Made by a program: the position numbers and the translations under genes
Origin: Candidatus Poribacteria bacterium
GTDB taxonomy: Bacteria > Poribacteria > WGA-4E > WGA-3G
NCBI GenBank assembly: GCA_022825665.1
Contig: JAJDWI010000149.1
Location: 26,700 to 90,699, forward strand
Length of the DNA stretch: 64,000 nucleotides
Direction: 5' to 3'
Shown: in pieces, positions 1 to 64,000 of the stretch
How positions within the stretch are numbered: position 1 is the stretch's first letter
How the letters are laid out: every line of letters begins with the position of its first letter
Notes under the pieces: model-generated
The model's database searches: none
Told to the model about the DNA's origin: nothing
The model's input: the letters and a program-made list of their open reading frames with translations, nothing else

Positions 1-672
1 ATAGTGTCCAGCATTCGGCACCCATAATGTCTGAATATTTGGGTTTGGTGGAATGCGTAACTTCTTTTTAGTTGTTTCATTTTTACCCATTCCACCAAAG
101 ACTTCATATATGGGTATTGATGCTTGTTCAAGATAAGTGTAGGCATCAAATTCTTTGACAGTTGACCAAAAATTTCCCCAGATACTTTGCTCAAAACAAC
201 TTCGAGTCTCAGTTGACTTTTTCTGTATCTTGGTTATTTCTATTTGAGAAAGTGTTCCGTAAAACCTTCCCCCATCAAACGTACTGCCAGCAGATGAAAG
301 ACTCGTCCATCCCTCAAGTAAAACAAGTCCTGTAACACTTGCTGAATTTCTGGCAACCTCCATAGCAACCATACCACCAAGGCTGTGTCCTACGAGAATA
401 ATCTTATCAATTTCAATAAAGTCTACAAGTTTTAATACATCATCTGCAAGATTAGATATGGTGAATGCTTTGGTAGGTGTACTACTCTGTCCATGACCTC
501 TAAAGTCCAATGTGATACAACGTTGATTACTCGGTAAATTATCAATTACAGACTGCCAATCTTCTGAATCACAGCCAGTACCATGTAGGAACAGTAGTGG
601 AATCCCAGTACCACCAGAATCAGCATACGCCATCTCTCCCCAACTTGTAGTGAGATAAGTTATGCTATCCAT
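1..672 (-). CDS. alpha/beta hydrolase, 3' end cut by window edge
   Basis: The frame starts at ATG 672 and stays open to base 1, giving 224 codons with the C-terminus missing. The protein has an alpha/beta-hydrolase fold: an oxyanion-hole motif HGTG near residue 30, a DFRGHG strand near 58, and the nucleophile elbow GHSLGG near residue 96, which supplies the catalytic Ser. The window ends at an NAGHY motif that should hold the catalytic His. The substrate cannot be told from the sequence; esterase, lipase or C-C hydrolase activity are all possible. moeA stops only 10 bp upstream, so the two are probably cotranscribed. Confidence 0.85.
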   Translation of the reverse strand, partial: MDSITYLTTSWGEMAYADSGGTGIPLLFLHGTGCDSEDWQSVIDNLPSNQRCITLDFRGHGQSSTPTKAFTISNLADDVLKLVDFIEIDKIILVGHSLGGMVAMEVARNSASVTGLVLLEGWTSLSSAGSTFDGGRFYGTLSQIEITKIQKKSTETRSCFEQSIWGNFWSTVKEFDAYTYLEQASIPIYEVFGGMGKNETTKKKLRIPPNPNIQTLWVPNAGHY

Positions 673-682
673 ATATACCCAT

Positions 683-1885
683 TTAATCCAAAAATTGTGC
701 GTCCACTATTTCGCCTGATTGTAGAGACGCACCAGATGGAATGGTGATCAATCCGTTGGCTAAAACAAGAGAATGTAATATACCCGATCCCTGTGGACCA
801 GTTGTTTTAGCAATGTACTTACCATTCTCTTCAGTCAGGATTGCACGCATGTAATTGACTCTTCCATCTTTGTTGGTCACATCAGATGCCAAGACAGCAT
901 TAAAGGTTGGACGTAATAGATTGGTGTGTCCAGCCATTTTTAAAAGTGCCGGACGTACAAAGAGTTCAAATACTACGAGAGAAGATACAGGATTACCCGG
1001 CAACCCAAAAATGGGTTTTCCGTCAATTTCACCATAAGCCTGTGGTTTTCCCGGTTTCATCGCTACACGCCAGAAGTTCATCTGACCCAATTTTGTCAAG
1101 ACATTTTTCACTATATCGTGTTCACCGACAGAAACACCGCCACTTGTAATCAGTGCGTCAGCTTTCGCAATGGATTCACGGAAGATACGCTCTGTTTCCG
1201 CTTCATCATCGGGAGCGATGCCCATATCTATCGGAATCCCACCAGCATTCTGCACTTGTGCATAGATTCCATATCGATTACTATCCCGTATTTTACCCGG
1301 TTTCAAAGGTTCACCAAGTGGTGTAAGTTCATCACCAGTCGAGACTATGGCAACTTTCGGTTTACTATATACTGACGCTTCAGCACAATTAAGAGAAGCC
1401 ATCATGGAGACTTCTGGAGGACGAAGCACTTTACCCGGAGATATAACACAGTCTCCCATGTTTACACTCTCACCAGTAAAACGGACATTTTCGTTTTTAT
1501 CTACACTTTCTAAGATGTTGACCTTATCTCCAACAAGTTCTGTTACCTCTTGCATGACGACAGCATCAGCACCTTCTGGCATCATAGCACCTGTCATAAT
1601 CCGTGCAGCATGTCCACTTAAAATTTGTTTTTTTGGGGCATACCCTGCAGCGATAGTTTCCACAACTGATAGCACTGTAGGATTTTCTTCGGTTGCATCT
1701 TTCACATCTGTTGACCGTACAGCAAAACCATCCATTGCAGAATTGTCAAAAGGTGGGATGTTTTCTTTTGCATGTAGTTCTTCAGCAAGTACATAACCTG
1801 AACATTCAAGTATACCTCGTTTTTCTGTCGGTAGGACAGGGATACTTTCCAACATCTGTTGACGTGCTTCTTCAACACTTAGCAT
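683..1885 (-). CDS. moeA: molybdopterin molybdenumtransferase MoeA
   Basis: Inserts molybdate into adenylylated molybdopterin, the last common step of molybdenum cofactor synthesis, in the cytoplasm. The roughly 400-residue length is typical. The MoeA N-terminal signature PPFDNSAMDG lies at about residues 44-53. The MoCF-type fold follows, with STGDEL near 185, SGGVSVGEHD near 250 and GLPGNPVSS near 295. I prefer ATG 1885 because GGAG lies 8 bp upstream of it; an upstream GTG at 1894 is also open. It sits between the hydrolase gene and the ThDP-binding gene on the same strand. No other moa/moe gene is visible, so its client molybdoenzyme lies elsewhere. Confidence 0.93.
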   Translation of the reverse strand: MLSVEEARQQMLESIPVLPTEKRGILECSGYVLAEELHAKENIPPFDNSAMDGFAVRSTDVKDATEENPTVLSVVETIAAGYAPKKQILSGHAARIMTGAMMPEGADAVVMQEVTELVGDKVNILESVDKNENVRFTGESVNMGDCVISPGKVLRPPEVSMMASLNCAEASVYSKPKVAIVSTGDELTPLGEPLKPGKIRDSNRYGIYAQVQNAGGIPIDMGIAPDDEAETERIFRESIAKADALITSGGVSVGEHDIVKNVLTKLGQMNFWRVAMKPGKPQAYGEIDGKPIFGLPGNPVSSLVVFELFVRPALLKMAGHTNLLRPTFNAVLASDVTNKDGRVNYMRAILTEENGKYIAKTTGPQGSGILHSLVLANGLITIPSGASLQSGEIVDAQFLD

Positions 1886-1953
1886 TAAATTCACTCCAAT
1901 CTTCTTATCTACTTGTAACTATTACAGAATATATTCTTCTTTTCCATAGTCAT

Positions 1954-2448
1954 TTATGTCGCATGTCCAATGAGTAGAACTGCCGCAGGTAGAGATGTTT
2001 CCACCGCTTTTTCAAAAGCCCAATCTATATGACCTATATCCTCATCTATTTCTAACATCTGGTATGGTAAATTCCATGCTTTAAGTGTTGGTTCAAGGAA
2101 TGTTGCAACAGAGTCAACCCATTTCCCTTCAGCATCCCGATTATTATAACCCCTATATCCTATGAATACAACAACTGGGATTTGCATGTTAAACACAGTG
2201 CCTCGGAATGCATCACCAGCTTCAAGGAAACCAGTATTTTGAATAATAATTACAGGTTTCTTACCTCCGATATATAATCCTGCAGCGATTGCGAATGCCT
2301 CACCTTCGCGAGTTACAGTAATTACCTCAATATCATGCTCTTCACGTAACAGTTCATATATTCGCGCACTACCGTTGTCTGGTACTCCAATAGCATGGGT
2401 GATATTCTGTTTTTTCAATACATCCACTATTTTTTGTGCTGATGCCAT
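1954..2448 (-). CDS. ThDP-binding decarboxylase subunit, sulfopyruvate decarboxylase alpha (ComD)-like
   Basis: A 164-residue protein made only of the N-terminal (PYR-type) thiamin-diphosphate domain. It shows an IGVPD segment near residue 20, TREGEAFAIAAGLY near 45-60 (Glu of the ThDP activation relay) and QNTG near 77. The size and pattern match the alpha chain of two-subunit sulfopyruvate or phosphonopyruvate decarboxylases. Those enzymes need a partner carrying the PP domain that binds Mg-diphosphate, and no such gene is adjacent. It may pair with a distant beta chain or have another role. The start is ATG 2448 with AAGGA upstream. Function is inferred from the family. Confidence 0.75.
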   Translation of the reverse strand: MASAQKIVDVLKKQNITHAIGVPDNGSARIYELLREEHDIEVITVTREGEAFAIAAGLYIGGKKPVIIIQNTGFLEAGDAFRGTVFNMQIPVVVFIGYRGYNNRDAEGKWVDSVATFLEPTLKAWNLPYQMLEIDEDIGHIDWAFEKAVETSLPAAVLLIGHAT

Positions 2449-2470
2449 AAGTATCCTTTAACCATACAAT

Positions 2471-2494
2471 TGGGCAGGTTCAGTGACCTGCCCA
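2471..2494 (-). terminator. intergenic hairpin downstream of acs
   Basis: A perfect 9-bp inverted repeat (TGGGCAGGT, loop TCAGTG, ACCTGCCCA) lies between the acs stop and the start of the ThDP-binding gene. It could end or attenuate acs transcription. The downstream T-tract is weak (AATTGT), so the terminator role is tentative. Confidence 0.5.
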
Positions 2495-2561
2495 TTCAAT
2501 TAGAAATCTCAATTTATAATTCAGATGAGTCGAAAGTAGATATACATCACCAAAAGAGATT

Positions 2562-4505
2562 TTACTGTCTACCTTCTACCAACGCATCTACAACTGTTGG
2601 ATCTGCAAGCGTAGAGGTGTCCCCAAGATCAGATATATCACCTTCAGCAATTTTGCGAAGAATCCGCCGCATTATTTTACCTGATCGGGTCTTTGGTAAA
2701 GCAGGTGTAAACTGTATCTTATCCGGTGTTGCGATAGGTCCAATATGTTGCCGTACTGCTTGTTTGATACCCGTTTCCACATCATCGGATGCAGATTCAC
2801 CTGTCATCAACGTGACATACGCGTAAATACCTTGTCCTTTAATGTCATGTGTGTATCCAACAACTGCAGCCTCCGCCACAGCATCATGTTGTCCAATAGC
2901 ACCTTCAACTTCTGCTGTTCCCAACCTATGTCCAGAAACATTTAGCACGTCGTCAACTCGACCTGTAATCCAGTAATATCCATCTTCATCACGTAACACT
3001 CCATCACCAGTCATGTAATATCCTGGGAATCTGCTAAAATAGACATCAATGAAACGTTCATGGTCACCATATACTGTTCGCATGATACCGGGCCACGCAG
3101 TTTTAATGCAGAGATAACCAGTTGCTGGGTTACCTTCGACTTCTTTACCTTCTTCATTCAATATCACAGGTTCAATGCCAAAGAATGGGAACGTTGCAGA
3201 ACCCGGTTTAAGCGGCGTTGCTGCGGGTAAAGGCGTAATCAGAATACCACCAGTTTCGGTCTGCCACCAAGTATCAATAATCGGACACCGCTTTTCCCCA
3301 ACAATGTTATAATACCACAACCATTCAGGCTCTTTAATCGGTTCCCCGACTGTACCGAGTAAGCGAAGGGTTGATCTGTCATATTTTTCCACCCATGTAT
3401 TACCTTCCTTCATCAAGGCGCGTAATGCTGTGGGTGCGGTATAGAAAAGATTGATTTTATGCTTTTCCACAACTTGCCAAAACCGACCAAAATCTGGATA
3501 GTTTGGAACACCTTCAAACATAATCGTAATGGCACGATTTGCCAGTGGTCCGTAGATAATATATGAATGTCCTGTAATCCATCCGATATCAGCAGTACAC
3601 CAGTAAACATCACCTTCGTGGTAGTCAAAGATCTGTTGATGCGTATAGGATGTATAAACCAAGTATCCGCCTGTAGTATGTAAAACACCTTTCGGTTTTC
3701 CTGTTGATCCTGATGTATACAAAATAAATAGCGGATCTTCTGCATTCATCACTTCAGGTTCACATTCTGCATCAGCAGATTCCATCGCTTCGTGCCACCA
3801 TACATCTCGCGATGTATCAAAATCGACTGAATCACCTGTACGTTTAACAACAACGACCTTTTCAATAGATGGACAATCAACCACTGCAGCATCAGCGTTT
3901 GCTTTCATCGGAATATCGCTTCGTGCACCACGCAATGCTGTGTCCTGCGTAATTAATAGTTTACAAGAAGAATCGTTTATTCTATCTCGTAGCGATTCTG
4001 CTGAAAACGCGCCAAAAACTATTGAATGTACTGCACCTATTCTGGCACACGCTAACATAGCAATTGCCAATTCAGGAACCATCTGTAGATATATACAGAC
4101 GCGATCACCCTTTTCAACACCTTGTGATTTCAAGACATTCGCAAACTTCTTTACCTCTACAAGTAGTTCATTAAAACTGAATGTCTTATCTTCAGAAGGG
4201 TCGTTACCCTCCCATATAATTGCTGTTTCATCACCGTGTCCCGCTTCCACATGCCGGTCAACACAGTTATAGCAGGCGTTTAATGTGCCACCCTCAAACC
4301 ATTTAATTTGTGCTTTAACAAAATCATAATCCTGGACTGTATCCCACTTTTCATACCATGTTATCCGTTCAGCAATTGTTGCCCAAAAACCTTCTGGGTC
4401 TTGAATTGATTCAGCGTATCGCTCCTCGTAATCTTCTAAACTCTTGACATGAGCGTCACCGATTGGATAGGTAGTATCCATCGGTGGGAAAACGTTATTA
4501 GCCAT
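2562..4505 (-). CDS. acs: acetyl-CoA synthetase (AMP-forming)
   Basis: Activates acetate to acetyl-CoA through acetyl-AMP in the cytoplasm. The 647 residues match bacterial Acs in length. Visible motifs are the phosphate loop [12 protein letters not shown] near residue 265, WWQTETGG near 415, the adenylate-binding YMTGD and [13 protein letters not shown] near 500-525, and the acetylation-site motif [11 protein letters not shown] near 605, whose Lys is the usual target of regulatory acetylation. The start is ATG 4505 with GGAG 8 bp upstream. It is a single gene flanked by a hairpin on the 3' side and about 160 bp of featureless DNA on the 5' side. The identification is secure. Confidence 0.97.
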
Positions 4506-4665
4506 CTATCATCTCCTCTATATACTTATCTCTATGCAATTCCACTGTTTATGATATGATTCCATTTTATATTATAGTAGGGAATGTGTCAATACATTAG
4601 GTGGGGAATTAGAAGTAAAACAGGTCGCGTTTTTCTGAGTCAACCATCCTATTCCTCTGTCCATT

Positions 4666-5958
4666 TTATTTTTTTAGAACTAAAATCCAATCGGTGTTGA
4701 TACGTTCTTCTCTTGGTACCTTAATGAAATGTTTGATAATCTCTGAACCGAAATAAGTTTCTACTTCAAATCCAATTTCTTCAGCAATCTGCATGAGGTA
4801 TTTCCAACTTTCAAACAACTGTCCACGTATACGATTATTGCCAACAACTACAATATATCTGCAGCCATTACGCAAAACCTTGTAGACTTCCGCAAGATTC
4901 TCACGCATATCTTTAAGATATTTATAGGCAATGTATGCACGTCTCGGGTCTATTTCATAGATATTAGTGATAACTTTGTCCGCCTCTTGCACACCTATTT
5001 CATGTTTTTGCTTGTAATCGCGAGCAGAGACACTTTCCGTCCCGACATTTTGTTTTTTCAAAGCAGTTAACGAATCCTGTGCAAATCCAAGCCAATACAT
5101 CTCTAATTGATGAGTCCTCGGATAATCCACTGCGTTGACATACGGTGGAGAAGTTACAGCGAGATCAAAATGACCTTCTTTGTACACAATATTCCTTGCA
5201 TCCATATCATCTGGAAACTCAACGTTAATATCCAATGGGTAGTTTTGGGAAAACGCAACCATTTTAGGAACTTTGGTTAGAACTGTTTTAGCAAAGCGAT
5301 TTAGTGCATCAGTAGGTTTTACCAATTTGTTCAATTTTTTCCGAATTACTGTCCGAGTACAATTATCATCTGCATTAGATACAGAACGGATAATTGATGA
5401 AAGACAGACTTTAAAGAAATCTTTAATGTCATCATTGACCATAAGTTGTTGAATTTTATTTCTTAGGTAGGTTAACTCAAGAAGTATCTCTTTGTTAAAC
5501 CAATTGTCTCTATAGGGAAAATTCGGGAAGTCAGTATCGTTAACCTGTGTGGAATCATAATTTAAAATAGACTCCAGAAGTGTTTTTTGTGATGCTTTGA
5601 GTGCTTTCTCTGACAAAGGGGTAACCTTTACTTTAGAAATGAATCGTGAAAACGGGTCAACATCTATCCCAACAGAGTTCCGTTTTGAGAGAAGTGCTTC
5701 AACATTTGTGGTACCGCTTCCAGCAAATGGATCCAAGATCACATCACGCTCCTGAGAGAACCGTTTGATGAGCCAACGTGGTAATTCGGGGAAAAATTTA
5801 GCAGGGTATTTGTGAATTCCGTGAGTCAAAAAACTCTGGTCGTGACTGATAAAAAGAAACCTATCTCCATTTTTTATTGGAAGATCAACAGGAATCTCAC
5901 CGTCAACTTGAATAATTCTTTCACCAAAGTCGTTAATGATTTCAGTTACTTTGGACAT
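4666..5958 (-). CDS. orphan DNA methyltransferase (SPPY type)
   Basis: An S-adenosylmethionine-dependent DNA methyltransferase of 430 residues. The SAM-binding motif DPFAGSGTTN comes first (about residue 78) and the catalytic motif TSPPYVNAVDYPR second (about 268). SPPY is usual for N4-cytosine or some N6-adenine enzymes. The central part is likely DNA recognition. No restriction endonuclease gene lies next to it, so it may be a solitary regulatory or housekeeping methylase. It is unrelated in motif order to the second methyltransferase at 29477-30346. Target sequence and base are unknown. Confidence 0.85.
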   Translation of the reverse strand: MSKVTEIINDFGERIIQVDGEIPVDLPIKNGDRFLFISHDQSFLTHGIHKYPAKFFPELPRWLIKRFSQERDVILDPFAGSGTTNVEALLSKRNSVGIDVDPFSRFISKVKVTPLSEKALKASQKTLLESILNYDSTQVNDTDFPNFPYRDNWFNKEILLELTYLRNKIQQLMVNDDIKDFFKVCLSSIIRSVSNADDNCTRTVIRKKLNKLVKPTDALNRFAKTVLTKVPKMVAFSQNYPLDINVEFPDDMDARNIVYKEGHFDLAVTSPPYVNAVDYPRTHQLEMYWLGFAQDSLTALKKQNVGTESVSARDYKQKHEIGVQEADKVITNIYEIDPRRAYIAYKYLKDMRENLAEVYKVLRNGCRYIVVVGNNRIRGQLFESWKYLMQIAEEIGFEVETYFGSEIIKHFIKVPREERINTDWILVLKK

Positions 5959-6082
5959 ATCTTTTTTCTTCAGACTATATATATTATTTATGTATTTATT
6001 ACATCTTTATTATATCACAATTACTGCTCCAATGCAATCAACCAGCAGCTTGGAATTAAACACGCATTGATTAGGAACAAAT

Positions 6083-6111
6083 TTGACTTTTTTGGTAATA
6101 TATAGTATAAT
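6083..6111 (+). promoter_or_regulatory. sigma-70-type promoter of the Rrf2-cysK operon
   Basis: TTGACT at 6083-6088 and a perfect TATAAT at 6106-6111 are separated by 17 bp. Transcription should begin near 6118, inside the palindrome at 6119-6135, about 37 bp before the Rrf2 ATG. Confidence 0.8.
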
Positions 6112-6118
6112 TATAGTT

Positions 6119-6135
6119 ACCTAAATTGGTTAGGT
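6119..6135 (+). promoter_or_regulatory. palindromic operator, probable Rrf2 autoregulation site
   Basis: ACCTAA-ATTGG-TTAGGT is a perfect 6-bp inverted repeat lying over the predicted transcription start. Rrf2 regulators of cysteine metabolism (CymR) and Fe-S metabolism bind AT-rich dyads of this size. The position directly downstream of the -10 box predicts repression. Binding by the adjacent Rrf2 protein is inferred. Confidence 0.7.
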
Positions 6136-6154
6136 ATAGAAAGGATGGACGCAG

Positions 6155-6592
6155 ATGCAGTTATCCGCTAAGTTGAAATATGCAGTTTGTGCAATGTTGG
6201 AACTTGGTTTACAATATCACAATCAATTTATTTCAGTTACTGTGTTGGCAGAAAAACGCAGTATTCCTGGACCATTTTTGGAGAAACTTCTCTTACAACT
6301 CAAAAGTGCTGGTTTAACAACAAGTCGACGAGGACCTGATGGTGGGTATAGTCTTGCCCTACCTCCAGATCAAATTAGGATAGGCGATATATTCACAGCA
6401 GTAGAAGGTCCAGTTAATTTCACAGAAGGTTTTGAATTACAGGAATCATCTGAAATAGGTGAATTTTTTGCTGAGATTGAGACAGAGATTAGAGATGTGT
6501 TGAATACAAAAACCTTACACGAGCTCTGTTGTCATGCACGTAAGATTAATCAATTATCAACACCTACACATCCACATCCGTATTCTATATGA
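6155..6592 (+). CDS. Rrf2 family transcriptional regulator (CymR-like)
   Basis: A 145-residue Rrf2 winged-helix regulator: LSAKLKYAVCAMLELG at the N-terminus, a recognition helix around IPGPFLEKLLLQLKSAGL (residues 40-57), and the wing RRGPDGGYSLA (residues 60-70). IscR-type proteins carry three spaced Cys ligands near residues 92-104. Here only an adjacent Cys-Cys pair is seen near residue 125, so an Fe-S cluster is not assured and a CymR-type sensor of cysteine status is more likely. It overlaps cysK by 4 bp and probably represses the operon through the dyad at 6119-6135. Confidence 0.88.
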   Translation: MQLSAKLKYAVCAMLELGLQYHNQFISVTVLAEKRSIPGPFLEKLLLQLKSAGLTTSRRGPDGGYSLALPPDQIRIGDIFTAVEGPVNFTEGFELQESSEIGEFFAEIETEIRDVLNTKTLHELCCHARKINQLSTPTHPHPYSI

Positions 6593-7539
6593 AACTCGCT
6601 AAGAATCTGACAAAACTCATCGGGAATACACCGATGGTTCGACTAAATGCCCTGCCTAATAAAGAGGATGCAACAATCTATGCAAAGTTGGAATCCTATA
6701 ATCCGGGTGGAAGCATTAAGGATCGTATCAGTTATGGGATGGTTGTAGATGCTGAGAAACGCGGCATTCTAAAACCGGGTGATACAATAGTTGAACCAAC
6801 AGCAGGAAATACTGGCATAGGTCTCTCTATAGTCGGAGTGGCACGAGGTTATCGTGTTATTTTGACCATGCCAGAATATGTAAGTAGTGAAAAGTATGCC
6901 CTTCTTTCGGCATTTGGTGCGGATATAGTTCTAACACCAGAACACGGAGGAATGGCAAGTGCAATATGGGAAGCAGAGGAAATCATAAGACGCAATTCAC
7001 GACATTATATGCCTAACCAATTTTCGAATCCTGCTAACCCACAGATTCATAGACAGACCACTGCAGTTGAAATCTTGAAATCCGTTGGAAGTAATATAGA
7101 TTACCTTGTTGTAGGTGTAGGAACAGGTGGCACTTTAACAGGTGTGGGTGAAGTGATTAAGTCCCACAATCCAAAAACAAAGATTGTTGCTGTTGAGCCG
7201 TTGGTTTCATCGGTGCTTTCAGGGGGTATGCCGGGACCGACACGAATTGATGGACTCGGTGCAGGTATGATTCCTGAAGTCTTGAATGTAGATATAATTG
7301 ATGATGTAATTCCAGTTTCAGAAGAGGTCGCTTACGAAATGATGAAAGAAATTTCCAAAAAAGAAGGTTTGTTAGTAGGAATGTCTTCTGGAGCAAATGT
7401 ATATGCAGCATTGCAAGTTGCGAAAGAAATGGGTCCGAAAAAGACTGTGGTAACAATTCTACCAGACACAGGAGAACGTTACTTTAGTTTGAGCAGATAT
7501 TTTGAACTTGAGACAGATATTATGGAATCTATATCCTAA
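6589..7539 (+). CDS. cysK: cysteine synthase (O-acetylserine or O-phosphoserine sulfhydrylase)
   Basis: A fold-type II pyridoxal-phosphate enzyme of 316 residues making cysteine from an activated serine and sulfide, or a thiocarboxylate. The PLP lysine lies in YNPGGSIKDR (about residue 45). The substrate loop is PTAGNTG (about 72) and the phosphate-binding loop is GTGGT (about 182). The ATG overlaps the Rrf2 stop, so translation is coupled. A sulfur carrier gene downstream and a JAMM peptidase at 11969 leave open that the sulfur donor is a protein thiocarboxylate, as for CysM with CysO, rather than free sulfide. The family is certain; the choice of donor is inferred. Confidence 0.95.
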   Translation: MKLAKNLTKLIGNTPMVRLNALPNKEDATIYAKLESYNPGGSIKDRISYGMVVDAEKRGILKPGDTIVEPTAGNTGIGLSIVGVARGYRVILTMPEYVSSEKYALLSAFGADIVLTPEHGGMASAIWEAEEIIRRNSRHYMPNQFSNPANPQIHRQTTAVEILKSVGSNIDYLVVGVGTGGTLTGVGEVIKSHNPKTKIVAVEPLVSSVLSGGMPGPTRIDGLGAGMIPEVLNVDIIDDVIPVSEEVAYEMMKEISKKEGLLVGMSSGANVYAALQVAKEMGPKKTVVTILPDTGERYFSLSRYFELETDIMESIS

Positions 7540-7566
7540 TAGAATAAAAGCAGGTAAATTTACGGA

Positions 7567-8325
7567 ATGACATGTCAAATTCAGAATGCTTCATTGATGG
7601 AATTGAAGCGACATTTAAGTTTAACGGAAAATCCTCAGGAAGTTCTTTTTACACTCTTTAAGAGTTTTAAGGATCGTGCAGCAATTGTTACCAGTGGACA
7701 GTTGTCAGGTATGGTTCAAATACATCTGGCAGCAGAAAACAATGTGCCATTCCGTGTGTGTACGGTAGATACACTTCGTCTATTTCCTGAAACCTATACT
7801 TTTTTTGAAAAAGTTGAAGAACGATATGGAATTGATATCGAACGTATTCAACCTGATATATCTGAAGTCGATAAAATGGTTTCCGAACATGGTGAATATT
7901 TGTTTTTTGATAGCAGGTCAAAACAAGAGTTCTGTTGTGACATACGGAAAATAAGACCTATGGAACGGCTTTTAGACACATTAGATATTTGGATCACAGG
8001 TACACGTAGAGATCAATCTGAGACACGTCAACATTTCCAGAAAGTAGAAACTATTTCATCAAAACCGCATCCTATTCTCAAAGTGAGTCCATTGCTTCAT
8101 TGGACATCCGAACAGGTATGGGAATTTGTCCTAAACAATAATGTTCCTGTTAATCCGCTATTTCTACCAGATGCGCGTGGCCACTACTTCGATTCTCTCG
8201 GTTGTATAACCTGTACGACCAGAATTCGCCCTGGTGAACCGAAACGAGCTGGACGTTGGCGTTGGCAAAACAATACAGAAACAGAAAATAATAACAAAGA
8301 GTGTGGACTACACTATGCTATTTGA
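7567..8325 (+). CDS. cysH: phosphoadenylyl-sulfate / adenylyl-sulfate reductase
   Basis: Reduces activated sulfate (APS or PAPS) to sulfite during assimilation. The 252-residue protein has the PAPS-reductase-family segments VDTLRLFPET near residue 60 and TGTRRDQSETR near 142. It has the four Cys that bind a [4Fe-4S] cluster in assimilatory APS reductases: the Cys-Cys pair near 120 and CITC near 216. It ends with the catalytic KECGLHY motif. The cluster ligands favour APS as substrate over PAPS. It lies 27 bp after cysK and is probably in the same Rrf2-controlled operon. Confidence 0.92.
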   Translation: MTCQIQNASLMELKRHLSLTENPQEVLFTLFKSFKDRAAIVTSGQLSGMVQIHLAAENNVPFRVCTVDTLRLFPETYTFFEKVEERYGIDIERIQPDISEVDKMVSEHGEYLFFDSRSKQEFCCDIRKIRPMERLLDTLDIWITGTRRDQSETRQHFQKVETISSKPHPILKVSPLLHWTSEQVWEFVLNNNVPVNPLFLPDARGHYFDSLGCITCTTRIRPGEPKRAGRWRWQNNTETENNNKECGLHYAI

Positions 8326-8418
8326 GATATTTACGCAAATGCGGATTTGAATTCCGCAATCCATGACATACAACATTGAATATGTTGTCAGACCACTGAC
8401 CTGATAAAGGAGAAAAAA

Positions 8419-8694
8419 ATGGCAGTAACAGTTCGTATACCAACCCCGTTGAGACGTTTAACGCAGAATCTCGCGGAGGTTGAAACCGAAGGTACTAATA
8501 TTGAAACTATAATTGAAAATCTGGATTCCAACTATCCGGGTATGAAAGAACGTCTCTGTGATGATGACGGAAAAATCCGTCGGTTTGTGAATATTTATCT
8601 TAACGATGAAGACATTCGTTTTCTTGATGGAAAAGAAACAGAAGTTACTGACGGTGCTGAAATATCTATAATCCCCGCCATTGCTGGTGGTTAA
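8419..8694 (+). CDS. MoaD/ThiS-family sulfur carrier protein (CysO-like)
   Basis: A 91-residue ubiquitin-like protein ending in the di-glycine IAGG, the site of adenylation and thiocarboxylation in ThiS, MoaD and CysO. The N-terminal beta strand (VTVRIPTPLRRLT), the helix NIETIIENLDSNYPGM and NIYLNDEDIRFLDG fit the CysO-like branch. It follows cysH and is preceded by a strong AAGGAG. A JAMM peptidase of the type that releases cysteine from CysO lies 3.3 kb downstream on the same strand, so a carrier for cysteine synthesis is more likely than a molybdopterin or thiamin role. No cognate E1-like enzyme is visible in this window. Confidence 0.88.
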   Translation: MAVTVRIPTPLRRLTQNLAEVETEGTNIETIIENLDSNYPGMKERLCDDDGKIRRFVNIYLNDEDIRFLDGKETEVTDGAEISIIPAIAGG

Positions 8695-9152
8695 ACACTT
8701 ACCTAAATAGCAACTTGTGCAGGTTAATTTATAACGTGAGTTTGATAAATCAGATTATTGTGTTCGGCAGAATACGTGTTTGGTATTCTGCATTGGTTAG
8801 GAAACTGCTCCTACCGTTATATGAAAGTAATATTTAGGATAAAATGGCATCCAAATACTAATTATTAAACCCACGTTATTATTACTAACATTCTTTCAGT
8901 AAAAGAGACAGAATCCCAACAAGTTGCAAAATATAAATTGCAAGTCTTAATTCCGCGTTTTGTGTAATATAATATAGATTAACTGCCGGATCGTTTATAC
9001 TTACCATCCTTTCAGTTAAAGTAATTTAGAAATTAATAGACACTTACTTCCCACAATAATTAGTGACGATTAATTTCACTGTTATGAAATTGTCCAAGTA
9101 ATAAATAACTACCTTTGTACGCTATTCAACGAAATATATCAGTAACCAATTC
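8695..9152. other. 458-bp intergenic region
   Basis: No gene is supported here. Two imperfect copies of a roughly 28-bp AT-rich sequence occur at about 8887-8914 and 9001-9028, each containing CTTTCAGT followed by AAAG. They could be binding sites or a degenerate repeat ahead of the M48 gene. Nothing else stands out. Confidence 0.4.
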
Positions 9153-9989
9153 GTGAAATCAATATATTACTCTATAATTTCTGGGTTTCTTGCATTATTT
9201 CTAACCTTTAACCTTGGGTGTTTTAGTTTAAATACTGCAAGACAATTGGGTAATACTATACTTGAGGAAATAAGTGATGTAAACATCTTCACCGACGAAG
9301 AGGAATTAAGACTTGGTAAGGCATTTGATGAACAACACGCTCGGGAAGTAAAATTTTACACGGATACGGTGGTTACTAACTATATAAAGGACCTTGGACA
9401 GAACCTCGTGAGACATAGTAAGCGGAACGATATCCGTTACACATTTAAAGTGGTAGACACGAATGATATCAACGCGTATGCAGTTCCAGGTGGTTTTATT
9501 TACGTAAATCTCGGTCTTATCCGAGCAGTACATACTGAATCGGAATTGGCGTTTGTTTTGGCGCACGAAATTGGACATATAGTCGGTCAGCATACGATGA
9601 AGCGTCTGACACAGGTTTATGGTGTTGAGATATTAAAACAGATTATATTAGATGAAGATTCAAGCAAACTCAGTAAGTTAATCACGGATATCCTTGCGGC
9701 AGGATGGTTGTTTAAGTATAGTAGAGATAATGAACGAGAGTCAGATTTCTACGGTGTCCAAAACGTCTATGATATAGGTATTTCACCTGAAGGAAGCATC
9801 CGATTCTTTGAAACACTAAAACAGGTGCATCGTCGAGAACCTTCTACCTTGGAAAAACTTATATCTACTCACCCAGTACATAGTGAAAGGATATCAAATG
9901 TCCGTAATCAGATTAAAGGATTACCACCAAAGTTTGGTCTTCAAGTCGATTCATCTCGTTTCCAACAAGTGAAGAGGAGAATCAGATAA
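9153..9989 (+). CDS. M48 family metalloprotease, lipoprotein
   Basis: A zinc peptidase of 278 residues exported as a lipoprotein. The N-terminus is hydrophobic with a lipobox FNLGC around residues 19-23. The catalytic HEIGH sits in LAHEIGHIVGQH (about residues 138-150), and the third-ligand region RESDFYG lies near 195. This resembles periplasmic BepA/LoiP-like M48 peptidases that act in outer-membrane protein quality control. The start codon is GTG. It begins a group of three exported-protein genes that split the sulfur genes. Confidence 0.9.
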   Translation: MKSIYYSIISGFLALFLTFNLGCFSLNTARQLGNTILEEISDVNIFTDEEELRLGKAFDEQHAREVKFYTDTVVTNYIKDLGQNLVRHSKRNDIRYTFKVVDTNDINAYAVPGGFIYVNLGLIRAVHTESELAFVLAHEIGHIVGQHTMKRLTQVYGVEILKQIILDEDSSKLSKLITDILAAGWLFKYSRDNERESDFYGVQNVYDIGISPEGSIRFFETLKQVHRREPSTLEKLISTHPVHSERISNVRNQIKGLPPKFGLQVDSSRFQQVKRRIR

Positions 9990-10159
9990 TATCTGTTTCA
10001 GACTTACTAAACGAATGTATTGACAGGTGCTACAAAAAGAATTATACCTAAATCAAGTTTAATCGCTAAATTAAAATATGTTAATTTTCAATATCAGTAA
10101 ACATACAAATTTTCATGCGGCACAATTGTTGTTTTGGTTTGACTTAGGAGATATTCCTT

Positions 10160-10615
10160 ATGACACGTTTTTTGTCAAAGTTTAATATACAGGTATATGT
10201 GTCTAAGTATATTATATTCATTTTGGCACTGGCTATCCTGATAAGTGCTTGCAGTGAGGAACCCATGAAATCAGAAATCGTTTTAATAGAGGAAGGTGAC
10301 TATATGTATCCTGCAAAAGTTACAAAGGCTTATGCAGCAAAAGATGCGCAGATCCATGTTTACATCTTCAACGACAAAATACGGGAAAAAATAGGTGCCT
10401 TGATCTCAAATAACAAGATAGCAACAAAGCGGACAATACCTCCCAAAGGATGGGGAACACGACAACTTGCTCTGCAGTATTTTTGGAATGATGAATGGAT
10501 TTATGCTGAAAATGTAACAGAATTCGAAGACTACTATATTGTTCCGGTTAATGATGGAAAAGACAAAAAAATTGAACTCAAGCACATTCGTTTCCCTATC
10601 CCTATCCAACGTTGA
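10160..10615 (+). CDS. small lipoprotein of unknown function
   Basis: A 151-residue protein with one N-terminal hydrophobic stretch (about residues 15-32) ending in the lipobox LISAC, then a soluble domain rich in beta-strand-like segments (IHVYIFN, WIYAENV, YYIVPVND). ATG 10160 has AGGAG upstream. I do not recognise the family. Its position between an M48 peptidase and a caspase-like protein, all exported and on one strand, suggests a common envelope function, but this is inference only. Confidence 0.75.
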   Translation: MTRFLSKFNIQVYVSKYIIFILALAILISACSEEPMKSEIVLIEEGDYMYPAKVTKAYAAKDAQIHVYIFNDKIREKIGALISNNKIATKRTIPPKGWGTRQLALQYFWNDEWIYAENVTEFEDYYIVPVNDGKDKKIELKHIRFPIPIQR

Positions 10616-10682
10616 AATTTCAATTAAATATTATATCAGTTAATTTTATGCATGAAATATGTATTGTAGGATTCATTACATT

Positions 10683-11828
10683 ATGAAAAATGTCAAATCA
10701 ATATTTATTTTACCACTCTTAGTTTTCTTGTTGAGTTCCATGGCATATGTTCTTCCCGCTAATGGCGAAACGGTCCATGCTCTGTTAGTAATTATGGATG
10801 ACGATCCAAAAATTGGCTCAAACGTGAAAATTGACAGAAAAAATATGGTAAATCTCTTGGCATCTGTTCATAACGAACTTGCTGAGGTAAAAACAACTAC
10901 ATTGTTGAGTTCCAAAGATAATGCAACCCGAGATGAAGTATTACAGTGGGTTAGGAATCTTAAAGTTGGAACAAACGATATTGTGTTTTTATATTATGCC
11001 GGTCATGGTGGGATGAACCAAGATGGACAAACTTTCCTCGCTACTGAAGGCAAATGGCTGTTTCGTTCAGAACTTGTCAACGCCATTGAACAAGTAAAAT
11101 CCCCTCGATTAACTATACTTATAACAGACTGCTGTAGTAGCCTCGTTTCATCAAATATAGATCCATCACTACAAAGCAGCAGAAATATGACGCGTCTCAC
11201 CGAACGCGTGTTGCGTAATTTGTTTATTGAACATAAAGGTTTTTTGCATATTACAGCTGCCACTGAAAAACAGTATGGATGGAGTAATGTTAGAACAGGC
11301 GGCTGGTTTACCAGCAACCTTATTCAAGCATTAAACAGCAATCCTGATGAAAATCGAGACGAGTTTCTTACATGGAAAGAAGTATTTGAGATTACCCGTC
11401 AAAATACTGAGAAAACTTTTAGCCAGACAACTTTCACAACGAAACAACAAGATGACATGAAAAGAAAGGGTATTACCAGTCAGACTCCAAAAGCCTATTC
11501 CTTTCCTACTCCTCTTTTTCAATCCACACTTAATGGAGTTTTGTCCGGTGAACGTAAGACTGTCAACTACATTTTACTTGCAATTTTCATTTTCACTCTA
11601 TTCATTTCAAACCGAATATCTCATAATTTGAAAAGACAACATGCCGGTAGGCGAAGGTTGAGTTCTTTTAGAGTTAAAGCATCGGGAATTGTCGCTATAG
11701 AGGTATTGATATGGATTGGGTTCAATATCTTCTGGAGTTTTTTTAGAACGAATTGGGTGGTTATTAGCATAATTGGCGTTATTCTCATATTGATGATTCT
11801 TATACGAAAAACGAGACAATATGCCTGA
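10683..11828 (+). CDS. membrane-anchored caspase-like (peptidase C14) protein
   Basis: A roughly 381-residue caspase/gingipain-fold cysteine peptidase. A signal peptide (residues 1-29) precedes the domain. The catalytic His is in YYAGHGG near residue 111 and the catalytic Cys in ITDCCSS near 157. The C-terminal quarter has two hydrophobic segments (about 290-305 and 340-365) that should anchor it, leaving the peptidase domain outside the cytoplasm. I prefer ATG 10683 because it starts the signal peptide and has TAGGA upstream; an in-frame ATG at 10659 lacks a binding site. The substrate is unknown. Confidence 0.85.
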   Translation: MKNVKSIFILPLLVFLLSSMAYVLPANGETVHALLVIMDDDPKIGSNVKIDRKNMVNLLASVHNELAEVKTTTLLSSKDNATRDEVLQWVRNLKVGTNDIVFLYYAGHGGMNQDGQTFLATEGKWLFRSELVNAIEQVKSPRLTILITDCCSSLVSSNIDPSLQSSRNMTRLTERVLRNLFIEHKGFLHITAATEKQYGWSNVRTGGWFTSNLIQALNSNPDENRDEFLTWKEVFEITRQNTEKTFSQTTFTTKQQDDMKRKGITSQTPKAYSFPTPLFQSTLNGVLSGERKTVNYILLAIFIFTLFISNRISHNLKRQHAGRRRLSSFRVKASGIVAIEVLIWIGFNIFWSFFRTNWVVISIIGVILILMILIRKTRQYA

Positions 11829-11968
11829 TTATGTTGTATAGGAAATTCCATTGACTAAACTGCTGTATATGATTTAATTGGTTACAGTTCACTAACACAA
11901 ATGTATATAATTTTAAAACGTGTCTGAGTAGATTATTTTTAAATTCGTGTGAGATTTGTCCTAATAAT

Positions 11969-12427
11969 ATGGTAACATTATTAAAAAGAACCTTGAATGA
12001 CATCTGTGAACATGCGAAGGCAGAATTCCCAGATGAATGCTGCGGTGTAATATTACATACGGAACAACAGGAATTTGTTAGACCTTGTCGCAATATCCAA
12101 AATGAGATGCATAGTAATGACCCCGAGACATATCCACGCGATGCACGCACAGCCTACTTAATGCATCCCGATGACCTGATTGCAATACACAAAGAGGCAG
12201 ATGCACAACATCGTCCAATTAAAGCATTTTATCATTCCCACCCAAACCATGAGGCTTATTTCTCAGAAAAAGATAAATCGGATGCAATGATGTGGGGTGA
12301 ACCCACATATCCTGAGGTGGCATACATCGTCATATCAATTATTGAAAACACAATTAGTAAAATAAAGGCTTTTACATGGGATGAAACTAAATCCGATTTT
12401 ATTGAAGTTACAATACAGACACCTTAA
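11969..12427 (+). CDS. JAMM/Mov34-MPN metallopeptidase (Mec-like)
   Basis: A 152-residue zinc isopeptidase. The JAMM motif is complete: Glu in the FPDECCGVIL helix near residue 19, HSHP near 87-90, and the downstream Asp in SEKDKSD near 100. In Mycobacterium, Mec+ of this family cleaves cysteine from the C-terminus of the CysO carrier after CysM has joined it. The di-glycine carrier at 8419 and cysteine synthase at 6589 on the same strand make that role likely. It is followed 15 bp later by the NIL-domain gene. Confidence 0.9.
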   Translation: MVTLLKRTLNDICEHAKAEFPDECCGVILHTEQQEFVRPCRNIQNEMHSNDPETYPRDARTAYLMHPDDLIAIHKEADAQHRPIKAFYHSHPNHEAYFSEKDKSDAMMWGEPTYPEVAYIVISIIENTISKIKAFTWDETKSDFIEVTIQTP

Positions 12428-12442
12428 ACAGGAGTTATTCAG

Positions 12443-12682
12443 ATGACGGCATTAAAGGTGCGATTGACTTTTCCACCAGAAAAAATAAAAGAACCAATAA
12501 TATACAATATCGGACAACAATTTGGCGTGATTACCAATATCAGACGGGCAAACGTTACAGAGGAAGCCGGATGGGTGATGTTAGAGATGCAAGGCACATC
12601 TGAACAGATTGAACGCGCTATAGATTACCTAAAGAATATCAAAGTCCAAATTGAGCCTGTTGAAGGTGATGTTGTTCAATAA
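12443..12682 (+). CDS. NIL domain protein
   Basis: A 79-residue stand-alone NIL domain (ferredoxin-like fold). The pattern is VRLTFPPEKIKEPIIYNIGQQF, then VITNIRRANV, GWVMLEMQG and a closing helix plus strand. NIL domains otherwise sit at the C-terminus of methionine ABC-transporter ATPases and in proteins of sulfur amino-acid metabolism. Small free-standing NIL proteins occur beside sulfur carrier and cysteine-synthesis genes. CAGGAG precedes ATG 12443. It probably works with the JAMM peptidase just upstream. Confidence 0.88.
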   Translation: MTALKVRLTFPPEKIKEPIIYNIGQQFGVITNIRRANVTEEAGWVMLEMQGTSEQIERAIDYLKNIKVQIEPVEGDVVQ

Positions 12683-12730
12683 GAATCTCTTTTCACAAAT
12701 TCCGAATGCCATTACTAATAAGAGCTATTG

Positions 12731-15058
12731 ATGCATATCCTGCAAACTGGACTATTTCGTTCCCTCCAAAGATTACTTCCAGACTTTAACATCAGTTTTA
12801 GTGTTCACCTCCGTCCTTACATACGCATTATCGTAATATCCGCCTTTTCTCTTGCAATCGGATTAGGAATGACACTCCAAAACTATTTGGAATTCCAATT
12901 CCATGACACATCAGGTGTAGTTGGTTGGGTGAGTGTAAATCAGTATCCAAAACAACAAGAATTTTTCTACTACATTCTTGCACTTGTTGGTATACCTATC
13001 CTTATTTCGCTTTATTGGTTCGTTTGGCTTACTTATTCAAATTGGGCTGCAAAAGCAACAGATCAACCGATACATAGAGTATTACAACTAAATGCTTTTG
13101 CTTCGGTCCCACTATGGTTGTGTTGGTTGCAGGTTTATTATTACGAGCATGCTGGAATTACGGGCTTAATACTTCCAATAGGGTTAACTCTCTCCATTGA
13201 ATTTGTATTGCTATTGCATTGGCACTACTCCAGAAGATTCCAACCAAAAACAGGGAAGAGCGAAACTGTCAATACAGAACCCATGACTCTTCAGAGTGGA
13301 ACTAAACCTGAAAAACCAAAAGGATTAAGGTATTTTTTCCGTGGTTGTGAATATATACTCATACCAATATTTATTTATTTACTTGTGTATAATGGCAATA
13401 TAAATGGTGGTATTGATATGTTCCATGAAGGTGAACGTCTGGCACCGTTAAATGAGATGTTACACGGTGGTGTGGCATTCCGTGATGTATATGTTCAACA
13501 TGGACTTTTTCAGAATGCTTACTTATCTTGGTTCGGTAGCAAGATATTTGAACCTACATTGATGGGTGTACGTTCTATGGAACGTGTATTGGCACCACTG
13601 GGTTATATTGCGTTATACCTACTGGGTTTGCAAGTATTTCGTGGAAGGTTCTTTACAGCCTTCATCTGTTTTCTGATTGCATCTGGAAGTAACTTTTCTG
13701 TATCACCAAGGCATTCTCTCGGTTTACTTAGTTTTGTCTTCATAGCAAGTTATCTTACGTACAATAGGGAGAAAGGACTCTTTGTTCCTTGGCAACGTAA
13801 TCTATCTGAAAAACCGACATGGTTAATGCATCTTGTTAGGTTTGGTTGGAAACTTACATTAGCTGGATTTTTCACAAGTTGTGCATTTTGGTATAGCACA
13901 GAAGTTGGATTGTATACACTCGGTGCAATAGGTCTATTTCTAACGATTTACAGTCTACAACGTAGAATTCAATTTCATTTACGACCATTACCTCTAACAG
14001 CATATTGCAGCGGTGTTCTTTTAGGTTTTCTTCCTGTGGCAATCTATTTTTTAACACACGGTGCGTTAGACGATGCAATATGGAATTCCTACATTCAGTG
14101 TAAATACCAAATTGCAACATGGGGTCTAAGATTTCCATCTTTGACAGGCACACTTGGAATTATATCAGAGAATGGGTGGAGGGATTTCATCCTCAGTACC
14201 GGATTTCGATGGTATCTTCCAATCTTTGTATACATGTGTGTAGCGTCATATCTAACATACCGTCGGTTATGTAGAAGTCGTGTTTCCGCAGATGATGCGT
14301 TGAAACTGCTGCTGCTATTACTCGGTGGTATTGCATATTTCCGTACTGCTCTTGGTAGATCAGATGGTGGGCATTTACATTACGGTTCCACATTTTTGTG
14401 GCTAATCTGCCTGTTCCCAATTGACCGAGGTATCTCAGGAATTCTAAACCTATTTAGGAATGGAGAAGCTGGAGAAAGTCTACGAAATCGTCTCTCTATG
14501 CTAAAAGAGAATGCACGTTGGAGGAGTGCTATAACAGCTGCATGGATACTTATTCCAATTGCTGTTTGTGGCTGGTACATTGGGGAAGTGCATCATCCAC
14601 TGGAAGGTTTCCGTAACAAATGGAATCGGATGCAGGCAAACCAGTTTAGACCACGTATTGCAACTGAGGAATTGGATCGTGCTGGTAAGGTTGATCTTCC
14701 TGATAATCAGGTTGAACAAATTCAGAAGGTAGTATCATTTATTCAAGAAAATACTGATCCCAAGGAAAAGATATTTGACTTCACAAGTCAAGGAGCATAT
14801 TACTTCTTTGCTAATCGACCGAGTGTTACCCGTTTCCACATGGTATCGTATGCATCAACGCCAGGAATGCAGCGAGAGATAATCGCTAACCTTGAAAAAG
14901 ATCAGACACGATTGGTCATCTTTAAAACTGGGGGTTGGTTTGATAGGGTTGACGGTATTCCAGTTGAGGAACGGCATTCACTTATCGCACAATACTTAGC
15001 GGAAAACTATGAACAGGCAGTAAATATTAACAACACTGAGATACTATTACGAAAATAA
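12731..15058 (+). CDS. large multi-pass membrane protein, GT-C glycosyltransferase-like
   Basis: About 775 residues with about 12 hydrophobic segments. After a central segment comes a conserved-looking stretch, DMFHEGERLAPLNEML followed by GVAFRDVYVQHGLF (about residues 230-265). Acidic loops of this type (D-x-x-H-E-G-E ... RDVY ... HG) are seen in dolichol- or undecaprenyl-phosphate sugar-dependent GT-C transferases. The last 140 residues look extracytoplasmic. ATG 12731 is chosen over TTG 12728. Substrate and acceptor are unknown, and the GT-C call rests on topology and the acidic loop. Confidence 0.65.
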   Translation: MHILQTGLFRSLQRLLPDFNISFSVHLRPYIRIIVISAFSLAIGLGMTLQNYLEFQFHDTSGVVGWVSVNQYPKQQEFFYYILALVGIPILISLYWFVWLTYSNWAAKATDQPIHRVLQLNAFASVPLWLCWLQVYYYEHAGITGLILPIGLTLSIEFVLLLHWHYSRRFQPKTGKSETVNTEPMTLQSGTKPEKPKGLRYFFRGCEYILIPIFIYLLVYNGNINGGIDMFHEGERLAPLNEMLHGGVAFRDVYVQHGLFQNAYLSWFGSKIFEPTLMGVRSMERVLAPLGYIALYLLGLQVFRGRFFTAFICFLIASGSNFSVSPRHSLGLLSFVFIASYLTYNREKGLFVPWQRNLSEKPTWLMHLVRFGWKLTLAGFFTSCAFWYSTEVGLYTLGAIGLFLTIYSLQRRIQFHLRPLPLTAYCSGVLLGFLPVAIYFLTHGALDDAIWNSYIQCKYQIATWGLRFPSLTGTLGIISENGWRDFILSTGFRWYLPIFVYMCVASYLTYRRLCRSRVSADDALKLLLLLLGGIAYFRTALGRSDGGHLHYGSTFLWLICLFPIDRGISGILNLFRNGEAGESLRNRLSMLKENARWRSAITAAWILIPIAVCGWYIGEVHHPLEGFRNKWNRMQANQFRPRIATEELDRAGKVDLPDNQVEQIQKVVSFIQENTDPKEKIFDFTSQGAYYFFANRPSVTRFHMVSYASTPGMQREIIANLEKDQTRLVIFKTGGWFDRVDGIPVEERHSLIAQYLAENYEQAVNINNTEILLRK

Positions 15059-15113
15059 TAAATTATGGTATTTAAACTGATTGAATACACAGCAAAGTCG
15101 ACTAAAACATAAT

Positions 15114-16190
15114 CTATTTCTTTCCGCTTTCTTGCTGATCAACAAAAATGCGGTAGATTTCCTCAAATAGTCTGACATCTGTAAGTGTATCTTCAGCAGA
15201 GGAACGGAACGGTTCCGGATTGCGTAGGTTTTTTATGAAGTATTCTGCTTCTCTGTGATATGCCCACGTCCATGAAGGTCTTGGTATTGGACGGGTAATC
15301 TCTTGTTCTTCTCCCGCTCTGTATATTTCAACCTCTGCTGGTGTGTTCTTCAGCAATAACGGTGGTGCCCATGTATGAATCCAACCGTGTTGAAAATAAA
15401 TCTGTGAATGTTCATCCCAACGGTAATGCGAGACATGCCCGGTTTCCAATGTTACCCTGATTCCATTCATATCAAAAATAACAACACCAGTATATCCGTT
15501 TTCATTTAAATCCACTGCTTTGATGGTAACATTGTCGCCAGCATCAAGAAACCAACGCATTAGATTGACATTGTGTGTATACTGCTGAAGGTATCCGATG
15601 TATTTACCCCAGTATTCTTCAGGAAGCCACTCAGGGAATTTCTGTGGGGCACTCGGTTTGGGTTCATCTGTGCCATCCATAGGTGTATCAAGATTGCATA
15701 CCCAATCACCACCGAAAGCATGATTACGAGCATAGGTCAATCTTCCAAGTTCATCAGTTTGTCGGAATTGTGTTAGTTTCTCCTTAACAATCTCGTTGCC
15801 TGCATCGTAACGTTTCATATATCCTACCATCAGCTTTTTACCTGATTTTTGTGATGCGTCAACGATTACTTGTGCCTGTTCAACAGAAACAGCCATCGGT
15901 TTTTCCATAAAGACGTGTTTACCCGCAAGCAGTAGGTCTTTTGCAATCTCACCTTGCAATGCAAAATCTGCGGATACTGCCACTGCTTCAATATCGGTAT
16001 TTTGAGCGAGTTCAATATGGTCTGTGTAAAGATGTGGAATTCCAAATCTCTTTTGTACTTTTTCTCCGAGTTCAGTTCGCACTTCAGCAAGTCCAACTAT
16101 TTCACACTCAGGGATACTTGCAAAATTGGGTATATGGACTTTCTGAGCCATAAACCCGCAACCAATGTAACCGATTTTAATCTTTTCCAC
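15114..16190 (-). CDS. Gfo/Idh/MocA family oxidoreductase
   Basis: An NAD(P)-dependent sugar or cyclitol dehydrogenase family member of about 358 residues. The Rossmann motif GYIGCGFMAQ is at the N-terminus, the family motif EKPMAVS lies near residue 96, and the C-terminal alpha/beta domain carries the substrate site. I prefer GTG 16190, which has AAGGAG 9 bp upstream; TTG at 16196 is too close to that site. The substrate cannot be named. It is the first gene of the long minus-strand block, facing the GT-C-like gene tail to tail. Confidence 0.9.
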   Translation of the reverse strand: MEKIKIGYIGCGFMAQKVHIPNFASIPECEIVGLAEVRTELGEKVQKRFGIPHLYTDHIELAQNTDIEAVAVSADFALQGEIAKDLLLAGKHVFMEKPMAVSVEQAQVIVDASQKSGKKLMVGYMKRYDAGNEIVKEKLTQFRQTDELGRLTYARNHAFGGDWVCNLDTPMDGTDEPKPSAPQKFPEWLPEEYWGKYIGYLQQYTHNVNLMRWFLDAGDNVTIKAVDLNENGYTGVVIFDMNGIRVTLETGHVSHYRWDEHSQIYFQHGWIHTWAPPLLLKNTPAEVEIYRAGEEQEITRPIPRPSWTWAYHREAEYFIKNLRNPEPFRSSAEDTLTDVRLFEEIYRIFVDQQESGKK

Positions 16191-16203
16191 TATCAAGGTC
16201 TCC

Positions 16204-16635
16204 TTATCCCACAGGTGATTCTATCTGTTCAATTGCGGTTTGTGCACCTTGTCGGACAAGGGCAGAAGTATCGTTTTGAGCAAGATATTTTAGTTTGTTA
16301 AGACTTGGTTTTGCTGCAAGTTTGCCAAGTGCAACCGCAACGAAGTATCGGACATCTGCATCCTCATCTTCAAGTGCATCAAGCAATGCTTCTGTATCTG
16401 ATGGTGTAGCGAGGTGTCGATCAAAATCCCCGATATTAATTAAGGATTGTGCAGCAATACGTCGTGCATGGATATCCCCATGACGAAGTGATGCAAGTAG
16501 TTCGTCATTTCCATTCGTAATCTCAGATAAGTTGTCCCAATCGCAATCTAAACAAAACCATGATTCTCCATCCAACTGCTGAACGTTGACACTGCTACAT
16601 TTTGGGCACTCGCTGAAGTCATGTTGCTGTTTCAT
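16204..16635 (-). CDS. zinc-ribbon plus HEAT-repeat protein
   Basis: 143 residues. A short zinc ribbon with two Cys-x-x-Cys pairs (CPKC near residue 9, CLDC near 28) is followed by about three HEAT/PBS-like helical repeats (DGDIHARRIAAQSL, DEDADVRYFVAVALG, DTSALVRQGAQTAI). HEAT repeats make protein-binding solenoids, and no catalytic site is visible. The start overlaps the stop of the upstream gene by 4 bp, so the two are translationally coupled. Function is unknown. Confidence 0.8.
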   Translation of the reverse strand: MKQQHDFSECPKCSSVNVQQLDGESWFCLDCDWDNLSEITNGNDELLASLRHGDIHARRIAAQSLINIGDFDRHLATPSDTEALLDALEDEDADVRYFVAVALGKLAAKPSLNKLKYLAQNDTSALVRQGAQTAIEQIESPVG

Positions 16636-17006
16636 GAGGTATTGATATCCTCCATTTCAGGCAAATCTCTCCAAATTTCTGGACCTTCCGGTTTGAAATT
16701 AATAGTAGCGATGAACTGCATACCGTGGTAAAAGTTGATTTTGAATTTTCCTCCACCAAAATTCAGTTTGAGATAATCTAATGGTGCTTTTATTAGCGGT
16801 CCCATTTCGTCAGCATGATAGAAAGCAAGCGGTTTGAACCTAACTGTGTTACCTATTGGTTCTTGTACTAAAAGTTGAGCAGAAGTAGCGGGAAACAACA
16901 CTTGGAAAGCATCCCATAAGTCAGCGACAGTAGGGTTTTTATTTCCAATTCGCTTCTTAAAATCGTTTTCAAGGTATTCAGAGAATGTGTTGAAAACCCA
17001 GTCCAT
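16632..17006 (-). CDS. hypothetical protein, 124 residues
   Basis: I do not recognise this protein. It is soluble, with alternating strands and no signal peptide. ATG 17006 (MDWVFNTF) has AAGGG just upstream and is preferred over an in-frame start at 17051. The segment WDAFQVLFPATSAQLLVQEP and the glycine-rich LNFGGGKFKINFYHG are the most distinctive parts. It is coupled to the HEAT-repeat gene by a 4-bp overlap and follows the Uma2 gene. Confidence 0.65.
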   Translation of the reverse strand: MDWVFNTFSEYLENDFKKRIGNKNPTVADLWDAFQVLFPATSAQLLVQEPIGNTVRFKPLAFYHADEMGPLIKAPLDYLKLNFGGGKFKINFYHGMQFIATINFKPEGPEIWRDLPEMEDINTS

Positions 17007-17047
17007 AGTTATGCCCTTCTTATTTATACAACATGAGATTAGAAACC

Positions 17048-17623
17048 TCAATTATCAAATGTGACTCTTGTGTAGATATCTTCCAATGTAAGTTGACATT
17101 TGATGGACGGTAGTGTCAGCATGTCTTTGCGTGTGTGAAATACATCCTTTGTCCACTGTGTATCCTGTAAACGGTAGTGTTCAACGCTAACCTTGTCTTG
17201 TGAAACGAGGATATATTCTTTCAAGGAAGAGATCTGTTTGTAGTAATCAAATTTCTCACCTCGGTCATACTCCTCAGTTGAAGGTGAAAGTACTTCTATG
17301 ATTATGACTGGATTGAGTAGAGTATCAAAGGAGATATCCTCAAATTCAGGTTCTCCACAAAATACAACTATATCTGGATAGAAATAGGAAATGATTGGAG
17401 TTGTTTTCACACGCATATCGTTTGTTACAACTTCACACTCATGTTCCTTTAATTGGATGTTTAGTTCTGTTGCTAAATCCAATGTAATGCGCGTGTGAGT
17501 GAGACTTGCCCCAGACATAGCGTATATCTGTCCACTTAAGTATTCGCTTTTGAAGGTTGCCTTGCGTTCTAAATCAAGATATTCCTCAGCAGTGAATAAT
17601 GTTTGGGCACTTAGAGATGACAT
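17048..17623 (-). CDS. Uma2 family (DUF820) putative endonuclease
   Basis: 191 residues of the Uma2/DUF820 family, which has a PD-(D/E)xK nuclease-like fold. The N-terminus has the typical FTAEEYLDLE. The core acidic residues lie in YPDIVVFC (about residue 102) and IIIEVLSPSTEEYDRGEKFDYY (about 124-145). This family is highly multiplied in cyanobacteria, Chloroflexi and related phyla, with largely unknown roles. Nothing in the neighbourhood points to a substrate. Confidence 0.85.
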   Translation of the reverse strand: MSSLSAQTLFTAEEYLDLERKATFKSEYLSGQIYAMSGASLTHTRITLDLATELNIQLKEHECEVVTNDMRVKTTPIISYFYPDIVVFCGEPEFEDISFDTLLNPVIIIEVLSPSTEEYDRGEKFDYYKQISSLKEYILVSQDKVSVEHYRLQDTQWTKDVFHTRKDMLTLPSIKCQLTLEDIYTRVTFDN

Positions 17624-17717
17624 GTTTAACTCCTATATCTTACTATAACCCGGGAGCCTTTAAGAAGTCCTTCCAATCGAAATTTGGCAGAGGGAACTCC
17701 TCTGTGGCTTTACATTG

Positions 17718-18131
17718 TCAGAACGTTGCAGCTTGTTCAAAGAAGTCGATATCCACGCGTTCAACTTGGGCGGAACGGGCATTCTCAGCAACACGTTGGA
17801 CAACCATCTCTCGCACAAAGGGTATTGGAATACGCTTTACACGATGTACTACCTCTTCGGTACAAGGCACATTTGTATTGTCAAGATAAGGACCATCAAG
17901 CAGTTCTGCTTCTGCAGGATGGTCACATGTCTCCGGAACAAGTTGTTGTAATCGCATTGACACGTAATCTGTCACCCACTGTTGTATTTTTTCAGTGCCT
18001 TCAGATTCTGTATTGCTTACTGGTTGTTTCTGTGCTAACTTTTCATCAATGCTTGTAAGCAGACTTTCCAAACGTTCTAAACGGTCTTCCACATTGGTTA
18101 ATCGTTCCTGTACGTTTATTTGATCGCTCAT
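17718..18131 (-). CDS. coiled-coil protein with C-terminal PCP_red-like domain
   Basis: 137 residues. The N-terminal 35 residues form a short coiled coil (VEDRLERLESLLTSIDEKL). The last roughly 50 residues match the PCP_red pattern: helix, then IPIPFVREMVVQRVAENAR, then a closing helix after VDIDF. PCP_red is the C-terminal domain of the light-independent protochlorophyllide reductase B subunit. Here there is no reductase part. Its start lies 9 bp after the end of the phytanoyl-CoA dioxygenase gene. It is one of four PCP_red proteins within 10 kb. Function is unknown. Confidence 0.7.
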   Translation of the reverse strand: MSDQINVQERLTNVEDRLERLESLLTSIDEKLAQKQPVSNTESEGTEKIQQWVTDYVSMRLQQLVPETCDHPAEAELLDGPYLDNTNVPCTEEVVHRVKRIPIPFVREMVVQRVAENARSAQVERVDIDFFEQAATF

Positions 18132-18140
18132 TTTTCCTCC

Positions 18141-18860
18141 TCAAATTGACCAATATTTCCATAAATCTTCTGGAATTTCGTATCTAATCTCTTCACGACG
18201 TTTGTGATGGTACCGTGCGAATAATCCAATGCGAGGTATGTTTCTTATATTACCTGAACCTGTATGACACAGATATGCATGCCAAAGCACGACATCCCCT
18301 GCTGATGCAATAAATTCTTTGGGTCCTTCCGGTGATAAATCTGAAAAGACATGCCACCCCCAACCTTCTATGTCTGTGAAACTTCCATCAACCTGTTCTG
18401 GATATTTCAGGAAGTATTTATGTGTTGTCTTATGACTTTGGGGCCAAAATACGAATGCACCGCCACCTGGGTCAACATCGTATACATAAGTGGTTGCACC
18501 CATCATAAACGGACTCCATCCACCGGGACCATAAGCATCAATATGTCCACTACCCGGCATTTTCCATTCGTCATCAGGTTTTGGCCATCTAACAAGCGGC
18601 GAACCACCACCACCTGCAAACTGTCCACCACCCAATTGTTCAGTAATCTCTTGCATTGCAGGCAATTGACCGAACTGAGGGGAGAATCCAAAGTTTTGCA
18701 CAACATACTCGTCTGGCCATGTCTCTGGTGTATCTAAACTGGAATTGTAATGTTTCCAGATCTGTTCCCGCCATCCATCAATTATATCTGAATCAATAAG
18801 ATTTTCAAGTATTAAGTATCCATTCTCTTGAAAGAATTCAACTTGTTGTGTTGTGAGCAT
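18141..18860 (-). CDS. phytanoyl-CoA dioxygenase (PhyH) family protein
   Basis: A 239-residue Fe(II)/2-oxoglutarate-dependent oxygenase. The N-terminal FFQENGYLILENLI is typical. The metal-binding His-x-Asp is in GHIDAYGPGGW (about residue 107), the distal His in LWHAYLCHTGSGN (about 197), and the 2-oxoglutarate Arg in IPRIGLFARYH. PhyH proteins hydroxylate many small molecules and are abundant in Poribacteria-like and planctomycete genomes, so the substrate cannot be assigned. It lies 38 bp downstream of the radical SAM gene and upstream of a PCP_red protein. Confidence 0.9.
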   Translation of the reverse strand: MLTTQQVEFFQENGYLILENLIDSDIIDGWREQIWKHYNSSLDTPETWPDEYVVQNFGFSPQFGQLPAMQEITEQLGGGQFAGGGGSPLVRWPKPDDEWKMPGSGHIDAYGPGGWSPFMMGATTYVYDVDPGGGAFVFWPQSHKTTHKYFLKYPEQVDGSFTDIEGWGWHVFSDLSPEGPKEFIASAGDVVLWHAYLCHTGSGNIRNIPRIGLFARYHHKRREEIRYEIPEDLWKYWSI

Positions 18861-18898
18861 AATATCCTCTATTGTTGAGGTGCTGTAATAATACTAAA

Positions 18899-20203
18899 CT
18901 AACGTCGCGGTTTAAAGGAAGGAATACCTGTTTTATCAAACCGTTTTTTTACCGCTTTCATTAGTTCAGGTGTAATTTCACGATAACCGTGTTCACGAGC
19001 GTATTTTTCTACACTTTTTACAACCATGCCACGTGCAAATGAGGGAACACGTTTCAATCGGGTTTGTGCAGCATCATTCCATTGTAAATCGTAATCAGGT
19101 TCTGTACCAAATGCCGTTCGTTTTTCAAACTGAACAGGTTTCTGACCTGGTTGTCCCGGTTGGTATTCACAAGATTCATCTGCAGCGAGATAGTTACCAG
19201 TCGTTGCATAAGCGCGTGCTCTACATCCACCACATACTTCTCTGAATTCACATGCACCACATTTTCCTTGTAGCATATCACGATTGCGTAAGTCATGAAA
19301 TGTTTCCGATTCATTCCACAATTTGACAAAACTCTCATCTTTTAGATTACCGACACTGACGGGTAGATATGGACACGGTGTCAGTTCACCTTCAGGACTA
19401 ATGCGACAATAATAGATGCCACACGGACAAGTTCCACTTGGATAACCTTGAAGGAATGCTGAATCCGATTGTTGTTCATAAATAAAGCGTTTGTAATGTG
19501 GTGCACATTTTGCAGCAATGAGCATTTTTCCGCTATAATCTGCTTGCAATTGGAACATCGTTTCAAGCATTTTCTCGTATTGTGTTGGGGAAATATCCAT
19601 CACCGTTTTACCTCTTCCAGTGCGTACGAGAAAATAGAGATTTAGCACTTTCGCACCTAACTGATATGCGTATTCTACTATCTCAGGGATTTCGTCATAA
19701 TTCCATTGTGTAACTGATGTTTGAACGAGGAAGTCGAGTTGTGCCCGCTTGAGTGCTTCGATTCCACCCATTGTTGCTTTCCAAGCACCTTCCATTCCAC
19801 GAAACTTGTCGTGATTTGTAGGTTGAATAGAATCAAGACTTATCCCAGCACCCGTAACTCCGTGCTGTTGCATCTTTTCAACCACTTCGTCGTTTAGAAG
19901 TACTCCGTTTGTTCCCATGACGACAAGAAAACCTGTATCTGAAGCGTATTTTGAAATCTCCAGAATATCAGGTCTTAACAGAGGTTCACCACCGGTGAGT
20001 ATAAGAAGAATATGTGGATTGATTTCGGCTATTTCATCAATTACACGAAAACATTCGGATTGTGTCAACTCTGTATCTCTATGGTAGCCTTGTGGGAATT
20101 CGTTGGTATCTACGAATCCGGCAGGAAGATAACAGTGTGTGCATTTCAAATTGCACAATCTGGTGATATTCCATGAGACTGCTTGAACTTTTGTATTTTC
20201 CAT
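18899..20203 (-). CDS. radical SAM/SPASM protein with C-terminal PCP_red domain (NirJ/AhbD-like)
   Basis: 434 residues. The [4Fe-4S]-SAM motif C-x3-C-x2-C is in RLCNLKCTHCYLP (about residues 16-28). A SPASM-type C-terminal set of Cys follows (CGIYYCRISPEGELTPCPY near 270 and CGACEFREVCGGC near 320) and should bind auxiliary clusters. The last roughly 60 residues are a PCP_red domain (LKRVPSFARGMVVKSVEKYAREHGYREIT). The radical SAM part resembles heme-synthesis enzymes NirJ and AhbC/D and also peptide-modifying SPASM enzymes. A tetrapyrrole substrate would fit the PCP_red domain, but this is inference. Confidence 0.88.
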   Translation of the reverse strand: MENTKVQAVSWNITRLCNLKCTHCYLPAGFVDTNEFPQGYHRDTELTQSECFRVIDEIAEINPHILLILTGGEPLLRPDILEISKYASDTGFLVVMGTNGVLLNDEVVEKMQQHGVTGAGISLDSIQPTNHDKFRGMEGAWKATMGGIEALKRAQLDFLVQTSVTQWNYDEIPEIVEYAYQLGAKVLNLYFLVRTGRGKTVMDISPTQYEKMLETMFQLQADYSGKMLIAAKCAPHYKRFIYEQQSDSAFLQGYPSGTCPCGIYYCRISPEGELTPCPYLPVSVGNLKDESFVKLWNESETFHDLRNRDMLQGKCGACEFREVCGGCRARAYATTGNYLAADESCEYQPGQPGQKPVQFEKRTAFGTEPDYDLQWNDAAQTRLKRVPSFARGMVVKSVEKYAREHGYREITPELMKAVKKRFDKTGIPSFKPRR

Positions 20204-20662
20204 TTAATTTTTCAATAACAATGCAAGTATAAAAACAATTAATCCTGAGAAAAGTGTTAAATGACCAAAGACAGTGATATGAATTGGTATGATAACTTTG
20301 CTTTCTGGTTGTGTTGCTTCAAGATGTCGTCTAAATAAAGAACTGTATAGTCCCCAAAAGAGTGTCATAATACCGAATGCTGTTAACTTTGCACCGGAAT
20401 ATATCATATATTCGGTTTCGATTTTCATATCGTTATTCCAAGCAACTATAAAAATTACAATCCCACCTGTGAGTAAGATAATATTTATTACCACTCTGAT
20501 TAGATGGCGAAATCGGTTGTGAATTGCCAATAGGTCTTGCGCTGGTAGGTTTTTCCGAACTATTGGCATTGCAATCAAGGTTGAAAAGACCACACCTCCG
20601 AACCATATTATTACCGCTATGAGATGGGTATATCGAATTAAAAGTTCAACAAACGTCCGCAT
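20204..20662 (-). CDS. four-helix membrane protein, CopD-like
   Basis: 152 residues with four clear transmembrane segments (about 8-28, 55-75, 85-105 and 130-150). The first helix carries the pattern YTHLIAVIIWFGGVVF, which resembles the His-containing first helix of CopD-type and related small heme or copper membrane proteins. Its stop is directly followed by the start of the radical SAM gene, so the two are an operon. A role in heme or copper handling is possible but not shown. Confidence 0.65.
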   Translation of the reverse strand: MRTFVELLIRYTHLIAVIIWFGGVVFSTLIAMPIVRKNLPAQDLLAIHNRFRHLIRVVINIILLTGGIVIFIVAWNNDMKIETEYMIYSGAKLTAFGIMTLFWGLYSSLFRRHLEATQPESKVIIPIHITVFGHLTLFSGLIVFILALLLKN

Positions 20663-20698
20663 TGTCTGTTTTTTATTGTATTAAGTTTAGTTCTAATA

Positions 20699-21013
20699 TT
20701 ATATATGTTCAGATTTCTCATAGAAGTTTACACCCACATGTTCAATTTGCGCAACCATGTCCGGATTTCCTATCTGACTGAAAACAGATAAGTCAATCGT
20801 ATAGGGTAAAAGTAGATCATCAATATCGGTGTCAATTTTAGAGAGTACGCTGTGTGTTAGCCCTTCGCCGCAGAGGGTTAAGTCAATGTCAGAACCGTTT
20901 CTATATGTGCCTATGGCACGTGAACCGTACAAAATCGCCTTTTCAATCTGCGGATATTGCTTGAAAACGGTGTGTATTTTTTTAAGGGTTCGGTCTGATA
21001 AACCGTATTTCAT
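20699..21013 (-). CDS. MNT-type nucleotidyltransferase, antitoxin of HEPN/MNT pair
   Basis: 104 residues of the minimal nucleotidyltransferase (DNA polymerase beta) fold. The signature GSRAIGTYRNGSDIDL (about residues 30-45) has both metal-binding Asp, and a third lies in TIDLSVF near 73. It overlaps the HEPN gene by 4 bp. In characterised HEPN/MNT modules this protein neutralises the HEPN toxin by nucleotidylation. It corresponds to the HI0073-type partner. Confidence 0.9.
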   Translation of the reverse strand: MKYGLSDRTLKKIHTVFKQYPQIEKAILYGSRAIGTYRNGSDIDLTLCGEGLTHSVLSKIDTDIDDLLLPYTIDLSVFSQIGNPDMVAQIEHVGVNFYEKSEHI

Positions 21014-21423
21014 TGTGTCTCTTCCTGTTTTAAAAGATCTATTTTTTCCAATAACGTCTCAAACTCGGAGAAATATATATTGAGAATTGCCGAAACTACT
21101 TCTTCTGCGGTATCCTCGTTACAGGTATGAGTAGTTAGATTGCGGTGACGAATCATTTCCATCCAAGCATCTCCGTTTTCAATTATTCCTTCTTTAAAAG
21201 CTGCACGAGTTGTGTCCCTTGAACCGTACAACTTAAAATCTTGTGCTTGCAGAAAATCTTTTAGTGTATTCCACGCTAATTCATGGGTGTATACAAATCC
21301 TTGTGCTTCTAAATCTGAAAGTTCTCGATGTCGTGCCAGTTCCACTGCTTCTTTTAGTCTCGAAAACGCCTTACGAAAACTATCAGATCTCTGTGTCCAA
21401 CGAATGTTATGATGGTTCTTCAT
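21010..21423 (-). CDS. HEPN-domain protein, HI0074-type toxin of HEPN/MNT pair
   Basis: 137 residues, all helical, of the nucleotidyltransferase substrate-binding (HI0074) family. The R-x4-H RNase signature of HEPN toxins is present as RNLTTH near residue 93. FVYTHELAWNTLKDFL (about 43-58) and GSRDTTRAAFKEG (about 68-80) are typical of the family. It is encoded first, with the MNT gene overlapping its end. This is a usual toxin-antitoxin order and is often located in accessory DNA; repeats lie immediately upstream. Confidence 0.88.
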   Translation of the reverse strand: MKNHHNIRWTQRSDSFRKAFSRLKEAVELARHRELSDLEAQGFVYTHELAWNTLKDFLQAQDFKLYGSRDTTRAAFKEGIIENGDAWMEMIRHRNLTTHTCNEDTAEEVVSAILNIYFSEFETLLEKIDLLKQEETQ

Positions 21424-21500
21424 ATGCTCTTATAATATTTTCACCCTTGAATAACTTAATCTTTATTTATAGTAAACATTGAAATTAAAGAGACACATTT

Positions 21501-21590
21501 CCGTAGGAGCGATCTCCGAATCGCGACGAAGCACACTGATAGTCGGGAACCGGAGTTCCCTCCCGCCAAATGCCATACGCGCATTTGGCG
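21501..21590. repeat. cluster of REP-like hairpins
   Basis: Three perfect inverted repeats follow one another: GCGAT/ATCGC (21509-21524), GGGAAC/GTTCCC (21545-21560) and CGCCAAATGC/GCATTTGGCG (21564-21590). They are GC-rich against an AT-rich background and begin with CGTAGGAGCGA. This is the look of dispersed extragenic palindromes. They sit just upstream of the HEPN/MNT operon. Confidence 0.6.
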
Positions 21591-21635
21591 TTGATTCACA
21601 ACTCAAAATGTCCTGTTAATTCTAAAGTTCACTAT

Positions 21636-21682
21636 AGTTGTTTTTAGTTGTTTTTTAGTTGTTTTTTAGTTGTTTTTGGTCA
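21636..21682. repeat. short tandem repeat, 10-11 bp unit
   Basis: AGTTG recurs at 21636, 21646, 21657 and 21668, separated by runs of T, giving about four copies of a TTTTTTAGTTG unit. The unit is too short and uneven to be CRISPR. It may be slippage-prone DNA in the upstream region of the HEPN/MNT operon. Confidence 0.6.
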
Positions 21683-21860
21683 AGTGTTCTCGATCCTGTA
21701 GTGGTATGGGTTTAAGTCGTTCTTTTTTCTTAATGGAAATTAAAAAAAACAACTAAAAGCAAGTTTTTTTTAGTTTTTGTGTTTTTGAGAATTTCGTTTT
21801 GAATTTGGCTGATTGTCGTTGGATTCCTCGGTTTTGTAAGTTATGTATTGGATGTTGGGT

Positions 21861-21986
21861 TATATTATACTTGATGGTCGTTTGGTTTTGTAGTGTTATT
21901 GCGTTTGATAACAATATATATCCAATATGTTTGATGTCAATTTCAGTTTTCAGTATTGTCTGAACCGGGATTTTCATGATAAGATG
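21861..21986 (-). repeat. degenerate copy of the element seen at 63.4-63.8 kb
   Basis: Read on the - strand, 21938-21861 matches 63725-63800: 23 identical bases, then a 33-base spacer of lower identity, then 15 identical bases. Just outside it, 21957-21986 on the + strand begins TGTCTGAACCGGGAT and resembles one terminal inverted repeat of the element at 63435-63596. The remainder of the 21424-22190 gap holds no supported gene. Confidence 0.6.
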
Positions 21987-22190
21987 TCGCTCTTACAGAA
22001 GAAAGATTACCGATCAACAACAAAGGTTAAATCCAGTAATGGGAAATTATTTATTAAAATTGGTATAATATGATTGTTTGATGGCATTTATGATAAATAT
22101 ACAGTATTATCAATTATATCAACTATATGTAAAATATAATATAACACATACATTATCGTTTGTCAAATTCTTCTCTCTGTAAATATCTGA

Positions 22191-22727
22191 TTAGAACTGC
22201 GCGGGGAAGTTTCCGCGTGCAGCGTCCATCACTTCACCAGTAATTTCGGAATGTCCGTTATCTTTTGCAAAACTTTCAATCCCCATCTTTGCCATTGGAC
22301 GGACAAAACTGGGTATACGTTCTAATCTTTCAAGTGCTTCGGGTGTCCATTTTAAACCTGATGTTTCTGGTTCAGGCGTAGGTTCAGAATTTTCATCAAA
22401 GGCATCGGAGATTACAGAGGTGAAAGGACATTTTCCACCTTCAGCAGTTTCACCATTTGTAACTTCTGATGATATGTTTGTAAATGAATCCTTCTTTGCT
22501 GTCTCTAACTGTGAACGCACCATCTGCATCGGTTGTACTGCTTCATTGTTACCACCAAGTTTCAGGTCCAAAGATTTTAGCATTTGTGTCTCAGATGGAT
22601 TAAGGTACATTGCTATTTCAGTGAAACATTCTGGACATTCAAAAACTGCTGTGACGGAACCTTGTTCAGGACGAGTTACGTCCTTAAATTTCATCGCTGT
22701 GTCGCAGTCTATACATAAGAATTTCAT
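22191..22727 (-). CDS. zinc-ribbon protein with C-terminal PCP_red domain
   Basis: 178 residues. Two Cys-x-x-Cys pairs near the N-terminus (CIDC near residue 4 and CPEC near 31) form a zinc-ribbon-like knot. A low-complexity acidic linker follows. A PCP_red domain (WTPEALERLERIPSFVRPMA then ITGEVMDAARGNF) closes the protein at about 125-178. It precedes nothing on its strand for nearly 800 bp and lies 50 bp downstream of the Mrp gene. A metal or Fe-S related role is suggested by context only. Confidence 0.75.
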   Translation of the reverse strand: MKFLCIDCDTAMKFKDVTRPEQGSVTAVFECPECFTEIAMYLNPSETQMLKSLDLKLGGNNEAVQPMQMVRSQLETAKKDSFTNISSEVTNGETAEGGKCPFTSVISDAFDENSEPTPEPETSGLKWTPEALERLERIPSFVRPMAKMGIESFAKDNGHSEITGEVMDAARGNFPAQF

Positions 22728-22777
22728 TGTTTAGTCTCCATATCATTAAAGGTAAAGTCAAAAAGCAGTTACTTATA

Positions 22778-23659
22778 TCAGGTATTAAAGAAATTTTGAA
22801 TTTTATGTGCAATTTCTGTGATTGCTTTGGTTGCTGGTGTATCAGGATATTCACTCAGATAAGGTGTCCCGCTGTCGTTACTAAGTGATAGTTTTGGATC
22901 GAAAGGGATTCTCCCTAATCTTATTTCGTCAAACACATGGTCAGGTGTATTCTGTGGAGAAAAAAGTGGTTCAGGTTCACCACAATGTTTACACACATAG
23001 TAAGCCATGTTTTCAACAACTCCGATCATCGGTACCTTTAGAATGTCTCTCGCCATTGTAATAGACTTTTTGACAATCAGGTGTGAAACTTCTGAAGGGA
23101 TTGTAACGACGACCACTCCACCGAGATTTGGTATAAGTTCAACCACATTTGGTAAACGATCTGATCCTGGTGGTAAATCAAGGAGAAGGTAATCCAAATC
23201 ACCCCATTCAGTGTCTCCAATGAATTCTCGTAGTGCACCTACCTCCATTGTGGTTCGCCAAGTGAAAGCATCCTTTTGCGTTTGTGCATTCCACATAACA
23301 GGTGCATCATCTTCCGCTAAAAGCAGATCCATAGAGATTATCTTTGTACCGAGAAGAGAGGTTGCTGGTAGGATACCTGACTTAGTATATTCAAGTGTTA
23401 TGTTACGAACACCCATCATTTTTGCAATTGAAGGTCCGTTGATGTCAGCATCTACAATACCAACCGAATACCCTTTCAGCGTGAGTGCAGTAGCAAGATT
23501 AGTAGTTATTGCACTCTTACCAACACCCCCTTTTCCGCTCATGACAGCGATCGTATGTTTAACTGATGACAGGCGTTTACTGAGTCGGTTTGCTTGGGCA
23601 GTTACCTGACCGATTATATTTGAACCAGCATCATCCGGCAGTTCTTTGTAGCTTTTCAC
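22778..23659 (-). CDS. Mrp/ApbC family Fe-S cluster carrier ATPase
   Basis: 293 residues of the Mrp/NBP35 P-loop family that carries and delivers Fe-S clusters. The deviant Walker A motif is SGKGGVGKSAITTN (about residues 42-55), the switch region is DADINGPS (about 72-80), and the Cys-x-x-Cys cluster-binding motif lies in YYVCKHCGEPEP near 218. The N-terminal DUF59 domain of longer Mrp proteins is absent. GTG 23659 overlaps the stop of the PQQ-propeller gene by 4 bp. Its place among PCP_red, rubredoxin-like and radical SAM proteins points to Fe-S maturation for them. Confidence 0.92.
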   Translation of the reverse strand: MKSYKELPDDAGSNIIGQVTAQANRLSKRLSSVKHTIAVMSGKGGVGKSAITTNLATALTLKGYSVGIVDADINGPSIAKMMGVRNITLEYTKSGILPATSLLGTKIISMDLLLAEDDAPVMWNAQTQKDAFTWRTTMEVGALREFIGDTEWGDLDYLLLDLPPGSDRLPNVVELIPNLGGVVVVTIPSEVSHLIVKKSITMARDILKVPMIGVVENMAYYVCKHCGEPEPLFSPQNTPDHVFDEIRLGRIPFDPKLSLSNDSGTPYLSEYPDTPATKAITEIAHKIQNFFNT

Positions 23660-24942
23660 TCTTCGCTTTTTACTATGTTGCTTATGGCATATAAAGCATC
23701 ATAACTCCGCAAGTATAAAGTGCCATTTACTATTACTGGTGATGCTGCGACGGTCTCTCCGATGGTATTGGTAGCAACGATTTCAAAATCGCGTCCAGCT
23801 TTAACAACATTTACTACACCATCTCGGGCAGTTAAATAGATGTTACCATTTGCATAGACAGGAGAAGAACGATGTCGGTGGTTATGTGTCCGTTCCTCAT
23901 AAAGTTTCTCTCCTGTTTTGGCATCAAGACAGATAAGAACACCGTTTTCTCTGCACAGATAGACGAGACCGTCGTGAATGAGTGGAGATGGTACGTCTGG
24001 TGTTCCTCGTTGTAGTTTCCAAATTTGGAATTCAGTGTCGGTTATATCACCTTTTCCTGCTGGGTCTAAACCCAGAACTGGACCATTTTTTGCAGATGGC
24101 ACTACAATAAGTCCTTCAGCAACTACAGGGGAAGCAACGAGACGGAACGCAGGATTATATCTTTCATGTGAATTTAATCCTCCACATCGCCATATTTCAC
24201 TACCATCTTCAAGATTATGTGCTGTAACATAATCTGCTCCGTGTACTACGATGAATTCGTGCTTAGAATCACAGTACAGGATAGTTGATGTATATGCTTG
24301 TTCCGACTCTCTTCTGGCATCACTCTCTCTTTCATGTTTCCATATCTCATTACCAGTCATTTTGTCAAGTGCCAAGACCAACCAAGCATTGCTGTGAATT
24401 AGTTGAATATAAAGTCTATCTTTATATAATAATGGAGATGTGGACATGATAAAGTATAAGCTAAAACTACCATAACGTTCTTCAAGGTTTGTTTTCCAAA
24501 TTGGATTTCCCTGAAGGTCATGGCAAGCGAGATCACCCGAACCAAGAAACGTCCAAACATATTTACCATCAGTTGTTGGAGATGGTGCAGCATTGTTGAC
24601 TTCATCACCGCGTTTTGTCCGGTTCCCTGTTGATAACACTCGTTTCCATTGTTCCTCACCATCTGTGTTAATACACATTAATACTAAATCTTCTCCATCA
24701 GCACAGGTAAGGTATATATTATCATCCCAGACAACAGGTGTAGATGCACCTTCGCCCGGTAGAGGGAATCGCCATTTGACATTTTCTGTTTGACTCCAAT
24801 TGATAGGCACATTTGTTTCTTGACTAATACCGTCGTTATTTGGTCCCCTCCATTGGTGCCAATTTTCAGCAAATCCATAACTAATTATCATTAGAGACAT
24901 AAGTAGGAAAATCAACGTAATTTTAAAAATATGTTTATGCAT
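23656..24942 (-). CDS. exported PQQ-like beta-propeller protein
   Basis: 428 residues with a signal peptide (about 1-25) and repeated beta-propeller blades of the pyrrolo-quinoline-quinone type, recognisable by STPVVWDDNIYLTC, WTFLGSGDLACHDLQG and SSPVYANGNIYLTARDG. It opens with WHQWRGPNNDGIS, the hallmark of planctomycete-type outer-membrane beta-propeller proteins. No PQQ-binding dehydrogenase residues can be assigned, so it is more likely a binding or scaffold protein than an enzyme. It is translationally coupled to the Mrp gene. Confidence 0.85.
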   Translation of the reverse strand: MHKHIFKITLIFLLMSLMIISYGFAENWHQWRGPNNDGISQETNVPINWSQTENVKWRFPLPGEGASTPVVWDDNIYLTCADGEDLVLMCINTDGEEQWKRVLSTGNRTKRGDEVNNAAPSPTTDGKYVWTFLGSGDLACHDLQGNPIWKTNLEERYGSFSLYFIMSTSPLLYKDRLYIQLIHSNAWLVLALDKMTGNEIWKHERESDARRESEQAYTSTILYCDSKHEFIVVHGADYVTAHNLEDGSEIWRCGGLNSHERYNPAFRLVASPVVAEGLIVVPSAKNGPVLGLDPAGKGDITDTEFQIWKLQRGTPDVPSPLIHDGLVYLCRENGVLICLDAKTGEKLYEERTHNHRHRSSPVYANGNIYLTARDGVVNVVKAGRDFEIVATNTIGETVAASPVIVNGTLYLRSYDALYAISNIVKSEE

Positions 24943-25011
24943 GATAATTCTCCATATTCAGAGAACCTTGTTAGGGTTCGTTTTTAATTTATGTGTCTCG
25001 TGTACGGCAAA

Positions 25012-25440
25012 TCAGCGAATTTCATCGGTCCATATACCTCGGTCATGACCGTTCCACTGATAAGGCACTATTTTTGACAACGTGCCAATATCGTATTCAG
25101 GAAACTTAAATCCATCCTCAATAACATAACCTTCGTTTGTATAAATTGGAAATTTTTGTTTAGTGAGAGAAGTAATAGGATCAATCTCAATCCACACATC
25201 AAGTTCACCAAGAACTGTTTTATAGAAAAAATCAGCAGAATGGCTCTCATGCTTAAGTATCATGATCGTCCCAGATTGTTTTTCCTCTCCGTTTGGTGAA
25301 CGGACTGTTAAAGCAATTAATAGATCTTCTGATGGCGGAGGGTTTGACTGTAATTTAAACCACAGACCGTGTGTTGAACCTTCGGCTGCACCTTCATTTG
25401 GTCCAAGGATTTGGAATGAAATCGTCGGAATTGTCTTCAT
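25012..25440 (-). CDS. hypothetical protein, 142 residues
   Basis: An unrecognised soluble protein without a signal peptide, mostly beta-rich (SFQILGPNEGAAEGSTHGLWFKLQ and DLLIALTVRSPNGEEKQSGTIM), ending in GHDRGIWTDEIR. ATG 25440 has GGAG upstream. It lies 17 bp downstream of the USP/PCP_red gene and is probably cotranscribed with it. Confidence 0.65.
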   Translation of the reverse strand: MKTIPTISFQILGPNEGAAEGSTHGLWFKLQSNPPPSEDLLIALTVRSPNGEEKQSGTIMILKHESHSADFFYKTVLGELDVWIEIDPITSLTKQKFPIYTNEGYVIEDGFKFPEYDIGTLSKIVPYQWNGHDRGIWTDEIR

Positions 25441-25457
25441 TTTATTTCTCCGACTTA

Positions 25458-27371
25458 CTATTCTGTGTTATCTCCACTGTTTGAGTTTTGATAATATTCA
25501 CCCAGTACCTCGTTTGCGAGGCTTCTACCGTCTTCAATAACCCGTGCGGCAAAATCGAGTGTAACCTCTGTGATATTTGCTTCTTGTGCGCGTTGTTCAA
25601 TACGGGTTTGTGTAATGTTTCTCATAAAACCTTCAGGTACTAAGTTTAAGCGTTCTATTGCATCCTCAGTCCATTGCAGAGTACTTACAAAATCAACATT
25701 CGTTGTAACATTTTGTGTGTTGGTGTCGGATTGCATAGCTCTGAGTTCAGGTGCATCTTCGCGAACAGCAGCTGCTTCACCCATGCTGTCGTCTATAATC
25801 TCTGTTGCAAATGCATTCGTGATAGTGCCAATTTTCTGAGACCGGGCAGACTTTTCTATGCGTGCTTTTACATTACGTCGCATGTAACCGCGGGGTACAG
25901 TGCGTAGTGCTTTCTTTGCTTGATCTGACCATTGTAGACGGACACCGTCAAATGTTTCCTCTTCAGCAGTTCCACCTTCGTCAATAGCGATGTGTTCAAG
26001 TGAATTTTTGTCAACCATTTGGAACCGTTCCGGTGGAGAGCTACAGACAGGACATTGAACGGGTTGTTGGTTATGTGCAGCATACCCACATTCCCCGCAG
26101 ATGTATGTCTGCACAGCGTCTGATTCTAAAACTTTTTGTTCAGCGATTTCTTTGGCAACGCGTGTGAGTTTTTCTGATGCACGTTGTGGCATAATTGCTT
26201 CCATAGCCATATCTATGACACTTTCGGTGATAACAGAATGTCCGCGTTCAATTGCAAAGCGGTGTACTGCTGTCTTCGCAATTCCACGAACCAGTGGAGG
26301 TGCTTTTTCCATACGATCCATTGCCTCTTGTGTCCATACAAGGGTTTCTTCAGCTTTGACATCAATTTGTGGAAAATAGCGTTGACTTGATAGGAGTACA
26401 TTGCACGGGGCAAGTCTTAATAAGTTTTCTGCGGTGCTGCCAATATCTGTATCTTGTTCGCTATGTACTCCGATTCTACCCAATACAAGGAGCCAAGGCT
26501 CAGTTTTTCGTGTGTATTGTATAATTTTTTCGTAAGCTTTTCCATCAAGTAGAGTAATTTTCAGTTGATAATCGTGTTCTTCTTTTGCGATAGAACGGGC
26601 TACTTCAAGATGTGACTGATATATTTTGGCAAGTCCCGTGTCAATTACTTCCTCATGGAGTTGCTCTTGTTCCTTAAATTTGAATGTTCTCGCAGCACGT
26701 TCGGTTAGGACGTTGACAACAGAATTGAATACGATATAGTGTAGATATGGATCATATACTCCAACTGCTTCCACTTGTCTGTTGAATTTTTGTCCAAGAC
26801 TAATAGCAGTTTTTAAGCCAGAAAAAGATTCTGGACTCCCATCAATTCCGACAAGGATATTTCCTGATTGCTCTTCAATTGGCTCAAGGTTTCTCACGAT
26901 CAACGTATCGGTTGTGATACGTCGGACGACGCGTTCACAGACTCCACCGATCAGACTATCTTTAACTGCTCCCATGCCAAGTGCACCCATAATGACCAGA
27001 TCGTAATCACTTTCTTGTATATCCTCAACCAATTTGATGTAGTGCTTACCCTCAGGCATCTTTGGTTCAAATGGAATATCAAACTTTTCGCATTTGTGTT
27101 TCATTACTTCAAGATAGGAATCCGATATGAGTTGAAGACCCATAGTGATAAGTGTATCGTGAATGCGACGTTGTTTTTCCAGTTCTACCTCATCTTGATA
27201 CTCTTCAGGCAGCGTATACTCCATCTGTTTGAAGCGAACATCGTGCATTTTTGCGGCGTAGACGTGCGATCCGACCAACTGTGAATTAAATTTCTTTGCG
27301 AATTCTACAGCCAAGTCAATACTGGCATCGGAATAGTCTGAATTGTCAACGGGTACGTATATTTTATTCAT
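25458..27371 (-). CDS. tandem universal stress protein fused to rubredoxin-like knot and three PCP_red domains
   Basis: About 637 residues. Two UspA domains come first (about 1-165 and 170-345); both keep nucleotide-binding glycines (GALGMGAVKDSLIGG and GRIGVHSEQDTDIGS). Next is a PCP_red domain (about 350-405), then a rubredoxin-type knot CGECG ... CPVC (about 430-460), and two further PCP_red domains (about 490-540 and 570-620), each beginning LQW[ST]. ATG 27371 is preferred because GGAAAAG precedes it; GTG 27383 is also open. The architecture joins ATP-sensing, iron-binding and PCP_red modules in one soluble protein. The role is unknown; redox or iron stress sensing is a guess. Confidence 0.85.
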   Translation of the reverse strand: MNKIYVPVDNSDYSDASIDLAVEFAKKFNSQLVGSHVYAAKMHDVRFKQMEYTLPEEYQDEVELEKQRRIHDTLITMGLQLISDSYLEVMKHKCEKFDIPFEPKMPEGKHYIKLVEDIQESDYDLVIMGALGMGAVKDSLIGGVCERVVRRITTDTLIVRNLEPIEEQSGNILVGIDGSPESFSGLKTAISLGQKFNRQVEAVGVYDPYLHYIVFNSVVNVLTERAARTFKFKEQEQLHEEVIDTGLAKIYQSHLEVARSIAKEEHDYQLKITLLDGKAYEKIIQYTRKTEPWLLVLGRIGVHSEQDTDIGSTAENLLRLAPCNVLLSSQRYFPQIDVKAEETLVWTQEAMDRMEKAPPLVRGIAKTAVHRFAIERGHSVITESVIDMAMEAIMPQRASEKLTRVAKEIAEQKVLESDAVQTYICGECGYAAHNQQPVQCPVCSSPPERFQMVDKNSLEHIAIDEGGTAEEETFDGVRLQWSDQAKKALRTVPRGYMRRNVKARIEKSARSQKIGTITNAFATEIIDDSMGEAAAVREDAPELRAMQSDTNTQNVTTNVDFVSTLQWTEDAIERLNLVPEGFMRNITQTRIEQRAQEANITEVTLDFAARVIEDGRSLANEVLGEYYQNSNSGDNTE

Positions 27372-27406
27372 AATCTTTTCCACACTTGTCAGACAAGGTA
27401 ATGGAT

Positions 27407-27670
27407 TTATTCTGTCTCAATATTATCCTTAGATATGTAGCGCGAACCGATGAAACCACCAAGTATGTGTGCGAATATAACTGCTGGCCATAAGTAAATC
27501 ATCGCTGTTTGCCAATCCCAATGGAGCACAAATCTTCTGACGACAATGTTCAGGACAATTGGAATATATAAACATCTACTCCAAGGACGACTAAACTTTT
27601 TGAAACGCACACGGAAAAATCCGAAGGGGAAATGAACCAGAAATGCTGTAAAGGATATAATTAGGTTCAA
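27407..27670 (-). CDS. small membrane protein downstream of SCO
   Basis: 87 residues with two or three hydrophobic segments (about 1-18, 35-50 and 55-75). The likely start is TTG 27670, next to the SCO stop, and no clear ribosome site is visible. I do not recognise the family. As the last gene of the oxidase cluster it may help oxidase assembly. Confidence 0.55.
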   Translation of the reverse strand: MNLIISFTAFLVHFPFGFFRVRFKKFSRPWSRCLYIPIVLNIVVRRFVLHWDWQTAMIYLWPAVIFAHILGGFIGSRYISKDNIETE

Positions 27671-27675
27671 TTACT

Positions 27676-28311
27676 TTAACTTCCAAGAAGTGTATTAACA
27701 TCCTTGCGTAGTCGTTTCATAGCAGATTTCTGATGACTATCGTAATAACCGTATATTTCACCGTCTGGCGTAACGAGAACAAACTTTCTACTATGTGGTA
27801 ACATTCCTTCGTGATATGCTGCTGCTAATTTAAATCCCTTGTTAGCCAGTTTGTAAATCTGTTCCTTATTTCCAGTTAGAAAATGCCAACGATTCTCATC
27901 TGCTCCGTATCGATTTGCATATTGTAAGAGAACATCAGTTGTATCTCTATCTGGATCAACTGTGAATGATACGAAGTTGATTTCTTGTGAGTTAAATTCC
28001 GATTGCAGGTTTGCCATCTCCAGTGTCATTTTAGGACAAATCGTAGGACAATTTGTGAAGATAAAATCTGCAACCCAAACTTTTCCTTTTAAATCAGATA
28101 ATGTCAACTTGTGTCCCTGCTGATTTATTAAACTAAATTCTGGAACGTTAGTTGTTGCCACCTCAGGTGTTGGATCTGGTTTTTTGTTAAATACTAACCA
28201 TAAATTGAAAAGCGCAATACCTATAACTATAAGTCCTAACACAATCCAAGGTAGTGTGCTTTTTTCAATTTTTCGATCATTTTGCTTAAGGTCTACAGTC
28301 TGATTCTCCAT
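27676..28311 (-). CDS. SCO family copper chaperone for cytochrome oxidase
   Basis: 211 residues with one N-terminal membrane anchor (about 20-42) and a periplasmic thioredoxin-like domain. The copper-binding Cys-x3-Cys is in TNCPTICPKM near residue 93, and the partner His lies in LPHSRKFVLV near 178. SCO proteins insert copper into the CuA centre of subunit II. It follows the genes for subunits III and IV at the end of the oxidase block, as expected. Confidence 0.93.
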   Translation of the reverse strand: MENQTVDLKQNDRKIEKSTLPWIVLGLIVIGIALFNLWLVFNKKPDPTPEVATTNVPEFSLINQQGHKLTLSDLKGKVWVADFIFTNCPTICPKMTLEMANLQSEFNSQEINFVSFTVDPDRDTTDVLLQYANRYGADENRWHFLTGNKEQIYKLANKGFKLAAAYHEGMLPHSRKFVLVTPDGEIYGYYDSHQKSAMKRLRKDVNTLLGS

Positions 28312-28356
28312 TTTAATTATGCCTACAATTTGTAGATTTTGACCTTTGCTGTATCC

Positions 28357-28695
28357 TTAGCGCTGTGTGGTGTCTACGACTTCTGCTGCTGGTTTTTCTA
28401 TAGCATTGAGTCGTGAATCCATAGTAATATCAGGCATCAACATAATTACCAGAAAAACACAGATAAGAAATGGTGTAATAACGATTGCTGCCAAAATACC
28501 TTTCTCAAACTTAAGGTGCATAAAATAAGCAGCAACTAAGATAGCCTTACCACATGCCAAACCGATGAGTAGAATACCTTTTATAACAATAGAATATTCT
28601 GGGATAGCTACTCCTACCTCAATAGCAGTTAATATGAAAAGATATAAGAAAATTAACATATACTTCGGATGTTCATTATGTCCGTTTTGAGCCAT
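28357..28695 (-). CDS. ctaF: cytochrome c oxidase subunit IV (CtaF-like)
   Basis: About 112 residues with three transmembrane segments, fitting prokaryotic subunit IV. Characteristic features are HPKYMLIFLYLFILTAIEV in the first helix and ILVAAYFMHLKFE in the second. ATG 28695 is chosen because AGGAGG lies 8 bp upstream; TTG 28701 is also open. The gene sits directly behind subunit III. Confidence 0.9.
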   Translation of the reverse strand: MAQNGHNEHPKYMLIFLYLFILTAIEVGVAIPEYSIVIKGILLIGLACGKAILVAAYFMHLKFEKGILAAIVITPFLICVFLVIMLMPDITMDSRLNAIEKPAAEVVDTTQR

Positions 28696-28707
28696 ATTCA
28701 ATACCTC

Positions 28708-29358
28708 CTACAGTAAATAGATAAAGGTGAAAACCATAATCCAAATAAGGTCAACGAAGTGCCAATAAAGTCCTACAATTTCTACTTCGTGGTTAAACTC
28801 AGCAGTATATCTTCCCCGTAACCCATGTATCAATATAACAATCAGATATATCACACCGCCAGTAACATGTAGTCCATGGAATCCTGTGATAGCATAGAAA
28901 GTGGGACCGAAAAGGTTTGAACCAGATATAGCACCACCTTTTAACCCATGTTCAGGAATATCGGTGAGAGTTAACCCGTGTTTTATCAGGTGTGTCCATT
29001 CATACGCCTGCAATCCAAGAAAGATTACACCTCCTAAGATAGTTAAACCGAGGAAAGTGCACATCCGAGACACGTTGCCTTTTTGAATTGACTCTAACGC
29101 TTTAACCATTGTGACGCTGCTACAAATTAGTAGGAATGTCATACCTGCGGTTAGGTTTATACCGAGTATTTCACTTGGCGGAACCCATCCAATTACACCT
29201 GCTCCAGCTCTGAGTGCGGCATAAGCTGCGAGCAAGGCACCAAAAGACATGGTATCCCCTATAAGGAAAATCCACATGCCGAGTTTGCCGAGACTATCAG
29301 GCGTTAACGATGGTTCGTATACGTCTTCAGTATGATCTAAAGTGGTAGCTTGTTCCAC
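28708..29358 (-). CDS. ctaE: cytochrome c oxidase subunit III
   Basis: About 216 residues with five transmembrane helices after a short soluble N-terminus. Family motifs include GMWIFLIGDTMSFGALLAAY in the first helix, LGLQAYEW, and ITGFHGLHVTGGVIYL with YWHFVDLIWIMVF at the end. I prefer GTG 29358, with AAGGAG 9 bp upstream, over TTG 29379. This is the more canonical of two subunit III proteins here; the other is at 30624-31217, and a DNA methyltransferase separates them. Confidence 0.92.
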   Translation of the reverse strand: MEQATTLDHTEDVYEPSLTPDSLGKLGMWIFLIGDTMSFGALLAAYAALRAGAGVIGWVPPSEILGINLTAGMTFLLICSSVTMVKALESIQKGNVSRMCTFLGLTILGGVIFLGLQAYEWTHLIKHGLTLTDIPEHGLKGGAISGSNLFGPTFYAITGFHGLHVTGGVIYLIVILIHGLRGRYTAEFNHEVEIVGLYWHFVDLIWIMVFTFIYLL

Positions 29359-29476
29359 TATACTTAACTCCTTTTCCAATTATTATTCGCTGTGGTAGAC
29401 GTTGTTTGAAACCGATGGTACAAACAGAAGTCCACTTATTTATGATTCACTATAGTTCACTAATTGTTATTAAATA

Positions 29477-30346
29477 TTAATGTGTGCCGCATTGAATTCG
29501 AGCCTCAGCCATAGATGCGATCTCACTGTCAATCTCAAACCCAATGAAGTCTCGTCCTTCCTTTCGTGCTGCGATACCAGTAGAACCTGAACCCGCAAAT
29601 GGATCGCAAACAACAGAACCTTCTACAGAGAAAATCCTGATTAAGTGTCGCAATAAAGGCACTGGTTTTGCAGCGATATGTCCAAATTTCTCACGAGGTT
29701 TAGGTACTGGAATCACTGTCCCTGGAAAACGATCTTTATCAACAACAGGGTCAGATACGTCTATAAGTCCAGTCTGATATTGAAGCCAGTTGTCTACGAA
29801 TGTTCCTTCGCGTGGAGACTGAGCTAAAATAATAATCTCCATCTGTGGTTTGAGTTGTGGAGTCTTTCTCCCACCTAAAGCTGTTATAATCCTCTCTTTT
29901 TCTTTATCTGGCAGATTACGTTTCTGTACGAAATGGTCTTGTTTAAATGCTTTTGCTTGACCTTCATACCTCCATGCTAACATATCCCTGATTTCAAAAC
30001 CTGCGTCCTCAATTGCACTTGTTGCGCGATGCGATAATCTTGGGTGTGAAAAACAGAGAACAAATCCACCCGGTTTTATAATGCGAAACCACTGTTCAGC
30101 GACCGGTTTTAGGAATCTATATAAATTATGACCTTGTGCTCGGTCAAATTTCATTCCTACAGGAAGTCCGCCAATTACTCCTTTTTTTTGTCTGGATCTA
30201 ATTCGCTGTGTATTCCATCTATCGTCCATTCCATCAAGGAAATAGGGCGGATCAGTTAAAATAAGAGACACACTTTGTGGTGGAATCTTAGACATTCCTT
30301 TGCGGCAATCTATACATTGAATCCAAGAATCACCACTATTATTCAT
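29477..30346 (-). CDS. DNA methyltransferase (DPPY, beta-class order) inside the oxidase cluster
   Basis: 289 residues. The catalytic motif TDPPYFLDGMDD comes near the N-terminus (about residue 31) and the SAM-binding motif CDPFAGSGSTGIAA near the C-terminus (about 245), the beta-class order with target recognition between. DPPY enzymes methylate adenine N6 or cytosine N4. No endonuclease gene is adjacent. It lies between a small membrane protein and subunit III, with about 100 bp on the 3' side, and has nothing to do with respiration, so it looks inserted or pleiotropic. Confidence 0.9.
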   Translation of the reverse strand: MNNSGDSWIQCIDCRKGMSKIPPQSVSLILTDPPYFLDGMDDRWNTQRIRSRQKKGVIGGLPVGMKFDRAQGHNLYRFLKPVAEQWFRIIKPGGFVLCFSHPRLSHRATSAIEDAGFEIRDMLAWRYEGQAKAFKQDHFVQKRNLPDKEKERIITALGGRKTPQLKPQMEIIILAQSPREGTFVDNWLQYQTGLIDVSDPVVDKDRFPGTVIPVPKPREKFGHIAAKPVPLLRHLIRIFSVEGSVVCDPFAGSGSTGIAARKEGRDFIGFEIDSEIASMAEARIQCGTH

Positions 30347-30384
30347 TGTTACACCAATTTCCTTTATTAGCTGGTGTATGCGTG

Positions 30385-30624
30385 TTAAGTCTTCAAGTTC
30401 CTATTAGTCCGTCGATAAAGATAGAATACACTTCCTCCGATGATCCCGAATACAGTAAACGGCATTGACATCATAAATAACACACTCCAGTTAAAACCTC
30501 TTGCAATAGGTTCATTTAGGTCTTTACAAGCAGGACATGCTTCAAGTGACTGTGGTAGAAATGATATTACTAAGCCTATTACCAGAATCCAAAGGACAAT
30601 ATGTCGTATCATGCGTAACTCCAT
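30385..30624 (-). CDS. small exported membrane protein of oxidase cluster
   Basis: 80 residues: a signal-like hydrophobic N-terminus ending near the short motif EACPACKDLNEP, then one transmembrane helix (about 48-70) and a basic tail. ATG 30624 overlaps the upstream stop as TAATG, so translation is coupled. The Cys-x-x-Cys might bind a metal or be redox active. The family is not recognised. The longer open frame starting at 30693 has no support. Confidence 0.65.
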   Translation of the reverse strand: MELRMIRHIVLWILVIGLVISFLPQSLEACPACKDLNEPIARGFNWSVLFMMSMPFTVFGIIGGSVFYLYRRTNRNLKT

Positions 30625-31217
30625 TATGCGAAATATACCAGAAAGTATAGGATTGGCCACAACGCGACCACATAAATCCAATATATCGTACATGTTTCAA
30701 CACCTATATGACTATCTGATGAAAACCTACCAGAAAATGCCATACCGATAACAATTGCTAACCATATTACTGCCCCTAACACGTGAATAGCATGACATCC
30801 TATCAGTACATAAAAGATAGCTCCATAAACACCGGACTGTAGTGTTAATCCTTTGCCAATAAGTTGTACCCATTCACTTCCTTGAATTATCAGAAATGCC
30901 AGTCCTAAAGTACCTGTGAGAATCAGCAAATTTTGGCATAGTTTTACCCTATCTAATTGAATAGACCGAAGTGCTCGAAATATCGTGTATCCACTGATGA
31001 TTAACAATAGTGTATTGAAACCTGTTACTATACGTGGCAGTTCAATGTCAGCATGCGATAACGGGGGCCAAGTAACATTTCCCATCCGAAAAACCAGAAA
31101 TGCCCCTATCAAACCGGAGAATAACATTGTCTCAGATCCGAGCAAAATTAATACTGCCAATTTAGCATTACTTAGGGGACGATTATCGGTCATTTCAAAT
31201 TCAGTCTGTGCCATCAT
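30624..31217 (-). CDS. second heme-copper oxidase subunit III-like protein
   Basis: 197 residues with five transmembrane helices. LAVLILLGSETMLFSGLIGAF resembles the first helix of subunit III, and VLIGCHAIHVLGAVIWLAIV the conserved His-rich helix. It is shorter and more diverged than the ctaE product at 28708-29358, and its last helix has TIYWIYVVALWPILYF in place of the usual YWHFVD. It is coupled by 4 bp to the upstream small gene. It may be a second, structural subunit III or serve another oxidase. Confidence 0.85.
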   Translation of the reverse strand: MMAQTEFEMTDNRPLSNAKLAVLILLGSETMLFSGLIGAFLVFRMGNVTWPPLSHADIELPRIVTGFNTLLLIISGYTIFRALRSIQLDRVKLCQNLLILTGTLGLAFLIIQGSEWVQLIGKGLTLQSGVYGAIFYVLIGCHAIHVLGAVIWLAIVIGMAFSGRFSSDSHIGVETCTIYWIYVVALWPILYFLVYFA

Positions 31218-31480
31218 TTGGAAACTCTACTTGCTCCTCTTCTTTTGAATCTGTCAACGATGTATTGAATTACCATCTCATAGAAGGCAGCACCGATTAA
31301 TGATATACCGATTATACCCGCGATGATTGTAGCAATCACTGATACGATGGTCTTTATGACTGGAGGTGCATCTAAACCCAAAACAAAACCTAACATAGTT
31401 ATCGCAAACATACTAAGAAAAAGTAGTCCTAATATCAAACCAACTTTTCTATTTCGACTTCTTTGTTCTTGTTCTTTCAT
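31214..31480 (-). CDS. small membrane protein of oxidase cluster
   Basis: 88 residues with a basic N-terminus and two transmembrane segments (about 13-35 and 42-70). ATG 31480 follows a purine-rich GGAGGAA stretch. It overlaps the second subunit III gene. No family is recognised; a subunit IV-like or assembly role is plausible from position only. Confidence 0.65.
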   Translation of the reverse strand: MKEQEQRSRNRKVGLILGLLFLSMFAITMLGFVLGLDAPPVIKTIVSVIATIIAGIIGISLIGAAFYEMVIQYIVDRFKRRGASRVSK

Positions 31481-31498
31481 TTTTCCTCCTATGATAGA

Positions 31499-32425
31499 TC
31501 ATATTTTATCTATTGCCATCATGAGAAATATCAATGGAAGATACAATAATGATGCGTGTAGGACATATCTTGCTGCTTTAAGAGAACTTGTTTTTTGAAA
31601 ATAGATACCACTTATAAGGAACATTCCACCAATCAATAGTGCAGAAATAAAATAGATTCCCCCTGCAATGTTGAATAAGGTTGGAAGTAGACCGACCCCA
31701 AACAATGCCAAACAGTTGATGACAACCTGATGACGTGTACTTGTTCCATCTGGATGTATTACGGGTAATAATTTTAATCCTGCATTTGCATAATCTTCAC
31801 GATAGATATATGCTATTGCAAGAGAATGTGGTAGTTGCCATAGAAAGAGAATTGCAAACAATACCCAGACTGATCCTGTAAGTGTATTTTGTGCTGCAAC
31901 CCATCCAACAACCGGTGGTAATGCCCCCGGTATAGCACCAACCAGAGTGCATAATGACGTGCTTCGCTTCATCGGGGTATATGCAAATAGATAACTTACT
32001 ACAATAAGTGAGATGACAAAACCGCTTAATGGATTGACAATAAACGTTAGATATAGCATTCCGCCACATGTTAAAATCACACAGAACAGCAACGCTTCAG
32101 TAGCATGTAATCTACCCGCGGGTAATGGTCTTTGCTGTGTTCTGGACATCAGGGAATCAATATCTCTTTCTAAATATTGATTAAGACCTAATACCCCGCC
32201 TGCAGTTAATCCTGAACCGATTAAAGTATGTAGAAACAGTATCCAATTAACCGCGCCCTGTGTGCTGAGATAGAATCCAGCAGCGGTAGTAATCAATATC
32301 ATCAGGACCATACGAGGTTTAGTGAGTTCAATATAATCCTCTACCCGCTGAACCAAAGCTGATGTTTTTGTCTGAGAGTTTGCTGCATCACTGTTATTTG
32401 GTAATGCTGCTGTGTTAAATGACAT
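31499..32425 (-). CDS. ctaB: protoheme IX farnesyltransferase (heme O synthase)
   Basis: Adds a farnesyl group to protoheme to make heme O for the oxidase. The 308-residue UbiA-family membrane protein has nine predicted helices. The prenyl-diphosphate-binding motif lies in LNQYLERDIDSLMSRTQQRP (about residues 82-101), and the second conserved loop YTPMKRSTSL is at about 150. It is followed by ctaB-independent small genes and preceded by ctaA, which completes heme A synthesis. Confidence 0.95.
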   Translation of the reverse strand: MSFNTAALPNNSDAANSQTKTSALVQRVEDYIELTKPRMVLMILITTAAGFYLSTQGAVNWILFLHTLIGSGLTAGGVLGLNQYLERDIDSLMSRTQQRPLPAGRLHATEALLFCVILTCGGMLYLTFIVNPLSGFVISLIVVSYLFAYTPMKRSTSLCTLVGAIPGALPPVVGWVAAQNTLTGSVWVLFAILFLWQLPHSLAIAYIYREDYANAGLKLLPVIHPDGTSTRHQVVINCLALFGVGLLPTLFNIAGGIYFISALLIGGMFLISGIYFQKTSSLKAARYVLHASLLYLPLIFLMMAIDKI

Positions 32426-32434
32426 TTTGTAATC

Positions 32435-33394
32435 TCATTCGGTTACCAGTGTAGTATTGACCGGTATATTTTCAGTAATTGTTTCTTTAGTAAATCTATA
32501 TAGTTTCAATGTCAAAACAAAACTACTTACTAACATGAGAGCACCAACTGCTACATGTGAAGTTGTTATAATATCTGTAAGTAGAGTTGATACAGCTTCT
32601 CCAAATACAGTTAGTTTTGTAATGTAGGCACCAAACCCAAGCAGTAACTGAACTAAGAGCAATCCAAATAATATCAACGGTAGTTGCAAACCAAAATCCT
32701 GAGAAACCTCACCCAAACTTAGAAAACGTCTCATCAACAAGAATATATGCAGTGCTACCAAGAAAGCAAATAAAAGGTGTGCGTCAAGTCTGTTACCTGT
32801 ATGCCGTAAAATTGCCCCGAAAATGAGTTGAATATATATCAGACAAGTCGTAATCAAACTTAATCTGCGCAGTTTCTTTGCTGTAACGTTATCAACATTC
32901 GTTTCAGACTGGTGCTGATTTTCAATCCAATCAGACGATGTAAATAAACATATCCCGCACAAAAGTGCAAAGAATGCTTGTGCCAAACATGCATGTAATA
33001 TAGCAAAATTGGGATTGAGTTCTGTTACACGAAGTCCTCCGAGAACCCCTTGTACACTGACCCCGATTAGAGCGGTTATTCCGAGCCATATTACCCACTT
33101 ACGAGTTTCCTTAACAAATAACATGACTAACAGAACTATCGTCAACATCCCAACCAATGAACCCATTAAACGATGGCTATGCTCATATAGGATACCACCT
33201 ACCATCTCTGATAGCGGATACAGAAACATATTATATCCGAAGGTTGTGGGCCAATCCGGGACTGCTAATCCTGATTCAGTGCTTGTTACAATACCTCCAA
33301 TTACGATAAGTAAGAATGTTGCCCCTGCAGTGATGAGTGCAATCCGATGGAGCCAAGGACTATAACTGATTTGCTTCATCATACTAAATGCCAC
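32435..33394 (-). CDS. ctaA: heme A synthase (COX15/CtaA)
   Basis: Oxidises the heme O methyl group to make heme A. The 319-residue membrane protein has eight helices and the expected His ligands, in LYEHSHRLMGSLVG (about residue 70), ILHACLAQAFFALL (about 133), LRHTGNRLDAHLLFAF (about 215) and TTSHVAVGALML (about 280). The frame starts with GTG 33394; an ATG at 33382 is an alternative and neither has a strong ribosome site. It lies between coxA and ctaB, as in many oxidase operons. Confidence 0.93.
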   Translation of the reverse strand: MAFSMMKQISYSPWLHRIALITAGATFLLIVIGGIVTSTESGLAVPDWPTTFGYNMFLYPLSEMVGGILYEHSHRLMGSLVGMLTIVLLVMLFVKETRKWVIWLGITALIGVSVQGVLGGLRVTELNPNFAILHACLAQAFFALLCGICLFTSSDWIENQHQSETNVDNVTAKKLRRLSLITTCLIYIQLIFGAILRHTGNRLDAHLLFAFLVALHIFLLMRRFLSLGEVSQDFGLQLPLILFGLLLVQLLLGFGAYITKLTVFGEAVSTLLTDIITTSHVAVGALMLVSSFVLTLKLYRFTKETITENIPVNTTLVTE

Positions 33395-33410
33395 AGAGGT
33401 GACCTATGTT

Positions 33411-33438
33411 GATAGGTGTGGTCTAATCTACACCTATC
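33411..33438 (-). terminator. hairpin between ctaD and ctaA
   Basis: GATAGGTGT and ACACCTATC (9 bp, perfect) flank a 10-base loop. No T-run follows on the transcribed strand, so it is more likely an mRNA-processing or attenuation hairpin than a strong terminator. Confidence 0.4.
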
Positions 33439-33459
33439 ATTCATCAAGTCTTGACTCAA

Positions 33460-35385
33460 TTAATCTCCTGCACTCGCGGGTGCATGTTCAGGCTGTGCCT
33501 GTGGTATCCAATCAGATTCTTCGCCGGGAACACTGTATTCATAAGGACCACGATAGACAGTGGGGATCTGTGCAAAATTGCCATGTGGTACAGGTGTCGG
33601 AGCTTCCCATTCTAATGTGGTGACGTTCCACGGGTTCTTCTCAGCGACTTTACCAAGTTTCATACTCCAGAAGAAGTTGAATACGAGTATCAATTGTGCA
33701 AAACCGAGAGTGAATGCACTCATTGTAATAAAGATGTTCATTCCCTCAAACCCTTGCAAGAAATCATAAAACTGTGGATTAGCAATACGGCGCATATGTC
33801 CACCTACACCGAGGATATGCATTGGGAAGAATGTGCAGTTGAATGCGATAAATGTTATCCAAAAATGTATTTTGGATAATGTATCGTTCATATAACGTCC
33901 ATACATTTTCGGGTACCAGAAAACAATACCACCGAACATAGCAAACAGACTTCCACCAAAAACGACATAGTGTATGTGTGCTACGATATAGTATGTATCA
34001 TGTATGTATATGTCAACTGGTGTGTTTGCCATATAGATTCCGCTAAGTCCACCTATTACAAACATAGATACAAAAGCGATTCCGTGAAGCATAGGTGTCG
34101 TAAATCGTATTGAACCGCGGAACATAGTTCCAAGCCAGTTGAATGTTTTTATGGCGGATGGAACAGCAATAAGCATTGTTGTTGTCATGAAGAATGATCC
34201 CATTCCTGGACGCATTCCACTTTGGAACATATGGTGTCCCCAAACAATCCAACCTAAGAATGCTATTGCAATCATAGCGTAGACCATAGATCGGTACCCG
34301 AATATCGGTTTACGTGAGTTAACTGCGATCAATTCGGATGCAATTCCCATCCCCGGTAATATAAGTATATATACCTCTGGATGACCAAAGAACCAGAACA
34401 GATGTTGCCATAGCAGCGGATCACCGCCACCTTCAGTTGTCGTGGTAAAGAATGTCGTTCCCGCAAGTCTATCAAAGATAAGTAATGCTAAAGCGGATGA
34501 TAGGACTGGGAAAGCAAGTAATAACAAGATGGCAACGATGAAGAGTGACCAGATAACCAATGGCAATCTAAAGAATGTCATTCCTGGGGCGCGCATGTTG
34601 ATCACTGTTGTAATATAGTTTATTGATCCAACCAATGAGGAAAAACCTTGTATCAACAAACTGATCGCCCATAAGTTTTGCCCCCATCCAACATCTGTCC
34701 ATTGCGGATCAACAGATAATGGAGCATATCCAGTCCATCCTGCTCCAGCATGCCCTCCCGGAACAAAAAATCCTGCTGCCATGACAATTGCTGCAAGTAC
34801 AGCAAGCCAAAAAGAGAGCATATTCAGGATAGGAAATGCCATATCTCTTGTGCCAATCATTAGCGGAATCAAGAAATTTCCAAACGCACCTACCAGTATC
34901 GGAACAACGACAAAAAACACCATTATAGTGGCATGCATCGTAAATAGCATGTTATATGTTTTGTCTTCAATTACTCCGTTTGGAAAGTGAGTTTCCATCA
35001 ACTCCTCTTTTTCCGATTCGAAAATCTTCTCCCACCTTTCATCATTTTTTGTAACAACTTCTCCATCCTCAATATATTGTTCAGAAGCTCCAATTATAGG
35101 CAATGGTTCTCCTGGATATGCCAGCTGCCACCTAAAGAGCAGCGCAAGCCCTCCACCGACAAATAACATGATCAATCCGTATATCAGGAACTGCTTTCCG
35201 ATCATCTTGTGGTCAAGTGAGAAGATATATTTACGAATAAAACTCTCTTCATGATGGTGTTCATGCTCATGCTGTCCATCATCGTCATGCTCATGTGTAT
35301 GTTGTGGTGTATCGTTATCGTCATGTGCATGTTCGTGTTGTTCATCATCGTCATGCTCATGTGAAATATTTTCATTTTCTTGCAT
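33460..35385 (-). CDS. ctaD: cytochrome c oxidase subunit I with His/Asp-rich N-terminal extension
   Basis: The catalytic subunit of an aa3-type oxidase, 641 residues. Twelve core helices are present. The D-channel Asp lies in GTRDMAFPILN, the CuB/Tyr motif GHPEVYI near residue 330 and the paired CuB His in VWGHHMF near 380; heme-ligand His residues follow in HDTYYIVAHIHYVVFGG near 465. The first 50 residues are an unusual run of His, Asp and Glu (repeats of HEHDDD-like units) before the first helix, a probable metal-binding tail. AAGGAG precedes the ATG. Confidence 0.96.
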   Translation of the reverse strand: MQENENISHEHDDDEQHEHAHDDNDTPQHTHEHDDDGQHEHEHHHEESFIRKYIFSLDHKMIGKQFLIYGLIMLFVGGGLALLFRWQLAYPGEPLPIIGASEQYIEDGEVVTKNDERWEKIFESEKEELMETHFPNGVIEDKTYNMLFTMHATIMVFFVVVPILVGAFGNFLIPLMIGTRDMAFPILNMLSFWLAVLAAIVMAAGFFVPGGHAGAGWTGYAPLSVDPQWTDVGWGQNLWAISLLIQGFSSLVGSINYITTVINMRAPGMTFFRLPLVIWSLFIVAILLLLAFPVLSSALALLIFDRLAGTTFFTTTTEGGGDPLLWQHLFWFFGHPEVYILILPGMGIASELIAVNSRKPIFGYRSMVYAMIAIAFLGWIVWGHHMFQSGMRPGMGSFFMTTTMLIAVPSAIKTFNWLGTMFRGSIRFTTPMLHGIAFVSMFVIGGLSGIYMANTPVDIYIHDTYYIVAHIHYVVFGGSLFAMFGGIVFWYPKMYGRYMNDTLSKIHFWITFIAFNCTFFPMHILGVGGHMRRIANPQFYDFLQGFEGMNIFITMSAFTLGFAQLILVFNFFWSMKLGKVAEKNPWNVTTLEWEAPTPVPHGNFAQIPTVYRGPYEYSVPGEESDWIPQAQPEHAPASAGD

Positions 35386-35447
35386 CTTTATTCTTACTCC
35401 TTTCGCGACAGCAAAGTTGAATTGCTTGTTATTGCCGCTCCAGTGCC

Positions 35448-36107
35448 TTATTCAGACCACTGTTCCTTGACCCAGGCATCATATTCTTCTTGTGTGTGTA
35501 CATGAAGAAATCCGACCATAGTTGTGTGTCCAAATCCACAGAGTTCGGCACACGGTATTTCATACGTTCCTGGCTTTGTTGCCTGAAACTTGATGTTATC
35601 AAGAAACCGATTCGGTAATGCGTCCTGTTTCAATCGTAAATTAGGTATAAAGAAACTATGAATCACATCTTTTGAGGTTAGAATTATCTGTATGAGTTTA
35701 TTCTCAGGTACATGTAATTCGTTTTCTAATTCCAGATCATCTTCAGTTCCTATTTCATTATCCGGACCAGGATATATCATATACCAGTTAAACTGTTCTC
35801 CTCGGACTTGAACAACATAATCAGGATTATCTGGTGCAGACTTCAGATTATTCCATTGTGGAAAACTCAACATTGCCAAGCCAAACACAATTACCGTAGT
35901 TGCTGTTGTCCAGATGATTTCAAGTTTCGTGCTTCCTTCAATGTATTCAGCACGGTGTCCTTCTCGGTGACGGTACATTATCAGGAATGCAATCAGCGTA
36001 CCCATCACAAGCACAAAAACTACCACAGTAATCCAATAAATAAGTGCAAAAAGTGAATCAACACCTTGTGCATACTCTGATATATTTTCTGGAAGCCATC
36101 CTAGCAT
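35448..36107 (-). CDS. ctaC: cytochrome c oxidase subunit II
   Basis: 219 residues: two transmembrane helices (about 15-45 and 62-85) and a periplasmic cupredoxin domain. The binuclear CuA ligands are all present: the His in DVIHSFFIPNL near 160, and CAELCGFGHTTM near 190-201 with two Cys, Glu, His and Met. No c-type heme motif is fused, so electrons come from a separate cytochrome c or cupredoxin. GGAGG precedes ATG 36107. It is followed directly by ctaD. Confidence 0.95.
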   Translation of the reverse strand: MLGWLPENISEYAQGVDSLFALIYWITVVVFVLVMGTLIAFLIMYRHREGHRAEYIEGSTKLEIIWTTATTVIVFGLAMLSFPQWNNLKSAPDNPDYVVQVRGEQFNWYMIYPGPDNEIGTEDDLELENELHVPENKLIQIILTSKDVIHSFFIPNLRLKQDALPNRFLDNIKFQATKPGTYEIPCAELCGFGHTTMVGFLHVHTQEEYDAWVKEQWSE

Positions 36108-36160
36108 TCATTCCTCCTTTTCCAAAATCGTAGATATAAGCAATCATTAGGTGTGCATTT

Positions 36161-36943
36161 TTATACTGTTTTTGTTGAAGCAGTATACGTTGCACCTAAA
36201 TAGGTCAAAATACAAAACAAAGATATTATCAATATAGAAAATCCCAACGTCGGCATATTGCCGTTAATAGTTGCAGTATCAAGATATAGACTGTTTCTAA
36301 ATGCGGTAACCCCGTAAGTTAAAGGATTTAGTTTCATTACCCAAGCCAACCAACTGGGTGCTCCTATACTTGGAAAGAACGCGCCAGATAACAACCAAAT
36401 TGGAATGAGTATTAGGTTCATTATCGCATGAAAACCTTGTGATGAATCCATTCTCCAAGCGATAATGAGACCGAGGTTCGTTAACCCGAACGCTAAAATA
36501 ACCATCACACCTATCGTTAAGCATAGAGATGATAGTCCAAAACGTATACCAATCAGTGGTGCAAGGAATAAAAGTAGTACACCTTGCAGAAGTGCTAACG
36601 TTGTCCCTCCCAATGCTTGTCCGAGTACAATGCTCCACCTCGCAACAGGTGCAATCAGCACACCTTGTAAAAAGCCTTCACGTCGCTCATTTACAACGGA
36701 GATTGTAGCGAATATAGCAGTAAAAAGCAAGACTAAAACAACTATACCTGGATAAAAGTATTCAATATAGGTAGTTTCCTTCGATTGTCCTGATGGTTGA
36801 AATGATGCACTCAATCCGCTACCAATTAGAATCCAAAATACCAATGGTTGCGCAATTGCACTGAGTAGACGACTCCGTTGTCGATAAAAGCGGATTATTT
36901 CACGCCACCAAATTGTTGAAACAGGTAATAGGACGTTCACCAT
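36161..36943 (-). CDS. ABC-2 type transporter permease
   Basis: 260 residues with six transmembrane helices, matching ABC-2 permeases (DrrB/NodJ type). The conserved region VAPVARWSIVLGQALGGTTLALLQG (about 95-120) and the final-helix motif LNPLTYGVTAFRNSLY (about 208) are visible. It pairs with the ATPase gene 11 bp upstream. Its place between copper protein and oxidase genes suggests export of a cofactor, copper or a lipid needed by the respiratory complexes; the substrate is not determinable. Confidence 0.88.
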   Translation of the reverse strand: MVNVLLPVSTIWWREIIRFYRQRSRLLSAIAQPLVFWILIGSGLSASFQPSGQSKETTYIEYFYPGIVVLVLLFTAIFATISVVNERREGFLQGVLIAPVARWSIVLGQALGGTTLALLQGVLLLFLAPLIGIRFGLSSLCLTIGVMVILAFGLTNLGLIIAWRMDSSQGFHAIMNLILIPIWLLSGAFFPSIGAPSWLAWVMKLNPLTYGVTAFRNSLYLDTATINGNMPTLGFSILIISLFCILTYLGATYTASTKTV

Positions 36944-36954
36944 TTCATTCTTCC

Positions 36955-37872
36955 CTATACAAATGGGTTTCCTGTTAACTTGGTGAAAACGTCCTCTAAT
37001 GAGGCTTTACCTACACGAACAGACCGAATATCGTTGGGAAACGCTGCAGCTACCTCCTTCACAAATTCATGACCCTGTTCACATTCAATATATATATGAT
37101 TACCAATTAATGTATGAGAAACCTCAAATCTCTCTGCAATTGCCTGACTGAGTGTGTCAACATTTGTTGTCTCAATTAACACAACATTACCGGTAATAAC
37201 ATCTTTGAGTTCATCAGGTGTTCCAACAGTCACTAACCTACCTGAATCCAACATTCCGACGCGGGTGGATAAATCAGCCTCATCCAGATGATGTGTCGTC
37301 AGAAGAATAAGTATGTTTTCTGTTATGGCAAGTGAATTCAGACTATCGTTGAGTTGTCTACGAGAACCAACATCTAACCCACTACTTGGTTCATCAAGTA
37401 GCAAAACACTTGGTGAATGCAGCATTGCCTTTGCGATTTCTACTCTTCTTCTTAATCCTCCAGATAATTCTTCTACAGTGTCATGAGATCTATCACTGAT
37501 TCCAAACTGTTCTAACAATTCAGATATTCTATGTTTAAGAGTCTTACCTTTGAGTCTGTAGAGATGACCGTGGTGTCGTAAATTTTCCGTTACAGTAAGC
37601 TTGATATCAAGTCCAGGATGTTGAAAAACAACACCGAGTAATTTTCGTATGGCTTTTGACTTTGTATTTAAATCAAAGCCGAGAATGTCAACATTCCCGG
37701 AGGTAGGTTTCATGAGTGTTGACAAAATCTTAAAAAGTGTTGTTTTTCCACTACCGTTCGGACCAAGTAGACAAAAAATTTCTCCACGTGATACGGTGAA
37801 ACTTATGTTATCTAACGCACATCTTGTACCATAAGTGTGCGTTAGATTTTCAACCGTAATTTTATCGTTCAC
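36955..37872 (-). CDS. ABC transporter ATP-binding protein (DrrA/NodI type)
   Basis: 305 residues. Walker A GPNGSGKTT (about 38-46), the ABC signature LSGGLRRRVEIAKA (about 137) and Walker B LLLDEPSSGLD (about 158) with the following H-loop TTHHLDEAD are intact. A C-terminal extension of about 85 residues is typical of ABC-2 exporters. The start is GTG 37872, with its AAGA-rich ribosome site overlapping the cupredoxin stop. The partner permease is immediately downstream. The NosF/CcmA-like position among respiratory genes hints at metallocofactor maturation. Confidence 0.9.
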   Translation of the reverse strand: MNDKITVENLTHTYGTRCALDNISFTVSRGEIFCLLGPNGSGKTTLFKILSTLMKPTSGNVDILGFDLNTKSKAIRKLLGVVFQHPGLDIKLTVTENLRHHGHLYRLKGKTLKHRISELLEQFGISDRSHDTVEELSGGLRRRVEIAKAMLHSPSVLLLDEPSSGLDVGSRRQLNDSLNSLAITENILILLTTHHLDEADLSTRVGMLDSGRLVTVGTPDELKDVITGNVVLIETTNVDTLSQAIAERFEVSHTLIGNHIYIECEQGHEFVKEVAAAFPNDIRSVRVGKASLEDVFTKLTGNPFV

Positions 37873-37878
37873 ATCTTA

Positions 37879-38673
37879 TTACTTCTTGATTTTCAATGTG
37901 AAATCTTGTTTGACTTCACCACCAGCAGCGACAGTAACAACAACAGGTTCTTTGTTATTATTACCGCAGACTTCATGCCAATAACCTAACTTATAATCGC
38001 CAGGGGGAACATCTTCAAGAGTGAATTCACCCTTTTCGTTAGTCACTGCGAAATATGGATGCGGAACATAAGCGACCCATGCTTTCATCCACCCGTGGAT
38101 ATCGCATTTCACTTCGACTGGTCCCTCAGGTCCTTTGGCTGCAGCAAGTTTCATTCTTTTTCGATTTCTTGTCTGCTGTTTGTTGATTGATGTGCCATTC
38201 TTTGATGTACCAAAAATATGCACATTATGTGTCGCCTTGTCGTTGTTCAGTACCGTTAGAGCTGTACCAACAGGAATGATCTGCACATGCGGATTGAATC
38301 GGCATTCCTTCTGATCAAGTTCTACCTTTGCATCCTTGTCGAAATCTTTTCCTTGCTTAACATCCATTAGGTAGACAATTGTATTTTTCAATGCCATATT
38401 CTCACCTACGACAAGTGATTCGTCAAATTTATCTACTACACCACAAACAGCGGGATCTTTATTTATTGCAAGTTTTTTCTTTTCAGGCACTTCACCTTCA
38501 AACTTTACGACACCACTTATTTTTCCACCGTTGTTAACCTTCATGATCTTATACGTTTCTTTAGAAAAAACGAGTTTATTCATTTCCTCTTCTTCGTGGT
38601 CATCTGCAAATACGAACAGACCAAAACCACAAGCGATAAGCAGTGCGAAACATACCAGCATTTTAGTTTTCAT
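37879..38673 (-). CDS. exported cupredoxin-like / carboxypeptidase-regulatory-like protein
   Basis: About 264 residues with a signal peptide (1-21). The core shows a type-1-copper-like arrangement: His in THNVHIFG near 163 and the cluster CDIHGWM near 197, giving Cys, His and Met spaced as C-x2-H-x2-M. A carboxypeptidase-regulatory beta-sandwich follows (GEFTLEDVPPGDYKLGYWHE). A paralogue lies at 44948-45715. Both sit in a cytochrome cluster, so a soluble electron carrier or copper sensor is likely. ATG 38673 has AAGGAG; an ATG at 38694 contains that site and is rejected. Confidence 0.8.
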   Translation of the reverse strand: MKTKMLVCFALLIACGFGLFVFADDHEEEEMNKLVFSKETYKIMKVNNGGKISGVVKFEGEVPEKKKLAINKDPAVCGVVDKFDESLVVGENMALKNTIVYLMDVKQGKDFDKDAKVELDQKECRFNPHVQIIPVGTALTVLNNDKATHNVHIFGTSKNGTSINKQQTRNRKRMKLAAAKGPEGPVEVKCDIHGWMKAWVAYVPHPYFAVTNEKGEFTLEDVPPGDYKLGYWHEVCGNNNKEPVVVTVAAGGEVKQDFTLKIKK

Positions 38674-38821
38674 CTTTTTCTCCTTTATTGGCACACAGAT
38701 TAGAGGCAGTCATTTACAATACTTATTTGTATAATTAAATGTCTCTAATGTTACGCCTTTGAATAATATAAAATATAAGATAATAGGACATTTCTGTCAC
38801 AATTCATTTTATCAGCAACTT

Positions 38822-40519
38822 TTATGTATTTCTTCGCTGCACGAACCCTCGTAGACCGACCAATATACCTAACGAGAGTAAAGCAACTAATGGTGGATAT
38901 ATAAACCTTCTTGATGAAGGAACAGGTTCCAAGACGAAGGAATACCAACTTGAGATCACACGTTTTGTGTCAATATCACCGTTTGCTCCATCCCAAACCG
39001 AGAATGCGATTGGAACAAATACACCTTGTTCAATTTGTAAATCTTTTTTATCGTCGGTTTTTAATGCTCGTTTAACCCACAGTCTATATTGTCCATCGGT
39101 ATATTTACTCTCAGCCTGAATATCACCTTGTACTTCTTGAATTTCAGCATTTGTGATACCTTTTGCCGTGAGTTCTGTCACCGAATTAACAGCAGAAGCT
39201 TTCCACTGCCATAAGTAGACTGCCTTTTTACCACCCCAAAGAAAATATGGCTTTGGCGCGGTTGGATCTTGTGGAACCTTCACCGGAAATTGGATAGCAA
39301 TTGCGTCTACAAATGTCTTGCCAAAATCCTCGGTCTCTTGTTCCTCAGTATTATTTGTTCTGTCATCCCATATAAAAAGAAATGCTACCTCAGTATCATT
39401 GTAAAATGACTTAACATTTACTGAGTCTATTGTTGGATTAAATTGACGCGGTTCAACAATAATCTGTCCAACCAATGGAAAGTAACTTGCTTCAAGCGTA
39501 TCCCACACAGCATCATCAATTGTCGGTAAGGTGTCTACTGTATATTGTGACCGAAGGACATTTTTACCGATTGCTGGCTCCGGTCTCTTTTCTGGGGCAA
39601 GAGATTTGACATAGTTCGCGATGTGCCAACTTTTTTCTTGAAACACTTTCATTGCTTCAGCATGTTTTTGTTTTTGTTCATCGTTTGCTATGCCTTCTGT
39701 CATCATATCTAAGATATCGTAAGCATTTCCCATATTCTCATCAAGTTGGTTAAATTCTTCATCCTCAGCATCAGTCATTTCGACCTTATTTTCCAATTGA
39801 GCATATCGTTGTGCCTGTTCTACACTTAAACCAAAAGAAGCATCTTCAAACATTGGCATGGCAGATCCTGCAATTCCACCAATGAACCGTTTGTAGATAT
39901 CCTCTGTACTACTTCCACCTCTGAAATTCCAGTTTTCTGTTAGGTTTGCTGGCCAGCTTTTGAAACCCCATTCATCTTGCAAGGTTGGTGCTGACGTACC
40001 ATCACCTCGTCCCGCATTTCCATGGCATTCAAAACATGCAAATTGGGTATAAAAGAACTTACCAATTTCAACGCTTTCTTCAGAATAAGGTATTTTACCG
40101 TCCAAACTAATTTGTTTTGGTGGTGTTTCATTCTCCTTGAAGCCTTCATAGAAGGTTTTGATATATGACACAACTTCCCAACGGTCATCAGCACTTAGAG
40201 AAGTCTCCCATCCTGGCATTGATGAACCGGGCATTCCTATAGTAATAATGTCAAATAAATCCTTATCTGTTGGAAGTTGACCACTTTCTGTTGAGCGTAT
40301 CTTATATAATCCTCGGGTGAAATCTCTTGGTCTCGGTAATAGATTCTCTGCAGCACTGCCATCTCCTCTTCCTTCAACCCCATGACAATGTGCGCAGCTT
40401 TCTTCATATACCTCTTTTCCTTGCTCAGAAACTTCCGGTGCATCCTGAGCATAAGAGATGGAAATAACAGAAAATAGAAGAAAGATTATGATGGACAAGA
40501 CAAAAATTGATGTTCTCAT
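38822..40519 (-). CDS. diheme cytochrome c fused to EB_dh heme-b domain
   Basis: 565 residues with a signal peptide. Two cytochrome c domains come first, with heme motifs CAHCH (about 37) and CFECH (about 160), each with a distal Met in MPGW or AMPMF. A domain of the ethylbenzene-dehydrogenase heme-b (EB_dh) family follows, from about 325 to 535 (TIDDAVWDTLEASYFPLVG ... VAFLFIWDDRT). A C-terminal anchor helix closes it. It therefore may carry two c-hemes and one b-heme on the outer membrane face. It is the last of three consecutive cytochrome c genes after the CydA-like gene. Confidence 0.85.
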   Translation of the reverse strand: MRTSIFVLSIIIFLLFSVISISYAQDAPEVSEQGKEVYEESCAHCHGVEGRGDGSAAENLLPRPRDFTRGLYKIRSTESGQLPTDKDLFDIITIGMPGSSMPGWETSLSADDRWEVVSYIKTFYEGFKENETPPKQISLDGKIPYSEESVEIGKFFYTQFACFECHGNAGRGDGTSAPTLQDEWGFKSWPANLTENWNFRGGSSTEDIYKRFIGGIAGSAMPMFEDASFGLSVEQAQRYAQLENKVEMTDAEDEEFNQLDENMGNAYDILDMMTEGIANDEQKQKHAEAMKVFQEKSWHIANYVKSLAPEKRPEPAIGKNVLRSQYTVDTLPTIDDAVWDTLEASYFPLVGQIIVEPRQFNPTIDSVNVKSFYNDTEVAFLFIWDDRTNNTEEQETEDFGKTFVDAIAIQFPVKVPQDPTAPKPYFLWGGKKAVYLWQWKASAVNSVTELTAKGITNAEIQEVQGDIQAESKYTDGQYRLWVKRALKTDDKKDLQIEQGVFVPIAFSVWDGANGDIDTKRVISSWYSFVLEPVPSSRRFIYPPLVALLSLGILVGLRGFVQRRNT

Positions 40520-40521
40520 GA

Positions 40522-41283
40522 TTAATGTCCAACCTCACGGTATGAATAACCGGTATACTCGGATAAAAAAAGTATAACATCCCAAATTTCTTCCTTATCA
40601 AGGTGGTCTTCCCAAATAGGCATAGCTGAATTCCACGGTGTGCCTTCTTTCGGTAATCCTGGTCCACCTTTACTAATACGCCAAAAGAAGAAAGATTCTT
40701 GGAAATTGGGGATAATTCCTGGGTCCTGAAAATTCGCTGGTAACGGATTTAACGCGTTAGCAAAATGTCCTTGACCATCCAGATGATCTCCATGACAATA
40801 AAAACAGTTATCATAATAAACACGTCTGCCATTTTCTACGTGTGATTTAAATTCTTCTGGATTGTCTTTTTCCAAGTGTCGATAAGGATTTTCAACATCT
40901 TCAATAACTTCATCCTTGTATGTTAATTCTAAGGGTGGTGACGGATGTGCATCCCGCGGATCTCCTGGAGGACTCGCCTTTTGTGCTATATTTGTATAGG
41001 TATATCCCAACATAAATAGCGGGATCAACACCACCAAAACTATCCGTCGTACTTTTTTATTTTCATCAACGAGCGTTTCAATAATTGGACGAAGGAATTC
41101 ACTTAACCTTGAGTCCTCAACAGATATGTGGACTAAAATGGCAATGAGAATCAACGCCATATACATCACAATGACACTGTTCGGTATAGGAACTGAGATT
41201 AGACTACCAACGATATACCTTAAGAATATCCATGATGCGACAAAAATAACAAAACATATCGTGAAAAGTGAAGGTTTTCTCAT
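40522..41283 (-). CDS. membrane-anchored monoheme cytochrome c
   Basis: 253 residues: three hydrophobic segments at the N-terminus (about 5-25, 30-50 and 75-98), then a periplasmic cytochrome c domain with the single heme motif CFYCH near 160 and a distal Met in SAMPIW near 218. AGAGGT precedes ATG 41283. It lies 2 bp before the EB_dh fusion gene. A second transmembrane cytochrome c in this position is expected to relay electrons between bc and terminal modules. Confidence 0.88.
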   Translation of the reverse strand: MRKPSLFTICFVIFVASWIFLRYIVGSLISVPIPNSVIVMYMALILIAILVHISVEDSRLSEFLRPIIETLVDENKKVRRIVLVVLIPLFMLGYTYTNIAQKASPPGDPRDAHPSPPLELTYKDEVIEDVENPYRHLEKDNPEEFKSHVENGRRVYYDNCFYCHGDHLDGQGHFANALNPLPANFQDPGIIPNFQESFFFWRISKGGPGLPKEGTPWNSAMPIWEDHLDKEEIWDVILFLSEYTGYSYREVGH

Positions 41284-41325
41284 GGTTTACCTCTTTTAGG
41301 TCTAACAATACCGAAATGTGATTGA

Positions 41326-42855
41326 TTACTCAGCAGTTACCTCTGATGGATTTTCTGACGTTGTATCACTTGTTTCTTCTGTTGTAACTCCAGTTAACGT
41401 GCTCAAGTATGCAAGTAAGTTTGCCATTTCAACTACAGTTAAGGTATCGGGGAAGTTCACTGGCATTGGTGATGTATCATGTAGTTTTTTACCGGATGCA
41501 ACCATTATTATGGCTTCTTCAATATCAAACGGATCAAAACTTTCTTCACTTCCATCAATCATCAAAACGATTTCGTCATCATCCATGGTACCTGATATAT
41601 GTTCGCCAACGGTCTGTACACCGTCAAAGTCGGTAAGTGTCATCATCTTTTTAACTTCGGTCTTAGATACCGTTACTGTTTCATCTCCAACCTTGAGCGT
41701 AACTGTGTCTGTAGTTTCCTTAACGATATTTCCACTTATGGGTGTGTCGGAATCCATCGGTGTGATTGTTAGCGTGAAATATCCGTTATCAGTTAGATTT
41801 ACAATGTCCTCTTCATCAATAGGTTCCTCATCAAAATCACTAAAGAGGATAGTGTGTTCTTGTTCAGTACCGTCTGCATCTTTTGTTCGAACTATAACCT
41901 TATCGGTATCCTCCGACACAAGTGTTCCTTCATAGGTTATACCGTTTGCTTTCACTTTGACTGTTCCATAGCCAGCAACAATTAATGCGTTAGGTAATAG
42001 TATTGACTCCTCAATATAACGCATGCTGTTTAGAGCTGCAATGTCTGTTAATTCTGGTGCGGTGACAACTTCAAAGTCTTCATTTACCTCACCTGCTTTC
42101 GGGTTTTCAAGACCTTGAACAACATGACATGAAATACACGCTGCATCTATAAATACCTGTTTTCCTTTTTCAAGGTCTCCAGAGAGTAACGGGGCAAGTT
42201 CTTCTGCAGTTGTGCCTACATCGGCTCTATCGATCGGTTCGTCAAACGGTTCTGGATCAATTTCACCACCTTGACTTTGTAGAAAAGCTATGACTGCTTG
42301 GATTTCAACCTTTGTGAGTGCAATTGGATTTTTCCATACCTCTGGCATGATACTGCCGTATCCAGGAACTAAGTAGTTACTTGGTTCATATAGAGATTCA
42401 ATAAGGTATTGTTTTGCATCTAAACCGGGTTGTCTGGTCGCTGCGAGTACACCGATGTCTGTCAAATCTGGACATCGTCCCTTTGGTGCTGAAGTATCCA
42501 AGGTATGGCAAGCACTACACTGCCCTTTAGTATTAAAGATACCTTCACCAATTTCAACAACTGCATCCGGGTCACTCCAATCTAATTCGGTTACAGTTCC
42601 AGTTCCAATAGCTGTACTTGGAACCCATGCAGCAATAAGTGCAAAGAACCAGATAATTGACAGAGCAAATGTCATCAATTTCATAACAATTCCCCATACA
42701 ACCATATTTATTAATACAGCAATAAGAAACCAGACAGACCAAGGCAGCAATTTTTCAGACTCTATTGGAAATGCTGGAGCCTTCGCAACAAATGCAATAA
42801 AACTCACTAACATTAATATTAGACCTGCGATTTTTATGATTGTATTTTTTGACAT
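41326..42855 (-). CDS. membrane-anchored diheme cytochrome c with inserted beta domain
   Basis: About 509 residues. Three N-terminal helices are followed by two cytochrome c domains with motifs CSACH (about 127) and CISCH (about 240). Between the second heme motif and its distal-ligand region is a long insert (about 300-440) of acidic beta-strand-like sequence, repeating themes such as DKVIVRTKDADGTEQEH and DTVTLKVGDETVTV, which resembles PQQ- or Big-type repeats seen in fused heme-domain proteins. ATG 42855 has GGAGGA 8 bp upstream and is preferred over 42879. It follows the CydA-like gene. Confidence 0.85.
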   Translation of the reverse strand: MSKNTIIKIAGLILMLVSFIAFVAKAPAFPIESEKLLPWSVWFLIAVLINMVVWGIVMKLMTFALSIIWFFALIAAWVPSTAIGTGTVTELDWSDPDAVVEIGEGIFNTKGQCSACHTLDTSAPKGRCPDLTDIGVLAATRQPGLDAKQYLIESLYEPSNYLVPGYGSIMPEVWKNPIALTKVEIQAVIAFLQSQGGEIDPEPFDEPIDRADVGTTAEELAPLLSGDLEKGKQVFIDAACISCHVVQGLENPKAGEVNEDFEVVTAPELTDIAALNSMRYIEESILLPNALIVAGYGTVKVKANGITYEGTLVSEDTDKVIVRTKDADGTEQEHTILFSDFDEEPIDEEDIVNLTDNGYFTLTITPMDSDTPISGNIVKETTDTVTLKVGDETVTVSKTEVKKMMTLTDFDGVQTVGEHISGTMDDDEIVLMIDGSEESFDPFDIEEAIIMVASGKKLHDTSPMPVNFPDTLTVVEMANLLAYLSTLTGVTTEETSDTTSENPSEVTAE

Positions 42856-42960
42856 TCTTCTGTCCTCCGATAAAGACATTGAGAGAACAATATTTCTAAA
42901 AAGTATTTAGGTGTGAACAATACTGTATTTATTTTTCTAAGCAATTTGGTCTTTTAACAG

Positions 42961-44892
42961 TTAATCATCACTTTCCGCAGTTGCTTCTGCCTCAATTGGT
43001 ACTGCAGCTTGTTTTTTCTTATCTCCCCAGAGTCCGAGCCAGAATATAAATCCTACAAGAGCAAAGAATATAACCATAATGATTGAAACCATATTGACAG
43101 CACTGCTAAGTGACGGTGTAAATGCATCTACAGAGGTATCTTTCATTACACCGAAGATGTGCCATCCTTCGCGTAGACCTGAACGTGCATATCCCATCAA
43201 ACCCATCAACGATGTAAATGTAATCGCGAGTAGTATTAGAACGTACTGAGACCGATCTGTCATTTGTCCCCAATTGATGGTTCCAGACATAGTAGCTTTT
43301 CGATACATGATTATATCAAGGACAGTTACCACAACCATAACACCGAGTGCTACTAAAACTTGCCACGGGGTCAGGACATTTACGCGTACATTAGTTTCGA
43401 CTGTAAACCCAACAATACCTATAACAACAATTACAACCACACCTAAAAAGAAAATAGCCGAAATAAGGATATTTCCTACACCTTTCCAACCTACAATAGG
43501 TGTCTTACCAGATCGTCTATAAAAGAGAAAACTGAGAAAAGTGGTTAGAATAACAATATTGACAACAGTATTCTTTGCTGTCATCAACCCAAAAAAGCCG
43601 AGATGCGGGTGATTGGCACCTCCCATCGCACTAAGCTCTGATGCGGATGATATCTTGGATAACGTACGGGGAGTCATCCATATTGCTACACAGATAACAA
43701 TCACTGTAATCATATAAGGACGATACCGGGCATATATCTCCGCACCCTTAATTCGTCCCATACCAGACCAAAGATAGTAGTTTGCACCAATAAACAGCAC
43801 TCCAATCATCACTGCTTGTAGGATAAATAACCACGAGAAGAGACTCCCCATCATGTTAATGCCCATCGTATTATTGAAATCGTAGATTTCTTTACCTAAC
43901 CAATAACCTGCAAATGGCAAAGGGATCAATCCGATCAAAGCGATGAAATTTCCATTGTAACCCATCCAATCGTAGTGTGCTTTATCTTCTTTGGATTTTG
44001 CCACGAGAAACCGAAATGCTGCATAAGCTGCTACAATAGATCCGCCAAAAGCAATGTTACCGATGAGTCGGTGTATATTGACTGGCATCCAAGTAAAGTT
44101 GTTTATGGCATCCCATACCGTACCCAAAAATTCACCGGTAGTTTCGTCATGGAGCGAGATTACAGTTGCATCAACTTTTGCTGCGGCTTCTGCTGACGTT
44201 AGCTCTGGATCCTGAGCTAACATCTCAGTCACCATCTCTTCCTTATTAAAATCTGTTAATTTTTCCTTGGTAGAATCTGATAACTTTCTGAACTGTGTTG
44301 CAGGACTCGTCTGATAGGTAAGCCACGTATTTGACACAAACATAATCGCTGTGCCCCAGATGTTTAAAAGTACTCCGAGAAAAAGGTGTACCCATTTAAA
44401 CCGACCCTTCATCTTATCCCAACCGTAATAATAGATGTAGAGTGTAAAGGTTTCACCGAAGAACAGTATGACGTAGAAAATCATGGTTGGACCGAATATA
44501 CCGCTTAACTTGCTCAAAACTTTGGGATAGCACCATACCAAGACAAAAACGAGAACACCACCAAGTAAAGCAGTTGTTGAAAATGCTCCCATGCAGAGTT
44601 TGATGAACTCATACGCCATTCGGTCATACCGTTCTTCCTTAGTTTTCCAACCGATGAACTCAATGATAACAGCAAACATTGGCACACCGAGGATAAAAGA
44701 ACCAAACAGCAGATGAAGTTGTGCGGCAATCCAAGCTGCGTTACGGCTCCCTATCAAAGGAAACGGACGGTATTCCTCATCTGTCATGTCTTGTGCAAAT
44801 GCTGGCAATACTGAAAAAAGTACAAAACCGAGTAGCACAAGCGCAAGAATCAGGTAGATTCTTTTAAATGTATGAGATGAACAACAACGCAT
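42961..44892 (-). CDS. divergent CydA-like membrane protein (bd-type oxidase subunit I family)
   Basis: About 643 residues from ATG 44892 (GTG 44919 also open). A signal-peptide-like helix comes first, then CydA-family helices. The heme ligand His of the first helix is kept (QLHLLFGSFILGVP, about residue 60), as is the second (NIHRLIGNIAFGG, about 264) and the Glu equivalent to E. coli Glu107 (FFGETFT, about 137). The residue equivalent to Glu99, eight positions earlier, is Phe. The long quinol-binding loop between helices VI and VII is not recognisable. Cytochromes c follow, so it may take electrons from cytochrome c, as proposed for non-quinol CydA families. No cydB gene is nearby. Confidence 0.8.
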   Translation of the reverse strand: MRCCSSHTFKRIYLILALVLLGFVLFSVLPAFAQDMTDEEYRPFPLIGSRNAAWIAAQLHLLFGSFILGVPMFAVIIEFIGWKTKEERYDRMAYEFIKLCMGAFSTTALLGGVLVFVLVWCYPKVLSKLSGIFGPTMIFYVILFFGETFTLYIYYYGWDKMKGRFKWVHLFLGVLLNIWGTAIMFVSNTWLTYQTSPATQFRKLSDSTKEKLTDFNKEEMVTEMLAQDPELTSAEAAAKVDATVISLHDETTGEFLGTVWDAINNFTWMPVNIHRLIGNIAFGGSIVAAYAAFRFLVAKSKEDKAHYDWMGYNGNFIALIGLIPLPFAGYWLGKEIYDFNNTMGINMMGSLFSWLFILQAVMIGVLFIGANYYLWSGMGRIKGAEIYARYRPYMITVIVICVAIWMTPRTLSKISSASELSAMGGANHPHLGFFGLMTAKNTVVNIVILTTFLSFLFYRRSGKTPIVGWKGVGNILISAIFFLGVVVIVVIGIVGFTVETNVRVNVLTPWQVLVALGVMVVVTVLDIIMYRKATMSGTINWGQMTDRSQYVLILLAITFTSLMGLMGYARSGLREGWHIFGVMKDTSVDAFTPSLSSAVNMVSIIMVIFFALVGFIFWLGLWGDKKKQAAVPIEAEATAESDD

Positions 44893-44947
44893 TTCTTTTT
44901 TCTCAAAAGTGGAATTCACTATCTTTGTAAAAATAAAATAGAATTAA

Positions 44948-45715
44948 CTAATTTGACTTAGGCTTCTTGAAATCAGTGCTTTTGAAGTCAACTGAAATAT
45001 CGCCAGATGCTGGCACTTCAATAGTCTTGTTCGCAGAACCAAGTTCTTCATGCCATGCGATAACACGTGCTCTTCCTTCCGGAACATCTTTAATGGTATA
45101 TTTTCCAGTATCCGTTGACTTTTCATAATCATCGGGATGGATATATTTTCCTTCTTTATCCTTTTGACCAGTTACAGTGTAATAGTTACTATCAACAGCA
45201 ACGATATAACCAGTCATCCAAGCATGAATATCGCAAGTCAACTTAATGGCTTCCGCTTTGGTAATAGTATATGGGTAAGTTTTCCCTTTAGAAGCAATCT
45301 GTACATTTGGTGCTTCATTCTTCTCTGCGTGAGAGTGAACATTGTGTGCTACTGGATCACTGGAAGTCACAGTCACTGTTACACCGACTGGTACAACAAG
45401 GACATGAGGATAATAACGGCATCCCACCTGATCAACTTTAGGATTTTCTTTTGGCATCTTAAGTTCTTCTCTTCCACGAGTCCGTACAGATATCACAACA
45501 TTCTTGATACCTTTACTTTTGGATACCACAAGTGCCTCTGATTTTGCCCCCTCGGTTGCGGTGATACAGTGTTGTTCCTGTGTATTGATAGTAAGTGCAT
45601 TACGTGCGGGTACATCCCCTTCATAGGTAACTGTACCAGTAATATTTCCAGCGAATGCAATACTTGTCATAGATAAAAAAATAAGTAAAGCGAGTATGGT
45701 CTTTAGATTATTCAT
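44948..45715 (-). CDS. exported cupredoxin-like protein (paralogue of 37879 gene)
   Basis: 255 residues with a signal peptide (1-22). Shares with the other paralogue the N-terminal theme GTVTYEGDVPARNAL and the ligand set HNVHSHAEK near 132 and CDIHAWM near 167 (C-x2-H-x2-M). A carboxypeptidase-regulatory-like sandwich follows (YTIKDVPEGRARVIAWHEEL). It is the first gene of the CydA-like module after the terminator at 45783-45817, so it may be the module's own copper carrier. AGGAGA precedes the ATG. Confidence 0.8.
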   Translation of the reverse strand: MNNLKTILALLIFLSMTSIAFAGNITGTVTYEGDVPARNALTINTQEQHCITATEGAKSEALVVSKSKGIKNVVISVRTRGREELKMPKENPKVDQVGCRYYPHVLVVPVGVTVTVTSSDPVAHNVHSHAEKNEAPNVQIASKGKTYPYTITKAEAIKLTCDIHAWMTGYIVAVDSNYYTVTGQKDKEGKYIHPDDYEKSTDTGKYTIKDVPEGRARVIAWHEELGSANKTIEVPASGDISVDFKSTDFKKPKSN

Positions 45716-45782
45716 GGTTTTTCTCCTTAATAATATTCTTTTTTATTATGTTAACACCTAAAGTTTTGAAAAGGCAACCCGT

Positions 45783-45817
45783 AAAAAACAAACATCACGG
45801 ATATCCGTGTTTGTTTA
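45783..45817 (-). terminator. Rho-independent-like terminator after the small cytochrome c gene
   Basis: On the - strand AACAAACACGGATATCC pairs with the following half, a long stem centred on the palindrome CACGGATATCCGTG (45795-45808), followed by a run of T. It overlaps the stop codon of the 45815-46171 gene and separates the bc/octaheme genes from the CydA-like module. Confidence 0.7.
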
Positions 45818-46171
45818 AGGTCGGAAGGTATTCTTGATATAACCGAGAAGTTCCCGTTGTTCCTTTGGGTTGAGATAATAGTGAAACGCTGGCATGTCGT
45901 TTTTACCATCACTTATGCTTTCCAGCAACTGCGTATCGTCGTGCATTGTCCACAAATTGCTATCTGTCAGGTCGGCAGGATCTAATTTCTTGAATCGACC
46001 AATACGACCATTCCCCTCACCACTGTTTCCATGACATCCAGCACAGTATCTCACATATTTGTATTCAACATCTGTCTGATACTTGTTGCGCGGGTCAATT
46101 TGCTTACATAACCAAATGAACCCATTAATCCAAACAAAGATCATGACGATTACGATCAGTAGATGTTTCAT
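45815..46171 (-). CDS. small exported cytochrome c
   Basis: 118 residues: an N-terminal signal or anchor helix (about 1-18), then one class I cytochrome c domain with CAGCH near residue 46, followed by GRFKKLDPADLT and the distal Met region NDMPAFHYYL near 95. The fold and spacing are those of a soluble or tethered electron carrier. It lies 49 bp after the octaheme gene and is the last gene before the terminator. Confidence 0.9.
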   Translation of the reverse strand: MKHLLIVIVMIFVWINGFIWLCKQIDPRNKYQTDVEYKYVRYCAGCHGNSGEGNGRIGRFKKLDPADLTDSNLWTMHDDTQLLESISDGKNDMPAFHYYLNPKEQRELLGYIKNTFRP

Positions 46172-46219
46172 TTAGAACGGAAACTCCATTAGCAGAGATG
46201 AATGGAATCTGTTCCTACA

Positions 46220-49200
46220 CTAACGACCTAACGAGATCAAGTAATCACGAACTAACCTTATCTGTTTTTCCGCGTCATCGTCGGCATAACCCTCAACCGG
46301 CATGTGTTGTCCACCAACGAGTGGCCACGCCTGTGGCATCGCAGTACCGCGTTGGAATTGCTGCGGATTTTTCATCCAATCAATTAACCAATCTGCTTTA
46401 AGTCGCTGCTTCGCTAAGGATAAATCAGGTCTTCCTGCTTTATCACTACCTGCAGGAATTACTTCACCTTGTGAAGGATGACATGAGTCGCATTTCAGTT
46501 CGTCAAAAATCTGTTTCCCTACCCTAATTTCTGCCTGAGTAGACATCGGTGTTTCAATGGTCTCATAAGGGAAGGGTTCGTTATCTAAGGCAGAGAAGTA
46601 TTCGACAAGTGTGGTTGCTTCCTCATCCGACATATCAAACGTTGGCATCCGAACCTTTAGTCCATACCGAATATCCGATGGTGCTTTGAGGAAATTAAAC
46701 AACCAGTCAGGATAAACTCTTGCACCTTCTGCTTGTAGTGGTGGTGGTGATAGTTGCTTTGTAGTGATTGGATCTAAGCCTTCATGTGCTGTTATCACAT
46801 TGCTATAATCTCCACCTATACCTTCTATTACGTGACAACCGTTACAATTATATTTTTGGACTACACGTCTACCATCGTCAATTTGGTTCTTTCTCTTTAC
46901 ACGATGAGACTCAACTGCATGATCGTAGATATAATTAAGTGGGTATGGTTGGGGTTGGAAACTCTTCAATAACACAGCGATAGACTTCGCTTCCTCATGA
47001 TCAATCGGGAACACAGGCATACGGGAAACAATGCGGCGTGTTTGGTAACGTCGTGGGTCCGTAATCTTACCAATTGTCCAACCGTGCCAACTATGTTCTA
47101 TATCAACAGTATCACCAAAATCAAGTTCATCTGCCAATTTTGCACCGAATTCACCAAGATCTGCCCCTACTTTGGATTCATTCTCAAATCCCGGTATTTC
47201 GTGACAACCGAAACAACCGTAAGTCCTTACAAGTTTTTCACCTTCGTCTACGGAGGCTTCACCGATTGAATCTGATAAAGGTGATGCGGTTGGTTTCTGC
47301 AGGTTCATCAAGTAAGCAACAACATTGTCAAGTTCCTGATTGCTTAATCGTAAACTGGGCATAGCCGTTTCTGGGTCATACGATCTTGGGTTTTCTATCC
47401 ATTGACGCAAATAAGTTGGTTTGACTTTTGTACCGACACTATCCAAGGCAGGGGCAAAATCACTACCCATACCTTCAACAGTATGACACGAGAGACATCC
47501 CACTGTTTTTACTGTTTCTTCACCTGCTTTAATTGCACTTTCAGATTGTGAATATGTTACTTGCGATACATCTAAAGATTGATCGTTCATCTGCATAAGA
47601 TATGCGGAAATAGATTTTACTTCGTCAACGACGCGTATAACATCCTCTTTTGCATATAGATACTCAGTTCCATCGTCTGCAATGACTTTGTATCCAGAGT
47701 TCGTCTCAGAGACAACACCAGTACGTGTTCCTCCATTTTTGAAGTAAACGAGTTGTGTCATTCCTTCAACAGGGAAGAAGTTCGGCATAGTTGTATCTGG
47801 GAGAAACGCTTCAGGTTTTTTTATCCAACTTTCAAGCCAAGTGATATCTTTAACTTTACTTCCAATCTTGTCAAGAGCCGGACCGACCTTATCTATTTTC
47901 TCCAGTGCACTATACCCCTCTACTGCATGACATCCATGACATCCAAGGTTTTCGAATAACTCCATTCCTTTGGTAAGATTTTGGGCATAGTCTTTGGGAA
48001 TGTCTGTATCAGGTATAAAACCGTGGTCCAACTGCATCACTCCATCGTGGCAACGTCTGCAATTGGATTCCATATACCCTTTTAATTCATTCGATTTTCT
48101 ACCAGTGTGTTCATCTAAACCAAGGACAGGTGTCAACCAGTATTCAGAATGCGTTAGTGCGTGTGCAGATTTTGCTGTCAATCCGTGTCCTTGTCCACCG
48201 TGGCACGGCGTACAACCGAATCTTTCAACTGGGTGTTTTCCAAGTAGAACATCACGTTCTGGATGTGTTTGAAGTACCGAACGGTAACCAGTTTCATAAG
48301 ATATTTCTACTTCACCAAATACATCTGGGTCAGTAAAGGTTAGGACACCACCCTCAGACAGTTCATATTCATCAGTTTCTGCATCAAAACCATCAATTAG
48401 AATTGCCTCACTACCGGGTTTTACTTTCGGATGCTTGAGTTGATATTTGACAAGGTTTTCACCATCACCTTCTACTTCAAATATCTCATCGGCTTTGAGA
48501 TCATAACCACTTCTGTCAACCGAGAAATGACATGTTGCACATCGATCCGCAGTATAATCAAATTCTTCAAGATAATACTGTACAATAGTTCGAGTTTCTC
48601 TAAATGGGTTTTCAAGGAGACTACCGAGGAAAGTACGCTTTATTCCGCCAACGTCTGCTAACTTCTCTTCAAGACGTGCGACTGTCTCATGTTGTGCTTT
48701 ATTGGCTTGAAGCGTGGCAAGTGAATCTTGTGCGGTTTTAATTGAGTCTGCAATAGTTGCATCTGTAGGTTTATATTTTTGTGCGATCAGGTAGGTAGAA
48801 AGTGCATTCTCAGGGTCACCACTTGATTGATAAAAGTCGGCAAGTGTTTTGTTGGAATCAGCATATTCGTTCTGTGCTGTTATCACAGCAGCGGTTAATT
48901 CCCCTTCAATTCGCTTTTCATACTCGTCTAATTTCTCTTTCCACTTTTCGACTGTTTCAGTTTGGGTTCCTTGTGCTTCGTGTAAACTATGTTGATATTT
49001 ATAGTTGATTGCATCGGATTTACTCTGCTCAAACTTCCGTTCTTGCATTGCCTCATCCAACGTCACCTTTTTCGTATTGACATCCTTCTCTAAGGTTCTC
49101 AACGTTTTTATATCAATCTCAGGTGTTGAAGGTTTTTCAGGCAAGTTGTTCTTAGCATGCTCCAATTCTGCTTTCGTCTTTTCATATTCATATTGGTAGA

Positions 49201-49348
49201 ACTGTTGTTGGATTTCCTTCCATGGACGGCGTGTAATCATCTCGTCCCAGAAACCCCATATAGTTACTAAACCCAACAAAGCAGAAAGAATAAAGAACAA
49301 AGCAGAATATGATTTATTTTCAGCAGGAATCTCTTTTTTGCTCTTCAC
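46220..49348 (-). CDS. octaheme cytochrome c with N-terminal anchor and coiled coil
   Basis: About 1042 residues. Eight C-x-x-C-H motifs are seen (CATCH, CTPCH, CRRCH, CHGCH, CLSCH, CFGCH, CNGCH, CDSCH). One anchor helix near residues 13-35 is followed by about 220 residues of charged coiled coil and a TPR-like stretch (about 40-230), then the heme domains, most of them cytochrome c-like units with AMP or TMP distal Met. GTG 49348 is chosen: GGAGG lies 10 bp upstream, while the longer frame to 49405 has no start support. It directly follows the cytochrome b genes, so it is the likely electron acceptor of the bc complex. Confidence 0.9.
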   Translation of the reverse strand: MKSKKEIPAENKSYSALFFILSALLGLVTIWGFWDEMITRRPWKEIQQQFYQYEYEKTKAELEHAKNNLPEKPSTPEIDIKTLRTLEKDVNTKKVTLDEAMQERKFEQSKSDAINYKYQHSLHEAQGTQTETVEKWKEKLDEYEKRIEGELTAAVITAQNEYADSNKTLADFYQSSGDPENALSTYLIAQKYKPTDATIADSIKTAQDSLATLQANKAQHETVARLEEKLADVGGIKRTFLGSLLENPFRETRTIVQYYLEEFDYTADRCATCHFSVDRSGYDLKADEIFEVEGDGENLVKYQLKHPKVKPGSEAILIDGFDAETDEYELSEGGVLTFTDPDVFGEVEISYETGYRSVLQTHPERDVLLGKHPVERFGCTPCHGGQGHGLTAKSAHALTHSEYWLTPVLGLDEHTGRKSNELKGYMESNCRRCHDGVMQLDHGFIPDTDIPKDYAQNLTKGMELFENLGCHGCHAVEGYSALEKIDKVGPALDKIGSKVKDITWLESWIKKPEAFLPDTTMPNFFPVEGMTQLVYFKNGGTRTGVVSETNSGYKVIADDGTEYLYAKEDVIRVVDEVKSISAYLMQMNDQSLDVSQVTYSQSESAIKAGEETVKTVGCLSCHTVEGMGSDFAPALDSVGTKVKPTYLRQWIENPRSYDPETAMPSLRLSNQELDNVVAYLMNLQKPTASPLSDSIGEASVDEGEKLVRTYGCFGCHEIPGFENESKVGADLGEFGAKLADELDFGDTVDIEHSWHGWTIGKITDPRRYQTRRIVSRMPVFPIDHEEAKSIAVLLKSFQPQPYPLNYIYDHAVESHRVKRKNQIDDGRRVVQKYNCNGCHVIEGIGGDYSNVITAHEGLDPITTKQLSPPPLQAEGARVYPDWLFNFLKAPSDIRYGLKVRMPTFDMSDEEATTLVEYFSALDNEPFPYETIETPMSTQAEIRVGKQIFDELKCDSCHPSQGEVIPAGSDKAGRPDLSLAKQRLKADWLIDWMKNPQQFQRGTAMPQAWPLVGGQHMPVEGYADDDAEKQIRLVRDYLISLGR

Positions 49349-49431
49349 GAAATATATAACCTCCAAGTCAATCAATAGTTTTAAAACACATTGAGAATAG
49401 ACCAATAAATTCTAAACACATATAGTAGGAT

Positions 49432-50298
49432 TTAGATATTGAACCAAGGTGAAACCCAAACATATTTCACATTCATTGCCAAACGCAAGATCATTTTAAT
49501 TGGTAATGCCATCATACACAAAAATAATGACGAGACGATTACATAACGAACAAGTCCAAGTTCTTGCAGGAATTTACTACTTTTAAGTTTCCAAAAATAG
49601 AAGATTGGACCGAGTGCAAAATAACCTGCGACAACAGCAAATCCAAAGAAATTCGCAGTCATATCGTCGCGAATTCCAAACAGATATGACAGATTCACAT
49701 TTGTTAATGGTACAAGTTTATGTGGATCCCAATATTCCCACGGCATAAATATGTTCCATCCCGGTCCTCTTAGGAATGTACCAACAATCATCAGGACAAT
49801 CCACAGAACGATAAATCCGAAACTGAATACAGCGAGGGCGAAAGGTCGTTCCTTGATTGTATAGTACCCTTTTCCTTTGGGATTGATGTCAATGTATGGA
49901 ATAGCGATTAGACCAACGATTATGAGACCGGGTAATACGACCCCTGCAATCCAAGGATCAAAATATACCAACATTTCTTGAAGTGCAAGGAAGTACCAGG
50001 GAGCCTTGGATGGATTCGGTGTTTTGGCGGGATCACTCATCTCCTCAAGTGGCGCGTCAATCATAATTGACCAAACACCCAGAATCAACATAATGATAAT
50101 TGCACAAATAAACTCGTTGCGACAAAGATATGGCCAAACGTAAACCTTGTCGTTTAAAGCAGCATCCGATGGGACACCTGTCAGGTCCGTTTGGCGCGCC
50201 TGCTTATACGCTAACCAGATAAAAAATGGTATCAAAAAAAGCATAGCCAATATAGGAACATTATCGGGTTTCGTTATCAGCAGTAGAAAATTGTCCAT
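49432..50298 (-). CDS. cytochrome b C-terminal subunit (subunit IV/PetD-like)
   Basis: 288 residues with about five to six helices. It carries the quinol-oxidation-site region as KAPWYFLALQEMLVYFDPWIAGVVLPG (about 100-127), where other bc complexes have PEWY-like residues; here the motif is PWYF. It is encoded separately from the N-terminal part at 50412-51185, so cytochrome b is split as in b6f-type complexes. Downstream lies the octaheme cytochrome gene. Confidence 0.88.
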   Translation of the reverse strand: MDNFLLLITKPDNVPILAMLFLIPFFIWLAYKQARQTDLTGVPSDAALNDKVYVWPYLCRNEFICAIIIMLILGVWSIMIDAPLEEMSDPAKTPNPSKAPWYFLALQEMLVYFDPWIAGVVLPGLIIVGLIAIPYIDINPKGKGYYTIKERPFALAVFSFGFIVLWIVLMIVGTFLRGPGWNIFMPWEYWDPHKLVPLTNVNLSYLFGIRDDMTANFFGFAVVAGYFALGPIFYFWKLKSSKFLQELGLVRYVIVSSLFLCMMALPIKMILRLAMNVKYVWVSPWFNI

Positions 50299-50411
50299 AT
50301 CTTAATTCAATCTCCTTCAGAAAGTGAAACAACAATCATCGTCAATAACTTTTGACATGTAAAATGTTTGTATACTCAAAATTTATATATCCACTCACAT
50401 AGAATAAAGGT

Positions 50412-51185
50412 TTACAGAGGTCCGGAAATTCCACCATCTTTACGAACACGCCAAAAGTGTAGTGCCATCAACAGACTTGCAACTAACGGTACAGCAATAC
50501 AATGCAATATATAAAACCTTAAAAGTGTTGAGGGACCGACTATTGTACCACCGAGTAATGCAAATCGAACATCATTTGATTGTGTAATTATATCAGCGGG
50601 GGCAAAAGGTCCTTCATGCCCTAAAACTGGTGTAGCACGTGCCATATTCGTTCCAACTGTAACTGCCCAATATGCAAGTTGATCCCACGGCAGCAGATAT
50701 CCTGTAAAACTCAGAAAAAATGTGATGAGCAACAGTATCACTCCAACAGCCCAGTTGAATTCACGGGGTTTTTTATATGATCCAGTCAAAAAAACCCTGA
50801 ACATATGCAGCATCACAGAAATAACCATGCCGTGTGCTGCCCAACGATGCATATTGCGTAGTAGCATACCGAAAGGTATGTCAAATTCAAGTGCCTGTAC
50901 ATCACGGAAAGCGTACTCGGCAACAGGTCTATAGTAGAACATGAGAAGTACACCTGTGACTGCTGTCACAAGGAACATAAGGAAGGTGATACCACCCATA
51001 CACCATGTGAAACGGAAGTTTAAAGCGTGACGAGATATTCGAGGAGGGTGTAAATGCAACCACACGTTTTGCAGTACTTGCAAAGTGTAACGCCGACCAG
51101 TTTTTTCGTATCCATGTCGAAAAATTGATTTCCAAATATCGGAATTTGTAATCTTGTCTATTAATCCTTTACGTTCTTCGTTCAT
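50412..51185 (-). CDS. cytochrome b N-terminal subunit (PetB-like)
   Basis: 257 residues with four helices carrying the two b-hemes. The first pair of His is in NMHRWAAHGMVISVMLHMFRVF (about 110-130), and the second pair in LRFYILHCIAVPLVASLLMALHFWRV (about 220-245). FTGYLLPWDQLAYWAV marks the loop after the third helix. The N-terminal soluble segment is longer than in plant PetB. It is preceded by the Rieske gene and followed, after 113 bp, by the PetD-like gene. Confidence 0.93.
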   Translation of the reverse strand: MNEERKGLIDKITNSDIWKSIFRHGYEKTGRRYTLQVLQNVWLHLHPPRISRHALNFRFTWCMGGITFLMFLVTAVTGVLLMFYYRPVAEYAFRDVQALEFDIPFGMLLRNMHRWAAHGMVISVMLHMFRVFLTGSYKKPREFNWAVGVILLLITFFLSFTGYLLPWDQLAYWAVTVGTNMARATPVLGHEGPFAPADIITQSNDVRFALLGGTIVGPSTLLRFYILHCIAVPLVASLLMALHFWRVRKDGGISGPL

Positions 51186-51247
51186 TATTATCCTTTTTCA
51201 GTCTGATGTTGCATGATATACGCTCAGACGCAATAATCCCCCTTACG

Positions 51248-51733
51248 TTAGACTTTCAAAGATGCCCCAGGATCACCCCATTGACCTTTTTCACCCAAAA
51301 ACTTTACTGACTTATCAATTTGTAGTTGACCATCCTCTGCTAAAGTTATCTTCACTCGCTCAAGAGGACGTGGCGCGGGACCTTCATAATTGATACCGTC
51401 ACGGTCAAATCCACTGCCATGGCATGGACATTTGAATTTGTTCTCTGAGGAAAGCCAACGCGGGGTACACCCTAAGTGTGTACAGGTTGTTAGAAGTGCG
51501 TAAAATTCTCCATCTTCGCGCCGAACTATCCAAACACCAAAAGGTTCTTTCTTATATTTTTCGCTCACACTTCCCGCAGGATATTCTGCCGGGAAACCTG
51601 CTTTAAAGACAGATGACGGTTCATATAGAACACGCGGATACAGATACCGGACTAATCCGGGTCCGAAACATAATCCGAGTGCACCTGTGAAACTTCCCCA
51701 ACCAAGGAATGAGAAAAACTTACGTCGAGACAA
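51248..51733 (-). CDS. Rieske [2Fe-2S] protein of a bc-type complex
   Basis: 161 residues. The two cluster-binding motifs CTHLGC (about 87) and CPCHGSGFD (about 106) are complete, with the Ser/Tyr-type hydrogen-bonding neighbourhood. The N-terminus SRRKFFSFLGWGSFTG is a twin-arginine (Tat) signal-anchor. The start codon is TTG 51733, with GGGAG 8 bp upstream. It heads the respiratory block, and its 5' region carries the palindrome at 51834-51851. Confidence 0.93.
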   Translation of the reverse strand: MSRRKFFSFLGWGSFTGALGLCFGPGLVRYLYPRVLYEPSSVFKAGFPAEYPAGSVSEKYKKEPFGVWIVRREDGEFYALLTTCTHLGCTPRWLSSENKFKCPCHGSGFDRDGINYEGPAPRPLERVKITLAEDGQLQIDKSVKFLGEKGQWGDPGASLKV

Positions 51734-51833
51734 CGCTATTGCTCCCTATTTACGAATCACATAGTTGATTTTGTAAAAGTATATCACAGAATAAGTTTCT
51801 TTGCATGAATATTGACTGTTTTAAAATTACTTT

Positions 51834-51851
51834 ATCACGGATATCCGTGAT
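51834..51851. promoter_or_regulatory. 18-bp perfect palindrome upstream of the Rieske gene
   Basis: ATCACGGATATCCGTGAT lies about 100 bp upstream of the Rieske start. The same CACGGATATCCGTG core forms the terminator hairpin at 45795-45808. It could be an operator for a dimeric regulator or a second terminator-like hairpin reading on the + strand, where a T-run follows. Confidence 0.45.
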
Positions 51852-51883
51852 TTTTATCTGTAAAATATTGGCATAATTGACAC

Positions 51884-52248
51884 AAAATATATTCACACTC
51901 CCTGGTAGGTGTGGTTTTTAACCGCACCATTTACATAGGTTCGGTTAGGAAACCGAACCATAAGCGTCAATTTAAGGAGAAACGCGTTCGTAGTCGCGCA
52001 ATTCATTGCGCCTCGGACATTCGTAGGGGCGAGGGAACCTCGCCCGCAGGACATGAATATCGGGCGGGGAGACCCCGCCCCTACGAACGGGACGTGCCCA
52101 GACCCTGATAACAACCTCGTAGGGGCGAGGTCCCCTCGCCCGCATGCCCACATACAGTCCTAAAGCCCAGAGGGGCGACAGGTGTATCAGGTGCCCTAAC
52201 GTTAAGCACTAAATTGACGCTAATAGTTCGGTTAGGATACCTAACCTA
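51884..52248. repeat. MITE-like element with inverted ends and three REP hairpins
   Basis: 39-bp imperfect inverted repeats at 51936-51974 and 52210-52248 agree at 31 of 39 positions. They enclose REP hairpins GGGCGAGG/CCTCGCCC at 52027-52045 and 52123-52141, and GGGCGGGG/CCCCGCCC at 52062-52080, plus a GCGCAAT/ATTGCGC hairpin at 51996-52011. A block from 51884 to 52045 is also present at 63243-63375, where a 30-bp segment between AGGT direct repeats is missing. No gene is supported here. Confidence 0.75.
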
Positions 52249-52322
52249 CCAAAGTGTCCAAGGAATTACGAATTTTACTATAAGACAAAAAGGTTATTTC
52301 ATATTACAAAACGTACAGAAAA

Positions 52323-52344
52323 AGGACGGGTAACAACCCGTCCT
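52323..52344 (-). terminator. Rho-independent terminator of the PPC-domain gene
   Basis: GGACGGGT, loop AACA and ACCCGTCC form a perfect 8-bp stem, extended by one A-T pair. Read on the - strand it is followed by TTTTTC, about 40 bp after the stop of the 52381-54879 gene. Confidence 0.85.
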
Positions 52345-52380
52345 ATATTCAGTAATACAACTGTAAAATACTTGTGATGT

Positions 52381-54879
52381 TTACCGAATAATCTTCACAT
52401 TGATAACAGGACTATCCTGTTGAAATGGCTTACCATTGATTACTGCGGTTGCTCTGAATTTAACCTGATAAGTCTTGGGTTCAAGAGAACTGATTGCCTT
52501 AAGATCTACCTCTACATCGTTTTCATTGATCGGTATCGTTGCTTCAGGTATAGTAATGCCTTCTGGTACTGTAATAGGCGTAATGGTAACGATGTCAGTA
52601 AAACTTCCTCTCCGAACAATGCTCATGGTCAGTTTAGCAGTTTTGGTTAACGGTTCAACTTTATCCTCTGTTTCTGTCTGTTCTGCCTGTGTATTCTCTG
52701 TTGGACTTGGATTTGAGACAGCAACAGTTTCACCTTCCACAGCAGCTTCCGCAGGTTCAGTTTCATTTGCTGGTTTTGGAAAAACAATACTAAACCGCAG
52801 CGGTTCTATCGTAACGATAAATGGTGCTTCAACAACTGTCAGAGGGATAACAGGAGATGATTCGGTATAGTTTTCTCGGTTGACATTAGCAGTACCACTC
52901 ACAGAAATATAACTTGTACCCGGTGTTGGAACAACAGAAAATTGTTCTCGTCGTTCAACGGTTCCAGCTCTAAGTGAAATGACAGCACTATTTTGTCCAG
53001 CAGCAATTGTTGCTTTTCCACCTGTAATACGCGCTGGAACTCCCTGAACAGTAAGAGCGATAGGACCATTAAAGTTCTCTCTCCGGTCAGCAATGACATG
53101 GAAGTTTGTAGTTTTATTATGAACTACATTGACACCCACATCAGCAAATGATAGTGTAAACGGTGGGGCTTCCATCACTGTCAAGAGTATTTCCTTCGGT
53201 GAGGCAGTTTCTTCTATACGATTACCTGCGACTGCACTGACTCCAACAATAGAGAAAGGATGGAGTCCAAGAGGTGCATCAGTCGGAGCAGTTATTGTTA
53301 GTAATGCCTGATTTTGACTTGGATAAAGGATTGTTGAACTTACCACAAATCCTTTTGGCAGATCAGGAGAGTAGAATCGAAGGGCACCATTAAACCCATC
53401 TAATCGGGCAACAGATGCAGTCATTGTAAAAGTACCACCACGACTTATACGTGGGTTATCCGCATTAACATTAAGACGAAAACCTTGATTCAAAGGTCTG
53501 ATGGTAAGTCTGTATGGAAAATCCGCACCACCTGCACTGTTAAGGTCACGTACGGAAATACCGTAATCACCTGCTTCAGGAAATGCAAATCCTATTCTTG
53601 CATCTGTTCCACTTGCATCATCATTCACTCTTAAGACCTGTTCTTCAACGCTACCTTCAGCTTCACCTTTTTTATCAGAATAAATGGTTAACACTGGATC
53701 CAGTTGTGAACGAAACTGTCGTGCTTGAACATCGAATACTAAATTCGTGCCTTTTTCTACCTTAATAGAGAACCTATCTACATCACCAGCTTTCTCTATT
53801 CTACCGTTCACTGTTATCGGTGTGCCGATTTTGTTTTCTTGTGCTAAAGTATTATTCGGTTCTGTTTCATTCGTCTCGTTGAATTCTCCAATCGCAAACG
53901 GATATGGATTAGTTTCTAAACCGTTTGGAGTGCTGACGCGTAGTTCTTGAATTCCAAGTGAAGCATCTGGTGATATATCTAACTGTATCGCATTGACTGA
54001 ACCTAAATTTGCCCCAGCAACATTAACATTATTCGCAGCACCACGTTTCCCACCGAGCGGAAAAACACTTTGAAGGTAAGGTAACTCCCCTATGTTAAGT
54101 CTGTATAAATAATTTCCTCCACCTTGATAGCGGACATCACGTAGATAAAGCGTATATTCACCTTCCATTTGTGTTGTATAATCAATAAATGAATCTAATC
54201 CATTCCCATCCTGACTTTTCAATATCTCAGTACCATTTGGGTCATAAAGCACAAGATAGGTATCTAATGGCGATCCGATACGTTGCGCATGTATGTCGCA
54301 TATTAGTCGCGCACCCTTTCTAAGTTTAAAACGGAACATATCCACATCATCAATAGATGAAATTGTGCCATTAACAGTAACTGGCAATTCAAGCATGTTT
54401 GATTCTTCTTTTGTGGTATTAGGTTCCTTTTCCTTAATCTCTGGTAGATCGCCGACAATGAAGTTTTGTGGATTGGAAACACCGTTTGGAGTGATAAGTC
54501 GTATCTGGTGGTTGCCAAGAGGGGCATCAGGTGCTATTTCAAAGGAAAGAACTAACCGAGGATCGTTTGGAATGTTCGCTGAAATACCAATTCCTGTAAC
54601 GCGGACCGTTGCTACTGGCGATTTTTGCTTAATTTCTGCTTTGATACCCTCTTTATTGAACCATATCGTCGCACTTTCATTTATGTTTTTTCCATCTAAC
54701 ATTACTTCTATGGTTTGTCCGCGTTGTGCCGCGCGGGGTGTAATACCTGTCAATTGCGGTGCAACTTGAGCATGTGCTAAACTGACAATCAGAGAGAGAA
54801 TCATGAATATCGGTATCAGAAACGGTCTATTGTGCTTGTTTTCTATATCTTCATGTTTATATAATAAAATTTTTGGCAT
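52381..54879 (-). CDS. exported protein with two PPC domains
   Basis: 832 residues with a long signal region ending near residue 37. Two bacterial pre-peptidase C-terminal-like (PPC) domains are recognisable by the EPN-type starts KEPNTTKEESN (about 150) and ETEPNNTLAQEN (about 340) and the closing GDYGISVRDLNSAGG. They are preceded by an IPT/TIG-like domain (LTGITPRAAQRGQTIEVMLDG) and followed by several Ig-like strands. A Pro/Glu/Thr-rich linker lies near 710. No catalytic domain is visible; it is a surface or periplasmic binding protein of the planctomycete type. It ends at a strong terminator. Confidence 0.8.
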   Translation of the reverse strand: MPKILLYKHEDIENKHNRPFLIPIFMILSLIVSLAHAQVAPQLTGITPRAAQRGQTIEVMLDGKNINESATIWFNKEGIKAEIKQKSPVATVRVTGIGISANIPNDPRLVLSFEIAPDAPLGNHQIRLITPNGVSNPQNFIVGDLPEIKEKEPNTTKEESNMLELPVTVNGTISSIDDVDMFRFKLRKGARLICDIHAQRIGSPLDTYLVLYDPNGTEILKSQDGNGLDSFIDYTTQMEGEYTLYLRDVRYQGGGNYLYRLNIGELPYLQSVFPLGGKRGAANNVNVAGANLGSVNAIQLDISPDASLGIQELRVSTPNGLETNPYPFAIGEFNETNETEPNNTLAQENKIGTPITVNGRIEKAGDVDRFSIKVEKGTNLVFDVQARQFRSQLDPVLTIYSDKKGEAEGSVEEQVLRVNDDASGTDARIGFAFPEAGDYGISVRDLNSAGGADFPYRLTIRPLNQGFRLNVNADNPRISRGGTFTMTASVARLDGFNGALRFYSPDLPKGFVVSSTILYPSQNQALLTITAPTDAPLGLHPFSIVGVSAVAGNRIEETASPKEILLTVMEAPPFTLSFADVGVNVVHNKTTNFHVIADRRENFNGPIALTVQGVPARITGGKATIAAGQNSAVISLRAGTVERREQFSVVPTPGTSYISVSGTANVNRENYTESSPVIPLTVVEAPFIVTIEPLRFSIVFPKPANETEPAEAAVEGETVAVSNPSPTENTQAEQTETEDKVEPLTKTAKLTMSIVRRGSFTDIVTITPITVPEGITIPEATIPINENDVEVDLKAISSLEPKTYQVKFRATAVINGKPFQQDSPVINVKIIR

Positions 54880-55003
54880 TTCTCCATTACCTCAGCAACA
54901 GGTAAATTAATACTACAGAAGTAAAACCTTGTCAAATATTAGACTCTTTAATTAAGCAAACCATACGGTTAACGTAACCAACCGAATCTATTTCAAATAT
55001 TAG

Positions 55004-55046
55004 AAAACCTGCACCTGAAATCAGTTATTTTCCAAGTGCAGGTTTT
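55004..55046 (-). terminator. hairpin terminator after the DUF1501 gene
   Basis: AAAACCTGCAC and GTGCAGGTTTT (11 bp, perfect) flank a 21-base loop, 16 bp after the stop of the DUF1501 gene on the - strand. The A/T ends of the stem give the U-tract in either direction. Confidence 0.75.
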
Positions 55047-55061
55047 AGAATAGAGTTAAAA

Positions 55062-56507
55062 TTAGAAAATTCCAGTAATTACCTCACCTTTTACCAACTC
55101 ACGCGGTTGATCTAAGTGATTCATCACGATAGTATGTGGATCAATACCAAGCGTATGGTAAATAGTAGCGAGGATATCCCGCGGATGTACCGGTTTTTCA
55201 AGTGGTGTTGAACCTGTGGCATCAGACTTACCGTAAACCTGACCACCTTTGACACCAGCACCAGCAATTAGACCGGTGTAGCAATAGGGCCAATGGTCGC
55301 GTCCATCAGGTGCGTTTCCGTTTCCAGATGTGCTAATACCCATCCGCGGTGAACGACCAAATTCACCGATAGCGAGTACAAGCGTTTCCTCTAACATGCC
55401 CTTCTGATCTAAGTCTTCAAGCAGTGAAGAAACCGCACTATCTAATTTCGGACAGTGAAGGTTTTTCAGTGGACCGAAGTTGGCTGCGTGGGTATCCCAT
55501 GCCGTAGTATTTGGGTTACCGTTAGCAACAGAGGGCCAGTTCACCTGAACGAATCGAGTGCCAGCTTCTACCAAACGTCGTGCAAGTAGTGCACTCTGTC
55601 CAAATGTATGACGACCATATTTGTCACGCATCTCATCAGTTTCCTGAGACAAATCAAACGCGTTGCGTGCCTTTTGAGACAAAATGAGATTATACGCCTT
55701 TTCATAGTATTCGTTCAGCGCAAAGGAATCTGCCACTTTGTCAATTTCTGGCATATTGGCGTTAATTGTTTCAAGGAGCGTCTTCCGACGCTGCAATCGC
55801 TTCGGTGGCACTTCTGGTCTGAGTTTCAAATCATCAAGGTTAATTTCCGTATTAGGATCTTGGAAGAGAAAATATGGGTCATAAGCCCTACCAAGGAATC
55901 CTGCATTTCCACCTTTACCAATGATACCACTCTCCTGCATCGGACGCGGTAGTTGGACTGCTGCTAACATCGGTTCATCTGGTGGTCTGAACTTAGAGAT
56001 ATGTGCTGCAGCGTTTGGATGATCAGCAGGGGATGGTGGGTCAAGTTGTCCGGAAGGAGCAACCTTGTCCGGTGTTTCGCCAGTAACCATCTGATACATC
56101 GCAGCAGTGTGATTGAATAGTCCTGCCGGTGTATAACTTACTGAACGGATAAGACATGCTTTATCCATCTGTTGTGCCAAACGCGGCATTGTTTCTGACA
56201 ACTGAATGCCCGGAACATTTGTCGGAATTGGATTAAATTCCCCACGTATGTTTGATGGTGCATCCGGTTTTGGATCCCAGATATCAATGTGACTCGGTCC
56301 ACCTTGCAAGAAAAGAAGAATGACAGAATTGGCTTTGCCCCAACCATTTAGAGGCTTCGCGGGGTCAACTGTCGTGCTTGCCTTGGCTTGGAGTGACAAT
56401 ACTTGCGGAAGGCTAATGCCCAGCATCGCCGCGCCACCCACGCGGAGAAATTCTCTACGTGAGAACCCATCACATAATCTTCCGGGGGCTTGTGGTAACG
56501 ATATCAT
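55062..56507 (-). CDS. DUF1501 protein (Tat-exported sulfatase-like)
   Basis: About 481 residues. A twin-arginine signal lies in SRREFLRVGGAAMLG near residue 18. The body is a DUF1501 domain of the alkaline-phosphatase/sulfatase superfamily, with LFLQGGPSHIDIWDPKP near 65, GEFGRSPRMG near 370 and GRDHWPYCYTGLIAGAGVKGG near 395, which hold the likely metal-binding Asp/His. DUF1501 genes pair with DUF1549/DUF1553 genes in planctomycete-type genomes, and here that partner is just upstream on the same strand. ATG 56507 has GGAGG upstream. The reaction is unknown. Confidence 0.9.
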   Translation of the reverse strand: MISLPQAPGRLCDGFSRREFLRVGGAAMLGISLPQVLSLQAKASTTVDPAKPLNGWGKANSVILLFLQGGPSHIDIWDPKPDAPSNIRGEFNPIPTNVPGIQLSETMPRLAQQMDKACLIRSVSYTPAGLFNHTAAMYQMVTGETPDKVAPSGQLDPPSPADHPNAAAHISKFRPPDEPMLAAVQLPRPMQESGIIGKGGNAGFLGRAYDPYFLFQDPNTEINLDDLKLRPEVPPKRLQRRKTLLETINANMPEIDKVADSFALNEYYEKAYNLILSQKARNAFDLSQETDEMRDKYGRHTFGQSALLARRLVEAGTRFVQVNWPSVANGNPNTTAWDTHAANFGPLKNLHCPKLDSAVSSLLEDLDQKGMLEETLVLAIGEFGRSPRMGISTSGNGNAPDGRDHWPYCYTGLIAGAGVKGGQVYGKSDATGSTPLEKPVHPRDILATIYHTLGIDPHTIVMNHLDQPRELVKGEVITGIF

Positions 56508-56571
56508 CAATTATTTCCTCCATATTGTTTGTGCTAACTTTCCTTTTTGTTGCACATAAATAGGTATAGGC

Positions 56572-59049
56572 TTATCGGTTGAATAAGAACGCGGGACTGT
56601 TAAGTAATGCCCACATCAAATCTTGCGCGCCTTCTTCCTTAGATTCAGCACTAGCAAGGTGTTCAACCGCTATCTTATATTCGTTTTCCATCGGTAACCG
56701 AGCAAATGTTGCAAGATATAACTCTTCAATAAGAGCACGATCTTCCGTGTTCTCTTTGATAAGTTTGGCAATTCGTCCTTTTGGATCTATAATTGCGTTG
56801 GCAACTGTCGGTCCGTTGATTAGGTTCATTGCATGAGCAAGGCTTACTTCAGTTGTTCGTTCACATTCACATGAACTTTCACGTTCGGGTCGTCCGAACA
56901 ATTTCAAAAAACCATCATCCTTCACTTTGCTGTCGGGTAATTGGACAGCACGGAAGTCTTTTGGCACACCTTGAAACTTCGGTTGGCTTCCCGTCGCAAT
57001 ACCAATCGCATCTAACAACTGTTCAGCTGTCAAACGACGTGCAATTCCATGTGAGAAATTAATCGTGTCTTCTTTGTTCCACTTGTTAGTTTTGATACTC
57101 TGTTGATAGGTGTGAGAACGAGTAATCGTTTTCATGATATGTTTAATATCAAAATCGCTTTCAATAAAGTCTTTGGTCAGGGCATCAAGTAGTTCCGGAT
57201 TGCTGGGTGGGTTACTTGTCCGAATATCATCAACAGGTTCAATGATACCACGTCCCATAAAGTAACTCCAGATTCGGTTCACACCCGCTTTTGCGAACAT
57301 CGGATTCTCAGAGGATGTAAGCCATTCCGCAAGAGATTCACGCTTATTGGTAATATCTTGTTTTGTTTCACCAAATGGTACAGATGGCGGAACAACGGCT
57401 AATGTCCTCGGATGTTTAACAGGTGTAGGACTGAAACTTGCATAAACCACCTCTTCACCCGGTAATCGACCATTTTTCAACTTAACATCAGAGAAAAACG
57501 CTCCGAATTCATAATATTGATTTTGTGTCCATACCTCAAATGGATGGTCATGACACTTGTTACATGAGAAGCGAACACCAAGGAACAGTTGTGTTGTGTT
57601 TTCCACAGCAGCAGTATATTCACGAGAAACACGGAAATAATTAGCCGCAGGGTTTTGATACGCACTGCCTGTTGCCGTAATCAAGTCATGAACAAATTTA
57701 TCGTAAGGACGATTATCGGCAATTGATTCGTGTATCCACTGTTGGAAAAGCCACATACCGCGTTCACCGAGGAATTTACGGTTTGATTGTAACAGATCTC
57801 CCCATTTATGTGTCCAATGATCAACATACTCGGTTGTTTCAACCAAATGATCGATCAGTTTTTCGCGTTTTTCCTTTGATGGTGTTTCATCCATAAGGAA
57901 ACTACGCACCTTTTCAGGTGTTGGTGGGAGTCCTGTCATATCAAAGTAAATCCTTCGAACAAACTCTTCATCTGTGCAGAGTTCAGAAGGTAATATCTTT
58001 AATCGTTTCAGTTTATTATGGACATGCGTATCAATGTAGTTGTATTCAGGAGTTTCAACCCATTCATATCCACTACGATCACCCATAACGATGATACCGT
58101 TTGTGCTATACGCGCCTTCATAGCGGGTTAGTATAGCAGTTTCTCCACGACGTTCCGCAGTAACAACTCCATCATCAGTTACCTTAGCAACTTCATTCAT
58201 ACTACTGGTGAATTTGGCTTCACGTGTTACATCGCGTGTTGTGCCATCAGGATAATGGGCTATTACCAACAATTGTTGTTTTGTACCAGGTATGGATAAT
58301 TCAGCAGAATCTGGAAATACTTCCAACCTTTCAACCCGTTGTGTTGTTTCAACATCTGAGGCAACACCTTCACTAATCCACTGATGAATTAGATTGTAGT
58401 CACGCGAATCTGGCACAATCACTTGACCACCCTTATGTGGAACTTCAGATGTCGGTTTAAGAAGCATAAGACTCTGTTCGGGAAACGCACGATTAAACCG
58501 TCGACCAGTTATATCTTCAATCAAGAGTTCGTAGTCGAAATCTGGATCATAACCGCGTAGCGACAGTTTAAAACCGTTTTTGCCTTTTGCACCACCATGG
58601 CATGTACCATTATTACAACCCGCATGGCTTAGAATCGGCATAACATCACGCACAAAACTCACAGGTGGGGCATCCATACTTTTCACTGCTACTGGTAGTT
58701 CAGTTGTGAGCCCCTTGACAGTTACTGTGATCTTTGTTGTGCCAACTGAATTCGGAAAAATGTAGCCATCTTCATGTAATTTAACACCTTCTGAAGCAGG
58801 TTTTAACGCTGCCCAAGATGTTACATCCACCCATTTTCCATCTTTCGTTTGTCCCGATACAAGTACACGACGACCATCTCGCGCATGCTCTAATGTCAAC
58901 GACTCAGGATGAGTCTTCAATGCTTTGATTTCGGGTACTTCAACACTCGGAATAGTTTCCTCCATCTGACTCCAACTTATCTGCTGAAACATTAAACAGC
59001 ATGAGAGTACGACAAGGAGTGTAACAACCAAGTTAAAACTGAGTTTCAC
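56572..59049 (-). CDS. PSD1-type cytochrome c / DUF1549-DUF1553 protein
   Basis: About 825 residues with a signal peptide. Near residue 145 is the motif CNNGTCHGG, a C-x4-C-H variant of the planctomycete cytochrome c domain. A Big-type Ig domain comes near 235 (DSAELSIPGTKQQLLVIAHYPDGT). The DUF1549 part has LCTDEEFVRRIYFDMTGLPPTPEKV near 355, a second C-x-x-C-H (CNKCHDHPFEVWTQNQYYEFGAFF) near 500, and the DUF1553 part ends the protein. GTG 59049 is chosen because GGAGG lies 5 bp upstream; ATG 59061 would contain that site. It forms a pair with the DUF1501 gene. Confidence 0.88.
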   Translation of the reverse strand: MKLSFNLVVTLLVVLSCCLMFQQISWSQMEETIPSVEVPEIKALKTHPESLTLEHARDGRRVLVSGQTKDGKWVDVTSWAALKPASEGVKLHEDGYIFPNSVGTTKITVTVKGLTTELPVAVKSMDAPPVSFVRDVMPILSHAGCNNGTCHGGAKGKNGFKLSLRGYDPDFDYELLIEDITGRRFNRAFPEQSLMLLKPTSEVPHKGGQVIVPDSRDYNLIHQWISEGVASDVETTQRVERLEVFPDSAELSIPGTKQQLLVIAHYPDGTTRDVTREAKFTSSMNEVAKVTDDGVVTAERRGETAILTRYEGAYSTNGIIVMGDRSGYEWVETPEYNYIDTHVHNKLKRLKILPSELCTDEEFVRRIYFDMTGLPPTPEKVRSFLMDETPSKEKREKLIDHLVETTEYVDHWTHKWGDLLQSNRKFLGERGMWLFQQWIHESIADNRPYDKFVHDLITATGSAYQNPAANYFRVSREYTAAVENTTQLFLGVRFSCNKCHDHPFEVWTQNQYYEFGAFFSDVKLKNGRLPGEEVVYASFSPTPVKHPRTLAVVPPSVPFGETKQDITNKRESLAEWLTSSENPMFAKAGVNRIWSYFMGRGIIEPVDDIRTSNPPSNPELLDALTKDFIESDFDIKHIMKTITRSHTYQQSIKTNKWNKEDTINFSHGIARRLTAEQLLDAIGIATGSQPKFQGVPKDFRAVQLPDSKVKDDGFLKLFGRPERESSCECERTTEVSLAHAMNLINGPTVANAIIDPKGRIAKLIKENTEDRALIEELYLATFARLPMENEYKIAVEHLASAESKEEGAQDLMWALLNSPAFLFNR

Positions 59050-59128
59050 ATTAACCTCCATAAATGGTATGAAACTTTATCATAGCGGTAGATTCCGCTG
59101 TATAATATATTAACTGTTATTTTCCTTA

Positions 59129-59947
59129 TTACCTCTGGTTTTTCAATTCTCCCCACACGATTGGTAATTTACCTTGTGAGGAAACATCAGCAAATTCTGA
59201 TTCACTTGCTAACCAATTAATTATGTTTTCAGTCACTTGTTCTAACTGGTCTATACTTTTGTTGTTAGTATGGTAATTCGGAAGCCGCCAATTCATATTA
59301 AACACTTTGCCGTCTCCAGCTTCCCAATATCCAAACGCAGCAATTCTGTCAGCGTAATTGGTGCCACCTTCCCAAGCATGAGCAAGGGTGGTAAAATTCT
59401 TAGCGAGACTGTCGAAATAGTCTCCACTATTAGGAAATCCCGTTGAATTTAATTGAACCCAATCATTTAGTTTAGGAGGATTACCGTCTACATTCTCAAG
59501 TCCTTCAACCAGACCGAGATCAAGCGTTTCATTTAACACGATAATGCCAACATTACTTCCATCGTCAAGTACAGGTCCAAAAGCGCGCGGTTGGGCATTT
59601 TCAAGTCCCATGGGTGTCGCATAACTGAATGCCTTACCAGTTAACAAGATTGCACCACCACTTTCGGCATAATCCACCAGGGCATCAATTTCTGCACCTG
59701 ACAAAGGACCTGGATCACTATCTCCTTCATTCCACCACACAACAGCATATTGCTTTAACTTTGCACTATTTATATCTTTTTTAGCCAATTGCGTTGTATT
59801 AAACGTATCTTTAGCAAACTCCAATGCTGGTTTTGTAAATGGACCGTTATCTCCAAGAAAGAGATAACCGACTTCTATTGAAGCATTTCCTATAGTTAAA
59901 CCACATAACAAAATTAAAGTCAAGTAAAAGACAAACTTTCTAAACAT
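59129..59947 (-). CDS. exported GATase1-like (ThuA/DUF4960-like) protein of unknown function
   Basis: About 272 residues with a signal peptide (1-22). The fold looks like a class I glutamine-amidotransferase/ThuA domain: YAVVWWNEGDSDPGPLSGAEIDALVDYAESGGAILLTGKAF (about 65-108). It has no Cys-His-Glu triad I can assign. A later part (YADRIAAFGYWEAGDGKVFNMNWRLPNYH) describes a bound or trehalose-like site region but no motif is certain. ATG 59947 has AAGGAG upstream and an earlier ATG at 59962 contains it. Confidence 0.65.
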   Translation of the reverse strand: MFRKFVFYLTLILLCGLTIGNASIEVGYLFLGDNGPFTKPALEFAKDTFNTTQLAKKDINSAKLKQYAVVWWNEGDSDPGPLSGAEIDALVDYAESGGAILLTGKAFSYATPMGLENAQPRAFGPVLDDGSNVGIIVLNETLDLGLVEGLENVDGNPPKLNDWVQLNSTGFPNSGDYFDSLAKNFTTLAHAWEGGTNYADRIAAFGYWEAGDGKVFNMNWRLPNYHTNNKSIDQLEQVTENIINWLASESEFADVSSQGKLPIVWGELKNQR

Positions 59948-60035
59948 TTTTTTCTCCTTCAATCAATGAAGTAGTCATAAATATTATTTATCTATCATTC
60001 TTGTGAAATCAACACATAATTTTTTCTTGACTCTA

Positions 60036-61490
60036 TCACATCGGTCCAACCCGTTGTGGACCTTTATCCATTGCGAACATTGAGGAATCAAAACTTCTTT
60101 TTATCAAATCAAATTTTATATCCTGCTTATCACAATTATACCATAGATTGTTGAATTCACCGAGATCATCAACCAAATCGTAGAGTTCTCCTTCTTCGTG
60201 TCCGTGGTAAACTACTAACTTATAACGTTCATCTCTGTACATTGTTGCGAAAGTATGGTCACGTTGATCAAGGGCATCATAATACTCACAACGGACAAAG
60301 TCACGATGATGATTTGCATCAGATTCACCTCGGAGGATAGATAATAGCGAACGTCCATGCATCTGCTCAGGAATAGGTAAACCTGCTAATTCCAATAGAG
60401 TTGGTGTTTTATCAACAAGTTCAACAAGTGCTTCGCTTTTTAAACCGTTTTCAAAATGTCCTTGCCACGAGAAAATCAAAGGCACTCTGACCAATCCTTC
60501 GTAAAACCGACATCCTTTTTGTATAAGTCCATGGTCTCCTAACATTTCCCCGTGATCGCTTGTGAAGATGATAACTGTATTCTCACGTTGTCCTGTCTCA
60601 TCCAATACTTCCAAAATCCGACCTAACTGATCATCTATCAGTTTAATCATCGCATAATAGGCAGCTGTCAGTGTCTTTGCATCCCTTTGCCCTACCAATT
60701 CAGGTTTTGTCTTGCCTCGCGGTGACTGTGGTATAATAGGATTTCGTATATCTAATTCATCAGGTGTACGAACTTTTGACTGAAAATCAATTTTACTTAG
60801 TCTATTTTGTTGTTCTAAATCACTCTCCTTGAAATGAGGTTCTGGCAGGTCTTCTGGATTAAACTGTTCCCTATATGACTGAGGTGGATTGAACGGAGGA
60901 TGCGGGTCATATATGTTAACACTTGCAAGCCATGGAGCATCTCGTTCCTCACAGATAAACTCTATCGTCTTCTCTGTACACCAAGTCGTTTGATGTAATT
61001 CTGCTGGAACACCTTCAGGATTTTGGGTTAACTCGCGAAGTATATAGCCTTTTGAGCGAACCCAATCAGCGTAATCGTGTCCCTCCTCCCAGTCATCTCG
61101 TGGTGCATGGCTATATTGCCAATATCGGTAACCATCATCTGCACGCGGTTCTATTCTACGAAAAGCACTCGCAAGATGCAATTTACCTATCAAACCACAA
61201 TCGTATCCGTTATCTGCAAGCGTACGTGTGACAAGTGGAAATGTATCCGGAAAATAATCGTTACCATTGCCATTTACATGAACTGCACTCGGATACATAC
61301 CTGTCAAAAAACTTGCACGGCTCGGAGTACAAATTGGACTTTGACAATACGCATGCGTAAATGCCACACCATCAGCAACCAAACTATCAATGTTAGGTGT
61401 TGATACGTATGGATTACCCAATGATCCTATTGTATCGTAACGCTGTTGATCAGTACATATCCATAAGATATTTGGTGTTTCAACAGACAT
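60036..61490 (-). CDS. sulfatase (type I, formylglycine-dependent)
   Basis: 484 residues without a clear signal peptide. The formylglycine motif CTPSRASFLTG is near residue 57 (Cys-x-Pro-x-Arg), so a maturase (AtsB-like or FGE) must act on it. The metal-binding ICTDQQ near 11 and TSDHGEMLGDHGLIQKG near 308 are intact. It resembles sulfatases of choline or iduronate type in having YPSAVHVNGNGN after the active site. Sulfated polysaccharides of algae or sponges are likely substrates. It starts 10 bp after the stop of the selenoprotein gene upstream. Confidence 0.92.
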   Translation of the reverse strand: MSVETPNILWICTDQQRYDTIGSLGNPYVSTPNIDSLVADGVAFTHAYCQSPICTPSRASFLTGMYPSAVHVNGNGNDYFPDTFPLVTRTLADNGYDCGLIGKLHLASAFRRIEPRADDGYRYWQYSHAPRDDWEEGHDYADWVRSKGYILRELTQNPEGVPAELHQTTWCTEKTIEFICEERDAPWLASVNIYDPHPPFNPPQSYREQFNPEDLPEPHFKESDLEQQNRLSKIDFQSKVRTPDELDIRNPIIPQSPRGKTKPELVGQRDAKTLTAAYYAMIKLIDDQLGRILEVLDETGQRENTVIIFTSDHGEMLGDHGLIQKGCRFYEGLVRVPLIFSWQGHFENGLKSEALVELVDKTPTLLELAGLPIPEQMHGRSLLSILRGESDANHHRDFVRCEYYDALDQRDHTFATMYRDERYKLVVYHGHEEGELYDLVDDLGEFNNLWYNCDKQDIKFDLIKRSFDSSMFAMDKGPQRVGPM

Positions 61491-61500
61491 ATTTAGTTTA

Positions 61501-63099
61501 TTACTTAGCAGTAGCTGTAAATCCTGCAGTCTTAATTACATTCGTAAGTTCATCAACCGAAACACTATCCTTCCGAACCTTGATGACCGCTTGATCTGGT
61601 AGAGAAACTTCAGCACTAATCACATTTTGATGTTTTGTAAGTGCAGCCTGCACTTTTTCAACACAAACCCCTCATGTCATACCCGATACAGCTAAAGTAA
61701 GTTCTTCACTCGCATCAGTTTCTATTGGGACAGACATAAAAATATGTAGTTGTTTGCCTGAGTTAGCGTCAAACACACGGATCTTACCATCAAATCCACC
61801 CGTAGCAAGTTTTGTTCCATCAGGATGAAACGCAAGAGCAAATATACCTACGGTATCACCTTGCATAGATAATAGACGTTTCCCGTCTGATACGTTATAT
61901 ATACGTGCTTCGCCCGCGGAACTTCCAACAGCAAATTTACTGCCATCTGCAGAAAAGGCAACAGCATCTATTGAACCCGCTTGTGCTTCATAAGCTCGAA
62001 TTAGGTTGAAATCTGTATTCCCTACATCTCTGCGAGTTTCACGGAACATTTTGTATAGCCGTGGGATTCTGTCTTCCCCGACACTCAATACTTGGTCTGC
62101 CTTCGGATGTCGCGCAATTGCATTGATTTCACCATAGCCTTTGTTACTGGAGTTCACATCATCAACAAACGAACCTGTATCTACCTCCACCAACTTAAGT
62201 GCTGTGTCACGACTACAACTGACAAAATGTGATCCATCCGTAGAAAAAACCGTACCAAAAACCCAATCACTGTGATTGTCGAATTTCACAAGTTCCTTTT
62301 CATCAGCAATAGAAACAACTCGCACAGTATGATCAGATGAACCGAATGCAACTCGTGTGGAATCTGGTGAGAATGAGAGTCCATAGATAGTATCAAAAGT
62401 AGATCGTATTGCTTTGACAAGTTTGTTTGTAGTTGTGTCCCATAACTGAACTTCACCGAATTGTGCAGGAGATCCTCCAGCAATACCGAGTATTTTGCCA
62501 CCATCTGCAAAAACAATTGATTGAATGCGACGCGCATTACCTACCAATCGTGCTTTGATTTCCAAAGTAACAGAATCATACAACAATACTTCACTAACGC
62601 CTGATACAGCAAGTGTAGTACCATCAGGAGAAAATGCCATCGCAGAAACTACCGGTGGCACAGTATATTTCGGATAGTTTCCCTCTCCAACATCGTTAGT
62701 TTTCTCAGGTGTATCGTCTTTTGCCCCTTCAAGAATCCAACGTTTGAATAGGTCTATCTCATCTATCGTAAGTGGTTCTTGGTTCTGGGGCATTGCGGGA
62801 GGGTCGCCAGAAATGAGCTCAATGATGAGACTATCATCAGGTTTTCCAGGGATAATCGCTTCCCCTGCCATACCCCCACGCTTGAGTTCATCGTAGGATG
62901 TTACAATCAGATCCCCATTTGGATCACCGGGATGATGGCATCCTTGACAACTCCGTTTGAGCAACGGAAGAATCTGTTTATAATAACTCACGGGTTCTTC
63001 TTTTCCATGATTGTCTGCTACCACAAGTGGACTCCACAAGACAAAGCAGAATAGAATAATCCCAAAATACTTCATTAACCTTAATCTTGATATATCCAT
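61501..63099 (-). CDS. predicted selenoprotein: cytochrome c (PSCyt1)-WD40-HMA domain with Sec at UGA 61672-61674
   Basis: Secreted. A signal peptide (about 1-28) is followed by a planctomycete-type cytochrome c domain (heme motif CQGCH near 52, distal PAMPQN near 105), then a WD40 propeller (about 145-455). The conventional frame stops at TGA 61674-61672 after SGMT. The same frame runs on for 56 codons to TAA and encodes a complete heavy-metal-associated domain. The TGA falls where the first Cys of GMTCxxC belongs (GMT-U-G-V-C), and a hairpin of bacterial-SECIS type follows at 61634-61667. Read through, the protein has 532 residues with Sec at about 476. ATG 63099 has GGAGGA 11 bp upstream. 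If the UGA were a true stop, the product would lose its metal site. Confidence 0.8.
61634..61667 (-). promoter_or_regulatory. predicted bacterial SECIS element
   Basis: Counting from the base after the UGA, a perfect 7-bp stem AAGTGCA/TGCACTT begins 16 nt downstream and closes a 3-nt loop GGC whose first base is G, as bacterial SECIS elements require. A lower stem TTTGT/ACAAA is separated on the 5' side by a 7-nt bulge. The UGA-to-loop distance of 23 nt is within the accepted 16-37 nt range. Confidence 0.75.
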
Positions 63100-63242
63100 G
63101 TTATTGAAAATCCTCCAGCAAGAAACGGTTACAATCTCATGTATTCTGCATCACTATTTATTTTAAGATATATTTTTGTGTAATTATACAACAATTCTTC
63201 AATAGAATTCAAGAAAATTGCATTATCTTATAGTGAAATCCA

Positions 63243-63624
63243 AAAATATGTTCACACTCCCTGGTAGGTTCGGTTAGGATACCGCACCATAAGCGTCAAT
63301 TTAAGGAGAAAACGCGTTCGGAGTCGCGCAATTCATTGCGCCTCGGACATTCGTAGGGGTGAGGTTGCCTCGCCCGCATTGTTACATACAGTCCCATAGG
63401 TCGAAGTGAGCAAAGCAACCTCCGACATGTATTATGTCTGAACCGGGATGGACAGGATTATAGGATTGGCAGGATAAGAGATTTGTATGCCAATGCTCCG
63501 TTGCAAAAGGTTGCCCTTCATCTTTTGCAACGGAATATATACCCACCAACTCCCAATCCTGTCCATCTTGTAATCCTGAAAATCCTGGTTCAGACAGACA
63601 AGAATCACTAAATTGACGTTTATG
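63243..63624. repeat. MITE-like element, second copy, with a nested element inside
   Basis: The left part 63243-63375 is homologous to 51884-52045, including the GCGCAAT hairpin and a diverged REP hairpin GGGTGAGG/CCTCGCCC (63357-63375). The left arm 63265-63303 matches a shortened right arm at 63609-63624 (15 of 16 bases). Between them, 63435-63596 is a second element with its own 41-bp imperfect inverted repeats (63435-63475 and 63556-63596, starting TGTCTGAACC), itself enclosing a perfect 12-bp hairpin CCGTTGCAAAAG/CTTTTGCAACGG (63498-63533). An open frame on the - strand here is an artefact of the repeats. Confidence 0.75.
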
Positions 63625-63724
63625 AGGAATCATACAAAATACCACGCACGCATTCTGACACTGGTATTCATACCCGATGATTTGGGGACTTCTCTACTTC
63701 AGAAAAAAATCCATTTGCAAACAT

Positions 63725-63800
63725 ACATGAAACATATTGGATATATATTGTTCCCGATACCAGATAAACTACAAACACCCAAACCCATCAAGTATAATAC
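63725..63800 (+). repeat. conserved upstream segment shared with 21.9 kb
   Basis: Shares two identical blocks (63730-63752 and 63785-63799) with the - strand of 21932-21910 and 21877-21863, with the same 33-base spacing. A TATAAT at 63793-63798 lies in the second block, so it may be the promoter region of the gene that starts at 63842. Confidence 0.55.
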
Positions 63801-63841
63801 AAACAGACTAAAACAAACAACCTGTAAAACTGGAGTTGAAA

Positions 63842-64000
63842 ATGCTAAAACAATTATCACCCGAACAACAATATGAACTGGATCGCAAGATACTCGACCA
63901 ACTATTATCTAAACAACTCATTATATCTCAGGAGGAAAAAACCGACCGAGTAAATCCTGAGGAACAAGAAAAACTAACGAAAGAAATAGTTGAATTTGGA
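63842..64000 (+). CDS. hypothetical protein, 5' end only
   Basis: 53 codons open to the window end, starting ATG 63842 with GGAG 6 bp upstream. The visible part is charged and helical (LSPEQQYELDRKILDQLLSKQ then QEEKTDRVNPEEQEKLTKEIVEFG) with no signal peptide. It could be the start of a CpaF-type secretion ATPase or another large protein, but this is a guess from composition. It is the only gene on this strand after 15058. Confidence 0.6.
   Translation, partial: MLKQLSPEQQYELDRKILDQLLSKQLIISQEEKTDRVNPEEQEKLTKEIVEFG

What the first reader, a model, noticed from the sequence alone, without database searches (positions are those of the whole stretch)
61501..63099. Probable new selenoprotein: UGA replaces the first Cys of an HMA metal motif in a secreted cytochrome c/WD40 protein
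The frame continues for 56 codons past TGA 61674-61672 and encodes a full HMA domain, so the UGA is not at a natural domain end. It lies exactly at GMT-U-G-V-C in place of GMTCxxC. A hairpin with a G-starting loop follows at the distance required for a bacterial SECIS. A secreted Sec-containing metal-binding domain joined to a heme domain and a beta-propeller would be a novel architecture.
Basis: partly seen in the sequence, partly recalled or inferred. Interest (0 to 1): 0.93.

Follow-up and report, generated by a model that had tools for sequence, protein, structure and literature searches.

The report
New Poribacteria selenoprotein with metal-binding tail
A Poribacteria gene carries an in-frame UGA that is likely read as selenocysteine rather than as stop, adding a predicted soft-metal-binding tail to a probably secreted heme and beta-propeller protein; the related genes we read that have this tail carry the same UGA or a cysteine codon there, and the database proteins listed for us all end just before it.

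Summary
The window lies in a Candidatus Poribacteria genome that holds selA, selB, selC (anticodon TCA) and a selD that has an in-frame TGA itself. In 63 distinct orthologous sequences with the tail, the codon is TGA in 60, TGT in 2, TGC in 1, and never TAA or TAG. The tail evolves as protein (pN/pS 0.25). A 7-bp hairpin with a GGN loop, 23 nt after the UGA, is frozen at five codons in 60 of 60 TGA genes; the GGN loop motif is missing from all 3 Cys orthologues. The same hairpin, with paired changes, follows UGA in small lipoprotein-like Sec-HMA genes of these genomes, two of them with three UGAs per frame. The Verrucomicrobial and Acidobacterial relatives fetched lack the tail. Sec in HMA-type proteins is already known (MerP, P-type ATPase, NF041115, NF045683). 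New here are the fusion to a PSCyt1 cytochrome c plus WD40 propeller and the Poribacterial family. All 120 listed database relatives end at GMT, right before the UGA. Soft-metal binding is the likeliest function; the metal is unknown and nothing was tested at the bench.

The parts
61501..63099 (-). Whole selenoprotein gene: 532 codons with one in-frame TGA, stop TAA
   Evidence: orthologues in 63 of 72 genomes of the order at E<=1e-100
63013..63099 (-). Predicted signal peptide, residues 1-29 (hydrophobic stretch read by eye; no signal program was run)
   Evidence: sequence; helix 3-22 in the model
62935..62949 (-). CQGCH c-heme motif, residues 51-55, in PSCyt1 (PF07635)
   Evidence: PF07635 40.4 bits, cut-off 22; C51, C54, H55 invariant in 29 of 29 aligned sequences
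62791..62793 (-). Met103, candidate second heme ligand (inferred)
   Evidence: invariant in 29 of 29
61735..62643 (-). WD40 beta-propeller, residues 153-455
   Evidence: PF00400 102.6 bits, cut-off 27; model matches seven-bladed propellers, e.g. 7bie_A
61507..61710 (-). HMA domain, residues 464-531, predicted beta-alpha-beta-beta-alpha-beta
   Evidence: PF00403 41.1 bits; model pLDDT 81-92 by block of ten over 461-532
61672..61674 (-). UGA, predicted selenocysteine 476, in place of the first Cys of GMTCxxC
   Evidence: TGA in 60, TGT in 2, TGC in 1 of 63 distinct sequences
61663..61665 (-). Cys479, predicted partner ligand
   Evidence: invariant in 29 of 29
61639..61655 (-). Predicted bacterial SECIS hairpin, AAGUGCA-GGC-UGCACUU, loop 61646-61648
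   Evidence: model R1
60036..61490 (-). Next gene: sulfatase (PF00884), starts 10 nt after the TAA
   Evidence: 169.5 bits; homologue in 47 of 59 fetched loci
59129..59962 (-). Downstream 277-aa protein, no Pfam match at E<=0.01
   Evidence: homologue in 45 of 59 loci
56572..59061 (-). Downstream PSCyt2/PSD1 (DUF1549/DUF1553) protein
   Evidence: homologue in 49 of 59 loci
55062..56510 (-). Downstream DUF1501 protein
   Evidence: 351.5 bits; homologue in 17 of 59 loci

Best explanation
The gene at 61501-63099 (minus strand) has an in-frame UGA at codon 476 that is predicted to be read as selenocysteine by the SelA/B/C/D system encoded in this genome, giving a likely secreted c-heme and WD40 protein whose C-terminal HMA domain would bind a soft metal through Sec476 and Cys479. 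Shown by sequence: the frame, the UGA, Cys codons in three orthologues, selection on the tail, the frozen hairpin, and the four sel genes. Inferred: SelB binds the hairpin and inserts Sec; the protein is exported; heme attaches at CQGCH; U476 and C479 hold a thiophilic ion (such as Cu(I) or Hg(II)) more tightly than CxxC would. The propeller with its c-heme motif is shared with Verrucomicrobial and Acidobacterial proteins that lack the tail. In a domain tree the tail HMA groups with small Sec-HMA lipoprotein-like proteins of the same genomes, so a gain by fusion is likely but not shown.
For: sel genes: selA 527 bits, selB 354 bits over cut-off 242, tRNA-Sec 78 bits next to selB on the same contig with anticodon TCA by ARAGORN; selD 362 bits with its own in-frame TGA (translated). 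Codon census 60 TGA, 2 TGT, 1 TGC, 0 TAA/TAG in 63 distinct sequences; 57 of 58 same-family genomes have the gene, each match with one TGA. pN/pS of the tail 0.25 against 0.29 just upstream in 57 genes, 0.22 against 0.18 in the 17 closest. Codons +6 to +10: pS 0.000; GTGCAGGNTGCAC in 60 of 60; by the same rule 1 of 44 eligible upstream codons and 0 of 33 in the later tail are as invariant. The hairpin fits the published bSECIS rules of loop, stem, G position and spacing. 3 of 7 pairs have changes on both sides (6 cells) in 43 sequences chosen from 72; 0 of 500 shuffles reach the covariation score and 2 of 500 the pair count. All 120 listed database relatives end in GMT, 119 of them aligned up to residue 475. 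Metal site: PF00403; PDB relatives of the tail include Cu-ATPases, MerP, CopZ and mercuric reductase.
Against: No direct evidence of Sec or of metal. The 20-nt hairpin is at -7.4 kcal/mol, just above the published -7.5 limit, though nucleotides +3 to +45 fold at -10.5 with the hairpin. The MFE of 60 nt holds the hairpin in 50 of 60 genes, not all, and a 65-nt own fold does not. The Rfam scan around the UGA gave only one chance snoRNA match. Two of three Cys orthologues can still form 6 of 7 pairs, so the stem is lost in one only. Covariation rests on 6 cells, the number of further pair types is not unusual (150 of 500 shuffles as high), and shuffles do not remove relatedness. Five genomes with hits of model R1 lack full selA (G004, G007, G010, G021, G048); G007, G021 and G048 have full selB, G004 and G010 (81% and 73% complete) do not; G041, with the TGA gene and selA, has no full selB and is 80% complete. 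Gaps in draft assemblies probably explain this. MerT is missing from the own genome and from 57 of 59, so no classical mer partner. The neighbours (sulfatase, PSD1, DUF1501) say nothing about metals.
Confidence: 0.82

Rival explanations
1. The UGA is an ordinary stop and the protein ends at residue 475; the downstream HMA frame is a relic or a separately started peptide.
For: All 120 listed database relatives end at GMT just before the UGA; the relatives fetched from Verrucomicrobia and Acidobacteria have no HMA and end near residue 460; GTG at codon +7 could in principle start translation.
Against: 60 of 63 TGA, no TAA or TAG, tail under purifying selection, Cys codons in 3, frozen hairpin at the SECIS distance, full sel set. 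A start at GTG +7 would lose the metal motif and the first strand. Database lengths show only where gene callers stop.
Confidence: 0.03
2. It is a selenoprotein, but Sec476-Cys479 works as a redox pair (a selenenylsulfide that exchanges electrons with the heme) instead of a metal site.
For: Most prokaryotic selenoprotein families in the GOS study were homologues of thiol oxidoreductases or had thioredoxin-like folds (PMC2398784, passages); a c-heme motif is in the same chain.
Against: The domain is HMA, and its PDB relatives are Cu and Hg carriers. Closeness of heme and HMA was not assessed; the heme part of the model is poor.
Confidence: 0.25
3. UGA is decoded as Trp or another residue by a variant code or a suppressor.
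For: Only that the frame is open.
Against: 9 of 39 window frames of 200 or more residues end in TGA (this one included) and TGG is common in them; the aligned residue elsewhere is Cys; a tRNA-Sec is present.
Confidence: 0.01
4. A sequencing or assembly error made the TGA.
For: The genomes are mostly draft assemblies.
Against: Same TGA in 57 of 58 family genomes, five of them single-contig (G009, G023, G079, G080, G081).
Confidence: 0.005

Closest known systems
Sec-containing MerP, putative mercuric transport protein, and cation-transporting ATPase E1-E2 (UxxC), Table 2 of PMC2398784 (seen in passages)
   Same: Selenoproteins of metal-transport families, the ATPase with UxxC as here
   Different: No cytochrome or WD40 part named there; own tail scores 33.9 bits against MerP TIGR02052 (cut-off 92.55) and the own genome has no MerT
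NF041115 UxxU metal-binding (seleno)protein (linked with the putative mercuric reductase in PMC13188914, passage)
   Same: Sec-bearing HMA-like domain; the best NCBIfam hit of P0001 (37 bits)
   Different: UxxU, two Sec, 74-position small protein; cut-off 95 not reached
NF045683 MerT/CopZ fusion-like heavy metal transport selenoprotein
   Same: By its name a Sec-HMA fused to another domain; weak match to the two own-genome lipoprotein-like proteins (44.6 and 26.8 bits)
   Different: Transporter fusion; no match to the window protein at E<=0.01; cut-off 375
ExtKL multiheme cytochrome and tetrathionate-reductase-family octaheme cytochrome selenoproteins (table in PMC13188914)
   Same: Sec and c-heme in one family
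   Different: Multiheme; no HMA or WD40 named in the passages seen
PSCyt1-WD40 proteins of Verrucomicrobia and Acidobacteria
   Same: Homologous cytochrome and propeller, 40-47% identity
   Different: No HMA, no UGA

Membership tests
Bacterial selenoprotein gene | In-frame UGA with conservation on both sides | tested here: met
Bacterial selenoprotein gene | Homologues with Cys at the UGA | tested here: met
   2 TGT and 1 TGC of 63
Bacterial selenoprotein gene | bSECIS: 3-9 nt loop, 4-16 bp stem, G in the first two loop positions, 16-37 nt from UGA | tested here: met
   3-nt loop GGC, 7 bp, 23 nt; rules
Bacterial selenoprotein gene | bSECIS energy at or below -7.5 kcal/mol | tested here: inconclusive
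   -7.4 for the bare hairpin; -10.5 for +3..+45 with the hairpin; competing 65-nt fold
Bacterial selenoprotein gene | selA, selB, selC, selD in the genome | tested here: met
Bacterial selenoprotein gene | Selenium detected in the protein | not testable with these tools
   needs 75Se or mass spectrometry
HMA domain (PF00403) | Profile over cut-off and predicted beta-alpha-beta-beta-alpha-beta fold | tested here: met
   41.1 against 24.8 bits; model
HMA domain (PF00403) | Binds a metal ion | not testable with these tools
   no bench data
MerP (TIGR02052) | Profile cut-off and a mer operon | tested here: not met
   33.9 against 92.55; no MerT in the own genome
NF041115 UxxU selenoprotein | Profile cut-off and UxxU | tested here: not met
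   37-40.9 against 95; motif is UxxC
NF045683 MerT/CopZ selenoprotein | Profile cut-off | tested here: not met
   window protein not listed at E<=0.01
PSCyt1 cytochrome c | PF07635 and CxxCH | tested here: met
   40.4 against 22 bits; invariant in 29 of 29
WD40 propeller | PF00400 repeats and propeller fold | tested here: met

The most novel reading that the evidence does not exclude
The UGA is a selenium switch: with selenium the ribosome makes the Sec-HMA form and then reaches the sulfatase start 10 nt behind its stop; without selenium it makes the 475-residue form, which resembles the complete tail-less Verrucomicrobial protein, and the downstream genes are less coupled. One gene would thus yield a metal-binding and a plain propeller-cytochrome according to selenium supply, as part of a Poribacterial family of Sec-HMA proteins with up to three Sec per chain.
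Probability: 0.15. Interest if true: 0.8.

Novelty: new variant of a known kind. Interest (0 to 1): 0.66.

Why it matters
It adds a selenoprotein architecture (c-heme, beta-propeller, Sec-HMA) that our searches of an open-licence library and the review tables seen in part did not show. It indicates that Poribacteria, known from sponges among other places (recalled; partly), hold a family of Sec-HMA proteins; for the one in the window, all 120 database relatives listed are cut at the UGA. Because HMA domains are metal sites and not thioredoxin folds, the family offers a clean test of why an organism pays for selenium at a soft-metal site. The TGA/TGC/TGT set within one orthologous family allows a direct comparison of Sec and Cys.

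Tried and rejected
Rfam scan around the UGA (501 bases): only a chance snoRNA match, E 0.68. Direction of the Sec/Cys change: the tree of 32 cytochrome-propeller rows leaves Cys f4, tail-less f5, Sec f3 and Sec f1 in an open fork, so which state came first is unresolved (25 of the 63 tail-bearing rows were chosen, and 4 of the 11 tail-less rows asked for dropped out by a filter). HMA domain tree, 80 of 132 collected domains, 69 columns: all tail and lipoprotein-like domains fall together (100/97) apart from the 25 Cys HMA domains used, but branches are long, the program warns of long branches meeting, and the Cys domains all come from the relatives searched. Mer operon: not supported in this genome. 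Other long continuations past stop codons in the window (32437, 31501, 28710, 18143): next cistrons, not selenoproteins. Foldseek on the whole model lists propellers in the rows shown and says nothing of the HMA part. One search had an indexing fault in my script; its pairing numbers are void and one search replaces them. One search stopped on a script error and one search replaces it. Three of the seven references (L034, L062, L063) were off register and are not used. One search was an incomplete submission.

Full report
What is there. On the minus strand, 63099 to 61501, a frame of 532 codons is interrupted once by TGA at 61674-61672, codon 476. Before it lie a hydrophobic N-terminus (by eye), a PSCyt1 cytochrome c part with CQGCH (PF07635, 40.4 bits) and a WD40 propeller (PF00400, 102.6 bits; structural matches to seven-bladed propellers). 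After it the frame completes an HMA domain (PF00403, 41.1 bits) whose GMTCxxC motif reads GMT-UGA-GVC. The AlphaFold2 model from 29 sequences has mean pLDDT 81.1 and shows strand 464-472, helix 477-489, strands 493-499 and 503-509, helix 515-524, strand 528-531, the HMA order, with residue 476 just before the first helix. The heme part is poorly modelled (block means 39 and 56 over residues 51-70).

Organism and machinery. The named relatives that match at 52% identity or more are all labelled Poribacteria. The own genome (4.53 Mb, 95% complete) has selA (527 bits), selB (354 bits), tRNA-Sec 60 bases after selB on the same contig (78 bits; ARAGORN anticodon TCA) and selD (362 bits) with an in-frame TGA near its N-terminus.

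Codon census. After removing identical DNA, 127 matches gave 88 distinct rows. 63 carry the HMA tail: TGA 60, TGT 2, TGC 1, no TAA or TAG. The 63 include the window's own gene and two partial copies (L071; second copy in L072). The remaining 25 rows have no tail; 24 of these were read to their stop and have only 0-19 further residues. All 63 tails run open for 56-63 codons. In the order-level search of 72 genomes, 63 have the protein at E<=1e-100; 57 of 58 family-f1 genomes do, each match with one TGA, G007 being the exception. The listing shows G036 without a stop because its match ends at residue 461; read separately (L069) it has the TGA tail. The three Cys genes are in family f4, genomes G044, G045 and G048. 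All three have full selB; G044 and G045 also have full selA, while G048 has only weak selA matches. All three have other UGA-bearing HMA frames. So the swap to Cys does not mark loss of Sec decoding.

Selection. Over 57 TGA genes, pN/pS is 0.29 in the 56 codons before the UGA and 0.25 in the 55 after it; in the 17 closest genes 0.18 and 0.22. The tail is under selection as protein.

SECIS. Codons +6 to +10 spell AAA or AGA, GTG, CAG, GNT, GCA. GTG, CAG and GCA are invariant in 60 of 60, although they make up only 20%, 32% and 41% of the codons for their residues upstream. Synonymous divergence over these five codons is 0.000, against 0.57-0.67 in the neighbouring blocks of the same 57 genes. 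59 of 60 have AGTGCAGGNTGCACT; the exception, L060, keeps GTGCAGGNTGCAC. The stem is 7 bp with loop GGN, 23 nt after the UGA, within the published bSECIS limits (PMC13188914, figure legend seen as a passage), except that the bare hairpin at -7.4 kcal/mol just misses -7.5. The 60-nt MFE contains it in 50 of 60 genes; a 22-nt piece in 60 of 60. The GGN loop motif is absent from all three Cys genes; pairing is lost in L064, while L062 and L063 can still form 6 of 7 pairs. These may be remnants of a former SECIS, as PMC1794560 showed for two other genes (one figure legend seen), but the tree does not settle the direction.

A family of such domains. The HMA search over 59 genomes and a covariance model from 26 tail and 17 lipoprotein-type hairpins (43 of 72 distinct ones) show small HMA frames with UGA in the same place. 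That they are lipoproteins is read by eye from their N-termini. Model hits occur in 50 of 59 genomes, three in the own genome (the sequences used to build it match by construction). Their hairpins differ by paired changes: GUGCA/UGCAC, GUGCG/CGCAC, GUACA/UGUAC; three of seven pairs change on both sides, 96.3% of cells pair, 0 of 500 shuffles reach the covariation score, but the count of further pair types is ordinary (150 of 500). L188 and L196 carry three UGA HMA units and one Cys unit in one reading frame. In the domain tree the tail HMAs and these HMAs group together, apart from 25 Cys HMA domains (short alignment, long branches).

Sel association. Full selA (over 470 bits) is in 50 of 59 genomes, one with an internal TAA. 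Model R1 hits are also in 50 of 59, not the same set: G004, G007, G010, G021 and G048 have hits without full selA, of which G007, G021 and G048 have full selB, and G004 and G010 are 81% and 73% complete. G049, G053, G055, G056 and G057 have selA without hits; G050, G052, G054 and G058 have neither. G041 has the TGA gene and selA but no full selB (80% complete).

Function. Residues C51, C54, H55, M103, position 476 (Sec or Cys) and C479 are invariant in 29 of 29 aligned proteins. Sequence relatives of the tail in the PDB are copper ATPase domains, MerP, CopZ and mercuric reductase. I therefore favour a soft-metal site in which selenium is one ligand. The metal cannot be named: MerT is absent from the own genome and found in only 2 of 59 (one over cut-off), neither with a tail-bearing orthologue. 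Conserved neighbours: sulfatase in 47, the 277-aa protein in 45, PSCyt2/PSD1 in 49, DUF1501 in 17 of 59 loci, of which 15 are shorter than 12 kb and may not reach them. They resemble Planctomycete-type PSCyt operons (recalled) and do not fix the role.

Comparison with what is known. Sec in metal-transport and HMA-type proteins is on record: MerP, putative mercuric transport protein and a UxxC cation ATPase in GOS data (PMC2398784, passages); a mercuric reductase UxxU (PMC9312934, passages); NF041115 and NF045683. Sec with c-heme is on record for multiheme proteins (PMC13188914, passages). Papers holding Poribacteria and selenocysteine: 2, of which PMC5649159 (one passage) reports SelA and SelB as common in sponge symbiont bins; the other, PMC9999580, was seen in the listing only. 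Poribacteria with selenoprotein: 0. Selenoprotein with WD40, bacteria and metagenome-assembled: 0. Selenoprotein with heavy metal-associated domain and bacteria: 0. The deep-Sep paper PMC12013277 has no occurrence of MerP, heavy metal, WD40, Poribacteria or mercur in its main text. Only open-licence papers were searched and no supplements, so absence there is weak evidence.

Annotation. The 120 best of 5642 database matches have at most 494 residues and cover at most 89% of the 532; all 120 end in GMT, the residues right before the UGA.

Verdict. A real selenoprotein gene by sequence criteria (my estimate 0.96), with a metal role likely (0.65) and a new architecture on a known type of Sec domain.

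Noticed in passing
L229:4648-5031 and 5123-5491 (own genome, contig C162): Two adjacent small HMA lipoprotein-like frames, each with one in-frame UGA at GMT-U-xxC and hit by the hairpin model; followed by a 400-residue protein without Pfam or NCBIfam match at E<=0.01.
   Followed up: partly
L188:2254-2742 and L196:1308-1805: Three UGA-bearing HMA units plus one Cys HMA unit in a single frame: candidate bacterial proteins with three Sec, each with its own hairpin.
   Followed up: partly
L192 minus strand, UGA at 1447-1445 (G007): A UGA-bearing HMA unit whose frame runs on for 438 codons; by eye the rest resembles the 400-residue neighbour seen in L229 and L230. Another possible Sec-HMA fusion, in the only family-f1 genome searched without the window gene.
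   Followed up: no
L011 (own genome selD): selD has an in-frame TGA (CAG-U-ASK), so probably a Sec-containing selenophosphate synthetase.
   Followed up: partly
L072:4983-5555: A second, partial copy of the gene (propeller end plus HMA tail) just downstream of the full one, UGA and hairpin kept.
   Followed up: no
window 61490-61503 and loci: The sulfatase starts 10 nt after the stop here; in the 39 of 63 genes where the script found it, the distance is 21 nt in 22 and 10 nt in 5, so translation of the two genes may be coupled.
   Followed up: no
L235:3120-3401 and L237: Divergent UGA-bearing HMA frames with MDUGGC, on a long branch in the domain tree.
   Followed up: no
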